Shown here in pieces: positions 1 through 64,000 of a DNA stretch of 64,000 nt. The position numbers and the translations under genes are program-made. Each line of letters opens with the position of its first letter. Within the stretch, counting starts at the first letter, position 1. Below the pieces are notes generated by a model, which worked only from the letters and a program-made list of their open reading frames with translations, was not told the origin of the DNA and ran no database searches. This DNA comes from Desulfovibrio mangrovi (GTDB lineage: Bacteria; Desulfobacterota; Desulfovibrionia; Desulfovibrionales; Desulfovibrionaceae): the NCBI RefSeq assembly GCF_026230175.1, contig NZ_CP104208.1:1674001-1738000 (forward strand), in the 5' to 3' direction.

Positions 1-2893
<2,893 letters not shown>

Positions 2894-3068
2894 TTCTTAG
2901 ACTTCCTTTCCGTCCCTATCGATTGTCAATGAGCAGAGGCACAAAAGCCTCAGCCAAGTGTATACTTGGAGTACATGCATCACTTGCGTGGTGCGTGCTA
3001 CCAACCATTCACTTGTCAAAGAGCGTGAAGCTCCTTGCAATTAAATAGCGAGTTGGACAAATTTCCTT
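2894..3068 (-). other. 16S-23S internal transcribed spacer without tRNA genes
   Basis: This spacer of about 175 bases separates 16S from 23S. I found no tRNA-Ile or tRNA-Ala cloverleaf, and it is too short to hold both. On the minus strand it carries a boxA-like element at 3013-3024 (GCTCTTTGACAA), expected to load the rRNA antitermination complex ahead of 23S. The stretch 3038-3059 is the perfect complement of 4672-4693 on the far side of 16S and forms the 3' arm of the 16S processing stem. Confidence 0.85.
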
Positions 3069-4610
<1,542 letters not shown>

Positions 4611-4671
4611 AAATCTGTGTCTTCATGATCAAGGGGGCTAATTCCCTCAATCACGCTAGCTGATATCTTTC

Positions 4672-4702
4672 TGTCCAACTCGCTATTTAATTGTCAAAGA
4701 AC
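4672..4702 (-). promoter_or_regulatory. 16S leader: RNase III-type processing arm and boxA
   Basis: Positions 4672-4693 are the exact reverse complement of 3038-3059, giving a 22-bp stem that would enclose 16S in the precursor. Such stems are normally cut by RNase III. Overlapping it at 4691-4702, read on the minus strand, is a boxA-like motif (GTTCTTTGACAA), matching the one ahead of 23S at 3013-3024. The pairing is seen directly; the enzyme is inferred from known rRNA maturation. Confidence 0.8.
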
Positions 4703-4748
4703 CTCTCGGCCTCACAAACGCGACACTTTGTCGCAGAGGCGGATTTTC

Positions 4749-4777
4749 AACTTATCGAAACCCCACCACCCCGTCAA
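4749..4777 (-). promoter_or_regulatory. rRNA operon promoter P2 (proximal)
   Basis: On the minus strand a -35 box TTGACG (complement 4772-4777) and a -10-like TAAGTT (complement 4749-4754) are separated by 17 bases, upstream of the 16S leader. The -35 is strong and the -10 is poor (3 of 6), so the exact start is uncertain. With P1 it forms the tandem arrangement typical of rRNA operons. Confidence 0.5.
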
Positions 4778-4873
4778 GCATCTTTTCAACTTTTTTTCTT
4801 CACCGTGTTGGCAAAAAGAAGCTGATCGTTTTGTGAAAGAACCGTTTTGTTCGCCTCATCGGCGCGGAGGTGG

Positions 4874-4901
4874 AAACTACCCGAAAACGGATTTAAGTCA
4901 A
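4874..4901 (-). promoter_or_regulatory. rRNA operon promoter P1 (distal)
   Basis: On the minus strand a -35 box TTGACT (complement 4896-4901), 16 bases, then TAGTTT (complement 4874-4879), preceded by an A/T-rich tract (4907-4920) resembling an UP element. The whole stretch 4611-5080 has no protein gene. It holds the rRNA leader, these two promoters and, near its right end, the upstream region of the divergent rdgC-like gene. Confidence 0.45.
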
Positions 4902-5080
4902 CCGCTTTTTTAAAAAACATGTAAAAAGCAAAATCAACTGTCCGAAATCAATGGATAATAAATCACACCCCCTGTGTTTTGACGAATCAGGCAACGCTAT
5001 CATCTAATAGGGGCTCTTGTTTCTCTGGCGATATGCCGCAAGATGCGTTACACACTTCGGCGAACACAAAGGAGTTACCC

Positions 5081-5695
5081 ATGGGATTCATGAATGCAAG
5101 CGCAAGCTTCACCCGCTACTATATAACTGAACCGGTACCTTCCGATCTCTGGCCGCAGATCCCTGACAAGCTCAAGCAGTTTGCCTTCAAGGAAATCGAA
5201 GACACGGCCGAAGAACGCGGCTGGGGCTGGGTATGTTTTGACGATATGCTTGATTCCTTCTGGCGGACGGCACCGCCGGAAAAGGGCGAATTCATCACCT
5301 TTTCCCTGCGGCTTGACACGCGCAGAATCCCCTCAGCCGTGCTGAAGAAGCACGTTGCTCTGGAACTCCGCGAAGAGGAACGCAAGAACAAGGAACAGGG
5401 CAAGAAGTACGTTTCCCGCGAACGGAAAAAGGAGATTCGCGAGCAGGTCCAACTGAAGCTCCGCGCTCGTTCCTTCCCCATTCCCGCCGAATTCAATGTG
5501 GTCTGGAACATCCAGACGGGCGCGGTATATCTGGCTTCCACACAATCCAAGGTTCTGGAGCTCTTTGAAGAATACTTCTCCACGACCTTCGGACTGGACC
5601 TTGAGCCCATGACCCCCTACGCACTAGCAGTTCGACTGCAGGGTGAAGACGTCATGAACAAGCTCGACACTCTTGAACCCACCCGCTTCGCCTAG
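5081..5695 (+). CDS. RdgC-like protein, N-terminal half (split RdgC)
   Basis: A 204-residue soluble protein resembling the N-terminal part of RdgC, the nucleoid-associated ring-forming DNA-binding protein that restrains RecA in E. coli. Residues 82-180 follow the RdgC pattern: a short IPSAVLKKHV segment, a highly charged helix (95-130), then the FPIPAEF/W/TG-VYLAS strand region. The full RdgC family protein is about 300 residues, so this is too short alone; the missing C-terminal part is encoded 8 bases downstream. I chose ATG 5081 because AAAGGAG sits at 5068-5074. The in-frame TTG at 4979 has no comparable site and adds a segment unlike RdgC. Family match is by eye. Confidence 0.7.
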   Translation: MGFMNASASFTRYYITEPVPSDLWPQIPDKLKQFAFKEIEDTAEERGWGWVCFDDMLDSFWRTAPPEKGEFITFSLRLDTRRIPSAVLKKHVALELREEERKNKEQGKKYVSRERKKEIREQVQLKLRARSFPIPAEFNVVWNIQTGAVYLASTQSKVLELFEEYFSTTFGLDLEPMTPYALAVRLQGEDVMNKLDTLEPTRFA

Positions 5696-5703
5696 GAGTT
5701 CAC

Positions 5704-6237
5704 ATGGCAGACACCCCTTATCTCGGGCAGACCACGGATGTGGTTCTCGGTCAGGAATATCTCACGTGGCTCTGGTTCCGCAGCGAAACCCGCAGCGGCC
5801 AGTTTCAGACGCCTGATGGCGATCCCTATTTCCTCTACGTAGAGCAGCGCGTCAGCGTTCAGGGCGGAGAGGGGGAAACCCTCGAAACCGCAACTGTTTC
5901 CGGCAACCTTTCCGAATTGCGCGAAGCCCGTCTCGGGCTGACGACCGGTAAAAAGGTGAACCGCGCGCTTATCCGCATTGAGCATGATCCGGAAGCATGG
6001 CAGCTCTCCCTTAAGGCAGAGGATTTCTCACTTGGCGGACTGAAGACGCCCAAGGTTGAAAAGGCCGATGGAGAAGACGACGATCCGGATGCAGCGTTTC
6101 TGGAAAAGATGTTCCTCATCGAGAAGTGCCTCACCTATCTTGATGCTTCCTACAACGACTTTCTGACCGTGCGCCTGTCACCCGAATGGGCAGACCAAGT
6201 CCGGCAGATCGGCCGTTGGCTTGAAATGGCTGAATAG
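5704..6237 (+). CDS. RdgC-like protein, C-terminal half (split RdgC)
   Basis: A 177-residue protein that looks like the C-terminal portion of RdgC. It begins with the [13 protein letters not shown] segment, which in RdgC family members starts the second half, then a [19 protein letters not shown] region and a C-terminal helical pair. The ribosome site GGAG is shared with the upstream stop codon region (5693-5699), so the two halves are almost certainly translated together and probably assemble into one RdgC-like unit. I see no sequencing-error signature: each half has its own start, stop and ribosome site. Alternative: an independent conserved protein with only local similarity. Confidence 0.6.
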
Positions 6238-6251
6238 GAGTCGCCAGCCGG

Positions 6252-7277
6252 ATGCCTCATAGCGAGAACGTACACACAGCCCTGCGCGGGCTCCTCAAAC
6301 GCGCCTGCATCAAGCTGGGCTGGATGCTCCTTGTACTTTGGGGCATCACCGTGATCAGTTTCTGGGTCATTCATCTGGCACCCGGTTCTCCCACGGACCT
6401 GCAAACCTCCATGAATCCGTTGGCAGGTCAGGAAGCAAGACTCCGTCTCGAGAAACTCTACGGGCTGGATAAGCCCCTGCACATTCAGTATATCAACTGG
6501 CTGGAACGGCTGGTCCGTCTGGACTTCGGCCGTTCCATGTCAGGCGACTACCGCCCTGTGTGGGACAAGATAAAAGAGCGACTGCCACTGACCGTGGGCA
6601 TGAACGTAGCCTCAATGGTGCTTACACTACTCATCGCTGTCCCCATCGGTGTTGCCTCCGCCTATTACCAAGGGCGCTGGTTCGACTCCATAAGTGCGGT
6701 CTTCGTCTTCATAGGCTTTGCCATGCCCGGGTTCTGGCTCGCCCTGCTGATGATGCTCTACTTCGGCATCCATCTGCAATGGTTGCCCATTTCCGGCCTC
6801 ACTTCACTGGACTACAACAACCTGAGTCCGTTCGGGAAGCTGCTGGACATCGCCCAGCACATGGTCATGCCCATTTTCATTTATACCTTCGGCTCGCTGG
6901 CAGGCATGTCACGGTTCATGCGCTCTTCAATGCTTGAAGTATTGCGGCAGGACTATATTCTGACAGCCAGAGCCAAGGGACTGCCCCTCCGAACCGTCAT
7001 ATTCAAGCACGCCCTGCGCAACGCCCTGCTGCCGGTCATAACCATTCTCGGGCTTTCCGTACCGGGACTTATCGGCGGTTCCGTGATCATTGAATCCATA
7101 TTTGCCCTCCCCGGTCTTGGCCAGTTGTTCTACACGGCGGTCATGGCGCGCGACTATCCCATGATCATGGGCAACCTCGTGCTCGGTGCCGTTCTGACGC
7201 TGGCAGGCAACATGATCGCAGACCTGTGCTACGGCCTTGCCGATCCGCGCATCCGCAGCAGAGGGGGAGATGCCTGA
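6252..7277 (+). CDS. Oligopeptide/dipeptide-type ABC transporter permease (DppB/OppB family)
   Basis: A 341-residue inner-membrane permease of the peptide/nickel importer class. After a first membrane helix (about residues 22-43) comes a periplasmic loop, then five further helices. The cytoplasmic EAA loop that docks the ATPase is seen as [20 protein letters not shown]. The C-terminal [11 protein letters not shown] segment is typical of DppB. The stop overlaps the start of the next permease by one base, so they form one transcript. No substrate-binding protein or ATPase is encoded nearby, so the substrate cannot be named and partners must come from elsewhere. Confidence 0.9.
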
Positions 7278-8137
7278 TGCCTTTGTCCTTCTCACACCTG
7301 GCGACACAGATAACCACACGGCAGTTCTGGCAGCGCTACGGCCTGTTGACGCTCGGCCTCACCATTGTCGGCATCATGTCAGTCGCGGCAGTATTGGCTC
7401 CGTGGATCAGCCCGCATGACCCGACAGCCCTTGACCTGAACGCTATTCTGCAAGCTCCTAGCGCCCTTCACCCCTTCGGGACCGACGCATTGGGCCGCGA
7501 TGTGCTCTCACGCATGCTTCACGGTGCGCGGGTTTCCCTGTGGGTAGGTTTTGTAGCTGTGGGCATTTCCGTCGGCATAGGCATCGCACTAGGATTGATC
7601 GCGGGCTTCTTCCGCGGCTGGGTGGATGAAGCCATCATGCGTATGGTGGACATCATGCTCTGTTTTCCGTCCTTCTTCCTGATTCTGGCGGTTATCGCCT
7701 TTCTGGAACCGAGCCTGAACAACATCATGATCGTTATCGGCCTCACGTCGTGGATGGGCGTGGCGCGTCTTGTCCGCGCGGAAACCCTGACCCTGCGTGA
7801 ACGCGACTTTGTCTCCGCGGCCCGCCTTGCCGGAGCAGGCAAGATCAGACTCATGGGCCTGCACATCCTGCCAAACGCACTGGCGCCGGTGCTGGTTTCT
7901 GCCACACTCGGCATTGCCGGAGCCATTCTCACGGAATCAGCCCTCAGCTTTCTCGGACTCGGGGTACAGCCCCCCATGCCGAGCTGGGGCAACATCCTGA
8001 TGGAAGGCAAGGAAGTGCTCGAGATCGCACCATGGATGTCTCTCTTTCCCGGTTTCGCCATCCTGTTTACCGTGCTTGGCTACAATCTGCTCGGCGAAAG
8101 CCTGCGCGACATTCTGGACCCAAGACTTTCTCAGTAA
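7277..8137 (+). CDS. Oligopeptide/dipeptide-type ABC transporter permease (DppC/OppC family)
   Basis: A 286-residue inner-membrane permease, the DppC-type partner of the upstream DppB-like gene. The N-terminal helix (about residues 23-45) precedes the family's HPFGTDALGRDVLSRM signature. The EAA loop is seen around ARLAGAGKIRLMGLHILPNA, and the SFLGLG.QPP.PSWG motif near the C terminus is diagnostic. I chose ATG 7277 over an upstream in-frame TTG because it couples directly to the preceding stop (TGATG). About 135 bases without a gene separate it from recN. Confidence 0.92.
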   Translation: MPLSFSHLATQITTRQFWQRYGLLTLGLTIVGIMSVAAVLAPWISPHDPTALDLNAILQAPSALHPFGTDALGRDVLSRMLHGARVSLWVGFVAVGISVGIGIALGLIAGFFRGWVDEAIMRMVDIMLCFPSFFLILAVIAFLEPSLNNIMIVIGLTSWMGVARLVRAETLTLRERDFVSAARLAGAGKIRLMGLHILPNALAPVLVSATLGIAGAILTESALSFLGLGVQPPMPSWGNILMEGKEVLEIAPWMSLFPGFAILFTVLGYNLLGESLRDILDPRLSQ

Positions 8138-8272
8138 TATCATTCAATTGAACACATACACACTGCCCACGGCAATGCAGCCCCACGCGCCTCCCCCCTT
8201 GGCAAACAGGCCGGAGTTTGGATACAGTGCGCTCTCTGCAACGAATCAACCTTCCCTGACGGGATACCCCAC

Positions 8273-9877
8273 ATGCTGGAACTGCTCAGAATTCGTCAAT
8301 TGGCGCTGATAGACGACATGGAACTGGAATTTTCTCCGGGCATGAACGTGCTCACGGGGGAAACCGGCGCAGGCAAAAGCTTCATCCTGAAAGCCCTGAA
8401 CTTCCTGACGGGCGACAGGATGTCGCCGGACCTTGTGCGCCCCGGTGCCGAAAAGGCTCAGGTGGAAGCCCTGTTCGCCATGCCGGACGGAGACGTCGTC
8501 ATCAAGCGTGAACTGGTTGCCGCCACCGGCCGCAGCCGCCTGTACATCAATGATTCCCTGAGCTCGCAGGACGCCATCCGCGACCTGCGCCCCAGCCTGC
8601 TCGTACATACCAGCCAGCATGGTCAGCAAAAGCTGTTGCAGCCAACCTTTCAGGCGAAGATTCTGGACGATTTCCTGAACCGCCCCGACCTGCTCAAGCG
8701 ACGCGAATCCCTTCTCAAGGAATTGCGCGCTCTCGCTGCACGCCGCGAGGAACTGCTGGAGCGCAGTCGTCACCTTGAAGACAAGCGCGAACTGCTGGAA
8801 TACCAGCAACGCGAGATTGCCAAGGTGAGCCCCGAACACGGTGAAGAAGACTTACTGGAGTCCAAGAAGCAGGAGTTGCGCAACCAGACTGTCGTTCAGG
8901 ACACCATTGATTCGGCCCTTGCCCTGCTTGGTGCAGGCGAAGGCGGCATTCTGGACGGCTTGGGAAAGCTCGAACGCAACATGGAAACCCTGCGCCGCGT
9001 TCTTCCCGACTACGATGATGACGTGAGCCTGCTTGTGGAAGCCCGCCAAAACCTGCAGGATCTTGCCGCCAGACTGCGAAAGCAGCCGGCCTGCTCTCCC
9101 GACGAGGACAGTCTCGAATCCATAGAAGCACGTCTGTACGAACTGGCCCAGCTCAAGCGCAAACTCAAACGCTCTCTTGATGAGATCGTGGACCTGCAGA
9201 AAGAGATTGAGGAAAACCTTTCCTTCATGGATTCCTGCTCGCTCGATCTCAAGCAACTGGCCAAACAGGAAGCCACCCTGCTCGACGAACTGGCAACCCT
9301 GCTCACGGAACTCAACCCGCTCCGTAAGGAAGCCGGTGAGGCATTGTGCGCCGCCATCATTATGGAGCTGAAGGAACTGGGCTTTTCCGAACACGTACAG
9401 GTACGTTTCGATTTCAAGCCGGTGGAACTTTTCGAAGACCGCTCCGACTGCATTGAGGAACGCCCTTCCATGCTCTGGATTCCCAACCCCGGCCAAGCGC
9501 CCCAACCGCTGGACAAGATCGCGTCAGGCGGGGAACTTTCACGGTTCCTGCTGGCTGTGGTGGGCATAATGAACCGCAAGGAAACGCCCAGCCTCATCTT
9601 TGACGAAGTGGATGCCGGTGTAGGCGGCCTCACACTGAATGCCGTGGCCGATTCACTCGACAAGCTTGCTGCCCATCAGCAGGTCATACTCATCACCCAC
9701 TGGCCGCAACTGGCCGCACGGGCGCGCAGACATTTCCAGGTCCGTAAGGAAGTGCGGGAAGGCAGCACCTACACCCACTGCACGGCACTGAACAATACCG
9801 CCATATGGGACGAAATATGCCGCATGGCCGGTGGTGGCGACCAGGGACAAGCCATGGCCCGGGAGCTTCTCGCCTGA
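8273..9877 (+). CDS. recN: DNA repair protein RecN
   Basis: A 534-residue SMC-like ATPase acting in recombinational repair of double-strand breaks. The Walker A motif GETGAGKS is at residues 29-36. A long charged coiled-coil region with heptad-like Leu/Glu/Lys content spans roughly 150-370. The ABC signature SGGELSRF is near 417 and Walker B LIFDEVDAGVGG near 440. The length fits E. coli RecN (553). There is no strong ribosome site before ATG 8273, but the LRIRQLALID opening is the usual RecN N terminus, so the start is well supported. It lies two genes downstream of the RdgC-like pair, another recombination function. Confidence 0.96.
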   Translation: MLELLRIRQLALIDDMELEFSPGMNVLTGETGAGKSFILKALNFLTGDRMSPDLVRPGAEKAQVEALFAMPDGDVVIKRELVAATGRSRLYINDSLSSQDAIRDLRPSLLVHTSQHGQQKLLQPTFQAKILDDFLNRPDLLKRRESLLKELRALAARREELLERSRHLEDKRELLEYQQREIAKVSPEHGEEDLLESKKQELRNQTVVQDTIDSALALLGAGEGGILDGLGKLERNMETLRRVLPDYDDDVSLLVEARQNLQDLAARLRKQPACSPDEDSLESIEARLYELAQLKRKLKRSLDEIVDLQKEIEENLSFMDSCSLDLKQLAKQEATLLDELATLLTELNPLRKEAGEALCAAIIMELKELGFSEHVQVRFDFKPVELFEDRSDCIEERPSMLWIPNPGQAPQPLDKIASGGELSRFLLAVVGIMNRKETPSLIFDEVDAGVGGLTLNAVADSLDKLAAHQQVILITHWPQLAARARRHFQVRKEVREGSTYTHCTALNNTAIWDEICRMAGGGDQGQAMARELLA

Positions 9878-9963
9878 GAGACATAACATCTTGCGGGAAC
9901 AGTTTTTTTCTGGTTATCTCTTAAAGAATACACTCTGCCCCCGTACAAAAAGCACAGGTACTC

Positions 9964-11508
9964 ATGACCGCAGATCCGGACAAGGGACAACCTCCGCAGC
10001 AGCGTCTGGCTGCCTATTGGGAAGTCCTCAAGGAGCACAAGGAAAAAAAGACCATTCGCGAACTCATGGAACGCGAAGTTCTGCTGTGCTTCATCTCCAT
10101 CAACAAGGATCGCATCAATGAATACCCTCTGCTGCAGCCGCAGCAGCACGCCATCATCGATTTTCTCACGACGCGCGCGCAGGGGCACCCGCTGCACGAG
10201 CATACCGGTTCGCAGATTACCTTCTTCATCAACCAACTGAACAAATACGGCAGCCTTCTTTCCGCAGGCGACATAGCCGGCGCCGAAGGCGAAGTATCGG
10301 ATCTGGTCAATCAGGAATCCCTGCTGCTCAAGGCGGTGCAGGCTGTGGTCTACACCACCGCCTTAACCGTGGACAACTTTACCGAAGTGCTCATCAGGCA
10401 CTACGGCGAAGAAGCCCTTCCTGCCATAGACGCCATCATGGAAAAGGTGGAACTGGGCGAGAAGTTCTGGAAGGACAACTTCGACCACTTCATTACGCGA
10501 CTGGCAGACAGCGCCTACCGCGAAATGACAGCCAACCAGCTGTATCAGGTGCGGAAGGAAAAATCCCAGATAGTGCTGCGTTTCAACTTCGACGATTTGC
10601 TCAGCCGCCTTAAGCGCACCAGCAAATCCATCGAGAAAACCAGAGCGCAAAGCATCTATGAGACCTCTCTCCATACCTTCGAGGCACGCAAGGCACGCAA
10701 ACGTCTGGCAGACCACCTTGCCAAGCTGGCCCAGAAGCCGGAGTATCCCTTTACGCTGTCTGACATTCCCTACCTGGCCAGCATCCTCTGCATGGATCCT
10801 GCGGGATTGTCCTTTGAAGCCGCATACACATTCCTGCAGTCCCAGAACTCGGCCGACCCGCTCAAGGACGCTGAAGGACGCGAACTGTCGCAGGACAGTG
10901 CCCGCTTCATTTTCGAGCAGGTGCTCATCATGGCCTGTGCAGCCTCGGTAAGCCTGAACATTCTCCGTCAGGATTTCCAGAAATCCCTGCACATGTTCGA
11001 AAACAAGGAAGCTGCACACATCATGGCCCTGTTGGGCATATTTGATCTTGCGTCCATCGAGCGTGCGTTTTTCGCCATGCTGGAATTCCAGTTCATTGCC
11101 ATTCTCAGGCAGCGCTCCGGCGAAGACAGTGGCAAGATGCAGATACGCAGCATGCGCCTGAGACGGGCAAAGGAAAAGGACATTGACCGTCTAACGGAAC
11201 TGGGGCTCAACCGGATACGCAAAAACAAGCTGTGGCTGAAAGATCCGGAAAACGAAGAATATCTGCTATTTGCCCAACAGACGCCCGCCGATTTCAAGGC
11301 CATTCTGGACATCATGCATCTTGAACCCAAGCTGGCAAAGGCCGTTCTCATCCTTTGGCAGAAGGCTCACTTCAAGGTGTTCATCAGCGTCCACCTCAAT
11401 ATAGATCTCATTTCCCGCACCACGACCAATCTGAACCAAAGGCTCGCGGAGATCTTCCTTCGCTTCGGAACAATGGGGCCGGGAAAGAAAAACGGCGCAC
11501 GGGGCTGA
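9964..11508 (+). CDS. Unrecognised 514-residue soluble protein
   Basis: I do not recognise this protein. It is 514 residues, without signal peptide or membrane segments, rich in Leu, Ala, Lys and Arg, and appears almost wholly helical. Basic patches occur around residues 200-250 and 390-420. No Walker, HD, PLP or metal-binding motif is evident. It starts at ATG 9964, 86 bases after recN, and its stop faces the rnr stop across about 95 bases. Codon use and composition match its neighbours, so it is likely a resident lineage gene. Helical repeats of a scaffold or nucleic-acid-associated protein are possible but unproven. Confidence 0.75.
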   Translation: MTADPDKGQPPQQRLAAYWEVLKEHKEKKTIRELMEREVLLCFISINKDRINEYPLLQPQQHAIIDFLTTRAQGHPLHEHTGSQITFFINQLNKYGSLLSAGDIAGAEGEVSDLVNQESLLLKAVQAVVYTTALTVDNFTEVLIRHYGEEALPAIDAIMEKVELGEKFWKDNFDHFITRLADSAYREMTANQLYQVRKEKSQIVLRFNFDDLLSRLKRTSKSIEKTRAQSIYETSLHTFEARKARKRLADHLAKLAQKPEYPFTLSDIPYLASILCMDPAGLSFEAAYTFLQSQNSADPLKDAEGRELSQDSARFIFEQVLIMACAASVSLNILRQDFQKSLHMFENKEAAHIMALLGIFDLASIERAFFAMLEFQFIAILRQRSGEDSGKMQIRSMRLRRAKEKDIDRLTELGLNRIRKNKLWLKDPENEEYLLFAQQTPADFKAILDIMHLEPKLAKAVLILWQKAHFKVFISVHLNIDLISRTTTNLNQRLAEIFLRFGTMGPGKKNGARG

Positions 11509-11603
11509 TTGCCGCCGCACGCCGTCTGTCTTCATGGCCGCCAGTCGCCTGACGGCAATTCGCCTGCCACATCAGCAGGCCGCATACCGCAAGAACGGTC
11601 TGC

Positions 11604-13763
11604 CTATTCCCCCTCCTCGCGAAGCGCGAAGTTCACTTCCAGCCTGTTCAGATTCACCTCGGTAAGCCACAGAAGCACCTTCTGCCCCAGACGGAACCGC
11701 CGCCCGGTACGCTCGCCGATAAGCTCCTGCCGCTCGGGGAAATAGCCGTAATAGTCGTCATCAATGGTGGAAACGCGCACCAGACCTTCTGCCATGACTT
11801 CCTCAAGCTCCACCCAGAAGCCGAAGTCCGTCACGCCGTTGATGATGCCTGTATAGCGCGTACCAATCTTGTCACGCAGGAAGAGGACTGTCAGACGTTT
11901 CAGTATTTCACGCTCAGCCTCCATGGCCTTTCGTTCACGCTCGTTCAGATGGTCGGCAATACCCGTCAACTGACCCACGGAAGGATTGGGGGCATAGCCG
12001 GGAATCTTGAGAGCGTGCTTGAGCGCCCGATGCACCACAAGGTCTGCATAGCGCCGGATGGGCGAAGTGAAATGACAGTAGCAATCCGACGCCAGACCGA
12101 AGTGTCCCTCGTGCTCAGGCGTATACACGGCCTGCATCATGGTGCGCAGGGCCAGCCTGTTCACGATGAATTCCTGATCGGTTCCCGCAGCTTTCCTGAG
12201 GATGTACTGCAGGGCGGCAGGGCTCGGGTCCATGGGCACATGCTCGGCCATTTCCGTGCGCTGCAAGGTTCTGAAGAGTCCAAGCAGCTTTTCTCCGTCC
12301 GGATCAGGATGCGAGCGATACAGGAACGCCTCGCCCCGCTCGGTCAGGAAACGGGCAACGGCCTCGTTGGCCGCAATCATGAACTCCTCGATGATCTGGT
12401 GCGAGAAAAGGCGCTCCTTACGCCGGATGTCCACGGGCTCGCCATAGACATTGAATTTCACGCCGGCTTCCGGCAGGTCGAAATCAAGACTACCCCGCTG
12501 CATACGCTGGGCACGCAGCAGTCTGGCCAGTTCCTCGGCCGTCTCCAGCATGGGCAGAACCGGATCGAGCACCATGCGGACGTCAGCATCCTTTTCTTCC
12601 AACGCCTTATGTACCTGCTCATAGGTCAGGCGTGCCTTGCTTTCAATGACGGCAGGATAGAACTTGGATTTACCGTAAGTGCCGTTGCTGTAGAAATAGG
12701 TTTCCGCCACCATGGAAAGGCGGGGAACGCGGGGATTGAGGCTGCACAGACCGTTGGAAAGCGCCTCGGGGAACATGGGTTCCACCGATTGGGGGAAGTA
12801 GTAGGAGTTGGCGCGCTCCTGCGCTTCCCTGTCCAATGCGGAACCGAGAGGCACGTAATGGCTTACGTCTGCAATGGCCACCCACAGGCGGAATCCGTCG
12901 CCCTGCGCCTCCACATACACAGCGTCATCAAAGTCCTTGGCTGTCTCCCCGTCAATGGTGACAAAGGCCATGTGGCGCAGGTCCACGCGGTCGGCAAAGT
13001 CCTCTTCCGCCGGCACAGACGGCAGGCCACGGGCTTCTTCCAACGCAGAGGGAGGGAAGGCGGTGGGGATATCGTTGTTGAGCTTGACCAGCTTCTCCTG
13101 CACGGCAGCGCTTTCCTCGTTGCCAAGGCTTTCTAAAGCTTCAGCGCTCCACAGGCCGTCTTCAACCATCTCCTCGGGGCGCACCACAAGAAGCTCGCCC
13201 TTGGCGGGTTTACCGCCCAGTGCGTCCGTGTTGACCATGAGTGATATCTTCAGTCGCGGATCGGCCGGACGGCACAGGTAACCGCCTTCGCCGCCAAGCT
13301 TGCGGACCACCTTGCAGGTCAACGTCTCGTGCGCACGTTCCAGAATGCGAACGATACGCCCCTCCTGACTTTTTCCGGGCTGGCGGCCGGGCAACAGGGC
13401 AACTACCACCTTGTCTCCATGCATGGCACCGCCGAAATCATGCGGAGCCACGAACACGTCATTTCGCTTGCGGTCTTCGGGCAAGACAAAGCCCACACCG
13501 GAGCGCTGCACTTCCAGAGTGCCGGTGAGCATCTTCAACTGCTCCGCAAGCCCCCAGGCGCCGCCGCGAAGACGCAGAATGCGTCCCTTATCCTTGAGTT
13601 CCTCAAGGCGCAGTTCAAGGCCACGCTTCCAGCGCTTGCTGATATTTCCCATCCGCAGCAGGTCGTCGATTTTCAAAGGACGACGGGCTTCCTTGAACAT
13701 GGCAAGCACATCGTTCTGAGACAGCGAGAACTCTACGGGATTCTTCTTTTTCGATTTAGCCAT
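11604..13763 (-). CDS. rnr: Ribonuclease R (RNase II/RNB family exoribonuclease)
   Basis: A 719-residue 3'-to-5' exoribonuclease. In order: an N-terminal winged-helix-like region (residues 15-70), cold-shock/OB domains (about 75-220), the RNB catalytic domain (about 255-590) with the acidic motif DGETAKDFDDAV whose Asp residues bind the catalytic Mg2+, and a C-terminal S1 domain (from about 630, GTRYTGIINGVTDFGFWVEL). I start at ATG 13763: AGAGGA lies 5-6 bases upstream, and it overlaps the lpxK stop (TAATG), so the two are translationally coupled. The longer frame to 13811 would run into lpxK. The C-terminal Lys-rich tail of E. coli RNase R is absent. Confidence 0.95.
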   Translation of the reverse strand: MAKSKKKNPVEFSLSQNDVLAMFKEARRPLKIDDLLRMGNISKRWKRGLELRLEELKDKGRILRLRGGAWGLAEQLKMLTGTLEVQRSGVGFVLPEDRKRNDVFVAPHDFGGAMHGDKVVVALLPGRQPGKSQEGRIVRILERAHETLTCKVVRKLGGEGGYLCRPADPRLKISLMVNTDALGGKPAKGELLVVRPEEMVEDGLWSAEALESLGNEESAAVQEKLVKLNNDIPTAFPPSALEEARGLPSVPAEEDFADRVDLRHMAFVTIDGETAKDFDDAVYVEAQGDGFRLWVAIADVSHYVPLGSALDREAQERANSYYFPQSVEPMFPEALSNGLCSLNPRVPRLSMVAETYFYSNGTYGKSKFYPAVIESKARLTYEQVHKALEEKDADVRMVLDPVLPMLETAEELARLLRAQRMQRGSLDFDLPEAGVKFNVYGEPVDIRRKERLFSHQIIEEFMIAANEAVARFLTERGEAFLYRSHPDPDGEKLLGLFRTLQRTEMAEHVPMDPSPAALQYILRKAAGTDQEFIVNRLALRTMMQAVYTPEHEGHFGLASDCYCHFTSPIRRYADLVVHRALKHALKIPGYAPNPSVGQLTGIADHLNERERKAMEAEREILKRLTVLFLRDKIGTRYTGIINGVTDFGFWVELEEVMAEGLVRVSTIDDDYYGYFPERQELIGERTGRRFRLGQKVLLWLTEVNLNRLEVNFALREEGE

Positions 13764-14860
13764 TAAATTCCTCTGGCAGACTGCATCGCCTGCCATCTGT
13801 TCCCCCACCATTCAGAAAAGGTATCGGGGGTATTCCATGCGGGACCGAACACGGTCTTGAGCACGAGTGTCCACACGGGAACACCGGCAAGGCCCAATCC
13901 GGCAATCTTCACCGCATCTTTCGGGGTGCAGAGCAGGGGCACTCCCTCCTCCGCCATATTCAATATGTCCTCACGGGTGTATCCGTAATGGTCAGGAAAA
14001 ACATGATATCTGAGCGGCGGAACGCCGACATAGGAGGCAACGGTCTGCTCCACCTGAGCAGGCACACCGACACCGCTGAACAAGACATACCCGTTGCGGG
14101 CTATCAATCCTGCGGATGAGAGCACCTCATCTTCCGTTACGGACTGTACCCCCACGGGCTGCAGGGAAAAGCTGAATACCGGAACGCCTAAGTGTCCCAG
14201 TCGCTTCTTCACATCCGGCAGCAAGTCCGCAAATTCTTCCGGCGTGCATTTTATGAGAAAGGCACTGGCCCGGGAAAGTGCGCAGGCCCCCTCTCGCCAT
14301 GATCCGGAGGGAATGACGCGATCCCACTCCGAGCGCAGATCATCAGGCCGCAACAGCACCAGATCGGTATCCCGCCGGACTGCCAGATGCTGAAACCCGT
14401 CGTCCATCACAAAAATGTCCGGAGCAAGGTTCGCTTCGGCCCACGCGCCGGAACGCCGCCGCACGGGATCAACCACAATGCGTGCCTGCGGATGCTGACG
14501 GGCAAGCATCAACGGTTCGTCACCCGCTTCTGCAGCGGAACTTGCAGCACCTACCACATAGGGCAAGGCAGGCGGTGTCGCCTTGTAGCCACGGGTGAGA
14601 ACAACGGCCTGATGTCCCTCCTGAGCGGACCAGTCCAGCAGCCAGTCCACAATGGGGGTCTTGCCGCTCCCCCCCCATCCGATATTACCGACGGAGACAG
14701 TGGGAACCGAGGGCGAAAATACTTTGGCGCCGCCCTGTTCATACCTGCGTCGACGCACGGCCATGACAGCACTATAGGCCTTGCCGAAAGGCCACAACAA
14801 GGGACGGAGCACCCTCTGTGCCTTTTCGAATGTCTCTGGAAGCGTGCATCTCAACGCCAT
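13763..14860 (-). CDS. lpxK: Tetraacyldisaccharide 4'-kinase LpxK
   Basis: A 365-residue membrane-associated P-loop kinase adding the 4'-phosphate to the lipid A disaccharide. The N terminus (residues 12-35) is an amphipathic membrane-contacting helix. The Walker A loop VGNIGWGGSGKTP is near residues 57-69, with the ..LTRGY motif after it and the family marker DDGFQH around 171-176. Length fits LpxK (about 330-360). It is first in a two-gene unit with rnr, away from the lpxD-fabZ-lpxA-lpxI block at 38-41 kb. A hairpin at 14961-14983 separates it from the BI-1 gene. Confidence 0.95.
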   Translation of the reverse strand: MALRCTLPETFEKAQRVLRPLLWPFGKAYSAVMAVRRRRYEQGGAKVFSPSVPTVSVGNIGWGGSGKTPIVDWLLDWSAQEGHQAVVLTRGYKATPPALPYVVGAASSAAEAGDEPLMLARQHPQARIVVDPVRRRSGAWAEANLAPDIFVMDDGFQHLAVRRDTDLVLLRPDDLRSEWDRVIPSGSWREGACALSRASAFLIKCTPEEFADLLPDVKKRLGHLGVPVFSFSLQPVGVQSVTEDEVLSSAGLIARNGYVLFSGVGVPAQVEQTVASYVGVPPLRYHVFPDHYGYTREDILNMAEEGVPLLCTPKDAVKIAGLGLAGVPVWTLVLKTVFGPAWNTPDTFSEWWGNRWQAMQSARGI

Positions 14861-14960
14861 GGCTACCCCGCATGAAAATGGAGAATCCGCGACTCTCCTC
14901 GACTAACAACGTACGGCCAGCTAGCGCTGGCGTCCGCAGAAGACGTCCCCATCAAGAATC

Positions 14961-14983
14961 AAAGGGAGCACAAGGCTCCCTTT
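14961..14983 (-). terminator. Hairpin downstream of the BI-1 family gene
   Basis: A 9-bp perfect stem (AAAGGGAGC / GCTCCCTTT) with a 5-base loop, about 130 bases past the BI-1 stop on the minus strand. The following minus-strand sequence (GATTCTTGAT) is only modestly T-rich, so termination may be partial. A second, weaker hairpin (GCCAGC..GCTGGC, 14916-14931) lies between it and lpxK. Confidence 0.5.
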
Positions 14984-15114
14984 GGTCATTGCAATTTCCG
15001 AGACGCCCGTCATGTCAACGGCATCCCGATCATGTGATAATCCAGTGCCCGAAACAGGTTGCCGATGCGCACGATACATCAGCGGCAACCGTTCGTCGAG
15101 CCCGGGAACTGTTC

Positions 15115-15822
15115 TTAGTCTCTGGAGCCGCCGAAAAGACGGAGCAGGAACAGGAACAGGTTGATGAAGTCCAGATACAGGGTCAGCGCGCCAAGGATGG
15201 AGCCGCGACGAATGGCGGTTTCATCGCCCAGCGGCATGGTTTCACCCATGTAGCGGAGCTTCTGGCTGTCATAGGCGGTCAGTCCGGCGAAGATTACCAC
15301 ACCGATGAGGCTGATGATCATATCCATGGGGCCGCTGCCCAGGAACATGTTAATGATCGAAGCGATGATCAGACCGAAGAGGCCCATCATCATGAACTGG
15401 CCCATGCCGGTCAGGTCCTTCTTGGTAGTCATGCCGTAGATGGACATGGCCGCGAACATGCCTGCCGCAGTGAAGAAGGCATTAAAAATGGTGCTCTGTG
15501 CGTAGACCAGCAGAATGGCGGAAAGGGTTACGCCGTTCAGCGCGCTGTACGCAAGGAAAAGGCCGGTGGCTGCAGAGCCTGAAAGCTTGTTGATGCGAGC
15601 GCTCAGATACATGACCAGACCGATCTGGCCGATGAAGAGCATAATCGTCATCATGGCGTTGCCGAAAATGAGCTGCAGCATGGTTTCGCTGCTGGCCACA
15701 GCAAGAGCGGTCAGTGCGGTGACGCCGAGACCTGCGGTCATCCAGCCATACACGCCGCGCATGAAGGCGTTAACAAGTTCCCCGCGCCGTACTCCGGCAG
15801 TGCTGACGGTTCTTCCGAGCAT
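15115..15822 (-). CDS. Bax inhibitor-1/YccA family membrane protein
   Basis: A 235-residue inner-membrane protein with seven hydrophobic segments and almost no soluble domain, matching the BI-1/YccA (UPF0005) family. E. coli YccA interacts with the FtsH protease; other members act as Ca2+ leak channels. The family-typical GLTAYDSQKLRYMG segment precedes the last helices, and the C terminus ends LYLDFINLFLFLLRLFGGSRD-like as in close homologues. I start at ATG 15822 because GGAGGAATC precedes it; the longer frame to 15882 lacks a site. It is divergent from the response-regulator gene at 16075. Confidence 0.92.
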   Translation of the reverse strand: MLGRTVSTAGVRRGELVNAFMRGVYGWMTAGLGVTALTALAVASSETMLQLIFGNAMMTIMLFIGQIGLVMYLSARINKLSGSAATGLFLAYSALNGVTLSAILLVYAQSTIFNAFFTAAGMFAAMSIYGMTTKKDLTGMGQFMMMGLFGLIIASIINMFLGSGPMDMIISLIGVVIFAGLTAYDSQKLRYMGETMPLGDETAIRRGSILGALTLYLDFINLFLFLLRLFGGSRD

Positions 15823-15932
15823 GATTCCTCCAAAAAATGAGTCATTGTTTACAGTTCGGGTGATGCCGACAGTTATAACCATCCGTCATACCTTGCCGAC
15901 ATCGCTGAAAGAGGTAACAATCATTATATAGG

Positions 15933-15960
15933 TTGGCAAGGGCGCATGGTATCATATATT
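15933..15960 (+). promoter_or_regulatory. Predicted sigma-70-type promoter for the receiver/HD-like gene
   Basis: TTGGCA at 15933-15938 (5 of 6 to consensus), 16 bases, then TATATT at 15955-15960 (5 of 6). It would start transcription about 105 bases before ATG 16075. It lies in the 250-base divergent region between the BI-1 gene and the receiver gene. Confidence 0.45.
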
Positions 15961-16074
15961 TTCATAATGTGAATTCGGAACTGCGGAGAGACACTCTGCA
16001 ACATTCTGCATCACAACAGCTTGTTCCTGCCCACACACCTTTCACCCCCCCAGTTGTTCCAGCAGGGTGCCCAC

Positions 16075-17226
16075 ATGATTGAATCGCAAAACAACAAGAA
16101 CAACAGAGTGCTCTTTGTCGATGATGAAAGCAATATTCTGGACAGCTTCCGACGCACGCTCTGCAAACGTTTCAGCGTCACCACGGCCTGCGGGCCGCTC
16201 GCCGGACTGGATACCGTGCGCGACCATCCCCCCTTTGCCGTCATCGTCTCGGACCTGAAAATGCCCAGAATGAACGGAGTGGAGTTTCTCAGCGAAGTCC
16301 GTTCCCTTTCACCGGACACAGTACGCATTCTGCTTACGGGACACGCTGATACGGAAAGCTCTGTCGCTGCCGTCAACGAAGGGGCCATTTTCCGCTTTCT
16401 GACCAAGCCCTGCCAGACCGAGTCGCTTATCCGCGCCATTGAAGCCGGTATTGACCAGTACCATCTCGTCACCAGTGAACGAGAACTGCTCAGAGGCACC
16501 TTGCGCGGGTCCATCAAGGTGCTTTCAGAAGTGCTGGCCCTGACGAACCCCGAAGCCTTCGGGCGGAGCGAACGCATCAAGCGTCACATGAACGCCCTCT
16601 CCAGCCACTTTGAAAGACCTGACGCCCTGAAGCTGGAACTGGCGGCCATGCTCTGTCAGATAGGCTGTGTGACGCTCACCTCGGAGATGCTCAACAAGCA
16701 TATACGCGGAGAAGAGCTTTCCGGAGAAGAACAGCAGCTTTTTGCCATGCACCCCCATGTGGGCTACGATCTGCTTACCCACATCCCCCGCATGCGGGAC
16801 GTGGCACGCATCATCCAGCAGCAGAATGTGCCGTTGTCAGAAGACAAAGACATGCATTTCGGAGCACGGGCTCTCAAAATCCTGCTGGATTACGACATGC
16901 TGGCCTCACGCGGCATGGCAGCCGGTGAAGCCCTTCAGTACATGCAGAATACGCAGAGCATTTATGATCCCGAAATCCTGCGTGCCTTTCGCGAAACCAT
17001 ACTGGATCAGGAAGTGAGCGTTGCCGGAGAAATGTATCTGGAAGACCTGCGGCCCGGTTTGATTGCGGCGCAGAATATTGAAACGCGTGACGGCATGCGG
17101 CTGGCCACAAAAGGGCAGGAGCTGTCCGAGGCGTGCATCGCCCGCATCAGAAACTTCGCCAAGGCATACGGCCTGGACGAACCCATCCGCATGATCGTTC
17201 CCGACGAGAGCACCCAGTCTTCATAG
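16075..17226 (+). CDS. Response regulator with degenerate HD-GYP-like output domain
   Basis: A 383-residue cytoplasmic protein. Residues 11-125 are a receiver domain with the acidic pair VDDE, phosphoacceptor Asp60 (VSDLKMP), Thr (LLTGHA) and Lys (LTKPC). The rest follows the RpfG/HD-GYP layout, but its catalytic residues are replaced: the HD pair in the usual LHDIGK motif reads LCQIGC near residue 193, and the HHE..DGSGYP region reads QQQNV without it. It is therefore unlikely to hydrolyse cyclic di-GMP and may act by binding. ATG 16075 follows a GCAGGG site; an in-frame TTG at 16021 is less likely. Its 3' end faces the radical SAM gene with 4 bases between. Confidence 0.85.
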   Translation: MIESQNNKNNRVLFVDDESNILDSFRRTLCKRFSVTTACGPLAGLDTVRDHPPFAVIVSDLKMPRMNGVEFLSEVRSLSPDTVRILLTGHADTESSVAAVNEGAIFRFLTKPCQTESLIRAIEAGIDQYHLVTSERELLRGTLRGSIKVLSEVLALTNPEAFGRSERIKRHMNALSSHFERPDALKLELAAMLCQIGCVTLTSEMLNKHIRGEELSGEEQQLFAMHPHVGYDLLTHIPRMRDVARIIQQQNVPLSEDKDMHFGARALKILLDYDMLASRGMAAGEALQYMQNTQSIYDPEILRAFRETILDQEVSVAGEMYLEDLRPGLIAAQNIETRDGMRLATKGQELSEACIARIRNFAKAYGLDEPIRMIVPDESTQSS

Positions 17227-17230
17227 CGTG

Positions 17231-18100
17231 CTACAAGGCGCGCATCCACTCTGACTTGATGGGCACATAGCCGCCGATGGCGGCATCCAGTTTCTCAAGG
17301 GCAACATCCTTGTCCTTGGGAAGCCGCACTCTCATGGGCAGATGATTGGAGGCATGGTTGGTGAGAAAAATGCCCGAACGTATATCAGTGCAGGCAAGCA
17401 GCTCACGCAACTCGCGCAGCAGCCCGCAGGCATCGGGCATTGAGAACTCGCCGCGTTTATATTCCCCGTGCAGAGGTGTATCCGGTAACAGCATCAGGCT
17501 GAGCACGCCGATGAAATCCGGAGACATGGCGCTGAGCACCCTCCCCGTCTCCCGGGCGTGTCGCATACTGCCTTCCACCCCGCCAAGTCCCACTATAACA
17601 GTAACGTTAAGTTTCATGCCGGCAGCAGTTACCCGTGCGGCCTGTTCAATAAGCTGCGCGCTGGAAACGCGTTTGTTCACGCGGCGCAACACGTCATCGT
17701 CACCCGACTCCACACCCATATAGACAAAGGAAAGACCAAGGCTGCGCAGAACCGCCAGCTCATCGTCAGTCTTGCGGGCAATGGACATGGCGCTTCCATA
17801 CGTGCCCACCCGCGTCACCTGCGGAAGGTGCTGGCGAATGGACTGCAGCAGGGCAACAAGACGATGCTGGGGAAGCGCAAGACAATCCCCGTCACAAAGG
17901 AACAGGCGGCGCATCCCCTTCAGATGTTCGGCAGCCCAGAGGATATCGGCATCAATGACGGCATCGTCCTTGATGCGGAACGTCTTGTCCTGATAGGCCC
18001 CGCAAAAGGTGCAGTTGTTATGGGGACAGCCCGTAGCTACCTGCAGCAGGATGGAATCTATTTCACTGGGGGGGCGGATGATGTCGCCTTCGTAATGCAT
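17231..18100 (-). CDS. Radical SAM protein with a CX4CX2C cluster motif
   Basis: A 289-residue radical SAM enzyme of unknown substrate. The [4Fe-4S] ligands are in CPHNNCTFC near residue 25, a CX4CX2C spacing found in a subset of the superfamily in place of the usual CX3CX2C. Downstream are the LFLCDGD region, the GGE-equivalent MGVESGDD segment and the TVIVGLGG strand of the TIM barrel. There is no cobalamin-binding domain and no obvious auxiliary cluster. ATG 18100 has AAGGAG five bases upstream. It resembles the Elp3/B12-type oxidoreductase group in general, but no reaction can be assigned. Confidence 0.88.
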   Translation of the reverse strand: MHYEGDIIRPPSEIDSILLQVATGCPHNNCTFCGAYQDKTFRIKDDAVIDADILWAAEHLKGMRRLFLCDGDCLALPQHRLVALLQSIRQHLPQVTRVGTYGSAMSIARKTDDELAVLRSLGLSFVYMGVESGDDDVLRRVNKRVSSAQLIEQAARVTAAGMKLNVTVIVGLGGVEGSMRHARETGRVLSAMSPDFIGVLSLMLLPDTPLHGEYKRGEFSMPDACGLLRELRELLACTDIRSGIFLTNHASNHLPMRVRLPKDKDVALEKLDAAIGGYVPIKSEWMRAL

Positions 18101-18166
18101 GCGTTCTCCTTCCCTCACCCGCTAACCGCTTTTGGCGGATTCGTCCAGCGCGCCACAGGGCAAAAA

Positions 18167-18192
18167 AAAGCTCCCGCCGAAGCGGGAGCTTT
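18167..18192 (-). terminator. Rho-independent terminator of the ribbon-helix-helix gene
   Basis: An 11-bp stem (AAAGCTCCCGC / GCGGGAGCTTT) with a CGAA loop, followed on the minus strand by a T run (complement of the A run at 18162-18169). It lies 21 bases past the stop of the gene at 18213-18497. Confidence 0.9.
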
Positions 18193-18212
18193 CAATACCG
18201 GTCATGCGAAAT

Positions 18213-18497
18213 TCAGGCGCTTTCAGACAAAACGGAAGTCCTTGAAGCCAGATATGTCGTACATACGACCCGAAGCAGGGAGGCAAAATTCCCGACCGAG
18301 CCGTGAATATGCACAGCCTCATCATACAGGGTTTCAAGGAACTTGGGGAGCGAAGAGCCTTCCGAAGCGGCCAGTTCCTCAAGCACGTTCCAGAACCTCC
18401 GTTCCAGCCGTACGCTTGTCACCCCGCCATGCAGCCTGACGGACCGTGTAGTCTGTTCGTACTCGGCAGGGGCGGTGGATGCATACATCTCACACAT
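18213..18497 (-). CDS. Ribbon-helix-helix (RHH_4-type) putative DNA-binding protein
   Basis: A 94-residue protein of the short ribbon-helix-helix family (RHH_4). After the opening MCEMYAS comes TRSVRLHGGVTSVRLERRFW, the beta strand that would lie in the DNA groove. Two helices follow (WNVLEELAASEG and LPKFLETLYDEA), with a conserved NFASLLRV segment at the end. I chose ATG 18497 because family members open with MC, and GGAG sits upstream; ATG 18512 is an alternative. Its target is unknown. It has its own terminator and lies between a radical SAM gene and a DJ-1/PfpI gene on the same strand. Confidence 0.8.
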   Translation of the reverse strand: MCEMYASTAPAEYEQTTRSVRLHGGVTSVRLERRFWNVLEELAASEGSSLPKFLETLYDEAVHIHGSVGNFASLLRVVCTTYLASRTSVLSESA

Positions 18498-18536
18498 GGG
18501 GACAAACTCCATGGCCGCCCTGCGGATATAACGATG

Positions 18537-19100
18537 CTATCCGAGCAGGTCGGCAATCTTACGCAGCCACTGGGGATGGGCAGGCCATGCCGGAGCGGTC
18601 ACAATATTGCCATCCACGAGGGCTTCATCCATTTGCAGATTCACATATTCAGCACCGGCAAGACGTACTTCCGGCGAGCAGGCAGGATACGCGGAGATGC
18701 GCTTGCCGTCCAGAGCAACAGCAGCGGCAAGCAACTGCGCACCATGGCAGATGGCACCGATAACTTTGCGGCTTTCCTGGAAATGACGCACCACGGCCAG
18801 CACCTTCTCGTTGAGGCGCAGGTACTCGGGAGCACGACCACCGGGAATAATGAGTCCTGCGTAGTCTTCGGGACGGATGTCATCAAAGGTCGCATTCAGC
18901 GTGAAATTGTGACCGGGCTTCTCGGAATAGGTCTGGTGCCCCTCAAAATCATGAATGGCGGTTGCCACGGATTCACCGGCTTTCTTGCCCGGACACACGG
19001 CATCTACAGCATACCCCATCGCCTGAAGTGCCTGAAAAGGCACCATAACTTCGTAATCTTCCACAAAATCACCACAGATCAGCAACAGTTTCTTTGCCAT
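18537..19100 (-). CDS. DJ-1/PfpI family protein
   Basis: A 187-residue protein of the DJ-1/ThiJ/PfpI superfamily (glutamine amidotransferase-like fold). The opening [15 protein letters not shown] carries the conserved Glu, [13 protein letters not shown] is the GGR strand-turn, and AICHGAQLL contains the nucleophilic Cys in its elbow. Members act as protein/nucleotide deglycases, intracellular proteases or chaperones, and motifs alone do not separate these. AGGAGG precedes ATG 19100. About 145 bases upstream without a gene separate it from the AlbA_2 gene. Confidence 0.92.
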
Positions 19101-19245
19101 GACGCAATGCCTCCTGATTATTTTGTGGGTACCTTACACGGTTCTCCGGATATGGGGTACTACTCGGCTACTACATACCGCACATCTCGCACACAGGAGC
19201 GCTGCTCCGAAATGCGAACTGCCGGTCATTCACCGGTATGGTCAT

Positions 19246-20727
19246 TTATCGCTTGAACTTATGAGAAACCTCCCAGAACTCACCCAAGGAAAGACTCCTG
19301 TTGGACGGTCCCTGCCGGACATAGAAGGACTCCACACTCTGATGACGCAAAAACACTGGCGTGGTGGACTGCCTGCACAGAACGACCAGCACCAATTTAT
19401 CGTCCAGCTTGCAGGTGTGCAGTGAAACGCAATTGAAATGGCGTGCGCCAACACACTCGTTGAACACATTCCCCAAATGCCGCAGCGCGTGGTCCTCACT
19501 GCGGAAGCCGTCGGGCTCCACACCCAGAATCTCACCGCCGTCACCGACTCCCACGATCATGGTACCGCCAAGGGTATTCATGAACGCGCACATCCCCTTG
19601 AGTACGGCAATCTCCATACTCTTGTCGCGTTTTCCGCTTTGAAGGTTCTGGCGCAAGGTGGATTTGAACTCCACATGCATTCCCTCCCCCTGCTTGATCA
19701 GTGTTCGCACGAAGTCGGCGTCAACAACCACTTCAGGCCGGTAATACCGCCTGTGGCGGGTAAGATATCGTGAAATGGCAAGCACCAACACAACCAGCAC
19801 CAGCACGAACACGCCGAGCGTGATAAGAAACTCCGGTTTTGCCAGCAGGCCTCTGAGCAAGCCCATCCCCTGACTGATGAACACAATACGCAGCCCTGTA
19901 ACGGAGTCTTCGGTTATGATCTCCACCAGATCTTCTTCACCCGCAGGGCCCAGACGATCCAGAAAGGCAGCAAAGGGAACCTGCACGCTTCCATCGCCTG
20001 TCAGCTCTCTGTATTGCCGTTCGGCAGCAGATGACACGGCCAGTACCTTGTCCTGCTGTAGCAGAGCCGCACTCATCTGCACGGGAATGGCTGCGGCAAG
20101 TCTGTTCAGAAAGAATTCCGGCGTGAACACCAGACAAACGGTTATCGGCTTCTGGGTTGCCGGAGCCTGCATGTACAAAAGGACAAATCGCTTGCCTTCC
20201 GGCGTGGTCATCAGGCTCATCACGGGCGCGCTCTCGGCAGGGGGCACAACAAAGAGCAGGTTCGCCCGCAAGGCAAGCGCAAAATCCCTGAGTTCGTCCC
20301 CCGCTATGGATCCCACCTCCGGGGCAGCACCTCCCGCCCCTGCAACACGTGACAGGCTGTAGGATACCTTCTCGTCGCCCGTTTCCTCCATGGTGGCACG
20401 AACGCCCGTTCTGGCATCAACCAATTCGGCCCTTGCATTACCTAGCACGACAAGCACATAGCCGGCATGGGTGCTTTCTGCCATGAACTGCATCTCATCC
20501 GCGAGCGCAGCATCGGGCAACATTCTGCCATCGCGCACAAGCCGGGCTATATTCTCCCGCATGGTCTGCAGCGTGTCGCGAGTGTTGTCGGCAAAATATC
20601 CGAGGGCCAATCCGCCCAACTGGCGTTCCACCAATCGCATCTGTATCTGCAGAAACAGGAGCAGGCACAGGCCGAGCAACACGACCAACGCAACCAACCG
20701 GCCATATGTAAACGTCACTTTCTTCAT
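19246..20727 (-). CDS. Membrane sensor protein with C-terminal Schlafen/AlbA_2 domain
   Basis: A 493-residue protein with an N-terminal membrane helix (about residues 10-28), a periplasmic region of about 265 residues, and a second helix (about 297-320, very Val/Leu-rich). The cytoplasmic domain resembles AlbA_2 (Schlafen AAA_4 family): VEFKSTLR, then LKGMCAFMNTLGGTMIVGVGD.GEILGVEPD, the most characteristic stretch. AlbA_2 domains bind nucleotides or nucleic acid and usually sit in soluble regulators; membrane anchoring with a sensor-like exterior is unusual. I start at ATG 20727, which gives a normal MKK opening; ATG 20739 and TTG 20748 are alternatives, and no strong ribosome site decides. 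Function unknown. Confidence 0.8.
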   Translation of the reverse strand: MKKVTFTYGRLVALVVLLGLCLLLFLQIQMRLVERQLGGLALGYFADNTRDTLQTMRENIARLVRDGRMLPDAALADEMQFMAESTHAGYVLVVLGNARAELVDARTGVRATMEETGDEKVSYSLSRVAGAGGAAPEVGSIAGDELRDFALALRANLLFVVPPAESAPVMSLMTTPEGKRFVLLYMQAPATQKPITVCLVFTPEFFLNRLAAAIPVQMSAALLQQDKVLAVSSAAERQYRELTGDGSVQVPFAAFLDRLGPAGEEDLVEIITEDSVTGLRIVFISQGMGLLRGLLAKPEFLITLGVFVLVLVVLVLAISRYLTRHRRYYRPEVVVDADFVRTLIKQGEGMHVEFKSTLRQNLQSGKRDKSMEIAVLKGMCAFMNTLGGTMIVGVGDGGEILGVEPDGFRSEDHALRHLGNVFNECVGARHFNCVSLHTCKLDDKLVLVVLCRQSTTPVFLRHQSVESFYVRQGPSNRSLSLGEFWEVSHKFKR

Positions 20728-20777
20728 ACTGCACCACATAGCCGACAAACGCGCATAATGCCAGCCCGTAATAAAAA

Positions 20778-20805
20778 AGGAGGGCAGCCTTCCGGCTGCC
20801 CTCCT
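20778..20805 (-). terminator. Rho-independent terminator of ppiD
   Basis: A 12-bp perfect stem (AGGAGGGCAGCC / GGCTGCCCTCCT) with a TTCC loop, then a T run on the minus strand (complement of the A run at 20773-20778). It lies 21 bases beyond the ppiD stop. Confidence 0.93.
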
Positions 20806-20826
20806 GAATTGCTTCTGAGATACGGA

Positions 20827-22722
20827 TTAGATCTTGTCGAGGAAGTCCTGATTCTGAATCAGAATTTCCGCCTTCTTGCCAAGGTCGTTCATGAAGGCGC
20901 GGAACATCTCCTGACGCTTGGCACGGAGCATGGAAGCCATAACCTGTTCTTCTGCAACTTCCCATTCCTTGTCGGAAGGCAGGCTGGTATCCTTAAGATG
21001 GAAGAACACGGCACCGGCAGCACTCATGAAGGGACCGCCCCACTGATCGCCGGATGCAGCGAACACGGCATTAACCAGTTCCGGAGCCTGACCGAGACCG
21101 GGCACAAAGCCACGGCGGTCAAACAACGGAGAGGTCTGCACCGTAGCCGCCAGCTCGGCGGGCAGCTTGCCCGAGGCCACATCTTCAGCAATCTTCTTTG
21201 CCTCATCAGCGGCCATCTGCATGGCGGCTTCCTGAAGCAGACGACCTTCAATCATGGTCTTTACCTGATCAAACTCGATGTAGCTTTCGGGGGAGGCTGC
21301 GCTCACACGGGCAACCATGTAACCGCCTTCCACTTCAAGGGGGGTTTCCACAACACCGCCGACAATGGTGCCGAATACGGCGTCAAGGGAATCAGGCTTG
21401 ATACCCACGACTTCCATTGCCTTGGCACGGGGGAATTCGGAGGTAGTACGCAGATCCAGATTATGCGCGGCAGCGGCATCAGCCATGGACTTGCCGGCCA
21501 TGACTTCTTCGAACACCACGTCAAGGGAGTCTGCAACCTTATCGGCAGCCTTGTCTTCAGCCAGACGCTGACGAATCTCGTCATGCACTTCGGCCAGAGC
21601 CTTCACGCGGCGGGGAGTCTTTTCCTCCACCTTAATGATATGGAAACCGAACTGGGTACGCACGATGCCGGAAACCTGTCCTGCATCAAGCGCAAAGGCG
21701 GCATCCTCGAAAGGCTTCACCATGGCGCCATGTCCAAACTCACCAAGATCGCCGCCATTGGGGGCGGAGGGACCTTCAGAGTATTTCTTGGCCAGTGCGG
21801 CAAAGTCTCCGCCCTTCTTCACTTGAGCCAGAACCTGCTCGATCTTGGCCTTGGCTTCGGCAACCTTGGCTTCAGGTGCGTTGGCGTCCGCCAGCACGAG
21901 AATATGACGGGCACGCACAGACTCATCCTGCACGAAGTAGGTTTCAGCATTCTGGTCGTAGAAGGCGGCAATCTCCGCTTCATCCACAGTAACGCCCTTG
22001 GCGAGGCTCTTGGGCGTAATGGTGATGTATTCAAGGGCTACCTTGGCAGGCTGCTTGAACTGCTCCTTGTTCTGGTCATAGAACTCCTGAAGCTTTTCGG
22101 GAGCCACGGTAACCTTGGAAACAAAGGAAGCGGCGGGCATCACAGTGAATTCGATGGAGCGTCTTTCACCTGCGAAGTTGAACGCGGTGCGGGCTTCATC
22201 GGCGGTCACGGATGCGGGCAACCCAACATATTCCTGCATCTTCCGAATCAGTATATCCTGACGGTAGGACTCTTCGAACTGCCCGGGGGTCATGCCCTGC
22301 GCTTCCAGAACCCGCTTGTACAGGTCACCGTCGAACACGTCCTTCTCATTGCGGAACACCGCGATGGAAGCAATGGTCTTCTTCAGTTCCTGAGGCGTCA
22401 CGGCAATGCCAAGGCGCTCAGCTTCCTGCAGGATCAGCTTCTTGGAAACCAACTGCTGCATCACCTGCTGCGCAAAGCCCAGCTGCTTCAGGTCTTCCTG
22501 CTTCAGGCCGGGAATCTGCCGTTTCAACACGGCAAACTGCTGATCATACGCCTGCTTGAATTCGGGAATCAGAATCGGTTCTTCGTTGACCGTGGCCAGC
22601 ACGGACGATCTGTTGGAGTTGCTCATGGAGCCCACTCCCCAGAAAATGAACACGATAATGATAAGCGCAAAGGCAATTTTCACGCCCCACGACTGGGCAT
22701 TCTGCCGAATAGAGTCCAACAT
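20827..22722 (-). CDS. ppiD: Periplasmic folding chaperone / peptidyl-prolyl isomerase PpiD-like (SurA_N and parvulin)
   Basis: A 631-residue inner-membrane-anchored periplasmic chaperone. One membrane helix at residues 15-32 follows the MLDSIRQNAQSW opening shared with PpiD. Then comes a SurA_N-like region (about 40-200), one parvulin domain (about 265-360, with RARHILVLAD and the KYSEGPSAPNGGDLGEFGHG segment), and a long C-terminal helical/beta region. Length fits PpiD (623 in E. coli). A CGGAG site precedes ATG 22722. It starts only 40 bases after the aconitase stop, so the two are probably cotranscribed. Confidence 0.93.
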   Translation of the reverse strand: MLDSIRQNAQSWGVKIAFALIIIVFIFWGVGSMSNSNRSSVLATVNEEPILIPEFKQAYDQQFAVLKRQIPGLKQEDLKQLGFAQQVMQQLVSKKLILQEAERLGIAVTPQELKKTIASIAVFRNEKDVFDGDLYKRVLEAQGMTPGQFEESYRQDILIRKMQEYVGLPASVTADEARTAFNFAGERRSIEFTVMPAASFVSKVTVAPEKLQEFYDQNKEQFKQPAKVALEYITITPKSLAKGVTVDEAEIAAFYDQNAETYFVQDESVRARHILVLADANAPEAKVAEAKAKIEQVLAQVKKGGDFAALAKKYSEGPSAPNGGDLGEFGHGAMVKPFEDAAFALDAGQVSGIVRTQFGFHIIKVEEKTPRRVKALAEVHDEIRQRLAEDKAADKVADSLDVVFEEVMAGKSMADAAAAHNLDLRTTSEFPRAKAMEVVGIKPDSLDAVFGTIVGGVVETPLEVEGGYMVARVSAASPESYIEFDQVKTMIEGRLLQEAAMQMAADEAKKIAEDVASGKLPAELAATVQTSPLFDRRGFVPGLGQAPELVNAVFAASGDQWGGPFMSAAGAVFFHLKDTSLPSDKEWEVAEEQVMASMLRAKRQEMFRAFMNDLGKKAEILIQNQDFLDKI

Positions 22723-22762
22723 GCTCCGTATCCTTTGGTTCTAACGGTGTGGCGTGCGCCTG

Positions 22763-24694
22763 TTACGCAACGCCGGTTTTTGAGAGACGGACATAGTTCA
22801 GAAGTCCGCCCGCCCGAATAATGTCCAATTCCTTCTGCGTCAAATCATTCTTCACGGGCACCAGTCCCGCACCGTCCACGGTGATTTCCACTGTACCACC
22901 GGCAGTTACGGCAGCTACGGGAACCGTCACCTTGCCGCCCAATGCAAAGCGGTCGTAATCCGCCTTATCCTCGAGAATGAGCGGCAGAATGCCGAAGTTC
23001 ACGAGGTTGGCACGGTGAATACGGGCAAGGGACTTGGCGATAACCGCACGTACGCCCAGATGACGGGGAGCCAGTGCGGCGTGCTCGCGCGAAGAACCCT
23101 GGCCGTAGTTTTCTCCGGCCACGATGACGCCATTGTCACATGCCTTGGCACGGGCCACGAACTGTTCATCCACGCGGCTGAACACATGCTCGCTGATGGC
23201 GGGCACGTTGGAACGCAACGCGGTGATCTGAGCACCTGCGGGCATGATGTGGTCGGTGGTGATGTCGTCCCCGGCCTTGAGCAGCACTTCCGCCGTCACA
23301 GTGTCGCCGAAACCATCGAACTGCTCCAGCGGCACGATGTTGGGACCACGCGTCACTTCCACGCCGGCACCTTCGGCAGGGGGGAAGATAAAGAGGTCAC
23401 GGATGGACGGCACGTCCGCGGGCAGCTCGGGCACCGCAGGCGCATCACCCCAGGTGGCGGGGTCGGAAAACTCACCGCGGATGGCAACCATGGCCGCAGT
23501 GAGCGGGCTGACAAGATACACGTCCGCATCCTTGGTACCGGAACGGCCTTCAAAGTTGCGGTTGAAGGTACGCACGGAAACGCCTGCGGAGACGGGAGAA
23601 CCGCCCATGCCGATGCAGGGGCCGCAGGAACATTCCAGCAGACGGGCACCGGCGTCCAGCAAAGGCTCCACAAGCCCTTCACGGGCCAGCATTTTCAGCA
23701 CCTGCTTGGAGCCGGGGCTGATCAGGGTATCCGTCTCGTTGCTTACCTTGGCGGAGCCGAACAGCACGGCAACGGACTTCATGTCCGCGTAGGAAGAGTT
23801 GGTGCAGGAGCCGATGGCAACCTGATCAACTTTCTTTCCGGCCAGTTCGCGTACAGGCACAACGCGGTCGGGCATGTGCGGCTGTGCAGCCAGGGGCTCC
23901 AGCTTGGAAAGATCAATGACGATCACATCATCATAGGTGGCGTCGGCATCGGCCACCAGTTCCGACCAGTCTGCCTCGCGGCCCATGGCGGCAAGGAACT
24001 GACGGGTCTTGTCGTCGCTGGGGAAAAGAGAGGTGGTGGCGCCGAGTTCTGCCCCCATGTTGGTGATGACCGCACGTTCAGGCACGGACAGGGTGGCAAC
24101 GCCGGGACCGGCGTATTCAAATACCTTACCTACGCCGCCCTTCACGGTCAGCATGCCGAGAAGATGCAGAATGACGTCCTTGGCGGAAGCCCAGCCGGTC
24201 AGCTTGCCTTCCAGCTGCACCTTGATGACCTTGGGCATGGCGATGAAATAGGACTCACCAGCCATGGCAAGGGCAACGGAAAGACCGCCCGCGCCCATGG
24301 CAAGCGAACCGATGCCGCCTGCAGTGGGAGTATGGCTGTCGGAACCTACCAGCGTTGCGCCGGGCTTGGCGAAATTCTCCAGATGCAGCTGATGGCAGAT
24401 GCCGGTGCCGGGAGGGGAGAACACCACGCCATACTTCTGCGCCACGGTGCGCAGGTAGCGATGGTCGTCCGGATTGCGGAAGCCCATCTGCAGCGTGTTG
24501 TGATCCACATAGCTCACGGACAGGTCTGTGCGCACACGGTCAACGCCCATGGCCTCGAACTGGAGGTAAGCCATGGTGCCGGTGGCATCCTGCGTCAGGG
24601 TCTGGTCTATGCGCAGACCGATTTCGCCGCCGGGAACCATTTCACCGGAGACAAGGTGGCCCGCAATAATCTTTTGCGTAACGTTCATGGACAT
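22763..24694 (-). CDS. Aconitate hydratase (short bacterial aconitase type)
   Basis: A 643-residue [4Fe-4S] enzyme interconverting citrate and isocitrate. It is shorter than AcnA/AcnB (about 870-890) and matches the compact aconitase type of anaerobes and archaea. The cluster Cys are visible in IGSCTNSS (about residue 320) and CSCGPCIGMGG (about 390). SDSHTPTAGGIG and the C-terminal swivel-domain motifs GDDITTDHIMPAG and GENYGQGSSREHAA are intact. ATG 24694 has AGGAAG six bases upstream; the open frame extends to 24961 without a better start. In sulfate reducers such enzymes serve a usually incomplete TCA route toward glutamate (inference). Confidence 0.94.
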   Translation of the reverse strand: MSMNVTQKIIAGHLVSGEMVPGGEIGLRIDQTLTQDATGTMAYLQFEAMGVDRVRTDLSVSYVDHNTLQMGFRNPDDHRYLRTVAQKYGVVFSPPGTGICHQLHLENFAKPGATLVGSDSHTPTAGGIGSLAMGAGGLSVALAMAGESYFIAMPKVIKVQLEGKLTGWASAKDVILHLLGMLTVKGGVGKVFEYAGPGVATLSVPERAVITNMGAELGATTSLFPSDDKTRQFLAAMGREADWSELVADADATYDDVIVIDLSKLEPLAAQPHMPDRVVPVRELAGKKVDQVAIGSCTNSSYADMKSVAVLFGSAKVSNETDTLISPGSKQVLKMLAREGLVEPLLDAGARLLECSCGPCIGMGGSPVSAGVSVRTFNRNFEGRSGTKDADVYLVSPLTAAMVAIRGEFSDPATWGDAPAVPELPADVPSIRDLFIFPPAEGAGVEVTRGPNIVPLEQFDGFGDTVTAEVLLKAGDDITTDHIMPAGAQITALRSNVPAISEHVFSRVDEQFVARAKACDNGVIVAGENYGQGSSREHAALAPRHLGVRAVIAKSLARIHRANLVNFGILPLILEDKADYDRFALGGKVTVPVAAVTAGGTVEITVDGAGLVPVKNDLTQKELDIIRAGGLLNYVRLSKTGVA

Positions 24695-25055
24695 AGTCTT
24701 CTTCCTAACAATCGTCTGTTTCGCAGACGGCGTCTTCCGGCCGGAATACATCCGACCGCACATGCCGAACCGCGCACGGGTCCCAACGAGAAGCTGCTTG
24801 CTGCCTTCAGGCATACAGCAGCCTGATACCCGGCCCGATGAAATTGCGAAGACCGGATGCAATGCCACTGCACCACGGTTCCGTTTCCGGCGGACCGCCG
24901 TATCCGACCTGTCTGTCACAGGCCGCCAGCCCGATACGCCTACCGCTGACGGTCGATTCAATGCACATGCTCCGTAAAGGCGGAGACAACACCGTCAGCC
25001 ATGCTCACACATTCAGGCGCAGGGCCTAACCATTTCCCGATGTCGGGGTGGACCC
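24695..25055 (-). promoter_or_regulatory. Upstream region of aconitase, with a leader hairpin
   Basis: These 361 bases contain no gene I can support. Eighteen bases before the aconitase start is a perfect 6-bp hairpin (CGTCTG, 5-base loop, CAGACG; 24713-24729). It could be a regulatory leader element, but no known riboswitch class matches. The left neighbour's open frame continues through here without a start codon and ribosome site, so I do not extend the gene. Confidence 0.35.
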
Positions 25056-26543
25056 TTAAGGTATGTCCAGCCCTTCGCCGCGATATTCGTTCAACTTGTT
25101 TCGCAGCGTACGAACGGATATGCCGAGCATCTCCGCAGCCTGAGTACGGTTGCCGGAGGTCTGCTCCAATCCTTTGAGAATCATGATGCGCTCCATTTCG
25201 TGCAGAGGAATGACCCCCTGCGCAAAAAGCGCGCTGCCACCGTCCACGCCTGCAGCAGAATACTCCTGCGCAGTCGCGGCGCCGGCAACTTGACCGGCAG
25301 GATCCGCCATCCCGCCGGATGCCGAGACATCCGCACCATGCTCCTCTTCCTCGCCGAACAGGGGCCAGCTATCCGGATCAAGGAGAAAATGACTCTTGGA
25401 GATGGGCCCGCGCCCTGCCAGCAGGGTGGCGCGCTCCATCAGGTTCTGCAGTTCTCGCACGTTGCCCGGCCACTCATAGGAGGCCAGCCAGTCGAGCGCG
25501 TCCTGCGAAAATTCGAGAGAGGAAAGCCCGTATTCGCGGACATAGAGATTCACGAAAAAGCGGGCCAGGGCCAGCACGTCGTCACCGCGCTCACGCAGAG
25601 CAGGCAACCGCAGGGGAATGACGTTCAGACGGAAGTAAAGATCCTGCCGGAACTTGCCTTCCTTGACCCAGTCCTCAAGATTACGGTTCGTGGTGGCCAG
25701 CACACGCACGTCCACCTTCACCGTTTCAGTACCGCCCACGCGGTCCAGTTCGCTTTCCTGCAGCACACGCAGGAGCTTGGCCTGCAGGCCGAGGTCCATT
25801 TCGGAAATTTCATCCAGCAGAATGGTGCCGCCGTGAGCCAGCTCGAATTTGCCGAGCTTGCGGTTGATGGCACCAGTGAATGCACCCTTTTCATGCCCGA
25901 AAAGTTCGCTTTCAAGCAGGTGTTCCGGCAGGGCGGCGCAGTTCACGGCCACAAAGGGGCCGTTGGCCCTGTCGCTATGCGCATGCAGAAATTTGGAGAA
26001 CATTTCCTTGCCGGTGCCGGATTCGCCGGAAATGAGCACCGTGGCACGGGAGGGAGCAACCTGCTTGGCAAGGGCCAGCACGCGACGCATGACGGGATTG
26101 CTGCCGATGATGTTCGGCCCCTTTTCCGTCTCGGGCATCTGCGGCTTGCGACCGCCCAGCGTTGTGCTGGGAGGTGCCGGAATGGTCTTGCGGCCCGCAG
26201 GAATGGCGGCAACCACCTTCTCATAGACCAGAGGCTCCAGCCAGTAGTCCTGCGCCCCCAGATTCAACAGCCGTTCCGCCTCTTCCACGGAGCCCTTGTC
26301 GCTGAAGACAATCACCGGCGGAAAGGTGGCATCGTCCTGACTCACGGCAAGCAGGTCATCAACCTTGTAGCCGGGCAACTGCGGGCGCGAGAATATGACG
26401 CTCGGTCCGGACTTGCGGATGAACGCGGAGGCTCCCTTCAGATTCTCGGCAAGGCCCACCTCATACCCTGCGTCCTTGAGTCGGGGAAAGATGTGCGTGA
26501 CAGATGCTGCCGGAGCAAGAAAAAGTATACGTCTCAGTGACAT
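25056..26543 (-). CDS. Sigma-54-dependent regulator, FlrC/NtrC-like, with degenerate receiver
   Basis: A 495-residue transcription activator. Residues 4-115 have a receiver-like fold, but the phosphoacceptor site reads IFSRPQLPG with no Asp, and the acidic pocket is missing. The AAA+ domain has Walker A GESGTGKE, the sigma-54 contact loop GAFTGA, Walker B ILLDEISEMD and arginine-finger region [12 protein letters not shown] Pro/Gly/Ala-rich linker leads to a Fis-type helix-turn-helix (NRTQAAEMLGISVRTLRNKL). ATG 26543 has AAGGAAG upstream. The lack of a phosphorylatable Asp and the layout recall flagellar regulators such as FlrC/FlbD, but no flagellar gene adjoins it. Confidence 0.9.
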   Translation of the reverse strand: MSLRRILFLAPAASVTHIFPRLKDAGYEVGLAENLKGASAFIRKSGPSVIFSRPQLPGYKVDDLLAVSQDDATFPPVIVFSDKGSVEEAERLLNLGAQDYWLEPLVYEKVVAAIPAGRKTIPAPPSTTLGGRKPQMPETEKGPNIIGSNPVMRRVLALAKQVAPSRATVLISGESGTGKEMFSKFLHAHSDRANGPFVAVNCAALPEHLLESELFGHEKGAFTGAINRKLGKFELAHGGTILLDEISEMDLGLQAKLLRVLQESELDRVGGTETVKVDVRVLATTNRNLEDWVKEGKFRQDLYFRLNVIPLRLPALRERGDDVLALARFFVNLYVREYGLSSLEFSQDALDWLASYEWPGNVRELQNLMERATLLAGRGPISKSHFLLDPDSWPLFGEEEEHGADVSASGGMADPAGQVAGAATAQEYSAAGVDGGSALFAQGVIPLHEMERIMILKGLEQTSGNRTQAAEMLGISVRTLRNKLNEYRGEGLDIP

Positions 26544-26707
26544 GCCTTCCTTGATAACCTCATGCGGCCAGAATCGCAATAATCAGCGATGAACAATGTC
26601 ATAAAATGATACGTTTGGCAAAACATGGTATTGACCTGCCCCTGACGCTCCCGTAGCCTTCCGGCATTATTCCCTGTAATCTGGACCACGCCACACGAGG
26701 GATCTCC

Positions 26708-27493
26708 ATGCACGACCATGATATGGCTGCCCTGCTCCGCGCCACGCTCAATGCCGTTGCCGAAGGCACCCTGCCTCCCGGCGAGGCCGCACTGCGGCTG
26801 AAAACCGCCCCCTGCGAGGCCACCCTGAACGGCGTTCATGTGGACCACCACCGCGCCATGCGTACCGGACTGGGGGAAGCCGTTCTCGCCCTCGGCAAAA
26901 GCGACGACCGTCTCGTGACAGCGGTGGAGCGTCTGTCCGAGCAGGGAACACCGGTTCTCGCAACGCGGGTTTCAGCAGCGCAAGGAGCCCTGCTGCAGGA
27001 ACATTTTCCGCAGGGCACGCACCACCCCGACGCAGGCCTGTTCTGTCTGGGACGCGACCTTGGGTTGATGCCGCCTTTTGCAGCCACCGGCGAAGTTCTG
27101 GTGGTCACCGCCGGTGCGGCGGACATGCATGTGGCGCTGGAAGCGCTGGGTACGGCACGCTTTTACGGACTTGACGCGGGACTGGTCCCTGACGTAGGCG
27201 TGGCGGGGCTTCACCGCATAGGCCCGCACCTTGCCGCCCTGCACGAGGCGAAACTGCTCATCGTGGTTGCCGGCATGGAAGGCGCGCTGCCCAGTGTGGT
27301 GGCAGGCCTTTGCAGCTGCCCCGTCATCGGGGTTCCCACTTCCGTGGGATACGGCGCAGGCGCGGGCGGCATCACCCCGCTCTTCGCCATGCTCAACTCC
27401 TGCGCAGCGGGCATAAGCGTAGTGAACATAGACAACGGTTACGGTGCTGCGGTCTTCGCCACCAAAATTCTGAACACATTCCGTCACGAGTAG
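26708..27493 (+). CDS. larB: Nickel-pincer cofactor biosynthesis protein LarB
   Basis: A 261-residue protein of the LarB/PurE-like family. LarB carboxylates and hydrolyses nicotinic acid adenine dinucleotide, the first step to the nickel-pincer nucleotide of lactate racemase and related LarA enzymes. The N-terminal helical part (residues 1-110) is followed by the PurE-like core: VVTAGAADMHVA, the glycine-rich VAGMEGALPSVVAGL and GVPTSVGYGAGAGG. GAGGGA precedes ATG 26708. larC, larE and larA are not in the window, so they must lie elsewhere or the gene has another role. It is followed after 3 bases by a glycosyltransferase. Confidence 0.92.
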   Translation: MHDHDMAALLRATLNAVAEGTLPPGEAALRLKTAPCEATLNGVHVDHHRAMRTGLGEAVLALGKSDDRLVTAVERLSEQGTPVLATRVSAAQGALLQEHFPQGTHHPDAGLFCLGRDLGLMPPFAATGEVLVVTAGAADMHVALEALGTARFYGLDAGLVPDVGVAGLHRIGPHLAALHEAKLLIVVAGMEGALPSVVAGLCSCPVIGVPTSVGYGAGAGGITPLFAMLNSCAAGISVVNIDNGYGAAVFATKILNTFRHE

Positions 27494-27496
27494 CGC

Positions 27497-28567
27497 ATGC
27501 GTCTCGCCTTTTTCAACGCCACCCGCAAATGGGGCGGCGTCAAAACATGGACCCTCGAATTTGCCGCCGCACTGACGCGCCTCGGCCACACGGTCATCGT
27601 GCTCGGCAGGGAAGGCGCTTTCATTGAACGGGCCCTCGGCCTGGGGCTTGATGCCCGCGCCGTGGACTTCGGTCCGGATTACAACCCCATTGCCATTGCC
27701 CGCTTCATGCATTTCTTCCGTACGGAACGCATTGATGCCGCGCTGGTGAATGTAGGCCGCGACCTGCGTACGGCAGGCATTGCCGCCAAGCTTTCCGGCA
27801 TCCCGCTGGTTCAACGCGTGGGCCTACCCGAGGACATGAAAAACGTCTGGAAGGTTCGCGCGCTGCACAACTGGATTCGCCCGCACTACCTGTGTCCCTG
27901 CCATTTCAACCGCAACGGCCTGCTCGCGCATCTGCCCTGCATCGACGCGGCAGACACCACTGTCATCCACTCTGCCAAGATTCCCGCAAAAACGGCACCG
28001 GCACACGTCGGCTCTCCCCTGCAGCTTGCCACCACCAGCCAGTTGAACCGCGACAAGGGCCACGAAGAACTCATGCGTGTTCTTGCCCGCCTGCGGGATG
28101 AAGGCCATGCCTTCCACTGGCACGTGGCCGGCACCGGCCATGAAGAGGCCGCCCTGCACACGCTGGCGGACGAACTGCGACTGCAGGAACATATCACATG
28201 GCACGGTTGGACCCAAAACGTGGGAGCCATTCTGCAACAGGCCGATGTCTTTGCCCTGCCTTCCCTGAGCGAGGGGCTGCCAAACACCCTGCTGGAAGCC
28301 ATGGCTGCAGGGTGCATCCCCGTTGCCAGAAACGTTGGGGGCGTGGCAGAAGTGTGGCCTGACAGCCTGAAAGATTTTCTCATCACTCCCGGCGAGCACA
28401 GCAACGAATCCTTTCACGCGAGCCTTTCCAGCCTGCTCACGGCACAGGCCGATACCCTGCTCCGCTGGAAGCATGCGGCATGGAGCCAGTGCGTTCAGGC
28501 CTTTTCCCTGGATACGCAGGCCCGCAAACTGGAAGCCTTTTTCACGGATATCACAGGAAAACGTTAA
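27497..28567 (+). CDS. Glycosyltransferase, GT4 family
   Basis: A 356-residue GT-B glycosyltransferase. The N-terminal Rossmann half opens with the acceptor loop WGGVKTW. The C-terminal half carries LNRDKGHEELM and the E-x7-E donor-site motif in SLSEGLPNTLLEAMAAGCIPV (Glu residues 7 apart). No membrane helix or signal. It starts at ATG 27497, 3 bases after larB, and ends 5 bases before another GT4 gene. The pair probably adds sugars in sequence to lipopolysaccharide or another surface glycan, but the sugar and acceptor cannot be read from sequence. Confidence 0.9.
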   Translation: MRLAFFNATRKWGGVKTWTLEFAAALTRLGHTVIVLGREGAFIERALGLGLDARAVDFGPDYNPIAIARFMHFFRTERIDAALVNVGRDLRTAGIAAKLSGIPLVQRVGLPEDMKNVWKVRALHNWIRPHYLCPCHFNRNGLLAHLPCIDAADTTVIHSAKIPAKTAPAHVGSPLQLATTSQLNRDKGHEELMRVLARLRDEGHAFHWHVAGTGHEEAALHTLADELRLQEHITWHGWTQNVGAILQQADVFALPSLSEGLPNTLLEAMAAGCIPVARNVGGVAEVWPDSLKDFLITPGEHSNESFHASLSSLLTAQADTLLRWKHAAWSQCVQAFSLDTQARKLEAFFTDITGKR

Positions 28568-28572
28568 CCCCC

Positions 28573-29643
28573 ATGCATATCATATTCTGCACCTCATCCA
28601 GTACCAAAAGCGGCGGTTCGCGTCAGGCGCTGTACCTTGCACAGGAATTCGTCCGCAGAGGCCATTCGCTCACCTTCTTCACCCCCGCCCATTCAACCCT
28701 GCGTTCGCTGGCCCCGGAAATACACTGGGCAGACCTGCCGGACGCTCCCGGCCAGTGGCGTGCAGCCATTGAGGCCGCCCTGCCCGAAGGGGCCCCTGCC
28801 GTTTTCCATGCCTTTCATAACAAGGCCGTCAAAAAGGCTGCATGGTGGGGTCTGTGCTGGCGCTCCAGAGGCGTGGTCTGCGTGGCCCATCGAGGCGTGG
28901 TTTACAAACCCGGCAACCCCCTGCCCTACTGGTCTCCCGGCATTGGCGCGTTTGCCGTAAACTCCAAGGCCTGCGCCAAGGTACTCGCCCGTTACGGCCT
29001 CAGCAAGAAGCGCCTGCACGTGGTTTACAACGGCATTCCGGACGCCCGCACCACGCCCGCCACACCGGCGGCTGACATGCGCGCAGCCCTGAACATTCCC
29101 GAAAGCCATTTCGTCTTCGGCACCGTGGCGGGCAACAACCCCGTCAAAGGAGCCGACGTGATGCTGCGCGCCTTCGCCCTAGCCGACCTGAAGGACACCA
29201 CGCTGGTGGCGGTTGGCGTCGGAGCCGACGTATACGGACCCCTTGCCGAAGAATTGGGGATCAGCGATCGCGTCCGCCTTGTGGGGCACACGGAAAATGT
29301 GGCAGACCATCTGAACTGTCTGGATGCCTTCATCCTGCCTTCCCGTTCGGAATCCATGCCCAACACCCTGCTTGAAGCCATCCGCATGGGACTGCCGTCC
29401 GTTGCCACGGACGTAGGCGGCGTGAAGGAATTGCTGGCTGACACAGGCATTGCCGTACCCGCCGAAAATCCGGAAGCCATGGCCGCGGCCATGACGACCA
29501 TGCGCACAGACACGGACAAACGCGAAGCCTTTGCAGCCAACAGCCGCGCCCTTGCCCCGCAATACTCCATCGGCAACCGTGCCGACCGCATGGAAGCCAT
29601 CTATCGCGACCTTCTGGCCGCACGCGGACTGAGTACGCGATAA
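28573..29643 (+). CDS. Glycosyltransferase, GT4 family
   Basis: A 356-residue GT-B glycosyltransferase, similar in size and plan to its upstream neighbour. Residues 1-20 (IIFCTSSSTKSGGSRQ) form the first strand and acceptor loop. The donor half includes NPVKGADVMLRAF and the E-x7-E motif in SRSESMPNTLLEAIRMGLPSVATDVGG. I start at ATG 28573, 5 bases after the previous stop; the frame open to 28480 would overlap that gene by about 90 bases. Probably duplicated from, or co-acting with, the preceding glycosyltransferase. Confidence 0.92.
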   Translation: MHIIFCTSSSTKSGGSRQALYLAQEFVRRGHSLTFFTPAHSTLRSLAPEIHWADLPDAPGQWRAAIEAALPEGAPAVFHAFHNKAVKKAAWWGLCWRSRGVVCVAHRGVVYKPGNPLPYWSPGIGAFAVNSKACAKVLARYGLSKKRLHVVYNGIPDARTTPATPAADMRAALNIPESHFVFGTVAGNNPVKGADVMLRAFALADLKDTTLVAVGVGADVYGPLAEELGISDRVRLVGHTENVADHLNCLDAFILPSRSESMPNTLLEAIRMGLPSVATDVGGVKELLADTGIAVPAENPEAMAAAMTTMRTDTDKREAFAANSRALAPQYSIGNRADRMEAIYRDLLAARGLSTR

Positions 29644-29677
29644 CGACCCAAGGCCGATGCTCTTTCACGGGGAACAC

Positions 29678-30781
29678 ATGGCAGCAACGAAGCAGACACA
29701 GGGAACACACGGCGGCGAGGTCTACCGCCTCGCCCGCAGCATGGGCGTATCGCCTGACGCGATACTGGACTTCTCCAGCAACGCAAACTCCCTGTGTGAC
29801 GACCTGACCCGCGCCATACTCGGCGAAATCGACTATCCCTACCGCCACTATCCGGATACGTGGTGCTCCGAACTGCGGGATGTACTGGCCCGACACGAGA
29901 ATGTTTCGCCGGAATCTATTCTGGTGGGCAACGGTTCATCGGAAAATATCTTTCTGACCATTCAACAGCTGCGGCCAAGGCATGTCGTCATGCTGGCCCC
30001 CATCTTCTCTGAATACGTCAGGGCCTGCGAAGCCTTCGGCGTGCCGTACACACTCATTCCCTGCTCTGCCGACAATGGCTTTGCTTGCAGAGAACACGAG
30101 CTGAACGCGCTCAGGGAACTGCAGGCCGATCTTGCCATCATCTGCTCCCCCAACAACCCCGCCTGCGTGACCTACGACAACATGGCCGATATCCTCAGCG
30201 CCGTGCAGGCAAGCACCATCCTCGTGGACAACACCTACAGCGAATTCCTGTGGGGACTTCCTGCCTACGAAGACAACCGACTTACGGTCTACCGGGAGCT
30301 GGTGAACACAGACACGCAGGTGATCACCGTACAGAGCTTCACCAAATTCTTTTACTGCACTGGTGTACGTCTGGGATACTCAGTAGCCTCGCCAGCACTC
30401 ACAGAGAGGCTTGCCGCAGGCAAAACCCCATGGACCGTCTCGGCATATGCCGAACAGGCGGGCATTGCTTTCATGAACAGCATGCAAAGCTACAGGGACA
30501 GGTTGCACCCCATGCGGGAAGAGCGCAGACACTTTGTGAGCGCCCTGCAAGCAACCGGCGCTTTTGCAGAAGACAGGATTTTTTCGGGAGTGAATTATGT
30601 GACTGCCGGCCTGAAGACTCCTGAGCGGTCACAGGAAGTATACGCCAGCCTGCTTGAACAGGGCATTCTTGTCCGTGTTTGCGACAATATTCCGGGCATG
30701 CCCGCCGGATACTTGCGCATGCAGGTGCGGGAAGAGTCCGCATGGCGCAGACTGACCGCCGCCCTGCATTCCCCCACCTAG
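29678..30781 (+). CDS. PLP-dependent aminotransferase, CobD/HisC-like
   Basis: A 367-residue fold-type I PLP enzyme. The opening THGGEVYRLARSMGVSP..ILDFSSNANSL closely recalls L-threonine-O-3-phosphate decarboxylase (CobD), which makes the aminopropanol linker of cobalamin; histidinol-phosphate aminotransferase is the other close family. The PLP lysine is in SFTKFFYCTGVRLGY, CSPNNPACVT is the cofactor-contacting loop and LVDNTYSEFLWG the Asp strand. ATG 29678 has GGGGA upstream; ATG 29657 is possible. No cobalamin gene adjoins it, and the two glycosyltransferases upstream suggest an amino-alcohol or amino-sugar role instead. Confidence 0.82.
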   Translation: MAATKQTQGTHGGEVYRLARSMGVSPDAILDFSSNANSLCDDLTRAILGEIDYPYRHYPDTWCSELRDVLARHENVSPESILVGNGSSENIFLTIQQLRPRHVVMLAPIFSEYVRACEAFGVPYTLIPCSADNGFACREHELNALRELQADLAIICSPNNPACVTYDNMADILSAVQASTILVDNTYSEFLWGLPAYEDNRLTVYRELVNTDTQVITVQSFTKFFYCTGVRLGYSVASPALTERLAAGKTPWTVSAYAEQAGIAFMNSMQSYRDRLHPMREERRHFVSALQATGAFAEDRIFSGVNYVTAGLKTPERSQEVYASLLEQGILVRVCDNIPGMPAGYLRMQVREESAWRRLTAALHSPT

Positions 30782-31842
30782 CTGATAAGCAGTACCTTGC
30801 ACAGGGTTGCCAGTTCCCTGTCCAGTTTCTCGATGACTTCGCCCAATTCCGCAGTCTTCAGCTCCATGGCTTCCCACGCGGAAATATCCACAGGCGCCAC
30901 CCTGCAATCGTCCGTTGAGGAATATCCCATTCCTCTCACCAGCGTATCTGCCACGTGCACAAAAACGGGCTCGTCAAACTCCGTACAGGCGGAGGGATTG
31001 TGATGGTATCGTACCGCAGCCACCAGATTGGGCGGCAGGGACCAAGTCTCGAACAGCCTTGCCCCGAGGACCGCGTGGGTCATGCCAAGCGACCTGCCCT
31101 CTGCTTCAAGCAGCGAGCAGTTCTCCTCATCTGCCCTCTGCAGCACCATCTGGAGCAGATTGTGTTGCGAGCAGGTCAGGGCTAGCCAACCGATGTCATG
31201 CACCAGACCGGCCACAAAATACCGCTCCAGTCCATCCCGTCCCGCCAGCTTTGCCAAAGACTGTGTCGCCATGCCTACAGCAATGGAATGCTCCCAGAAT
31301 TGCCCGATATTCGGGCAGGTATCGGGACGTTCCTTAAAAAGCCCAAGCATGAACGTACCGAGCGCCAGTGTGGAAACCTGTCGCATTCCCAGCACCGCTA
31401 TGGCGCGGGATACCGTGTCTATGGAGGATTGAAAATTGAAAAGGGCGCTGTTTACCAGACGAAGAATGGAACTGGTCATCTTGGGGTCGAGGCTTATCAC
31501 CTGTGCCAGTTCCTGCACGGTCACATCATTGCGTTCCATGAGCGCTTGGAGCTCATAAAAAACCTGAGGCATGGAAGGTAGTTTCACCTTTGAGAGCATG
31601 CTGTCCAACGAATGCACGCAGAGCGGTTCCTGCTGCGTCTCTCCCCTTTCCTCTGTGACAAGCGGCTTGAACAAATAGGTTTCAAGCGCAAAGGTCCCGG
31701 TCTGCTTCGATCGCGCAAACAAACGGAATCTGGCCTCTGCCCGCAGCCAGTCGCACAAAGGATTCTCTCCGGCAAAATGAAAGCGCCTGGAGAGAATATC
31801 GGAAATCTTCTGCTCCAACCCTGCATCAATCAAAGATCCCAT
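30778..31842 (-). CDS. HDOD domain protein
   Basis: A 354-residue signalling protein. The N-terminal 90 residues have no recognised fold. The HDOD domain spans about 90-290: LPSMPQVFYELQALM, the LVNSALFNFQ..IDTVSRAIAVLGMRQVSTLAL block, and the helix AGLVHDIGWLAL, which unlike many HDOD proteins keeps an HD pair. HDOD proteins occur in chemotaxis, c-di-GMP and stress networks and generally lack known enzyme activity. ATG 31842 follows a GGGGTG site. Its last bases overlap those of the convergent aminotransferase gene by 4. Confidence 0.9.
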   Translation of the reverse strand: MGSLIDAGLEQKISDILSRRFHFAGENPLCDWLRAEARFRLFARSKQTGTFALETYLFKPLVTEERGETQQEPLCVHSLDSMLSKVKLPSMPQVFYELQALMERNDVTVQELAQVISLDPKMTSSILRLVNSALFNFQSSIDTVSRAIAVLGMRQVSTLALGTFMLGLFKERPDTCPNIGQFWEHSIAVGMATQSLAKLAGRDGLERYFVAGLVHDIGWLALTCSQHNLLQMVLQRADEENCSLLEAEGRSLGMTHAVLGARLFETWSLPPNLVAAVRYHHNPSACTEFDEPVFVHVADTLVRGMGYSSTDDCRVAPVDISAWEAMELKTAELGEVIEKLDRELATLCKVLLIS

Positions 31843-31923
31843 GCTCACACCCCGCAAGTATGTTTGCCTAAGGGTAGACCATCAGAAAATTCAGTGCAAC
31901 ACTTGTAATGTTCCACAACGGAC

Positions 31924-31954
31924 AAGCCCCCGGAGAGGGGATCTCCGGGGGCTT
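31924..31954. repeat. Strong inverted repeat between divergent regulators
   Basis: A perfect 13-bp stem (AAGCCCCCGGAGA / TCTCCGGGGGCTT) with a 5-base loop, about 80 bases upstream of the HDOD gene and in no coding frame. It lacks a good T tract on either strand. A second inverted repeat (GTCCG..CGGAC, 31979-32005) lies beside it. It could be the end of a short untranslated RNA read on the minus strand or an RNA stability element. The whole 330-base divergent region (31843-32172) holds only these repeats and the operator cluster at 32115-32158. Confidence 0.6.
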
Positions 31955-32114
31955 GCCAAATGAAGCGACTGAATCAATGTCCGCGAAGCGAGGGACCACA
32001 CGGACTTAAATCCTTTGATTGTAATCCTACCTTAGCAGATAGCGTGCCAACTCTCAAAAAGCTGGGAACCCACTCATAACACCATTTCCAACATAACAGC
32101 CCCACTGGACTGGT

Positions 32115-32158
32115 TACGACTTTTCGTATAAAACGATTTTTCGTAACGACTTTTCGTA
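32115..32158. promoter_or_regulatory. Three operator-like palindromes before the sigma-54 regulator gene
   Basis: Three copies of a 14-base dyad occur at 32115-32128 (TACGACTTTTCGTA), 32132-32145 (AACGATTTTTCGTA) and 32145-32158 (AACGACTTTTCGTA). The core is ACGA-N4-TCGT. Their spacing is 17 and 13 bases, and the last copy abuts the AAAGGAG ribosome site of the gene starting at 32173. The repeats are seen directly; that they are a protein-binding operator is inference. I did not find the dyad elsewhere in the window by eye. Confidence 0.65.
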
Positions 32159-32172
32159 AAGGAGCTACCTCC

Positions 32173-33882
32173 ATGTCTGCTGAAACAACACCTATGGCCG
32201 CAACGGGCAACCGCTCTGCCGTCACCTCCAATGATCAGGACCCCCAACTCATCCCCACCCTGCACAGCGTGGATGTGAGTCCTTTTCTCGACCTGATGCT
32301 GGGCATTGCCCGGGAGCGCACCATTGAAGGCATTCTGCGGGTGACCAAACGCACCTATCGCGGGCGCCATGTCATCTTCGGCGGACTCTGGATTGTCGCC
32401 TCCCTGCGCATAACCGGCACGTCAGATCACAGCGCTCCCGGAGCGGACAGAAAGCTCAGGCTCATGGCCTTTTCCGGTGCGGGCAAACCGCGTCCGGCCA
32501 TGTGGCGACACCAGGAAGGCACCTATGACCTTGTCCCCTTTTCCAACCCGCTGCTGGGCCCATGCACCAATGGAGAACCCACCTATGCGGCTTCCGGTGA
32601 ACAGTGGAACCGGCCCGACTGGGCCGTTGAGCATGGTTACCATGCCTATTCCGCCTTCCCCATCATGCACAAGGACGAACTGCTCGGCGTAATGGCGGTA
32701 TTCTATGACCGCCCCATGATAAACGAACTGGCAGACATGCTGCTCATGCACCGCAAGATGCACAAGATATACGCGGACTCGCTGGCCGCCGCACTGGCCA
32801 ATGCTGCAGCCTTTGATGAAATCCAAACCCTGCGCCGAGAACTGGAACTGGAAAACGAACACCTGCGCCGTGCGGTTCGCACCGCCCATGCAGATGACCA
32901 TATCGTGGGCAACGCACCAGCGCTGCACAAAGTCATGGAACAGGTGGAGGTTGTCGCCCCGACGGACGCCACGGTGCTTATTCTGGGTGAATCAGGCACA
33001 GGCAAGGAGCTACTGGCAGAGGCCATACACAAGCGCTCGCATCGTCGGCTGGGGCCACTGGTACGGGTGAACTGCTCTGCCGTTCCCCACGAACTGTTCG
33101 AAAGCGAATTCTTCGGTCACATCAAGGGATCATTCACCGGTGCCGTCCGTGACCGGACCGGACGTTTTCTCATGGCAGACGGCGGCACGCTCTTCCTCGA
33201 CGAAGTAGGAGAAATTCCGCTGGAATTGCAGGGCAAACTGCTGCGAGTGCTGCAGGAAGGAACCTTTGAGCCCATTGGTGATGACCGCCCCCGCAAAGTC
33301 GATGTGCGCATCATCGCGGCAACCAACCGCGACCTTGCTGCGGACGTTGAAGCCGGGCTGTTCAGGCAGGACCTCTATTTCAGGCTCTCGGTATTTCCCA
33401 TCCACAATCCGCCCCTGCGGGAGCGGCTGGATGACATCCCCATGCTCGCGCACCACTTCATCAGCAATGCTGCAAGGCGGCTTGGGGTAACAGAGCCCAA
33501 ACTGCATTACCGGCACATTCAGCAGCTACAGTCTTACGACTGGCCCGGCAACGTGCGCGAACTGCAGAACGAAATCGAGCGTGCCGTGATCATGTCACAC
33601 AACGGCGGACTGGATTTCAACCGGCTTGGCGCACACAGGATCGGCACCCCTTCTCCAGCAGGCACAGCCACTCCGCCCGTTGTTCCCAGCAGCACCCATG
33701 TAGGCCCGCTGTATACGGAAGCGCAAATGGAGGACCTACACCGCGAAAACACCTTCCGCGCACTGGAATCCTGCAACTGGCGTGTGCAGGGAGAAGGAGG
33801 CGCAGCCGAGCTGCTGGGCATAAAGCCGACAACGCTGCAATCACGGATAAAAAAATACGGACTCAAGAAGCCGGTAGCCTAA
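32173..33882 (+). CDS. Sigma-54-dependent transcriptional activator with GAF-like sensor
   Basis: A 569-residue bacterial enhancer-binding protein. Residues 30-215 form a GAF-like sensory domain ([23 protein letters not shown] is typical of its last strands). A short coiled coil (about 218-240) links to the AAA+ domain with Walker A GESGTGKE, the sigma-54 contact loop as GSFTGA (a tolerated A-to-S variant) and Walker [11 protein letters not shown]. The C terminus has a Fis-type helix-turn-helix ([22 protein letters not shown]). The layout resembles NorR and related sensors of small molecules or gases. It is preceded by three palindromes and followed by a flavin reductase-like gene, its likely target. 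Confidence 0.93.
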
Positions 33883-34008
33883 GGCCACGCGACCAAAGGG
33901 AATCGACCTCTCCACCTCCCGGCATCTGGACAATGGGCCGCAAACGGATACAATGGCGGAACAGTGCATAAGACGCCGGAACAGCAGAACGACCAGAACG
34001 GAGACGCC

Positions 34009-34749
34009 ATGAGCACAGGCAAAACAGCCAAGGTTCTCAAAACCATCAAGGAAAATGAAACGACCACCACGGTCATCATGGACGTGGAGGATGAGCGTTT
34101 CTCCAGCTTCAGGCCCGGCCAGTTCGCCACTATCCGCATCATGGAAAACGGAGAATGGTCCAAGCCCCACCCCTTCACCATCTCCGGCGCACCGGGTGAC
34201 AAGCTACAGATGACCATCAAGAGAAACGGCCACTTCACCTCGGAACTCATTCCCGCATTGAATGATGCCTCGCAGATACAATGCGCCGGACCTTACGGCA
34301 TATTCTGCAAGGACATTGCCTTGAAGGAAGAAATCGTCATGGTAGCGGGAGGCGTGGGCATAACCCCCTTCCTGTCCGTACTTCGCCATTTCAAAAAGAC
34401 GGGAGCAAAGAATACATGCACGCTGTTCTGGTGCAACAAGACCTTTGCCGACGCCTTTGCCGCTTCCGAACTGGAGGAAATGGCTGAATCGTTGAAGCTT
34501 ACCGTCATCCACGTGCTCAGCCGGGAAACCAACCCGGACATGTACTATGAAGAAGAGCGCCCGCAGATCAAGTTCGAGAAGGGGCATTTTTCGCGGGATA
34601 TGCTTGCACGGCATATCCACTCTACCACGGCCTCCTTCTATCTCTGCGGCCCTTCAGGCATGCAGCAGACCGTTGTGGAAGAGCTGGCAGCCTATGGCAT
34701 TGCCCCGGACACTGTGGAGAAAGAAGCATTCGTCTACAACGGCGCATAG
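34009..34749 (+). CDS. FAD/NAD(P)-binding oxidoreductase, ferredoxin-NADP+ reductase superfamily
   Basis: A 246-residue flavoenzyme. The FAD-binding beta barrel (residues 5-100) has FRPGQFATIRI and the FAD motif HPFTISG, where plant-type reductases read RxYS/T. The NAD(P) half has AGGVGITPFLSVL, the GGxG(I/L)TP pyrophosphate loop, and the C-terminal YLCGPSGMQ. There is no iron-sulfur or membrane domain in the protein itself, so electrons must pass to a separate partner. ATG 34009 has GGAG six bases upstream; the frame open from GTG 33964 lacks one. It follows the sigma-54 regulator by about 125 bases. Confidence 0.87.
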   Translation: MSTGKTAKVLKTIKENETTTTVIMDVEDERFSSFRPGQFATIRIMENGEWSKPHPFTISGAPGDKLQMTIKRNGHFTSELIPALNDASQIQCAGPYGIFCKDIALKEEIVMVAGGVGITPFLSVLRHFKKTGAKNTCTLFWCNKTFADAFAASELEEMAESLKLTVIHVLSRETNPDMYYEEERPQIKFEKGHFSRDMLARHIHSTTASFYLCGPSGMQQTVVEELAAYGIAPDTVEKEAFVYNGA

Positions 34750-34769
34750 CGATAAGACCCAAAACAAAC

Positions 34770-34801
34770 ACACCCCGTTCTCCTGATGGAAAACGGGGTG
34801 T
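34770..34801. terminator. Bidirectional terminator between the oxidoreductase gene and thiE
   Basis: A 10-bp stem (ACACCCCGTT / AACGGGGTGT) with a 12-base loop. On the plus strand it is followed by TTCTATTTCT, on the minus strand by TTTGTTTTGG. It can serve both convergent genes. Confidence 0.8.
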
Positions 34802-34834
34802 TTCTATTTCTGGATCAATACCACCGACTGCCTA

Positions 34835-35464
34835 TCAACCGGCAATGGCCTTTCTGAGTGCCTCAGAGGCGGATCTAGGTGATGGAGTGCCACAGATGGC
34901 AGAAACCACGGCCACACCATCGGCGCCAGCCATGAGCACATCCGCAGCGTTTTCAGCATGAATGCCCCCGATGCCGACAAGCAGATGGTTGGTCACCAAC
35001 CGTATCCTGCGGACGCCATCCAGCCCCCACGGCACGGCTGCATCTTTCTTGGTCGCCGTGGCAAACACCGGACTGATGCCCAGATAGTCCACATCCAGCC
35101 GCTTGGCTTCGTTTACCTGCTCCTGCGTCTCCACGGAAAGCCCGATTATGGCATCCGGCCCCAGCAACGCCCGCGCCTTTTCATAAGGCATATCCGACTG
35201 GCCTATGTGCACGCCGTCGGCACCGGAAGCCAAGGCCACGTCCACCCTGTCGTTAATGAGCAGCGGAATCCGCAACGGAGTCAGAGCCTGCTTGAGGAGC
35301 ACTGCCGTCTCGATGAATCGCCGGGTATCCAGCGTCTTCTCGCGCAACTGCACTACCCGCACACCTCCGGCCACAGCCTGCAGCACGGTCTCTACAACGC
35401 CTGTCTCCCCGCACAGCTCCCTGTCCGTTACCAGATAGAGGGAATAATCAATGCGCTGTCTCAC
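34835..35464 (-). CDS. thiE: Thiamine phosphate synthase ThiE
   Basis: A 209-residue TIM-barrel enzyme joining hydroxymethylpyrimidine pyrophosphate to thiazole phosphate. Motifs: LYLVTDRELC at the first strand, VQLREK, LINDRVDVA, DGVHIGQSDM and GISPVFATATKKD, then GIGGI near the end, all typical ThiE active-site strands. Start: GTG 35464, which overlaps the thiM stop as GTGA, so translation is coupled. The frame extends further upstream within thiM but that part has no ThiE similarity. Length (about 210) is normal. Confidence 0.94.
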   Translation of the reverse strand: MRQRIDYSLYLVTDRELCGETGVVETVLQAVAGGVRVVQLREKTLDTRRFIETAVLLKQALTPLRIPLLINDRVDVALASGADGVHIGQSDMPYEKARALLGPDAIIGLSVETQEQVNEAKRLDVDYLGISPVFATATKKDAAVPWGLDGVRRIRLVTNHLLVGIGGIHAENAADVLMAGADGVAVVSAICGTPSPRSASEALRKAIAG

Positions 35465-36297
35465 TGCTCTGAATCTCCGTAACCAAGTTCGGGACAGTCG
35501 CACTCGCAAACGTCCACCAGAGCCTCAATATCCTCCATGGTCATTGCATACAGGGCATCATAAAAATGCATCTGGAAACTGCCCGGTCCTGCCGCTTTAC
35601 GACCAGCCATACCACCGGCAGCGGCCATAACAGCCAACGCACTCACGGCGCCCTCGAAGGGAGATTCAGAAACGGCCACGTAAGCGCCGATCAATGCAGT
35701 TGCTGTGCAGCCCATGCCGGTGACTCTCGCCATAAGCGGGCTACCGCCCTTGATGCGGTAAGCGCAGGTACCCTTGATCACGATGTCTTCTTCACCGGTC
35801 ACCGCCACAACGCAATCATACTGGCGTGAAAGTTCGACGGCTGCTTCATGGGCATCCGATGACTGCAGTATGGAATCCACTCCCTTGGTCATCCCACCTG
35901 CTCCGTGAAGAGCCATGATCTCGGAACCGTTTCCACGAACGACTGCGGGTTTGGCAGCATGCAACAGGCGCATAGCCGTATCCGTGCGCAGGTTGGAGGC
36001 CCCAGCTCCCACAGGGTCAAGCACGACAGGAATATGCCGCTTACTTGCGTACTGACCGGCCTGAAGCATGCTCTGGATCCAGGGGGCACTCAACGTTCCG
36101 ATGTTCAACACCAGAGAACCGGCAATTCCCACAAGCTGCTCCATTTCTTCAGGAGCGTGCGCCATTATGGGCGAGGCGCCGGCACTGAGCAGGGCGTTGG
36201 CCGTGGTGTTCATCACAACGTAGTTGGTAATGTTGTGCACGAGAGGCCGCTGCTTTCTGACCTTGCACACCTGCTGCCATATTGTCTTGAAATCCAT
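35461..36297 (-). CDS. thiM: Hydroxyethylthiazole kinase ThiM
   Basis: A 278-residue ribokinase-like kinase that phosphorylates the salvaged thiazole moiety for ThiE, next in the operon. RPLVHNITNYVVMN is the N-terminal signature, VLDPVGAGAS the substrate/Mg2+ strand and GMGCTATALIGA the conserved Gly/Cys anion-hole helix. ATG 36297 has GGTGGG upstream; the frame open to 36450 includes leader sequence. A TATTAT box lies about 25 bases upstream of the start on the minus strand but with a poor -35. I found no TPP riboswitch motif in its leader. Confidence 0.95.
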   Translation of the reverse strand: MDFKTIWQQVCKVRKQRPLVHNITNYVVMNTTANALLSAGASPIMAHAPEEMEQLVGIAGSLVLNIGTLSAPWIQSMLQAGQYASKRHIPVVLDPVGAGASNLRTDTAMRLLHAAKPAVVRGNGSEIMALHGAGGMTKGVDSILQSSDAHEAAVELSRQYDCVVAVTGEEDIVIKGTCAYRIKGGSPLMARVTGMGCTATALIGAYVAVSESPFEGAVSALAVMAAAGGMAGRKAAGPGSFQMHFYDALYAMTMEDIEALVDVCECDCPELGYGDSEQ

Positions 36298-36429
36298 ATC
36301 CCACCTTGAAAACGTAGCTTGGTATAATAACGAAAATACCCCATTTGTGATGTGGAGTCGATACGAAACAAACCGCTTGCAGGTTAATCCGCCCTTTCCT
36401 GCCGCCACATCCTTCTTCAAGACATAAAA

Positions 36430-36460
36430 AAGCTCCGGCATGCCCTGCACGCCGGAGCTT
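36430..36460 (-). terminator. Rho-independent terminator of the aminotransferase gene at 36483
   Basis: A 10-bp stem (AAGCTCCGGC / GCCGGAGCTT) with an 11-base loop, followed on the minus strand by a T7 run (complement of 36425-36431). It separates this gene from thiM, which therefore needs its own promoter between 36298 and 36429. Confidence 0.92.
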
Positions 36461-36482
36461 CACTCTGTATCCTGTCACTCCC

Positions 36483-37652
36483 CTAAGCCAGACAATCCCG
36501 CAGGCATTTACCGAGACGGGCAATGCCTTCTTCAATCCTGTCGGGACTCGCATTGGAGAAGTTCAGTCGGAATGTGTTGTCCGTACCGTCCACATAGAAA
36601 GGCTTGCCCGGCACAAAGGCCACATTATGCTTGATGGCCTCCTGAAACACGCTTTCCGCGGAAACAGTTTCGGGCAACGTGCACCAGAGGAACATGCCGC
36701 CTTCAGGCTCAGTGGTGGCCACCTCTTCAGGAAAATGTTCCCGGATAGCCGCAACCATGATGTCACGATGCGTCTTGTAACGCTCTCTGATGGATGCAAT
36801 ATGGGCGTCCACATCGTTGTCTGCCAGATAGCGGTATAAAATGGACTGTGTCAGGCTTGCGGTATGCAGGTCGGAGGCCTGCTTGGCCCTGACCAGGCTG
36901 TCCATGAGTCCGTCCGGTGCGTAAATCCAGCCAAGTCGCATACCGGGAGCCACCATCTTGGAGAAGGAGCCAAGGAGAATGGAAGGCGACTGCATATAGC
37001 AACGCACAGGGGGAACATCTTCCCCAAGAAAGCGAAGCTCGCCGTAGGGATTATCCTCAATCAGCACACAGTCATAACGGGCCATGAGCTCTGCAACCGC
37101 CTTGCGAGTCTCCTTGTCATAGGAAATACCCGAAGGATTCTGGAAGCTGGGAACGGCATAGAAATACCGTGCGCCGGTCCGCTTCAGAACGGACTCCAGC
37201 ATATCCACATCCACCCCCGTAGAAACCAGGTCAACCGGTTTGAAATCTGCTCCATACATGGAGAAGCACTGAATGGCCCCGAGATAGCCGGGTCGCTCTA
37301 TGACAATGGCATCCCCGCGATTGAGCAATGCCCTGCCCGCCATATCCAGCGCCTGCTGAGAACCGGTAGTGATAAGGATGTCATCTGGCGCGACGGTCAG
37401 CCCTTGGCGGGCATAGCGGTCTGCAATCCACTTCCGCAAGGGCGCGTACCCTTCCGTTGTGGAGTACTGCAGGGCAGAGGCCCCTTCTTCCGCAAACACT
37501 CTCGCTGCAGCGGCAGCCACCCTTTCAGCCGGAAAGGAGTCCGGATGAGGTAGACCGCCCGCAAAGGAAATAATCTCGGGTCGTGCAGTGACCTTGAGGA
37601 TTTCCCGAATATACGATCTGTGGACGCCCTGCATCCGATCTGCGGTCTTCAT
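36483..37652 (-). CDS. PLP-dependent aminotransferase (2-aminoadipate/MocR-type class I)
   Basis: A 389-residue fold-type I aminotransferase resembling LysN/2-aminoadipate aminotransferase and the catalytic half of MocR regulators, but with no DNA-binding domain. ISFAGGLPHPDSFP is the N-terminal family signature, TTGSQQALDM contacts the phosphate, PSFQNPSG the ring, and LGSFSKMVAPGMRLGW carries the PLP lysine. The C-terminal RLNFSN Arg binds the substrate carboxylate. GGAG lies upstream of ATG 37652. Likely a broad-range aromatic, branched or adipate aminotransferase; the true substrate is not readable. Confidence 0.92.
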   Translation of the reverse strand: MKTADRMQGVHRSYIREILKVTARPEIISFAGGLPHPDSFPAERVAAAAARVFAEEGASALQYSTTEGYAPLRKWIADRYARQGLTVAPDDILITTGSQQALDMAGRALLNRGDAIVIERPGYLGAIQCFSMYGADFKPVDLVSTGVDVDMLESVLKRTGARYFYAVPSFQNPSGISYDKETRKAVAELMARYDCVLIEDNPYGELRFLGEDVPPVRCYMQSPSILLGSFSKMVAPGMRLGWIYAPDGLMDSLVRAKQASDLHTASLTQSILYRYLADNDVDAHIASIRERYKTHRDIMVAAIREHFPEEVATTEPEGGMFLWCTLPETVSAESVFQEAIKHNVAFVPGKPFYVDGTDNTFRLNFSNASPDRIEEGIARLGKCLRDCLA

Positions 37653-37738
37653 AATGACTCCTTATGCTCTCACATCGAAATAATAAGTTATGACGCAATG
37701 CAAAACAAATGAGCACTCACTCTAAACGCCGTCAAAAA

Positions 37739-37752
37739 AAGGCCTACGCCTT
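37739..37752 (-). terminator. Short terminator overlapping the lpxI stop codon
   Basis: A 5-bp stem (AAGGC / GCCTT), 4-base loop containing part of the TAG stop, then T7 on the minus strand (complement of 37734-37740). The stem is short, so confidence is moderate. Confidence 0.55.
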
Positions 37753-38568
37753 CCCGAACTCCTCATCAAGCCCAATAATGCTCAGGTTATGGGCATCGGC
37801 AAGCTTCAAGGCCTCTTCCCTGTCAAAAAACAAAGTTTTTCCGGCATGATAGGCAAGACAGGAATAACCTCCATCCACCAGAGTACGGATAGTTGCAGTT
37901 CCAAGAGCAGGCAGGTCAATGCGCTCATCCTGCCCCGGCTTGACGATCTTGATGGCCACGCAGCCAGCGCCCCCAAGCTCCGCTCCACGGCGCAACAGGG
38001 CATCCGTGCCTTCCAGCCCTTCCACGGCAACGACCATGCCCCGCTTCACCACAATGCACTGGCCTATGTCCATGGCGCCTATGGCTTGGGCGATAGGCCA
38101 GCCATACCGCAAATCGTCCCACTCTTCGCTTCCGGGTTGCCGACGGGTCTGAACGCCTGCAGCCCCCCGGAGGTCGGGCACCAATTCCGCCGCCTGCACG
38201 ATGCGCAGCCCCTCTGACTCCAGCTCGTCCATCACGGCTCGCAGCAATACGTCATCCCCTTTGGACCGCAGCTTGAAAAGCACCTTTGCGGCACGAAAAT
38301 CAGGACGCAGGTCAAGCGCCTTGGGCTTGCTGATGGCCCCGGCAAAACACAGGCGGCGCACCCCGCGTTCCTTGAAATATTCAATAAGCTTATTCAGTGC
38401 GCCAAGGTGCAGCATGGCAAAGGAATCGGCCTCACGCTCCAGCAGCGGATCCGTGTGACCGTGAAACCCGCACATGACCACGTCGAGTCCTGCCGCGCGT
38501 GCACCGCGGGCAACCAATGCAGGAAACTGTCCTTTTCCGGCCACAATACCGATAGCTTCTTTCGTCAT
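37744..38568 (-). CDS. lpxI: UDP-2,3-diacylglucosamine pyrophosphatase LpxI (DUF1009)
   Basis: A 274-residue enzyme that hydrolyses UDP-2,3-diacylglucosamine to lipid X, the fourth step of lipid A synthesis; it replaces LpxH in organisms lacking that enzyme. The N-terminal IGIVAGKGQFPALVA and central RLCFAGAISKP are typical. The C-terminal DUF1009 catalytic part includes VVKRGMVVAVEGLEGTDALL and GGAGCVAIKIVKPGQDERIDLPALG, whose Asp residues are essential in known LpxI. ATG 38568 has GGAGCAG upstream. It follows lpxA by about 100 bases, with a hairpin between. Confidence 0.95.
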   Translation of the reverse strand: MTKEAIGIVAGKGQFPALVARGARAAGLDVVMCGFHGHTDPLLEREADSFAMLHLGALNKLIEYFKERGVRRLCFAGAISKPKALDLRPDFRAAKVLFKLRSKGDDVLLRAVMDELESEGLRIVQAAELVPDLRGAAGVQTRRQPGSEEWDDLRYGWPIAQAIGAMDIGQCIVVKRGMVVAVEGLEGTDALLRRGAELGGAGCVAIKIVKPGQDERIDLPALGTATIRTLVDGGYSCLAYHAGKTLFFDREEALKLADAHNLSIIGLDEEFGKA

Positions 38569-38603
38569 GCCATCTGCTCCAAAAAACGGGCTGAATATTG
38601 AAA

Positions 38604-38635
38604 AACGGGAAGGAAGACCGCGCTTCCTCCCCGTT
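38604..38635 (-). terminator. Hairpin between lpxA and lpxI (possible attenuating terminator)
   Basis: Two stacked 6-bp stems, AACGGG/CCCGTT and AGGAAG/CTTCCT, separated by one mismatch, with a 6-base loop. On the minus strand it is followed by TTTTTCAATATT. It may partly end the outer-membrane operon before lpxI or tune lpxI expression. Confidence 0.6.
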
Positions 38636-38664
38636 AAACACAAGGTATAATGCGGCCTGCCCAC

Positions 38665-39450
38665 CTAGTCTGCGGGTAGAATGCCTCGCTCGCTGCTGCG
38701 AATGAACTCGACGAAACCGAGAATCTCGGGGAACGTGCCGAATTCGTACTCAAGCTGCTCCAGAGCTTCCTTGCGGGGCGTGTCGGAGTGCCAAATGAGT
38801 CGGAACGCACCCTTGAGGGCTGCGATCAGCTCACGGGAGGCCTGCAGACGACGAAGTCCCACAAGGTTGGGGCCATGCACACCAGCGCGGTTGCCCACTG
38901 CCAGCATGTAGGGAGGCAGATCCTGACTGATGCCGCTCATTCCGCCCACAAAGGCGTAGGCGCCGATGCGGACAAACTGATGCACGGCGGAAAGGCCTGC
39001 AAGGATGGCACGATCCTGCACGGAGACGTGACCGGCGAGAGTTGCACCGTTGGACATGACGATCTCATTACCCAAATGGCAATCGTGGGCCACGTGAGTG
39101 TAAGCCATGAACAGGTTACCGTTGCCGATCTTGGTCAGCCCGCCACCGCCCTGGGTTCCACGATGCAGGGTTGCAAACTCGCGCACGTTGTTATTGTCGC
39201 CCATCTCAAGCCAGCTCTCTTCACCTGCATACTTGAGGTCTTGCGGCTCTCCGCCGACCAAGGCGTAGGAATGGATATGGTTTCCAGCTCCCATGCGGGT
39301 GTACTGCTTTACCGAAGCAAAGGCATCAATACGGCAACCGTCGCCGATGATAACATCATCTTCAATGACGGCGCAGGGACCGATAATGACATCGTCACCG
39401 ATCTCGGCCTTGGGCGATATGAATGCAGACGGATGAATCTGGCTTGCCAT
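38665..39450 (-). CDS. lpxA: UDP-N-acetylglucosamine acyltransferase LpxA
   Basis: A 261-residue left-handed beta-helix acyltransferase putting the first 3-hydroxyacyl chain on UDP-GlcNAc. Hexapeptide repeats start at about residue 5 (IHPSAFISPKAEIGDDVIIGP). The catalytic His lies in TRMGAGNHIHSYALVGG..QDLKY / AYTHVAHDCHLGNEIVMSNG; SGISQDLPPYMLAVGNRAGVHGPNLVGLRR is the acyl-ruler region. A helical C-terminal domain closes the protein. It starts one base after the fabZ stop region (39452), showing tight coupling. Confidence 0.97.
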   Translation of the reverse strand: MASQIHPSAFISPKAEIGDDVIIGPCAVIEDDVIIGDGCRIDAFASVKQYTRMGAGNHIHSYALVGGEPQDLKYAGEESWLEMGDNNNVREFATLHRGTQGGGGLTKIGNGNLFMAYTHVAHDCHLGNEIVMSNGATLAGHVSVQDRAILAGLSAVHQFVRIGAYAFVGGMSGISQDLPPYMLAVGNRAGVHGPNLVGLRRLQASRELIAALKGAFRLIWHSDTPRKEALEQLEYEFGTFPEILGFVEFIRSSERGILPAD

Positions 39451-39451
39451 G

Positions 39452-39916
39452 CTACATATCCTCTTTATTCATGATGGCGGCGGTCATCTCCGCCTCTGCG
39501 GCCAGCTTGCCGTCAACATACGCCTTGCCTTCCATCTTCCACAGCTTGAGCTTCTGACGGATGAGCGAACAGCGCAGTTCCAACTTATCGCCGGGATATA
39601 CGGGCTTACGGAAACGCACCTTCTCCATGCCGGTAAACAGGAATAGCTTGTCCTCAATGGTGGTGTCGGTGCTCTTGATGACCAGAAGGCCACCGGCCTG
39701 CGCCAGAGCTTCCATGATGAGCACGCCGGGCATTACTGGAATGCCGGGGAAATGTCCCTGAAAGAATGGCTCGTTGAAGGTGACGTTCTTATACGCCACG
39801 ATGCTTTCGTTGGGTACATACTCCACCACACGGTCTACCAGCAAAAACGGGTAACGGTGCGGGAGCAGCCCAAGGATCTTTCGGATATCAAAAGAATTAG
39901 GGTTCTCTTGGGTCAT
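39452..39916 (-). CDS. fabZ: 3-hydroxyacyl-[ACP] dehydratase FabZ
   Basis: A 154-residue hot-dog fold dehydratase of fatty-acid synthesis. IRKILGLLPHRYPFLLVDRV is the FabZ signature with the catalytic His; EPFFQGHFPGIPVMPGVLIMEALAQAGG holds the catalytic Glu. It consumes the same 3-hydroxyacyl-ACP used by LpxA and LpxD, which explains its place between them. Five bases separate it from lpxD and one from lpxA. Confidence 0.97.
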   Translation of the reverse strand: MTQENPNSFDIRKILGLLPHRYPFLLVDRVVEYVPNESIVAYKNVTFNEPFFQGHFPGIPVMPGVLIMEALAQAGGLLVIKSTDTTIEDKLFLFTGMEKVRFRKPVYPGDKLELRCSLIRQKLKLWKMEGKAYVDGKLAAEAEMTAAIMNKEDM

Positions 39917-39921
39917 GATAA

Positions 39922-40950
39922 TTACTTCTCCGCTTCATTCTTGAGTGCAGCGAGTTCCTTCTCAAGGCGTTGCAGACGCTTGTACATATCGGGCAGCTTG
40001 GGCATTACGGTCAGCGTACGGATATACGTACCCTTATCCACGGCAGGCTGGCCACCCACGGTCTGGCCGGCAGGAATTCCCTTGGCCACACCGGACTTGG
40101 GCCCGATGGTCACACCGTCGCCAATGCTCAGATGCCCTGCGACGCCGACCTGTCCGGCCATGGTCACCCTGTTTCCAACCTTGGTTGAACCGGAAATGCC
40201 AACCTGCGAGACGATGAGACACTGGTCTCCCATCTGCACATTGTGTCCTATCTGCACCAAATTGTCGATCTTTGTGGAATCGCCGACGGATGTCGTGCCC
40301 AGTACTGCGCGGTCAATGGTGGTATTGGCACCAATTTCCACATCACTGCCTATGGTCACGGTTCCGATCTGTGGAATCTTCTGAATGCCGTAGGGGGTCG
40401 GCGCAAACCCGAAGCCATCGGCCCCGAGCACCACACCGGCGTGCACGATGCAATCATCTCCAAGAACGGTTCCTGCCATCAACACAACATTGGGATACAG
40501 AATACAGCCAGTCCCCACCCGGCAATCTTCCCCGATGTAACAACCGGGGAACACCACCGTATCGGCCCCCACTTCGGCCCACGGTCCGATGAAGGCAAAC
40601 GGATATACCGTGCACCCATCCGCAACCTGAGCTTCCGGATCGATGTATGCCATGGCATGAATCCCCTTCATGCCGCCTTGCGGCTTGGCAAACAGCGAAA
40701 CGCAACGACCGAAATCAAGATACGGATTCTCGCTGATGAGCGCCCTCTTCACCTCTCCGGCGAATTCGGCACTGCAAATTACTGCTCCTGCAGCTGTGGT
40801 CCCGAGCTGCGGAACATATTTGGGATTCGCAAGAAAACTGATGTCAGCCGGACCTGCATCCTCAAGGGTGCTGACACTGGAAACTTCCATGTCCTCACCA
40901 CGCAGCTCAAGCCCCAACTCGCTTGCGATATCGGAAAGCATGCGTCCCAT
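39922..40950 (-). CDS. lpxD: UDP-3-O-acylglucosamine N-acyltransferase LpxD
   Basis: A 342-residue enzyme adding the N-linked acyl chain to the lipid A precursor. N-terminal uridine-binding domain (residues 1-100, with [15 protein letters not shown]), then hexapeptide-repeat beta-helix (about 105-310). The catalytic His is in [19 protein letters not shown] / [11 protein letters not shown]-terminal helix ([10 protein letters not shown]) matches the ACP-binding helix. Spaced 5 bases from both skp and fabZ. Confidence 0.97.
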
Positions 40951-40955
40951 GCTTA

Positions 40956-41477
40956 CTACTTCTTACCTTCGCGATACACGCGGTTGAGCTCAACCAGCAC
41001 TTCCTTGGTTACGTCCAGACCGGGGGCTGCATACACCATGGAAGGATAAGCCTTGTCGAACACCATGTCATACTGGTTTTTCTTGGCGAAGTCCTGCGTA
41101 GCCTTCACGATCATGGCGGCGATAGTGTGGCGCACACTCTCGTTGGCAGCCTGAACCTTACGGGCAAGAGCACGCTGCCTGTCTTCAACATCGCGCTTGA
41201 GGCGAAGCAGTTCAACCTTCTTGTCCTCACGGGCAGACTCGGAAAGAGCAGCGGCCTGCACCTTCATTTCTTCCATTTTCTTCTTGTACTGCTGAATGAG
41301 GTTGGTCACTTCCTTGTTCTCAGGACCGAAGTCCTTCTCCATCTTCTCGGATGCTGCCTTTGCAGGCTCGGACTCGGTCACGAGCTTGATGGAATCCACG
41401 TAGCCGATTTTACCAGCAAAAGCGGGCACTGCAGCCACCAGAGTCATCAACAAAGAAAGAACAATAATCTTACGCAT
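40956..41477 (-). CDS. skp: Periplasmic chaperone Skp/OmpH
   Basis: A 173-residue periplasmic chaperone for unfolded outer-membrane proteins. Signal peptide [21 protein letters not shown] with cleavage after residue 21. The mature protein begins [10 protein letters not shown], the core strand of the OmpH fold, then long charged helices (about 35-130) forming the tentacles, and a last [19 protein letters not shown] strand-helix. ATG 41477 has AAGGAG upstream; the longer frame to 41552 is not a signal peptide. Followed by lpxD after 5 bases. Confidence 0.93.
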
Positions 41478-41614
41478 GGATACTTGCTCCTTGTATTCTA
41501 TAAAAATGACAAGCCATGTTATCGAAAAAGAAATCCCAATTCCGCAATCCAAACAAACCGTCCGGACCAGAGTGAGAAGGAATATCCCCCAACACGCTTT
41601 TCCGTCAAGAAATG

Positions 41615-43414
41615 TTACATGGAAGCATAACGCCCCAACTGCTTGGTGTAGCTTTCAACGCCTTTCACCACACCAGACGCCAATCGCTTGAGGTACTTTT
41701 CGGACCTCAGGCGCTTTGCCTCTTCCTTGTTGGTGCAATAGCCCAATTCAACCAGCACAGAAGGCATCTTGGCACCCATCAGCACGTAAAACGGAGCACT
41801 GCGTACTCCGTTGTCGCGCACGGAATATCCGCCAGACTTGGCAGCTCCAACCATATTCTTCTGAATGAGGGATGCCAGATCCTTGGATTCCTGCATCTTG
41901 GAGTTCAACATGAGGTCCGTCAGAATAAACTGCAGGTCACTGATACGCTTCTCACTGACAGCGTTTTCTCTGGCAGCGACCCGCACGGCACTCTTGGAGC
42001 TGGCAAGGTTAAGGTAATACGTCTCCAGGCCGGAAATACCGGTACTGCGATGGGCGTTGATATGGAACGACAGGAACATGTCCGCTTTCCGCACGTTGGC
42101 CATGGCAGTTCGTTCTTCCAAAGGAACAAAGGTATCGTCGCGACGGGTATACAGCACGGTAAACCCTCGCTGCTTCAACATATCCCCAACCATTGTGGCG
42201 ACCCTGAGAACATACTCCTTTTCACGGATACTGTTTGCATTGGCACCGGGGTCTTTCCCGCCATGACCAGCGTCGATCATGATGGTCTTGACCGTTAGCC
42301 CCAACTGCTCAATCAGGTCGCCAACCTGTTTCTTACTCCCGGGAGGAGCCTTGTATGTAACAGGGGGCGTATTCTTCGCAGCCTGTTTGCCCGACGACTT
42401 GGGGGCAGGTTCCTCAACTCGGGTCTTGGGGGCAGGCGCCTGTTCCGGGACAGCAGCCACAGAACCGCCAGCAGGTGCCGTGACGTCAATCACCACCCTG
42501 TAGGGGTTATCCAGAACAAATACATTATATTTCTGCACAGACTGAAAATCCAACACAACACGGGTCGTGTCATTGGAAGGGGTACCAGTCCGAACCTGAC
42601 GCAGAATACCGTCCTTCACCTCTATCTCACCCGCTACCCCACTGCCGATTGTCACATTCTTGAGATCCACATACAGCCGATAAGGCAACCCGCGGGAAGG
42701 GTCCGCCGACAATATCTGGTAATGATATGTAGGCTCATTGCTAACCGTCAGGACAATACGGGTGTAGTCATTGCTGCTCTGGAAGCGGATACTGCTCAAC
42801 TCACCGGAATCGGACGTCCGGGAAGGCGCTGCGGAAACAGCTGGTCGTGAAGCAGGGGGCGAAGGTGCCGGGGAAGCGGCAACTGAACCGGAAGATTTCC
42901 GTAATTGCCGGTGCAAGGCAAGAGCCTTGTTGTACATGTCCCCCTTGGTATACCCCTGCAAAATGGCATTAAGATCTTGAAGCGCAGCATCGGTATCATG
43001 CAATCGCACATGAAGGAGCTCTGCCCTGCGATAAAGGCAGTCGTCTGCCCAACTATGATTGGGAAACCGTTTCGCAACTCTCTGATAGTACTCTGCAGCA
43101 GTCTGATAGTCTGAGGAAAGAAACGACCGTTTGCCAAGCTCTTCGTTCACCCGTGCGGCAAAATACAAGGACTTGGGGGCATAGGCCCCTTTGGGATCCC
43201 GCTTGTAAACGGCCATGAATTTTTCTTCCAGCTGTTTCCAGTTGGAACGGTACTTGGCTCGTTTGGCGTCCTTGGTAAGCGCCGTGAACGACTCGTAGCC
43301 CTGTTTATAGTCAGTGCTGATAGAAGCGCCAAAGGCCAATGACGAAAAAAGGACAAGCCAACAGAAAGCAGAGAGGACTGTAACGGTCAGTCTTTTTATG
43401 CGCGCTTGATACAT
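41615..43414 (-). CDS. N-acetylmuramoyl-L-alanine amidase (AmiC-like, AMIN and Amidase_3)
   Basis: A 599-residue zinc amidase that splits septal peptidoglycan. Signal peptide in residues 1-30. Residues about 35-180 carry tetratricopeptide-like repeats (YFAARVNEELG, AAEYYQRVAKRFPNH), an uncommon addition that may bind partners. The AMIN domain (about 205-315) targets the wall. A Pro/Ala-rich linker leads to the Amidase_3 domain (about 375-590) with zinc ligands in DAGHGG, the REKEYVLR Glu and FHINAH; the second Glu lies in VLVELGYCTN. I start at ATG 43414 (AGGAAG upstream); ATG 43438 is possible. It sits between bamA and skp, not present there in E. coli. Confidence 0.9.
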   Translation of the reverse strand: MYQARIKRLTVTVLSAFCWLVLFSSLAFGASISTDYKQGYESFTALTKDAKRAKYRSNWKQLEEKFMAVYKRDPKGAYAPKSLYFAARVNEELGKRSFLSSDYQTAAEYYQRVAKRFPNHSWADDCLYRRAELLHVRLHDTDAALQDLNAILQGYTKGDMYNKALALHRQLRKSSGSVAASPAPSPPASRPAVSAAPSRTSDSGELSSIRFQSSNDYTRIVLTVSNEPTYHYQILSADPSRGLPYRLYVDLKNVTIGSGVAGEIEVKDGILRQVRTGTPSNDTTRVVLDFQSVQKYNVFVLDNPYRVVIDVTAPAGGSVAAVPEQAPAPKTRVEEPAPKSSGKQAAKNTPPVTYKAPPGSKKQVGDLIEQLGLTVKTIMIDAGHGGKDPGANANSIREKEYVLRVATMVGDMLKQRGFTVLYTRRDDTFVPLEERTAMANVRKADMFLSFHINAHRSTGISGLETYYLNLASSKSAVRVAARENAVSEKRISDLQFILTDLMLNSKMQESKDLASLIQKNMVGAAKSGGYSVRDNGVRSAPFYVLMGAKMPSVLVELGYCTNKEEAKRLRSEKYLKRLASGVVKGVESYTKQLGRYASM

Positions 43415-43544
43415 ATTCTTCCTGAAATATCGCTTCATACCCGAAGCCATGAACACAGAAGCGGAGCAAAGTCTAGAAACAGTTACAACCTAATGAAACA
43501 GCAAAAGAGTTGCAACCCGATAAGATCGGCGGCGGGGAATAAAA

Positions 43545-43568
43545 AAAGCGCGGCTTGCGCCGCGCTTT
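43545..43568 (-). terminator. Rho-independent terminator of bamA
   Basis: A 10-bp stem (AAAGCGCGGC / GCCGCGCTTT), TTGC loop, followed on the minus strand by T7 (complement of 43541-43547). It lies 9 bases past the bamA stop and separates lysS-lolC-lolD-bamA from the amidase-skp-lpx genes. Confidence 0.92.
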
Positions 43569-43577
43569 GCCTGTGCT

Positions 43578-46256
43578 CTAGAAAGTTTGCCCCATTGCAA
43601 ACTCAAAGCGGGGATCCTTTTCGTCTCCGTCCACCTTACTGAGCGGAATTCCGTATGCGAAGCGCAAATCACCCATGGGGGATTTCCAGCGCCATTCAAG
43701 ACCGTAGCTCATCAGAATGTCATCGGTGTCCTGACGCTCGTAGACATCGTCAAAGTTCGTACCGGCATCAAAGAACGGAACCAGCATCATGCCGAACTCG
43801 TTATTGAAGTACCACTGGTATTCAAGGTTGACGAAAGCCATGCGGTTGCCACCGATCTTATCGCCATCCTCGTTCAGCACGGCGAAGTCTGACGTCTTGT
43901 AGCCGCGAACCGAGTTGATACCACCTATCCAGAAACGTTCAACAATGGGCACTTCTTCACCGGACTGAGACTCCAGAAGGGCTCCGCCCTTAACACGTCC
44001 CATCAGCACATTGTCCTTGTTAAGCGCATAGTAGGCCCGGGTGTCACCAACAAGCTTGATGAAATCGTCATCGCCCTGCAGGACCCCGCCACCATATTCT
44101 GCACGACCGGTAGTATACATACCGCTGGTCGGACGCAGCGGATCATCAACGGAAGAGCGGACAAAAGAAGCGGAAACCACGCTTCCAATGCGGTCACCAG
44201 AACGATCCTTCAACATCTTTGAAGCATCCTCGTCCACTTCATAAATCTTGTAGAAATCAAGACGGTATCCGGCAAATATCTTCGTCTTATCCGAGATAGG
44301 CCGCCCGACCTGAGTCTCACCACCGAGAACGCTATAAGTATAGTCGTCATACTCGGTTTTTGCGAGATAGGTATTCACAGACAGCGAGTACTTGGAATCG
44401 TACAGGCGAGGGTTGTAGAAGTACAGGTCGTAGCGGTTTCCCTTGCCGCTGAAGGTACCCTTGACAGAAGCAGTGTAGCCGCGCCCCCACAGGTTCTTTT
44501 CGGAAACGGAACCGCTGATGCCTACCCCGCCCCATGTATTCCAGCCGACACCAGCCATAAGAGCACCGGTGTTCTGTTCCTTGACCTTGACCTTGAGATC
44601 CACTTCGTCAGGATTCTCAGTGGGCACCATCTGTACTTCCGCGGCAGAGAAATAGCCGAGGGAGTTCAGTTTCTTATTGCTCTTCTGCAACTTGGCGCCG
44701 TCGAACACTTCGCCATCAGCAAGCAGCACGTCACGACGAATCACGTTATCGCGGGTCTGGGTGTTACCTTCAATGGAAACGTTGCGGACGTACACCTTGT
44801 TTTTCTTGGAGACCTTGTAGGTAAGGTCGATGGTTTCACCATCAACCTTGCGGGTATCGAAATCGACCTCAGCAAAGGCATAGCCGTGCTGCGTGTAGTA
44901 TTCCGTCAGTTTGTTGGTATCGTTCTGAATCTGGGAATAGTTGAGGTAGATTTCATCTTCTTTCCACTCATCCATCTCGATGAGACCGAGCAGTACGGCA
45001 TCAGGTTCGATCAGGTCACCCTTGAAAGCAATGTTGCCAACCTTGTAGCGCTGCCCTTCCTTCACACGGAAGGTAATTATGATACCGTCTTCCAGATATT
45101 CGACCTGAGGTTCGCCCACCGCAACGTCCATGAACCCGCGGTTCAGGTAGTATGCGCCGATGGCTGCGGAATCTCTCTCGAGATAATCTTCGCGAAGAAC
45201 ACCGGTTCCGGTATACCAGGAAAGCATGTTGCGGGGAGAAAGAGCCAGTTCGTCAAGCACATCATCAGCATCCAGCTGTTCTGCGCCCTGCAGCTTCACT
45301 TCGCTGATGTAAAGCTTGTTGCCCTCTTCGACCGTAAAGACCAAGCTCGCAGAGTGGTTGGAATGTTCTTCAACCTTGTGGGTCAGCTTGGCAAGGTAGT
45401 ACCCTTCCTTGCGGTACAGTTCGAGAACCTTGTCAATATCCTGGGCAAGCAGCTTCTCGTTCAGAACGGCTCCGGTTTTGGAGCTCATGGCTGCAAGAAT
45501 GTCTTCTTCGTCAACGGCATCGGAACCTTCGATGACGATCTTCTCAATGCGGGACTTTTCCACAACATTGAAAACCAGTTCCATTCCTTCTCTGGTCTGA
45601 TCAATGGCGGCAGTCACGTCGCTGAAATATCCGAGATCAAAAATACGCTTGATGTCCTCGTTGATCTGCTTACCGTCAAGCCCGTCGCCCTTTCGGCTAC
45701 GGAGACGCATAAGCACGACATCGGGATCAAGCACCTTGGTGCCCTTTACAGAAATTTTGGCAATGGTGTTCTTGCTGAGCATCTCATTGGAAGCGACATC
45801 AACAAGTTCATCCACGGCAGGGATGATGTTGATGAGCCCGTTCTTGGCAATGAACACGGGCTTTGCAGGCTGCAGGCCATAGGCTTCCACGAGGCGGGCG
45901 TCAATGGATACATCCTCGCCGATCTGGTTGAAGCTGCCATAAACAGCGTAGGAAGCACCGGACAGCAGGGAGATGTCGCGCACGGCGGCAATGGAAAGTT
46001 CGGTAATGCCCTGCTGCTGAATCAGGGCCATGACCTGATTTTGAGGAACGACCGTAAAGCCCTTTGCTACAAGCCGCTCGGCAATCAGTTCTGGCAGGCT
46101 GTCTTCAAGGTACTTCAGGTCTTCACCGGCATTCACCTCGAAAGGCAGCACAATGATTTTCGTGTCCTGAACAGGAGCAGCATAGGCTCCCGAGGAGGTA
46201 AGCAGGAAGAGTGCGAAAAAGACCATTGCAAGGCAAGGTCTAAACAGTTTGGTCAT
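43578..46256 (-). CDS. bamA: Outer-membrane assembly factor BamA, with an N-terminal extension
   Basis: An 892-residue outer-membrane insertase. Signal peptide about 1-26. Residues 30-150 are an extra domain not in E. coli BamA, opening TKIIVLPFEVNAGEDLKYL and continuing LIAERLVAKGFTVVPQ..., a pattern resembling the TolB/CsgG-type N-terminal fold. Five POTRA repeats follow (about 163-560) with the usual GYFSDV/GYYLAKL motifs. The 16-strand barrel (about 575-892) includes the VRGYKTSD loop motif and ends in Phe as a beta signal. ATG 46256 overlaps the lolD 3' end by 17 bases; GGAG lies upstream. E. coli BamA is 810 residues. Confidence 0.95.
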   Translation of the reverse strand: MTKLFRPCLAMVFFALFLLTSSGAYAAPVQDTKIIVLPFEVNAGEDLKYLEDSLPELIAERLVAKGFTVVPQNQVMALIQQQGITELSIAAVRDISLLSGASYAVYGSFNQIGEDVSIDARLVEAYGLQPAKPVFIAKNGLINIIPAVDELVDVASNEMLSKNTIAKISVKGTKVLDPDVVLMRLRSRKGDGLDGKQINEDIKRIFDLGYFSDVTAAIDQTREGMELVFNVVEKSRIEKIVIEGSDAVDEEDILAAMSSKTGAVLNEKLLAQDIDKVLELYRKEGYYLAKLTHKVEEHSNHSASLVFTVEEGNKLYISEVKLQGAEQLDADDVLDELALSPRNMLSWYTGTGVLREDYLERDSAAIGAYYLNRGFMDVAVGEPQVEYLEDGIIITFRVKEGQRYKVGNIAFKGDLIEPDAVLLGLIEMDEWKEDEIYLNYSQIQNDTNKLTEYYTQHGYAFAEVDFDTRKVDGETIDLTYKVSKKNKVYVRNVSIEGNTQTRDNVIRRDVLLADGEVFDGAKLQKSNKKLNSLGYFSAAEVQMVPTENPDEVDLKVKVKEQNTGALMAGVGWNTWGGVGISGSVSEKNLWGRGYTASVKGTFSGKGNRYDLYFYNPRLYDSKYSLSVNTYLAKTEYDDYTYSVLGGETQVGRPISDKTKIFAGYRLDFYKIYEVDEDASKMLKDRSGDRIGSVVSASFVRSSVDDPLRPTSGMYTTGRAEYGGGVLQGDDDFIKLVGDTRAYYALNKDNVLMGRVKGGALLESQSGEEVPIVERFWIGGINSVRGYKTSDFAVLNEDGDKIGGNRMAFVNLEYQWYFNNEFGMMLVPFFDAGTNFDDVYERQDTDDILMSYGLEWRWKSPMGDLRFAYGIPLSKVDGDEKDPRFEFAMGQTF

Positions 46257-46929
46257 ACAGTTCTCCAGCTCTCAGTTCAAGACGGCGTTGCATCAATGCC
46301 GCCAATTCCGCATTATGGGTAACAACTACAAGGGTCATTCCCAGTTCTTCATTGAGATGCATAAGCTGTTCTGCAACAGCATTGCCGGTGCGCTCATCAA
46401 GATTGCCGGTAGGCTCGTCGGCGAGCAATACCGCAGGGCGCATCAGGATGGCACGGGCAATTGCGGCTCGTTGTCTTTCGCCTCCGGAAAGGGTGGTTAC
46501 CCTGTGCATGAGCCGTCCGTGAAGACCAACCAGCCCCAATGCATCACGCGCTCTGTCAAAGGCTTCAGATCGGGCAACCCCACCGATGAGGGCCTGCATG
46601 GCCACGTTCTCGATGGTAGTGAACTCCGGCAACAGGTGGTGAAACTGGAAGACAAAACCAATTTCACGATTCCTCAGGGAAGCCTTGGCCTGAGGGGAAA
46701 ACTGCCCAAGATCCTGCCCACGAAAAAGTATGGTGCCCCACGAAGGATTATCAAGGGTTCCCAAGAGATGCAAGAGGGTACTTTTACCTGAACCGGATGA
46801 TCCGATAATTGCGATGGATTCTCCCTGCCCGATTGTGAGGTCCAGAGACCGTATCACGGTCACCTTTTCAGCAGGACCTTCATACTCCCTGCCCACTCCG
46901 GACAGCTGATATAGCGGCTCTGCGGACAT
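46240..46929 (-). CDS. lolD: Lipoprotein-releasing ABC transporter ATPase LolD
   Basis: A 229-residue ATPase driving release of outer-membrane lipoproteins from the inner membrane. Walker A GSSGSGKST (about residue 46), Q-loop FQFHHLLPEFT, where HHLLPEF is the LolD-specific segment, signature LSGGERQR, Walker B VLLADEPTGNLD and switch His in VVTHN. Start ATG 46929 overlaps the lolC stop (TAATG) with GAGGT upstream; the frame to 47046 would lie inside lolC. Confidence 0.95.
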   Translation of the reverse strand: MSAEPLYQLSGVGREYEGPAEKVTVIRSLDLTIGQGESIAIIGSSGSGKSTLLHLLGTLDNPSWGTILFRGQDLGQFSPQAKASLRNREIGFVFQFHHLLPEFTTIENVAMQALIGGVARSEAFDRARDALGLVGLHGRLMHRVTTLSGGERQRAAIARAILMRPAVLLADEPTGNLDERTGNAVAEQLMHLNEELGMTLVVVTHNAELAALMQRRLELRAGELYDQTV

Positions 46930-48155
46930 TATTCGTACCTCAGAGCCTCTACAGGCTCGAGACCGGCAGCCTGACGGGCAGGATAGATCGTGGCGACGAA
47001 ACAAAGCAGCATTGCCGAAACACCTATGATGAATAAATCCACCCATTCGATGAGCACCGGAAGCGTATCCAGCGAATAAACGCCCTTGGGCAGATCAATG
47101 AATTGATATTTCTTGAGCAGGTATGCCACCAGCAGACCAAGCGCGAACCCGAGCGCCGTGCCTATGGCGCCGATTATGGTTCCCTGCAGCATGAAAATGC
47201 GACGAATCTGGCTGCGGGTTGCCCCCATGGACATGAGGATGGCGATATCACGCGTCTTCTCCATGACCAGCATGACAAGCGTGGTGACAATGGAAAAGGA
47301 GCCTACCAGCACGATCAAGGTCAGAATGATGCCCATGGCGGTCTTTTCCAACTTGAGCGCTGCAAAGAGGTTGGCATTCATCTCCATCCAGTTGCGCGAA
47401 TAGTAAGGATATCCGCCCAATGCCGCGGTCACGTCCTCCGCCACCCTGTCGGCGCGGTAGACATCCTTCACAGTCATTTCAAGGCCGGTAACGGAATCGT
47501 CCTTCCAGCCCAGCAGGTCACGCGCGGAGGCAAGGGAAACAAACCCCAGAGAGGAGTCATACTCCCACATGCCCGTCTTGAACAGGCCGACTATACGGCA
47601 CATGCGCACACGGGGAGTGAAACCGGTGGCGGTTTTGGTACCGGTAGGCGAAAGCAGGTTCACCCTGCCGCCTATCCCCACGCCAAGCCGTTTTGCCAGC
47701 TCCTTGCCAATAATAATGCCGGGCATGCCGTCCTCTTTGAGGCTGGCAAAGGAGCCGTCCTCCATGTGCTCACGAATGGAAAGCACCTCTTCCGCCGTGT
47801 CGGGGTCAACCCCGCGCAGCACCAGTCCCTTCACACCGTTGGCCGTGGAGATCATGACTTCCGAATAAATGAAAGGGGTTACTCCGGTTACACCGGAGAC
47901 CCCTTTCACGGTATTCATTACGGAATCATAGTTGCTGAAGCCGCCGCCAATCGACATGGTGATGGCATGGGCGTTCACGCCAAGAATCTTGTCACGAAGA
48001 TCCTTGGTAAAGCCGTTCATAACCCCCAGAACCACGATGAGGGAGGCAACCCCCAGGGCGACTCCGAGTATGGATGTAACCGATATGACGGATATGAACG
48101 TCTGTTTGCTGCGCGCCATGAGGTAGCGCAGCGCAATGAATGATTCAAAGCTCAT
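46929..48155 (-). CDS. lolC: Lipoprotein-releasing ABC permease LolC/LolE
   Basis: A 408-residue inner-membrane permease with four helices: one after FESFIALRYLMARSK (about 20-45) and three near the C terminus (about 270-300, 318-345, 370-395), enclosing a large periplasmic domain (about 50-265). MARSKQTFISVISVTSILGVALGVA is the LolC/E N-terminal signature and MGATRSQIRRIFMLQG the ATPase-contact loop. With a single permease gene, it may work as a homodimer (LolF type). ATG 48155 lies 13 bases after lysS. Confidence 0.93.
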   Translation of the reverse strand: MSFESFIALRYLMARSKQTFISVISVTSILGVALGVASLIVVLGVMNGFTKDLRDKILGVNAHAITMSIGGGFSNYDSVMNTVKGVSGVTGVTPFIYSEVMISTANGVKGLVLRGVDPDTAEEVLSIREHMEDGSFASLKEDGMPGIIIGKELAKRLGVGIGGRVNLLSPTGTKTATGFTPRVRMCRIVGLFKTGMWEYDSSLGFVSLASARDLLGWKDDSVTGLEMTVKDVYRADRVAEDVTAALGGYPYYSRNWMEMNANLFAALKLEKTAMGIILTLIVLVGSFSIVTTLVMLVMEKTRDIAILMSMGATRSQIRRIFMLQGTIIGAIGTALGFALGLLVAYLLKKYQFIDLPKGVYSLDTLPVLIEWVDLFIIGVSAMLLCFVATIYPARQAAGLEPVEALRYE

Positions 48156-48168
48156 GGGTGCCTTGGGC

Positions 48169-49752
48169 TTAACTCTCCGGTTTGAGCAGCGGGAAGAGGA
48201 TAACTTCACGAATGGACGGAGAATCGGTCAGCAGCATGACCAGACGGTCAATGCCGATACCCTGACCCGCCGCCGGAGGCATACCGTATTCCAGAGCACG
48301 AAGGTAGTCCTCGTCCATGAAATGCGCTTCGTCGTCACCGGCTTCCTTTTCGGCAACCTGATCAAGGAAACGCAGGCGCTGGTCAACGGGATCGTTCAAC
48401 TCCGAGAAGGCGTTGGCGAGCTCACGGCCGGTCATGAACAGTTCAAAGCGGTCGGTGATGGTGGGATCCTTCTCGTTCTTTCGGGAAAGAGGCGAGATAT
48501 CCGTGGGGTAATGATAGATGAAGTGAGGCTGGATGAGACGGGGCTCAACGTCCAGATCAAAGAGCTTTGCCTGCAGCTTTGCAAGCTTTTCACCCTGAAC
48601 AACCTTTTCACCGCGCTCTCTGATATAGGCAGCCAGCTTGTCATAGTTCTCATAGAGTTCGGGGGTGTGTCCGCCGATCTTCTCCAGAGACTCGGCAAAG
48701 CCCATACGGGTCCACTTGCCGGGAGTCAGGTCAATTTCCTGCTCCTGATAGGTAATGACAGTAGAACCGCACACAGTCTGCGCAATATGGGCAAAGAGCT
48801 GCTCGGTAAGATCCATCAGATCCTCGAAGGTCGCATAGGCCCAGTAGAACTCACACATGGTGAACTCGGGGTTATGCTGGGTGGAAATACCTTCGTTACG
48901 GAAATTGCGGTTGATTTCGAAAACCTTCTCGAAACCGCCCACCAGCAGACGCTTGAGGTACAGCTCGGGCGCAATACGCATATAGAGCTGCATATCAAGC
49001 GTATTATGATGCGTGATGAAGGGACGAGCCGTGGCACCGCCGGGAATGGGCTGCATCATGGGCGTTTCCACTTCCATGAAGCCGTGGCCTTCCATGAAAC
49101 GGCGGAACTCGCGCACGATCTGGGTACGCTTGCGGAAAATCTCACGGGTGCGCGGGGTTACGATAAGGTCAACATAACGCTGACGATAACGGATTTCCAC
49201 GTCCTTGAGGCCGTGATACTTTTCAGGCAGCGGACGGATAGACTTGGTCAGCAGCTTGACGGACTTGCAGGAAAGCGTGAGTTCGCCGGTCTTGGTGCGG
49301 AACAGAGTACCCGTCACGCCGACGATGTCACCGATATCAAACTTCTTGAAAACGGCGTATACTTCTTCGCCTAGATCTTCACGGGCAGCGTAACACTGCA
49401 TCTTGCCGCTGCGATCCAGCAGGTGGAAAAAGGTCACCTTACCGAAGGAACGGTTTGCGACAATACGTCCGGCACAACAAAAGACCCGGTCAAGCGATTC
49501 AAGCTCTTCGGTCTCCAGCCCCTCGTACTCGGCACGGATTTCGGAGAAGTCGTCTTCCTTGCGGAATCCGTTGGGGAACAAGGCGTATCCCGCCTCAAGC
49601 AGGTCACAGGATTTCGCCACCCTGTTTTTAACCACTTCGTTCAGATCATCGCGGTTGGCGAAACTCTCCAGCATGGGCATGAAATACTCTGCATGCTGGG
49701 ATTTGGTGGGCAATTTAATAGTAGGCCGCTTTGATTTTTCCTGATCGCTCAA
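48169..49752 (-). CDS. lysS: Lysyl-tRNA synthetase, class II
   Basis: A 527-residue class II synthetase. N-terminal OB-fold anticodon-binding domain (about 85-195), then catalytic domain with motif 1 (EVETPMMQPIPGGATARPF), motif 2 (NRNFRNEGISTQHNPEFTMCEFY) and motif 3 (GMPPAAGQGIGIDRLVML), all LysRS-type. The length is typical. The start at ATG 49752 begins a plausible MSDQEKSK opening; 5' of it is the divergent tRNA-Asn promoter region. First gene of the lysS-lolC-lolD-bamA unit. Confidence 0.97.
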   Translation of the reverse strand: MSDQEKSKRPTIKLPTKSQHAEYFMPMLESFANRDDLNEVVKNRVAKSCDLLEAGYALFPNGFRKEDDFSEIRAEYEGLETEELESLDRVFCCAGRIVANRSFGKVTFFHLLDRSGKMQCYAAREDLGEEVYAVFKKFDIGDIVGVTGTLFRTKTGELTLSCKSVKLLTKSIRPLPEKYHGLKDVEIRYRQRYVDLIVTPRTREIFRKRTQIVREFRRFMEGHGFMEVETPMMQPIPGGATARPFITHHNTLDMQLYMRIAPELYLKRLLVGGFEKVFEINRNFRNEGISTQHNPEFTMCEFYWAYATFEDLMDLTEQLFAHIAQTVCGSTVITYQEQEIDLTPGKWTRMGFAESLEKIGGHTPELYENYDKLAAYIRERGEKVVQGEKLAKLQAKLFDLDVEPRLIQPHFIYHYPTDISPLSRKNEKDPTITDRFELFMTGRELANAFSELNDPVDQRLRFLDQVAEKEAGDDEAHFMDEDYLRALEYGMPPAAGQGIGIDRLVMLLTDSPSIREVILFPLLKPES

Positions 49753-49893
49753 GGCAATAACTCCATGTAGTAAATTCGATCCATCTGAATTGGGATGGGT
49801 TATGCCAATTGTCCACTGTCGTCAAGAAAGCGCTCTCTTTCATTGTTTCAAAAACGCGCATGGCATAAAAAATGAAAAAAATGAAAAAGCAGC

Positions 49894-49922
49894 TTGACGT
49901 AACCGGACGCTTTCGCTTAGAG
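49894..49922 (+). promoter_or_regulatory. Predicted promoter of the first tRNA-Asn gene
   Basis: TTGACG at 49894-49899, 17 bases, then TTAGAG at 49917-49922. The -35 is good and the -10 weak. The -35 is identical to that of the second tRNA copy at 50148, with the same spacing. Confidence 0.4.
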
Positions 49923-49964
49923 ACTTTTCCGCGCTGAACGCAATGCGTTTAGCGGCAAGCATAA

Positions 49965-50040
49965 TCCCCGGTGGCTCAATCGGCAGAGCGGGTGACTGTT
50001 AATCACTAGGTTACAGGTTCAAGTCCTGTCCGGGGAGCCA
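49965..50040 (+). tRNA. tRNA-Asn (GUU), copy 1
   Basis: A 76-base tRNA including encoded CCA. Acceptor stem TCCCCGG/CCGGGGA, D arm around GGCTCAATCGGCAGAGC, anticodon loop CTGTTAA giving anticodon GUU, and T arm CAGG-TTCAAGT-CCTG. Identical over its full length to copy 2 at 50220. The two arms pair cleanly and the discriminator is G. Confidence 0.96.
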
Positions 50041-50047
50041 GAGTGCA

Positions 50048-50075
50048 AAGCCCTCTTCCATATGGAAGGGGGCTT
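50048..50075 (+). terminator. Terminator after tRNA-Asn copy 1
   Basis: A 13-bp stem with one G-U wobble (AAGCCCTCTTCCA / TGGAAGGGGGCTT), 2-base loop or slightly opened, followed by TTGAC with only two further T bases. It starts 8 bases after the tRNA. Confidence 0.75.
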
Positions 50076-50147
50076 TTGACATTTCGCAGAGAATACGCGC
50101 AGCCACGCCATATGGAAAGAGAAATTTCATTTTCTGAGTTTTTTTCC

Positions 50148-50176
50148 TTGACGGACCAAAGCGAACTCCGTATAGC
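50148..50176 (+). promoter_or_regulatory. Predicted promoter of the second tRNA-Asn gene
   Basis: TTGACG at 50148-50153, 17 bases, TATAGC at 50171-50176 (4 of 6), preceded by a T-rich tract (50139-50145). Transcription would start near 50183, about 37 bases before the tRNA. Confidence 0.6.
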
Positions 50177-50219
50177 TCTCTCCTCGTTGGACGCGAGTTC
50201 ATCTCAGCGGTCCACATAA

Positions 50220-50295
50220 TCCCCGGTGGCTCAATCGGCAGAGCGGGTGACTGTTAATCACTAGGTTACAGGTTCAAGTCCTGTCCGGGGAGCCA
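50220..50295 (+). tRNA. tRNA-Asn (GUU), copy 2
   Basis: A 76-base tRNA identical to copy 1 (49965-50040), including the encoded CCA. The 5 bases before (CATAA) and the 6 after (GAGTGC) are also the same in both copies, pointing to duplication of a slightly larger unit. It has its own promoter and terminator. Confidence 0.96.
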
Positions 50296-50302
50296 GAGTG
50301 CT

Positions 50303-50330
50303 AAGCCCCTTTCCGAAAGGAAAGGGGCTT
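50303..50330 (+). terminator. Terminator after tRNA-Asn copy 2
   Basis: A perfect 12-bp stem (AAGCCCCTTTCC / GGAAAGGGGCTT) with a GAAA tetraloop and the tail TTTCTTTTTC. A strong intrinsic terminator. Confidence 0.93.
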
Positions 50331-50465
50331 TTTCTTTTTCCATGAGAATTACAGCTGAAAACAAGCCAGCCATGCTGGACACAGGTTTGAGGAAAGGCTA
50401 TTTGTGCCGGACGCGATTCAACGCGCAGACGCCAACCATGACTGCCTCCGGCAGAAGGAGACATG

Positions 50466-50837
50466 ATGAAACGACTTGTACTGGCGGCTCTCATCACCTG
50501 CCTGTGGACCTCCCCCGGTTTTGCTGACGATAAATTCGGCAAGATGGACAAGGACGGCAACGATTCCGTCAGCTGGGAAGAATTCGAAGCCCATCACCCC
50601 AACATGCGCAAGGCTGCATTTGAAACCATAGACAAGGATTCCGACGGCGCCATCTCGCATGATGAATGGCACGCCTTCATGGGATCGCATGGTGCCGACG
50701 GCAAGGCCATGGGCGGCGGAATGGGCCAGGGCATGCAGATGCCTCCCAAGGGCGGCAAGGGAATGCCCCCCGGCCATCCCCCCACGGGCAAGGACGGGGG
50801 AAAGATGCTCATAGAGCCCCCCAAGAAAGCGGAATAA
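50466..50837 (+). CDS. Small periplasmic EF-hand calcium-binding protein
   Basis: A 123-residue secreted protein. Signal peptide in residues 1-20 (KRLVLAALITCLWTSPGFA). The mature part has two EF-hand loops with DxDxDG spacing: MDKDGNDSVSWEEF and IDKDSDGAISHDEW. The rest (about 75-123) is rich in Gly, Met, Pro and Lys, is probably unstructured and ends PPKKAE. AAGGAG ends two bases before ATG 50463 and five before ATG 50466, so I use the second. Role is unknown; calcium sensing or storage is inferred from the loops alone. Confidence 0.85.
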   Translation: MKRLVLAALITCLWTSPGFADDKFGKMDKDGNDSVSWEEFEAHHPNMRKAAFETIDKDSDGAISHDEWHAFMGSHGADGKAMGGGMGQGMQMPPKGGKGMPPGHPPTGKDGGKMLIEPPKKAE

Positions 50838-50841
50838 TGAA

Positions 50842-50866
50842 AAAAGCCGGCGTTGAGCCGGCTTTT
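50842..50866. terminator. Bidirectional terminator between the EF-hand gene and fapA
   Basis: A 10-bp stem (AAAAGCCGGC / GCCGGCTTTT), GTTGA loop, with TTTTCTTAT on the plus strand and a T run on the minus strand. Serves both convergent genes. Confidence 0.9.
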
Positions 50867-50890
50867 CTTATGCGCGTCATTAGCTGAAAT

Positions 50891-52864
50891 TTAAGCGGAA
50901 GCGGCTTCAATAGTCCGCGATTCGGGAATGTACCTGAAGGTCACCGCCTGCAACGGGCTGGAAACGGTAAACATCGCCTCGCCAATGGTGACGACCGTAC
51001 CCGGATGTACAACACCCGTCACCTTTATGGTGGTATCCTTCATCCGCTCTGCCGCCTTCTGCCTGGCTTCAAGCAGTATCTCCCGCAATGTATCAAGACG
51101 TTCTGTCAGCTTGTCCCGCAACCCCATGGCCGCCTCTATCACTTTATACTGATCAGGACGGGCATGCATGAGAATCTCCTCGGCGGGTGCTTCCCCGAAC
51201 TTTGCAGACAGCTTCGCCAAGGCCTCCTTCACGCTGTCACGCTCTTTCTCTATATCCCGGGTGGCTTTGGAGCTCGCAGCCAGAATGATGTTTGTGGGAG
51301 TGCCAAGGGCATTGCCCACTTCCAACGCCCTGATCCCCTTGCGGCAGGTGATGCTGCCGCCTTGAATACGCCCACGTCCGGATGTGGCGAGTACCATTCC
51401 ACCACACATGATGGTCGAGTGGAGTATGGAGTCATGCACGATCACATCCTCCCTCGCCTCAATCATGGCTTCGGAAATGAACTTGGCCGTCACGTTGCCG
51501 CCGCACCGGACAAACCCCTTGCCCTGCATGACGATTCCGCCGCTCACTTCAATATTTCCACCGGCAATGATGCGGGCAGATTCAACCGCCTCGCCCACCA
51601 CAACAGCCCCGGGAGCCTTGACGGAAAAGCCGGAAAGCACTGCCCCCTTAACCTTTACGGAACCGGTGGCAACCTGCACGTTACCTGAGCTGAAATCCAC
51701 GTCTCCCTTTACTTCCACCACTTCCTGCACAGACAGAACACCGCCGACATACTGGGCCAGCCCTGATATCTGAGCCACCGCGCTACAACCGTCCTGCGCC
51801 AAGACCACACTCTTGTCCAACGTCACGTTGGCCGCCTTCCCCATCTCGGCAGGCAAGGTTTCGCCATACACGTCCATTCCGCTGATGCCGGCTGTCGGAG
51901 GATGGATGACTGCCACGGTCTCACCGCTCTGCACGGAAGGCATGATGCCCCGGTTGCGGAAGTCAATGCTACCGTCCGACGCGGCCTTGCCCACCGCTGC
52001 GGCATCGTCCTCGCGCTGCAACATTTCCACAAAACCGTCCACACCGTGAAGCGGCAGCCTGCCACGGGCCAGAACCACATCCGCTTCCGGGCTTCCCGTA
52101 CGCTCGCTCCGGGCCAGAGCGCTGGTTATGGCGTCAATGTCGATCAATGCATCAGGCACGTTCATGGCCTGCAACATGAGGCGCACCCGTTCCGCACTCA
52201 CAGGCTTTGCCAGCATGTCCCTGTAGTACAGTGTTGCTGTGACGGTCAGCCTGTCCTCGGAAATACGGACCAGCGGCCTGATATTGATGGAAACATCCGT
52301 AATGGATACAAGTCCGTACACTGAGGGAACGATTTCATTGGAGCCTTCATCAAGATAACAGTTGCAGTCTGCAGGAATGGTTATCTCGCGAGGCTTGTGA
52401 GGAGACTGGGGGGGAAATTCAGTTCCATCCACGCGCATGCCGGATTTGGGCGGGGTGGCAGGCACAAGATTGCCAATAGGCTGGCCGGGAAAGACCGGAA
52501 AACTCGTGTTGCCGTATGGCACGATGCAGGCATCCGTACCGTTTTCCGGCTGCAGTCCCCGTGCAATGACTATTCTGTCGATGGGGCTTCCGCTGGCAAT
52601 GCACTCCAGCAGTTTCTCCACCCCTTTTATGCTGACAGGAACTTTTACTCCCGCTTCGCGCAACAACTTCTGAATACGCTCGATAGTAAGCGGCCTGCCG
52701 TTACCCCGAGGAGGAATATATCGGGCCACTCCGACTTTCATGCGGTCCTGCGTTCCCGAAAAGCGAACGGATGCATCCGCGTGTTCAGGCGGCGCCTCGC
52801 CTTCCTTCTGAACAGCCGAGGCCACTGCAGCAACCGAGTCTTTATCTGATACGGCACAGCCCAT
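50891..52864 (-). CDS. FapA family protein (DUF342)
   Basis: A 657-residue soluble protein of the FapA/DUF342 family, found widely in Desulfovibrio-like, Vibrio and Thermotoga genomes. The N-terminal half contains two related ISxDRL/GxxLA modules. The central Gly-rich region (IPADCNCYLDEG, then repeated GGNIEVSGG, KVKGAVLSG motifs, about residues 390-520) forms a right-handed beta-helix. A coiled-coil (about 555-620, AKERDSVKEALAKLSAKFG-like) and a final strand region follow. GAGGT precedes ATG 52864. In some bacteria FapA homologues are tied to polar chemoreceptor or cell-pole organisation; its role here is unknown. Confidence 0.85.
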   Translation of the reverse strand: MGCAVSDKDSVAAVASAVQKEGEAPPEHADASVRFSGTQDRMKVGVARYIPPRGNGRPLTIERIQKLLREAGVKVPVSIKGVEKLLECIASGSPIDRIVIARGLQPENGTDACIVPYGNTSFPVFPGQPIGNLVPATPPKSGMRVDGTEFPPQSPHKPREITIPADCNCYLDEGSNEIVPSVYGLVSITDVSINIRPLVRISEDRLTVTATLYYRDMLAKPVSAERVRLMLQAMNVPDALIDIDAITSALARSERTGSPEADVVLARGRLPLHGVDGFVEMLQREDDAAAVGKAASDGSIDFRNRGIMPSVQSGETVAVIHPPTAGISGMDVYGETLPAEMGKAANVTLDKSVVLAQDGCSAVAQISGLAQYVGGVLSVQEVVEVKGDVDFSSGNVQVATGSVKVKGAVLSGFSVKAPGAVVVGEAVESARIIAGGNIEVSGGIVMQGKGFVRCGGNVTAKFISEAMIEAREDVIVHDSILHSTIMCGGMVLATSGRGRIQGGSITCRKGIRALEVGNALGTPTNIILAASSKATRDIEKERDSVKEALAKLSAKFGEAPAEEILMHARPDQYKVIEAAMGLRDKLTERLDTLREILLEARQKAAERMKDTTIKVTGVVHPGTVVTIGEAMFTVSSPLQAVTFRYIPESRTIEAASA

Positions 52865-53138
52865 TTACTACCTCGTTACAGAACATCGTATGGAATCTGT
52901 TGCCCTCAATGCAGGCGGGAGATGCACCTTTTCTGCATTCGCAGACGGCTGACAAATCTGATACGGTGGCTGCCGTCTGCTATACCAGTCGCATTGTTCA
53001 GGTAATACAGCAAAACAACAAAGGCAAGTAAAGCCCATCAAAAGCGGTTGTAAGCACTACACTCTCCCCTCGCCCAAGCCCTTTTGCCTTCCCAAGCTTC
53101 CCCTTGCCAGGAAAGCCCGCCATCCCTATATTCCGCGC

Positions 53139-55199
53139 ATGAAAAATGCACCTGCACACACTGACCACCCTGCCGGGCGCACCCCGCTGCCCCAACCTGC
53201 CTTTCTGCCCATGACCCGAAAGGAGATGGACGCGTTAGGCTGGGATGAACTTGACGTCCTTATCGTCACCGGCGACGGCTACGTTGACCACCCGAGTTTT
53301 GCCGCCGCCCTGCTCGGCCGCTGGCTCATCGCCCACGGCTACCGTACGGGCGTCGTAGCGCAACCCCGCTGGGACACTACGGATGACGTTACCCGTCTGG
53401 GCCGCCCTGCCCTGTTCACGGCCGTAACCGCAGGTGCTCTTGATTCCATGCTGGCCCATTACACCGCCTTCCGGAAAAAGCGCCACGACGACGCGTACAC
53501 CCCGGGCGGCAAAGCCGGCGCACGCCCCAACAGAGCCGTCATCGCCTACACCAGCCTCATCCGGCAGGCATTTCCCGGCATGGGCGTAGTCATCGGCGGC
53601 ATTGAAGCCTCCCTGCGCCGCATCACCCACTATGACTTCTGGACCGACAAGCTGCGCCGCCCCATCCTGCTGGACAGCAAGGCAGACTGCCTTGTCTACG
53701 GCATGGGTGAGAACGCGCTGTTGCAGATTGCCAGAGCCATGGACGTCCACGGAGGACACTCCGGCATACCCTTAAGGGAACTGGTGGTCGGCATCCCGGG
53801 TACGGCCGTCATGGGCAAGCCTTCCGGCCATTTTTCCGACCTTGCAGACATGGGTATCCCCGCACCGGCAACAGGCCTCTCGCCAGATATTCCCGAAGAC
53901 GCTCCCGCCTACCCGCTGCCCTCACATGAGGCAATGGAAGCACAGCCGGAGCTGCTCATGACCGCAACACTGACCCTTGAACGCCACGTACATCAGGCTC
54001 AGTCATGGGCCGTGCAGCCTGTTGCGGGCAGAGCCGTCCTGCTAGCTCCGCCTGCCGAGCCGTTGTGCGAAGCGGACATGGACAGACTGTATTCCCTGCC
54101 CTTTGCCCGCAGAGCACACCCCTCGTACACGGAAGCCATTCCTGCCGATGCCATGATCTGCACGAGCATCACCACCCATCGCGGATGCGGCGGCGGATGT
54201 TCGTTCTGCTCGCTTGCCCTGCATCAGGGGCGCCGCATTGCGTCGCGCAGCCACCAGTCCGTTATGGATGAAGTCAGGGCATTGGCGGGCTCCAAGAAAT
54301 TCAACGGCTCCATCAGCGACGTGGGCGGCCCCTCCGCCAACATGTGGCAGGCAGAGTGCGCAGCCGATCCTTCCAAATGCACCCGAGCCAGTTGCATGCA
54401 CCCAAAGATATGCCCCCAGTTCAAGGTCAACCAGACCGAAGCCGTGAACATGCTGCGCCGTATTCGTGACGAGGAAGGCGTAAAGCATGTCCGCGTAGCA
54501 AGCGGCGTGCGCTACGACCTTGCCCAGCAGGACGACACGGCTCTGCGCGCCTACACCATGGAATTCACCGGCGGCCAGCTCAAGGTGGCACCGGAACATA
54601 TTTGCGACACCGTTCTCGACCTGATGAGAAAGCCCGGCCTGCCGGTTTTTGAAGCCTTTCTGCAAGCCTTTGAACGGTATTCGGAAAAGGCGGGCAAAGA
54701 GCAATATGTCATCCCCTACCTCATGAGCGGCTTTCCCGGCTGCGCGGATGACGACATGCGCCGCCTTGGAGACTGGCTGAAGCGCAGAGGCTGGAAGCCC
54801 CAGCAGGTACAGTGCTTCATTCCCACCCCCGGCACCGTGGCCACAGCCATGTTCTATGCCGGCATCGCGCCGGACGGCAGGCCGATAACCGTTGCCAGAA
54901 CCGATGCCGACCGCCTGCGCCAGCATCACATTCTCATGCCTGAAATGGGCCGCAAGGGAACCGGAACGCAAGGGCGACAGGAAAAAGGCCGCAGTCATGG
55001 GCAGGCAGGCCCCGGCAAAAGCCCTGAAAAACGTCATGATGCCAGAAAGCCAAACAGCAAAGACAGTAACTGGTCCGAAGAGAGACCCCGGAACGCCGGA
55101 AGCGACAACCGTCAGAAACATACCGGACAAAGCGGCGACGGACGGCAAGGCACACACGGCGGGAAAGGCAGATCACAGGGCGGCAGGGGCAGACGCTAG
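53139..55199 (+). CDS. YgiQ family radical SAM protein
   Basis: A 686-residue radical SAM protein of the YgiQ/UPF0313 family. LDVLIVTGDGYVDHPSF and GVVIGGIEASLRR..HYDFW are the N-terminal family motifs. The cluster motif is THRGCGGGCSFCSL (CX3CX2C) near residue 350, and a second Cys group (CAADPSKCTRASCMHPKICPQF) near 405 may hold another cluster or metal. Residues from about 605 are a basic, Gly/Lys/Arg-rich low-complexity tail longer than in E. coli. The reaction is unknown. ATG 53139 lacks a strong ribosome site; it is not adjacent to other radical SAM genes. Confidence 0.94.
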   Translation: MKNAPAHTDHPAGRTPLPQPAFLPMTRKEMDALGWDELDVLIVTGDGYVDHPSFAAALLGRWLIAHGYRTGVVAQPRWDTTDDVTRLGRPALFTAVTAGALDSMLAHYTAFRKKRHDDAYTPGGKAGARPNRAVIAYTSLIRQAFPGMGVVIGGIEASLRRITHYDFWTDKLRRPILLDSKADCLVYGMGENALLQIARAMDVHGGHSGIPLRELVVGIPGTAVMGKPSGHFSDLADMGIPAPATGLSPDIPEDAPAYPLPSHEAMEAQPELLMTATLTLERHVHQAQSWAVQPVAGRAVLLAPPAEPLCEADMDRLYSLPFARRAHPSYTEAIPADAMICTSITTHRGCGGGCSFCSLALHQGRRIASRSHQSVMDEVRALAGSKKFNGSISDVGGPSANMWQAECAADPSKCTRASCMHPKICPQFKVNQTEAVNMLRRIRDEEGVKHVRVASGVRYDLAQQDDTALRAYTMEFTGGQLKVAPEHICDTVLDLMRKPGLPVFEAFLQAFERYSEKAGKEQYVIPYLMSGFPGCADDDMRRLGDWLKRRGWKPQQVQCFIPTPGTVATAMFYAGIAPDGRPITVARTDADRLRQHHILMPEMGRKGTGTQGRQEKGRSHGQAGPGKSPEKRHDARKPNSKDSNWSEERPRNAGSDNRQKHTGQSGDGRQGTHGGKGRSQGGRGRR

Positions 55200-55314
55200 A
55201 CAGCCTGTCCCGAACCGATAGCTTACGATACGTTCTCACCGGAAGTCGCGACCAATGGACAACCTTCGGCAACAGCGAATGATTCAGAGGAAAGCGGAGA
55301 GTACGGGAAAACTG

Positions 55315-57456
55315 TCAGACGGGCTTGCAATCCGAGGGCATGGGGATACCGCTCTTTTCCATGACTTCAACAAGCGCATTGCGGGCGTCCACCTTCATAG
55401 CGCTCAACAGGACACGCGCATCGGACGAACACAGCAGCTCCGAACACCGCTGAACCGCACCGGCCTGTTCTGATACGGCCTTACCCGTACTGGCAGAACA
55501 GGCCACCGGAACATGCTCGCACAGAGCCTTTTCCACGGTATGCACGATATCAACGTCCACGGAACGGGGCATAAGCACCCGTTCAAACACAGGAGCCTGC
55601 GCGTCCTTCTGCAACAGGGCAAACACCGCGGCAGCCATTTCCGGCGCCTTGCGCAGCAGATGCCTGAGCACCATACCGCACACGCCATAGGTTTCATGCG
55701 CAAGCATTGAAGCAACCCCTTCGGTGCTACACATGGACAGACAGTCAAAGGGCAAGGCATGAGCGCCTTCCGCCAGCAGCTTGCTGACCTGTATGAACGT
55801 ATCCGACGTGAAGCTGCGCATCAGCAAACGGCCCACAATGCCCTTGTCCACCACAAGCGGACTACCGCAGGCAATACCGGGATTATCTTCCGCACATATT
55901 TCCGTTGCCTGCGACGGGAACAGTGAAGGTAGCGTGGCGATAGTGCCCAGAAAACGGGCAGCCTTTTCAGGCGTGCACATGCGCAGAATGTGCGAAGTAT
56001 ATGCCTCGCCCATGAGCAGGGAGCGCACGGCCACACGCTGCTCCATGGAAAGGGTACGCAGAACGGAAGCGCGTCTGCCCATCCGGCGCACCAGCTCTTC
56101 CTGCAGTTCCTTGCTCATGCGCTGCAAAACCCGCAGACGCCTGTCCTCCGACATCTGGTAAAGCACCACGGAAGCCAGCAGCGGATGCGATTCACTCAGC
56201 ACAACGCTCAACTGCTCGTCCGAAAGAATACGCAACCTGAGGAATGCCTCATCGTCCGTCTCCGTGGAAGCGGGCATGAGTATCCGCCTGTTGCTTGCCA
56301 GCAGCATCTCCAGCGGCCGCAACATATCAACAGGGAAGAGGAGCATCAGACGACCGGAGAACTCGCCGTCGGAAACGGAAAATGAAACGAGGATACACTC
56401 GTCCTGCTCACCGAATTCGATGATCGGCTCATCGGGAGCAAGCACCCTGTAGCGGGAGGTCTCCACCTCGAAGAAGGGGGCAAGCGCCCACTCCAGATCA
56501 AGCTGAAATACGTGCAGACAATGTGCAGCAACCGCCTGCGAGGCCCGGGAAAGCTGACTATCCTTGGCCTGCGGATGCAGTTCGGGGAACGTACGCTCCG
56601 GCCCTCTGTCCATAAGACGTGATGTGATAAGCTGGACAAGATCGCTGTCCGCCCCGAACAGAGCCACCCCTTCCAGCGGCTGCATCGTAAGCGTTGCAGA
56701 CACCGGCTTCGAAAAGCGTGACCATGCCGCAAACTGCACTCTTCTGGCTGCACCGGGAACAACCACCCAGCGACGCGTGGACAGGGCATACAACCTGCGT
56801 CCGATGGCGGTTCCCAACCGCCCCATCACCCTGTCCAACGTGGGGAATCGCAGGGGTACCTCGGCCACATCCTGCCCCTCTCCCGCCGTGCCGGAGGGAC
56901 CGAACTCCGGTATGGAAAGCAGCTCCAGCAGCTCTCCAAGATCAGACGGCAGATAGCCTTCGCTACCCCCGCTCCATTGTCCATTGCGTGACGCGGCGCT
57001 TTTCTGACGGGCTCCGAACAGGGGAAGCACAGCCCCGCCTCTCTCGGGGCCGGAGGGAGAACTGCCCTGGCCGGAATCTCCGCTCCTCAGTGGATTGATT
57101 CCGTCGTCCCCCGCGCCGGAAAGAGCGGATTCCCAGGCTTCATCGCCAGTCGGCAGTTCATCGTCCTTTACGGAATGCTCGTCATTCAGCAAAGGATCAT
57201 ACATCCTGTCCCCGTCAATGATGCCGTCCAGCATGTCCCCCCCAAAGCCATTGGGAAAGAGCTCATCCGAATCCGGATCGCTGCCTGAACGCGAGGCAGA
57301 AGTGTCATGATATGCATCGGAGACATAAGAAAAGCGCGATGCCGCCTGCTCTTTTCCTTCCCCTTCTGCCCCAGCCCCGTTGTCCACGGCACGACCATGC
57401 CCCCCGCCGCTGCCGAACAACTGCAGAACCTTTCTTTTCACTTTCTTCTGCTTCAT
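55315..57456 (-). CDS. Hybrid FliM/FliG-like protein
   Basis: A 713-residue protein. Residues 1-170 are low complexity (Gly, Ser, Asp, Glu). Residues 204-385 resemble the middle (CheC-like) domain of FliM: LDRVMGRLGTAIGRRLYAL, then the PLEGVALFGADSDLVQLIT and FSGRLMLLFPVDMLRPLE segments. In place of FliM's C-terminal SpoA domain, residues 410-475 resemble the FliG middle domain (LSDEQLSVVLSESHPLLASVVLYQMS, LQEELVRRMG), and residues 575-650 resemble a second copy (GVASMLAHETYGVCGMVLRHLL ... VEKALCEHV). No flagellar gene adjoins it. ATG 57456 has only a weak upstream site. Assignment is by motif reading; the family needs confirmation. Confidence 0.65.
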   Translation of the reverse strand: MKQKKVKRKVLQLFGSGGGHGRAVDNGAGAEGEGKEQAASRFSYVSDAYHDTSASRSGSDPDSDELFPNGFGGDMLDGIIDGDRMYDPLLNDEHSVKDDELPTGDEAWESALSGAGDDGINPLRSGDSGQGSSPSGPERGGAVLPLFGARQKSAASRNGQWSGGSEGYLPSDLGELLELLSIPEFGPSGTAGEGQDVAEVPLRFPTLDRVMGRLGTAIGRRLYALSTRRWVVVPGAARRVQFAAWSRFSKPVSATLTMQPLEGVALFGADSDLVQLITSRLMDRGPERTFPELHPQAKDSQLSRASQAVAAHCLHVFQLDLEWALAPFFEVETSRYRVLAPDEPIIEFGEQDECILVSFSVSDGEFSGRLMLLFPVDMLRPLEMLLASNRRILMPASTETDDEAFLRLRILSDEQLSVVLSESHPLLASVVLYQMSEDRRLRVLQRMSKELQEELVRRMGRRASVLRTLSMEQRVAVRSLLMGEAYTSHILRMCTPEKAARFLGTIATLPSLFPSQATEICAEDNPGIACGSPLVVDKGIVGRLLMRSFTSDTFIQVSKLLAEGAHALPFDCLSMCSTEGVASMLAHETYGVCGMVLRHLLRKAPEMAAAVFALLQKDAQAPVFERVLMPRSVDVDIVHTVEKALCEHVPVACSASTGKAVSEQAGAVQRCSELLCSSDARVLLSAMKVDARNALVEVMEKSGIPMPSDCKPV

Positions 57457-57720
57457 AGCCGAGACCGTCCGTGGCTTGGTGCAGCCACTCCGTACCCTGT
57501 CACAAACCAGATATGCTCCGGCATGACCAGTACAGGAGTTTTTACAGCAATCAAATAGGGTTGGAATATATCCGCATTCTCATGTATGACTTTTTCTCAG
57601 ACGCGGATCGCTACGGAATCCGGAATGCGGCATCCTGATGTATGAAACCTGACAGGATTTATCGCATAAATCCGCGCTCTGTGGAAGATAATTCCGTTAT
57701 GCGACAGTGAGGGGAAGGTT

Positions 57721-59145
57721 ATGAGCCGCTACCGCAAATTGTGCATCTATCACACTCTGGACGGCCTGCGAGAAGGTCTGTCGCACTTCTCCGGCCCCAG
57801 CCGCGCCGCGCTGTTGCTCGCACTGCATCCGGACGACCCCATCCATGTCCTTGACCCCCAGTTTCTGCTGGACGGCCACCAGCCCAAGCTGCGCGAACTG
57901 TTCATCGAATCCGTGGAATGGCAGGGAGCCTGCCCCACTCCGGACAAATTGCGACCGTACGAACTGTGCCCCTACCCTGATCCGCAGCTGACCGGCCTTC
58001 TGGCCTTTGGCGGCAGCAACAGGGATGTGCCCTTTCTCATGTGGTTTACGGAAGAGCACCCCGACTTCTGCTCCACCGGCCCGACCCGCTGCTGGCTGGA
58101 ACACGCAGCCGCCCAGCTGGTGCTGGATCTTGCTGCCAACAACGACATGCGGGACAGTGCTTCCGGCTTTGTCCTGCAAAGCTACGCAACCCATGCCGTA
58201 CGCGACTATATTGTGGATCGCCGCAACTCGTCCGTCGGGCTTGATACGTACCTGCGGGTCTACCCCACGCTGGACACCATTCTGGGCATTTCCCACACCC
58301 GGGAAGAAGGTGCATGGCCACGCGGTGCCCTTGTTTTTGTAGAGCCCATGTTCCTGAAGCATCTGGATTTTCTTGCGAGCTTTCCGCGAATGGAACAACC
58401 TTCCCTCGCCAACCTGCGTCACTGCCGCAAGTTACTGCAAGCGGTGGAGGAAACGCACCGAATGCTCGTTTCCGACGGCAAGACCATCGTAGGCATCACA
58501 CAGGATAAGCTGCCCCCCGGAAGCATCATTGCCAACTTTGAAGGCCGGCACGGCTTCCTGTATCTGGATGATGAACTCATCTGCTCATTTGCAGACGGCG
58601 CCTTCCAGTCCACAAACCGCAGAGCCAACCTTGTGCAGCTGGAAGAAGCCCTGCTGGAATCTCGTCTGTCCTACGACACGCAACATGCCCTGTTCCGCAT
58701 CGTCACGGATATCGTATCCTGCGCACAGGAACGCAAGCATGGCTGCACGCTGGTGCTCGACCTTCGGGCCATTCCCCGCAACCTTGCAGGACAGACGCTG
58801 CACTCACCACTGGACCTGACGACGAAAGACGGTATCGAACTGGCCTGCTCCCTTGCCAAGGTGGACGGCGCACTGCATATCGGTCACGACGCCAACCTCT
58901 ACGGCTTCGCCTGCCTGCTGGACGGCAGAGCAGTGCCCGGTGAAAACCGCGCCCGCGGAGCCCGGTACAATTCCGCCGTACGCTTTACAGCGGCAAATGA
59001 CGACCTTATCGTCATCGTCGTATCATCGGACAGGCCGGTCTCCATCATTCAGCGCGGGATGGAACTCACGGCCCGCTGCTCATGGACGCCGCTGCCGGGT
59101 CGTGCACCGGAGCCCCCCACGCTGGAAGAATGGCTCAAACTGTAG
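57721..59145 (+). CDS. Diadenylate cyclase-like (DisA_N/DAC domain) protein
   Basis: A 474-residue soluble protein. The N-terminal half (1-300) is unrecognised. From about residue 360 it resembles the DAC domain that makes cyclic di-AMP: VDGALHIGHDANLYGFACLL (DGA at 382-384), a GARYNSA segment at 413-419 at the position of the usual GTRHRAA motif, and DDLIVIVVSSDRPVSIIQRG, the typical final strands. The RHR motif, which contacts ATP phosphates, is altered to RYN, so cyclase activity is uncertain. GGGGAAGG precedes ATG 57721. Divergent from the FliM/FliG-like gene; about 265 bases between. Confidence 0.75.
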   Translation: MSRYRKLCIYHTLDGLREGLSHFSGPSRAALLLALHPDDPIHVLDPQFLLDGHQPKLRELFIESVEWQGACPTPDKLRPYELCPYPDPQLTGLLAFGGSNRDVPFLMWFTEEHPDFCSTGPTRCWLEHAAAQLVLDLAANNDMRDSASGFVLQSYATHAVRDYIVDRRNSSVGLDTYLRVYPTLDTILGISHTREEGAWPRGALVFVEPMFLKHLDFLASFPRMEQPSLANLRHCRKLLQAVEETHRMLVSDGKTIVGITQDKLPPGSIIANFEGRHGFLYLDDELICSFADGAFQSTNRRANLVQLEEALLESRLSYDTQHALFRIVTDIVSCAQERKHGCTLVLDLRAIPRNLAGQTLHSPLDLTTKDGIELACSLAKVDGALHIGHDANLYGFACLLDGRAVPGENRARGARYNSAVRFTAANDDLIVIVVSSDRPVSIIQRGMELTARCSWTPLPGRAPEPPTLEEWLKL

Positions 59146-59199
59146 CCTGCAGCCCAGAAAGAAACCCGTACCAACCGTACGGCACAGCAGAGAATATCC

Positions 59200-59664
59200 A
59201 TGCCGAAATACTGGCTCATGAAGTCCGAACCGGGCTGTTTCTCCATTGACGACCTCAGGAATCTTCCCGACGGCACAAGCCCGTGGGACGGCGTCCGCAA
59301 CTATCAGGCCCGCAATTTCATGCGGGACGAGATGCGCAAAGGCGACATGGTGCTTTTCTATCACAGCGTAACCGATCCTTCCGTGGTAGGTTTGGCAGAA
59401 ATCGTACGCGAGAGTTATCCGGACCACACGTCATGGGATCCGGAAAACAGCCACTTCGACCCCAAGTCCACTCCCGAATCTCCCCGTTGGTTCATGGTGG
59501 ATGTACGATTCGTTGCCAAGTTTGACCGCCCGGTCCCGTTGCGTGTTCTCAAGGCAACACCAGGGTTGGAAGGCATGGAACTGCTTAGAAAGGGCTCACG
59601 CCTTTCCGTCATGCCTGTAAGTGAACAGGAATTTTCCATCATCCGCGACCTTGCCAAAGCCTGA
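59200..59664 (+). CDS. EVE domain protein
   Basis: A 154-residue single-domain protein of the EVE family, related to PUA and YTH folds, which can read modified bases. [16 protein letters not shown] at the N terminus, [15 protein letters not shown] and the [24 protein letters not shown] segments are the classic EVE signature. Length fits. It begins 54 bases after the DAC-like gene, probably the same transcript. Confidence 0.93.
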
Positions 59665-59702
59665 TTCCATCCGGCGAACGCAAGTGTAAAAGGGAAACGA
59701 CT

Positions 59703-59924
59703 ATGAAGACGCAGGAAGAGCGAATCGCTCATCTGGAAGAGACGGTCTATTTTCAGGATCAGACCATCAGAGAGTTAAACGAGGCACTCACCGCCCAGCA
59801 GTTCCAGATGGATGAAATGGAAAAACGGCTGGTTGCCATGCAGACCAAACTGCGCAGCCTGCTGCCCCTGGTTGAAGAAGGCGGCATGGATGATGGTCCG
59901 CCTCCGCATTACGGCTCAGTATAA
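59703..59924 (+). CDS. slyX: SlyX family protein
   Basis: A 73-residue coiled-coil protein matching Sly[28 protein letters not shown], then [16 protein letters not shown], continuous heptads, and a short acidic/Pro C terminus ending PPPHYGSV. The function of SlyX is unknown. GGGAAACG lies upstream; start and stop are clear. Between the EVE and thioesterase genes. Confidence 0.88.
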
Positions 59925-59990
59925 TAAAAGGAGAGGAACACCGCCTCCGCCCCCCGACACGCACACACGCCATCACACTCGGACACGCCC

Positions 59991-60398
59991 ATGAACGACT
60001 ACCTCTCTGCGGTTCAGGAAGATAATCAAACGGTCAATCCCATTCTCAACCATTTGGGCATACGGGTTGAACATGCCGAAGAAGGGGCTGCCACGCTGCG
60101 CCTTGATGCCGCCCCCAGCACCGCACAGGGAGCAGGAGCCGTTTCCGGCGGCGTCATTTCCACCCTGCTGGACGAGGCCATGGCCCACGCTGCGCTTTCC
60201 GCCCAGAAGGAGCAACGCCCCATAGCTACCGTGGACCTGCACGTGCAGTTTCTTTCCGGCCTACGGCCAGAGGCAACGCTGATATGTCATGCTGAGGTCG
60301 TGAAAAACGGAGGACGCATCGCCTTTGTTCGGGCGGAAGCTGAAACCCCTGAAGGCAGGCTGATTGCCACGGCGAATGCCTCTTTCATCATAAAATGA
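59991..60398 (+). CDS. PaaI-type hot-dog thioesterase
   Basis: A 135-residue hot-dog fold protein of the PaaI/acyl-CoA thioesterase family. LRLDAAPSTAQGAGAVSGGVISTLLDEAMAHA carries the central helix and catalytic acid region, and IATVDLHVQFLSGLRPEATLICHAEVVKNGGRIAFVRAE the following strands. Such enzymes hydrolyse acyl- or aryl-CoA; the substrate is unknown. ATG 59991 follows slyX by 66 bases. Confidence 0.9.
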   Translation: MNDYLSAVQEDNQTVNPILNHLGIRVEHAEEGAATLRLDAAPSTAQGAGAVSGGVISTLLDEAMAHAALSAQKEQRPIATVDLHVQFLSGLRPEATLICHAEVVKNGGRIAFVRAEAETPEGRLIATANASFIIK

Positions 60399-60477
60399 GA
60401 GAAATGAGACAACGCATTGCGGCAAAGTGACCGATTGCGAGCCTCTCGTCGTAGCGAACTGGCAGCGGACTCAGTCT

Positions 60478-60915
60478 TTACAAATGATGCTCCGGCTCGC
60501 AGCAGGGGCCTGTCTCAAGGGCAAGCCCTCGGGATACCCAGTCCTCCAATCCGCCGGGGTAATTATACACATCCGGAAACCCGCTGATGACAGCCGCACG
60601 GGCGGCAGAATCGCTGCGCAAGCTGTTAACATCCTGACAATAGAAGACCACATTGGTGCAGCCCTCATTGCATAACAGCTTCTTGAGCCACCAACGCTTG
60701 AACAGCCTAGCCTGAATCGTCAGCGGCAAAGGGTAACAAATGGCCCCGGGAATATGCCCCGCCTCGTAGTCCGCCCGATCACGGACATCCACAAGGAAGA
60801 TGCTTCCCCGTTCCAGCTGCTCCTTGAGCGAAACCGCGTTAATGAGCCGATACCCCCCCTCCTGCGCCTGACGGAGCAACCGGGGAGAAAAGCTGTCTGC
60901 TGATGAGTCATTCAT
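60478..60915 (-). CDS. Rhodanese-like domain protein
   Basis: A 145-residue single rhodanese domain. FLVDVRDRADYEAGHIPGAICYP is the CH2A-type signature; the active-site Cys is in VVFYCQDVNSLRS, followed by the helix SDSAARAAVISGF. GGLEDWVSRGL is the usual closing motif. It likely carries sulfane sulfur or acts as a sulfurtransferase; the acceptor is unknown. ATG 60915 is chosen because the longer frame to 61026 does not resemble rhodanese; it is close to, and divergent from, the hemolysin III gene. Confidence 0.9.
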   Translation of the reverse strand: MNDSSADSFSPRLLRQAQEGGYRLINAVSLKEQLERGSIFLVDVRDRADYEAGHIPGAICYPLPLTIQARLFKRWWLKKLLCNEGCTNVVFYCQDVNSLRSDSAARAAVISGFPDVYNYPGGLEDWVSRGLALETGPCCEPEHHL

Positions 60916-61080
60916 GGTTCCAGAATACCAGAACACTCCCTGCAGGCAAGCCTTTACGCCCTCATTGCCCTCCGTCACACAACAAGGGGACAATCCACCA
61001 GATGCTGCTTGTCTCCGTCCTTTCAAGCCGTTATGTTCACCCTGAAGCGACCAATCACCCTCAAAACGTCCGGAGGGACC

Positions 61081-61755
61081 ATGCTAGCCGCCATGACCCG
61101 GCATCTCAGAGAACCCGTAAACGGCCTGACCCACTGCATAGGCGCCCTGCTTGCCGTGGTGGGGACCATATTGCTCATCGTGCGGGTCACGTCCCCCGCC
61201 CTGCCATGGCATATTGTCACCTTCGCGGTCTTCGGCACCGGCATGGTGCTGCTGTATACGGCCAGCACGCTCTATCACTGGCTGCCACTGTCCGAGAAGG
61301 GCATCCGCCTGCTGCGGCGAATCGATCACTCCATGATCTTCGTCTACATCGCGGCCACCTACACCCCCATATGCCTCATTCCCCTGCGGGGACCGTGGGG
61401 ATGGTCATTGTTCGGTTGCGCGTGGGGCGTCGCCACGCTCGGCATTCTGGTCAAAATATTCTGGATGGGAGCCCCTCGGTGGTTTTCCACCGGTCTGTAT
61501 CTGGGCATGGGCTGGATGGCCGTAGCAGGCATATATCCGTTAGTTCAGTCTCTGGAGACCGGAGCCCTGCTCTGGCTGGCGGGCGGCGGGGCGCTCTACA
61601 GCATAGGAGCCGTCATCTACGCCCGCAAGCGGCCCAACCCGCACCCCAGACACTTCGGCTTTCATGAACTGTTTCATGTTTTCGTCATGGGTGGCAGCTT
61701 CTGTCACTTCATGGTCATGTACAGCTACGTCAGCCGCTATGCCCCTGCAGCCTGA
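61081..61755 (+). CDS. Hemolysin III family membrane protein (PAQR-type)
   Basis: A 224-residue membrane protein with seven hydrophobic segments. REPVNGLTHCIGALLAVVG at the N terminus, STLYHWLP, RRIDHSMIFVYIAATYTP and FHELFHVFVMGGSFCHFMVMY carry the conserved Ser/His/Asp of the PAQR/hemolysin III family, which bind zinc. GGAGGGA lies upstream of ATG 61081. The family name is historical and does not imply a toxin. Ends 34 bases before the antiporter gene, probably one transcript. Confidence 0.94.
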   Translation: MLAAMTRHLREPVNGLTHCIGALLAVVGTILLIVRVTSPALPWHIVTFAVFGTGMVLLYTASTLYHWLPLSEKGIRLLRRIDHSMIFVYIAATYTPICLIPLRGPWGWSLFGCAWGVATLGILVKIFWMGAPRWFSTGLYLGMGWMAVAGIYPLVQSLETGALLWLAGGGALYSIGAVIYARKRPNPHPRHFGFHELFHVFVMGGSFCHFMVMYSYVSRYAPAA

Positions 61756-61789
61756 TTGCTGATACACTACCCCCTTTATCGGAGACCTC

Positions 61790-63763
61790 ATGGGAATTGC
61801 AGCTGATATCGTCATCATCGTCGTTGCCGGGTTTCTGGGCGGCCTTGTCGCCCAGTTCTTTCGACAACCCCTGATTCTCGGCTACATTCTCGCCGGCATA
61901 CTTGTGGGCCCCTATACGGGAGGCATCACCGTATCCGGCATCCATGAAATCGAACTGCTTGCAGAAATAGGCGTTGCGCTGCTGCTCTTTGCACTTGGGC
62001 TCGAATTCTCGCTCAAGGACCTCAAGCCGGTACGCATGATCGCCCTGATTGGCACCCCGATTCAGATCATCCTGTGCATACTCATAGGTTTTGCGGCAGG
62101 CCACCTTGCAGGATGGGATACCGTTCCCTCCCTGTGGTTCGGGACCTTCATTTCGCTTTCCAGCACCATGGTCATTCTGAAAACGCTGGAAGGGCAAGGC
62201 TGGCTCGGCACACTTTCAAGCCGCGTCATGATTGGCATGCTCATTGTGCAGGACCTTGCCGTAGTTCCCATGCTGATCATCATGCCCAAGCTGGGCATGC
62301 CCGACGCCGGATACACCGACCTTGCATGGGCTGCACTCAAGGCCGGCCTGTTCCTTGCGGGCATGATGGTGCTGGGCACCCGCATCATGCCGCGCATACT
62401 GCGACTTGTGGCCAGTTGGAATTCCCGGGAACTCTTCATGCTGGCCTGCAGCGGTATCGGTCTCGGCATCGGTTACGGCACATACCTGCTCGGCCTCTCC
62501 TTCGCTTTCGGGGCCTTCGTGGCTGGCATGGTGCTCAGCGAATCCGATTACGGCCACCAGGCGCTGAGCGACATCATTCCCCTGCGCGACCTGTTCGGCC
62601 TGCTGTTCTTCGCCTCCATGGGCATGCTGCTTGATCCCCGTTTCGTCTACGGCCACCTCGGCATCATTATCGCCCTTGCCGGAGGCGTCTTCCTGCTCAA
62701 GGGCCTGCTCTTTTCCCTGCTGGGCAAAGGCTTCGGTTACGGCAACGTTGTGCCGCTGGCGTTGGGATTGGGCATGTTTCAGGCTGGCGAACTCTCCTTC
62801 CTGCTGGCACGGGTAGGCGTGGACAGCGGCAGTCTGCCGCAGGAGCAGTACTCGCTGTTTCTTGCCGTCGGCATTCTAGGCATGATTGCCACCCCGCCGC
62901 TTTCGGCCATGACAGCCCCGCTCTATTCTCTGCGCAGAAAATACATGCCCGCGCCGGTTCTTCAGAGCGTAAACATCCCCAGCGAAGGTCTGGAAAATCA
63001 TGTTGTCATTATCGGCGGCGGCAAGGTGGGGCAGTATGTGGCCGACATTCTCTCGCGCCTCTCCTTCCCCATTGTCGTCATTGAGACCAACTCGCGACGC
63101 TTCGAAACATGCCGGGGAAAAGGAATTCCCACCATTTTCGGTGATGCCGCCCATGAAACTGTGCTGGAAGCCTCGCATCTGCACAAGGCATGCCTGCTGC
63201 TGATCACAATTCCTTCCATAACAGACGCCTCGCTCGTGGTACGCCTGGCCCATACCATCAAGCCGGAACTGGCTATTGCCGCCCGTGTTTCCGGCGAGGA
63301 GCAGATGGACGAACTGGCCGCCCTCGGTGTGCGCCAGACCATTCAGCCGGAGTTCGAGGCCGGGCTTGAGCTGACCCGTCAGGCACTCCTGCATCTGGGC
63401 CTTCCCGTGGGAGAGATCCAGCGTTTTTCCGACAACGTGCGCCACGAGCGCTATGCCGCCATCATCGAAGAGCATCCGGAATACCGGACCCTAAGCCAAC
63501 TCGGCAACGCCGCCTCAGGCATGGACCTTTCATGGATTGCCATAGGGAACGACTCATCCCTCAGGGACAAAACCCTCAAGGAACTCATGCTGCGGTCAAC
63601 CATGCACATCACGGTCGTCGGCGTACTGCGCCACGGACAGCTGCATGCCAACCCAGGTGCGGATTTCGTGCTGATGAAAGATGATATCGCCGGAGTGCTC
63701 GGCTGCATGCAGGATACGGAACGCTTTGCCCTGCTTGCCCAGCCCGTGACAGGCAGCGCCTGA
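61790..63763 (+). CDS. CPA2 family cation/proton antiporter with RCK domains (KefB-like)
   Basis: A 657-residue inner-membrane antiporter. Residues 1-380 form about 12-13 helices with the family motifs [30 protein letters not shown] and [14 protein letters not shown]...[10 protein letters not shown], where the Gln/Asp of the transport site is found. Residues 402-520 are an RCK_N/TrkA-N Rossmann domain ([17 protein letters not shown]), and about 570-650 a TrkA_C/RCK_C domain. The latter class binds c-di-AMP in some bacteria. GGAGA precedes ATG 61790. Substrate is K+ or Na+ with H+; not readable. Confidence 0.92.
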
Positions 63764-63809
63764 TCCGGCAAATGGAAACTCGGATAGAGGGTGATTCCCG
63801 TAAAAACAA

Positions 63810-63829
63810 AGCCCGGCTTCTGCCGGGCT
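63810..63829. terminator. Terminator between the antiporter and CheX-like genes
   Basis: An 8-bp stem (AGCCCGGC / GCCGGGCT) with a TTCT loop. On the minus strand it is followed by TTTGTTTTTA, a good tail; on the plus strand by ATTCTTC, weaker. It overlaps the stop codon of the minus-strand gene by two bases. Confidence 0.78.
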
Positions 63830-64000
63830 ATTCTTCTACCTTGTTCAGGGAAACCTCCACAACCAGATTGCCGTCCGGCGTGGTAAAGGGAATGGAAAGA
63901 ATGGGCTGTTTGTTGATGTGGCTCAACGTGTGGTTCTTGCCGATGATGACAGAAGGGGTTGAAGCCTGAAACTTCATACCTTCATTGGCAAGATGCGCAC
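63828..64000 (-). CDS. CheX-like chemotaxis phosphatase, C-terminal fragment (partial)
   Basis: The 3' end of a minus-strand gene running off the right edge; 57 codons are visible. The translated tail includes ASTPSVIIGKNHTLSHIN, then PILSIPFTTPDGNLVVEVSL and ends KVEE before TAG. This pattern (G-N-H, then IPF.T..G.LVVEV) resembles the last strands of CheX, a CheY-phosphate phosphatase of the CheC-FliM family. Only the last third of the protein is present, so the name is tentative. The stop is embedded in the terminator hairpin. Confidence 0.5.
   Translation of the reverse strand, partial: AHLANEGMKFQASTPSVIIGKNHTLSHINKQPILSIPFTTPDGNLVVEVSLNKVEE

Follow-up and report, generated by a model that had tools for sequence, protein, structure and literature searches.

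A natural hybrid of the flagellar switch proteins FliM and FliG appears to be carried beside a normal switch in a group of sulfate-reducing bacteria. Within the window, the whole stretch of 64,000 nucleotides that was analysed, it is encoded at 55315..57456 by an open reading frame of 713 residues plus stop, as the original prediction had it; the gene lies on the minus strand, and the plus strand has several stops there. Homologues occur in 10/10 genomes of the window's genus, Halodesulfovibrio. A natural FliM-FliG fusion was not described in the open-licence papers that were searched.

From its N-terminus, the protein comprises a variable tail (residues 1-199; 56860..57456), a FliM-middle domain of CheC-like fold (residues 200-390; 56287..56859), a first FliG-middle-like module (residues 402-465; 56062..56253), a FliG-N module (residues 467-560; 55777..56058), a second FliG-middle module (residues 567-649; 55510..55758) and a variable C-terminal tail (residues 656-713; 55318..55491), all on the minus strand. 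The FliG-type modules, in the order FliG-middle, FliG-N, FliG-middle, sit where FliM has its SpoA domain. It had been predicted that FliM-like and FliG-like modules are joined in one polypeptide, which stands together with the residue ranges given for them, but the FliG-type modules are three and not two: both of the proposed FliG-middle-like repeats were recovered, and the FliG-N module lying between them had been overlooked. The N-terminal tail is probably disordered. In the alignments, a basic stretch and a KVLxLF/KVLPF motif stand at its start, and the Halodesulfovibrio tails contain an E-A-W-x-x-[AS]-[LF]-[ST]-G-like motif.

Both halves of the protein were recognized by family models. TIGR01397 (NCBIfam) gave a FliM-like match at residues 205-401 (E 5.9e-6; 25.7 bits against a cut-off of 219.6), and the NCBIfam model fliG (TIGR00207) matched residues 466-675 (30.5 bits against a cut-off of 226.7). 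Pfam FliM was found at 254-385 with E 8e-4, under its curated cut-off. Pfam FliG_M exceeded its cut-off with E 2.6e-11 in two stretches; in a FliG_M scan of the organism's own genome, residues 414-461 scored below the cut-off and 581-647 above it. Pfam FliG_N matched residues 469-536 (E 8.2e-6; 26.8 bits against a cut-off of 25), and in at least one member (L004) it stayed under the Pfam cut-off. Among 14 members of the fusion family, FliG_M and FliG_N were each found in 14 at E <= 0.01, MgtE_N in eight, FliM in four and FliG_C in one; of the TIGR models, fliG matched 12 members and fliM eight. Since the fliG and fliM matches lie far below the equivalog cut-offs and yet Pfam modules of both proteins are present, the fusion is neither a FliG nor a FliM, but a protein with parts of both.

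The 14 fusion homologues were further compared, segment by segment and profile against profile, with 28 FliM and 21 FliG proteins of the order; the FliM rows of G014 and G018, missed by the search pattern, were left out of this comparison and of the FliM tree. Residues 200-390 matched FliM-middle at 4.1e-10 over 172 columns. Module 1 matched FliG 108-171 (E 2.3e-6), the FliG-N module FliG 7-101 (E 4e-11, 94 columns) and module 2 FliG 108-187 (1.8e-7), and residues 466-651 as a whole were collinear with FliG 6-189 over 183 columns (E 6.5e-16). Neither the N-terminal nor the C-terminal tail matched a FliM or FliG segment. One member, L007, barely passes the FliG_C model PF01706 (23.8 against 23.3 bits) at 381-460, which is module 1, and for this module the profile comparison favours FliG-middle (2.3e-6) over FliG-C (0.037). 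The best value among the reversed-profile controls was only 0.19. At the level of sequence profiles, the four module matches to the expected FliM or FliG segments exceed chance.

Fold comparison of the predicted structure likewise recovered both kinds of module. The FliM-middle domain was complete and FliG-middle was found in two copies; FliG-N was barely covered. When the whole model was searched, the first FliG appeared at rank 34 (E 0.037). The FliG part alone gave no Foldseek match at E <= 0.001; ranks 1-13 were all FliG, with large rmsd.

FliG-N is described as binding the FliF tail, FliG-middle as binding FliM and the C-domain as meeting the stator (excerpts of PMC7064773), and FliG is divided into five subdomains with the torque helix in the last (excerpts of PMC11087270). 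The fusion shares with FliG the succession of FliG-N and FliG-middle. Unlike FliG, it has an additional FliG-middle ahead of FliG-N, a FliM-middle fused on, and no FliG-C torque domain (none in the window protein with Pfam at E <= 10). Compared with FliM, the middle domain is complete in sequence and predicted fold, whereas SpoA, the CheY-binding peptide and the GGxG loop are missing. A genome scan with PF01052 (SpoA/FliMN_C) at E <= 10 picked up FliN and FliM as well as two weak matches elsewhere, but not the fusion. A matrix built from 28 of the order's FliM proteins did not detect the CheY-binding peptide in any of the 14 tails (shuffle p 0.19-1.0). The GGxG loop, the FliG-contacting element of FliM, is kept at its aligned place in 0/14 members. 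EHPQ is the motif of FliG-middle that binds FliM: its HP is present in module 1 of 14/14 members, with HPQ in the four of the second genus described below, and module 2 keeps the E but has lost HP. The proposal that the protein senses CheY-like inputs found no support here, as besides the missing CheY peptide the ExxN motif, the catalytic motif of the CheC/CheX phosphatases, is missing from FliM-middle in 13/14 members, and the single ExxN (L011) stands alone. A FliN-like W-motif in the tail (EAWESALSG-like) is not claimed, since the shuffle p of 0.024 for the window protein is set against 0.14-0.86 for the other 13 members. The EAWESALSG-like motif of Halodesulfovibrio tails resembles the repeated WAAAL motif in FliN of the same genomes; FliN of this family has 2-4 LAxxWAAALxxxE repeats in its N-terminal part (L041, region of G000:C1:2502280).

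Besides Halodesulfovibrio, a second genus of the same family, rich in GC, carries the fusion in six genomes (G108, G110, G111, G113, G114 and G115); none was found in G109 and G112 of that genus, assemblies of 820 and 590 contigs. In a search of 348 genomes of the order, no other genus had a match spanning the FliM part as well as the FliG part; 13 further genomes matched over the FliG-middle part only, and the one examined was MgtE. A profile of residues 198-480 searched against 395 genomes of the phylum gave 40 rows besides the own gene, 11 over the FliM half only, 29 over the FliG half only and none over both; two of these loci were checked with Pfam and were a complete FliG and a complete FliM. 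The order, family and phylum-sample profile searches, which cover one phylum with few candidates scored per genome, thus gave no additional fusion. A viral origin was rejected, as no relative was present among viral contigs. In the FliM tree, Halodesulfovibrio, the second genus, G010 and G020 (both without the fusion) were grouped at 100/100. Because the tree leaves the branching order within this group open, a single gain followed by losses is indistinguishable from one late gain.

The ordinary switch is present alongside. The window's own genome encodes FliG, FliM and FliN elsewhere (the FliG family search covered this genome only), which fits the earlier idea of a second element that accompanies the normal switch, and FliM and SpoA/FliN genes were found in 15/15 carriers examined. 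Flagellated relatives lack the fusion: 15 of the 30 FliM-bearing genomes searched belong to non-carrier genera. A link to type III secretion was also considered and rejected; a third SpoA match is present in just 5/15 carriers (G002, G008, G009, G111 and G113), so that the fusion does not track such a system. The third match lies in frames of 391-529 aa, which may encode an SctQ-like type III secretion protein.

The fusion gene appears to be under purifying selection, with dN/dS between 0.07 and 0.45 in five pairs. Among the Halodesulfovibrio pairs, three gave whole-gene values of 0.14, 0.07 and 0.08, which are rough as dS was above 1; in a fourth pair dS was saturated and the ratio not computable. 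Two pairs of the second genus gave 0.35 and 0.45, that is, looser constraint. In this genus, the gene of G114 is split over two overlapping frames (L080, G114:C6 about 192500-194500), either by a frameshift or by a sequencing error, and that of G113 lacks an ATG in the usual start position. Constraint is uneven along the protein: FliG-N was the segment of highest identity in 6/6 pairs (90-97%), compared with 45-69% for the N-terminal tail in six pairs. The module that docks on FliF and FliG therefore seems to be the heart of the fusion's job.

We propose, with a probability of roughly 0.45, that the fusion is a lineage-specific C-ring accessory that caps, limits or checks C-ring assembly or acts as a brake-like spacer. 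FliG-N would dock it at the motor base, where it would sit either on the tail of FliF or among FliG-N domains, and FliM-middle together with the HP-bearing FliG-middle module would mimic the FliM-FliG contact within one chain. Since the FliN-binding SpoA domain and the torque helix are missing, a fusion subunit entering or contacting the ring should not be able to take torque, and a cap, limit, check or brake-like spacer would therefore be expected rather than a replacement of FliG or FliM. This proposal is favoured by the modules themselves, the conservation of FliG-N, the purifying selection on the gene, the HP of module 1 in 14/14 members, the FliM and SpoA/FliN genes of all 15 carriers, the normal FliG of the window's own genome and a FapA-family gene close by in 4/10 Halodesulfovibrio. 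Against it are the setting outside a flagellar operon and among constant neighbours with no known motor role, the missing flagellar promoter match, the lost GGxG loop, the flagellated non-carriers, and in the second genus the looser constraint, the split gene of G114 and the missing ATG of G113.

We consider it unlikely that such a torque-less hybrid is a dummy rotor subunit, entering or capping the C-ring and setting ring completion, switching or stator engagement; if true, this would be a kind of component so far not known from flagellar motors. It is debated how the number of C-ring subunits is set and how ring assembly is started or stopped, and FliG and FliM meet via their middle domains. 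A protein that combines both contact halves with a FliF-docking module and is free of the torque and FliN-binding parts is a natural means of testing which contacts are enough for a subunit to enter the ring. The fusion is also evidence that evolution can reshuffle switch parts into a separate protein beside an intact motor.

Other lineages have extra proteins that act on the C-ring, such as CheO of Campylobacterota (PMC9665402) and MotV and MotW of Vibrio (PMC8789113), likewise restricted to a lineage and found via FliM/FliG suppressors. In the excerpts of these two papers none of the three is described as a FliM-FliG fusion, and the likeness is one of role, with no sequence relation claimed. 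FliY and CheC/CheX are among the closest known systems. Campylobacter has an extra FliY beside FliN (excerpts of PMC6946799), and engineered FliF-FliG fusions are known (PMC11481574).

Gene order around the fusion is conserved, but not flagellar. A YgiQ-type radical SAM gene (53139..55199, plus strand) is the convergent neighbour in 15/15 loci read. On the other side lies a DisA-type (DAC) domain gene with DACND/DACNH sensor domains (57721..59145, plus strand), the divergent neighbour in 10/10 Halodesulfovibrio and 0/5 second-genus loci, and then a small gene (59200..59664, plus strand), which we take to be EVE-domain-like and which adjoins the fusion divergently in the second genus. The order EVE-like gene, (DAC), fusion, ygiQ is kept in 15/15 loci; in 0/20 ygiQ loci of other genera does a fusion lie beside ygiQ. 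The ygiQ, DAC and EVE-like genes are not known to have a motor role. As originally predicted, no flagellar operon surrounds the gene; at a distance of two genes, however, there is a FapA-family gene (50891..52864, minus strand; 4/10 Halodesulfovibrio, within the stretch read). Next to FapA, at 50463-50837, a small protein is encoded that has two calcium-binding motifs of EF-hand type. In the 300 bases upstream of the fusion at 15 loci, matches to simple sigma54 and sigma28 consensus sequences did not rise above shuffles (lowest p 0.06).

This neighbourhood brings up the chief rival, that the fusion has left the flagellum and its switch-derived modules now serve as a scaffold or signalling hub elsewhere, perhaps tied to the DAC (cyclic-di-AMP-type) gene. 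The non-flagellar setting, the constant DAC neighbour in Halodesulfovibrio, the loss of the GGxG loop and CheY peptide and the lack of a promoter match all agree with it. Nevertheless, the DAC gene does not adjoin the fusion in 5/5 second-genus loci, FliG-N, the motor-docking module, is the most conserved part, and FliM and SpoA proteins are present in all of the carriers examined, so we regard it as somewhat unlikely.

By analogy with the kinase FlgS of Campylobacter jejuni, a checkpoint reader of the FliF-FliG platform (excerpts of PMC7064773), the fusion could instead bind the finished FliF-FliG platform and relay a signal through its long tail. FliG-N and FliG-middle could tell assembled from free subunits, and the tail is long and variable with short conserved motifs. 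Still, the tail showed no signalling domain and, among the annotated neighbours, no kinase gene adjoins the fusion in Halodesulfovibrio, which makes an assembly checkpoint distinctly unlikely. The second genus does have a histidine kinase gene, on the far side of ygiQ.

It is very improbable that the FliG-middle-like modules are generic helical repeats of the ARM/MgtE type and that the FliM part alone is of motor origin. The cytosolic N domain of MgtE does have a helical repeat related to FliG-middle, with weak matches, but the fusion has no CBS, transport or MgtE membrane domain, and both the collinearity with FliG over 183 columns and the FliG_M and FliG_N matches in each of the 14 members argue for FliG. 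A decaying pseudogene or annotation accident, for which only the two-frame gene of G114 speaks, is scarcely credible when the frame is open and in place in 10/10 Halodesulfovibrio and dN/dS is 0.07-0.14 in three pairs.
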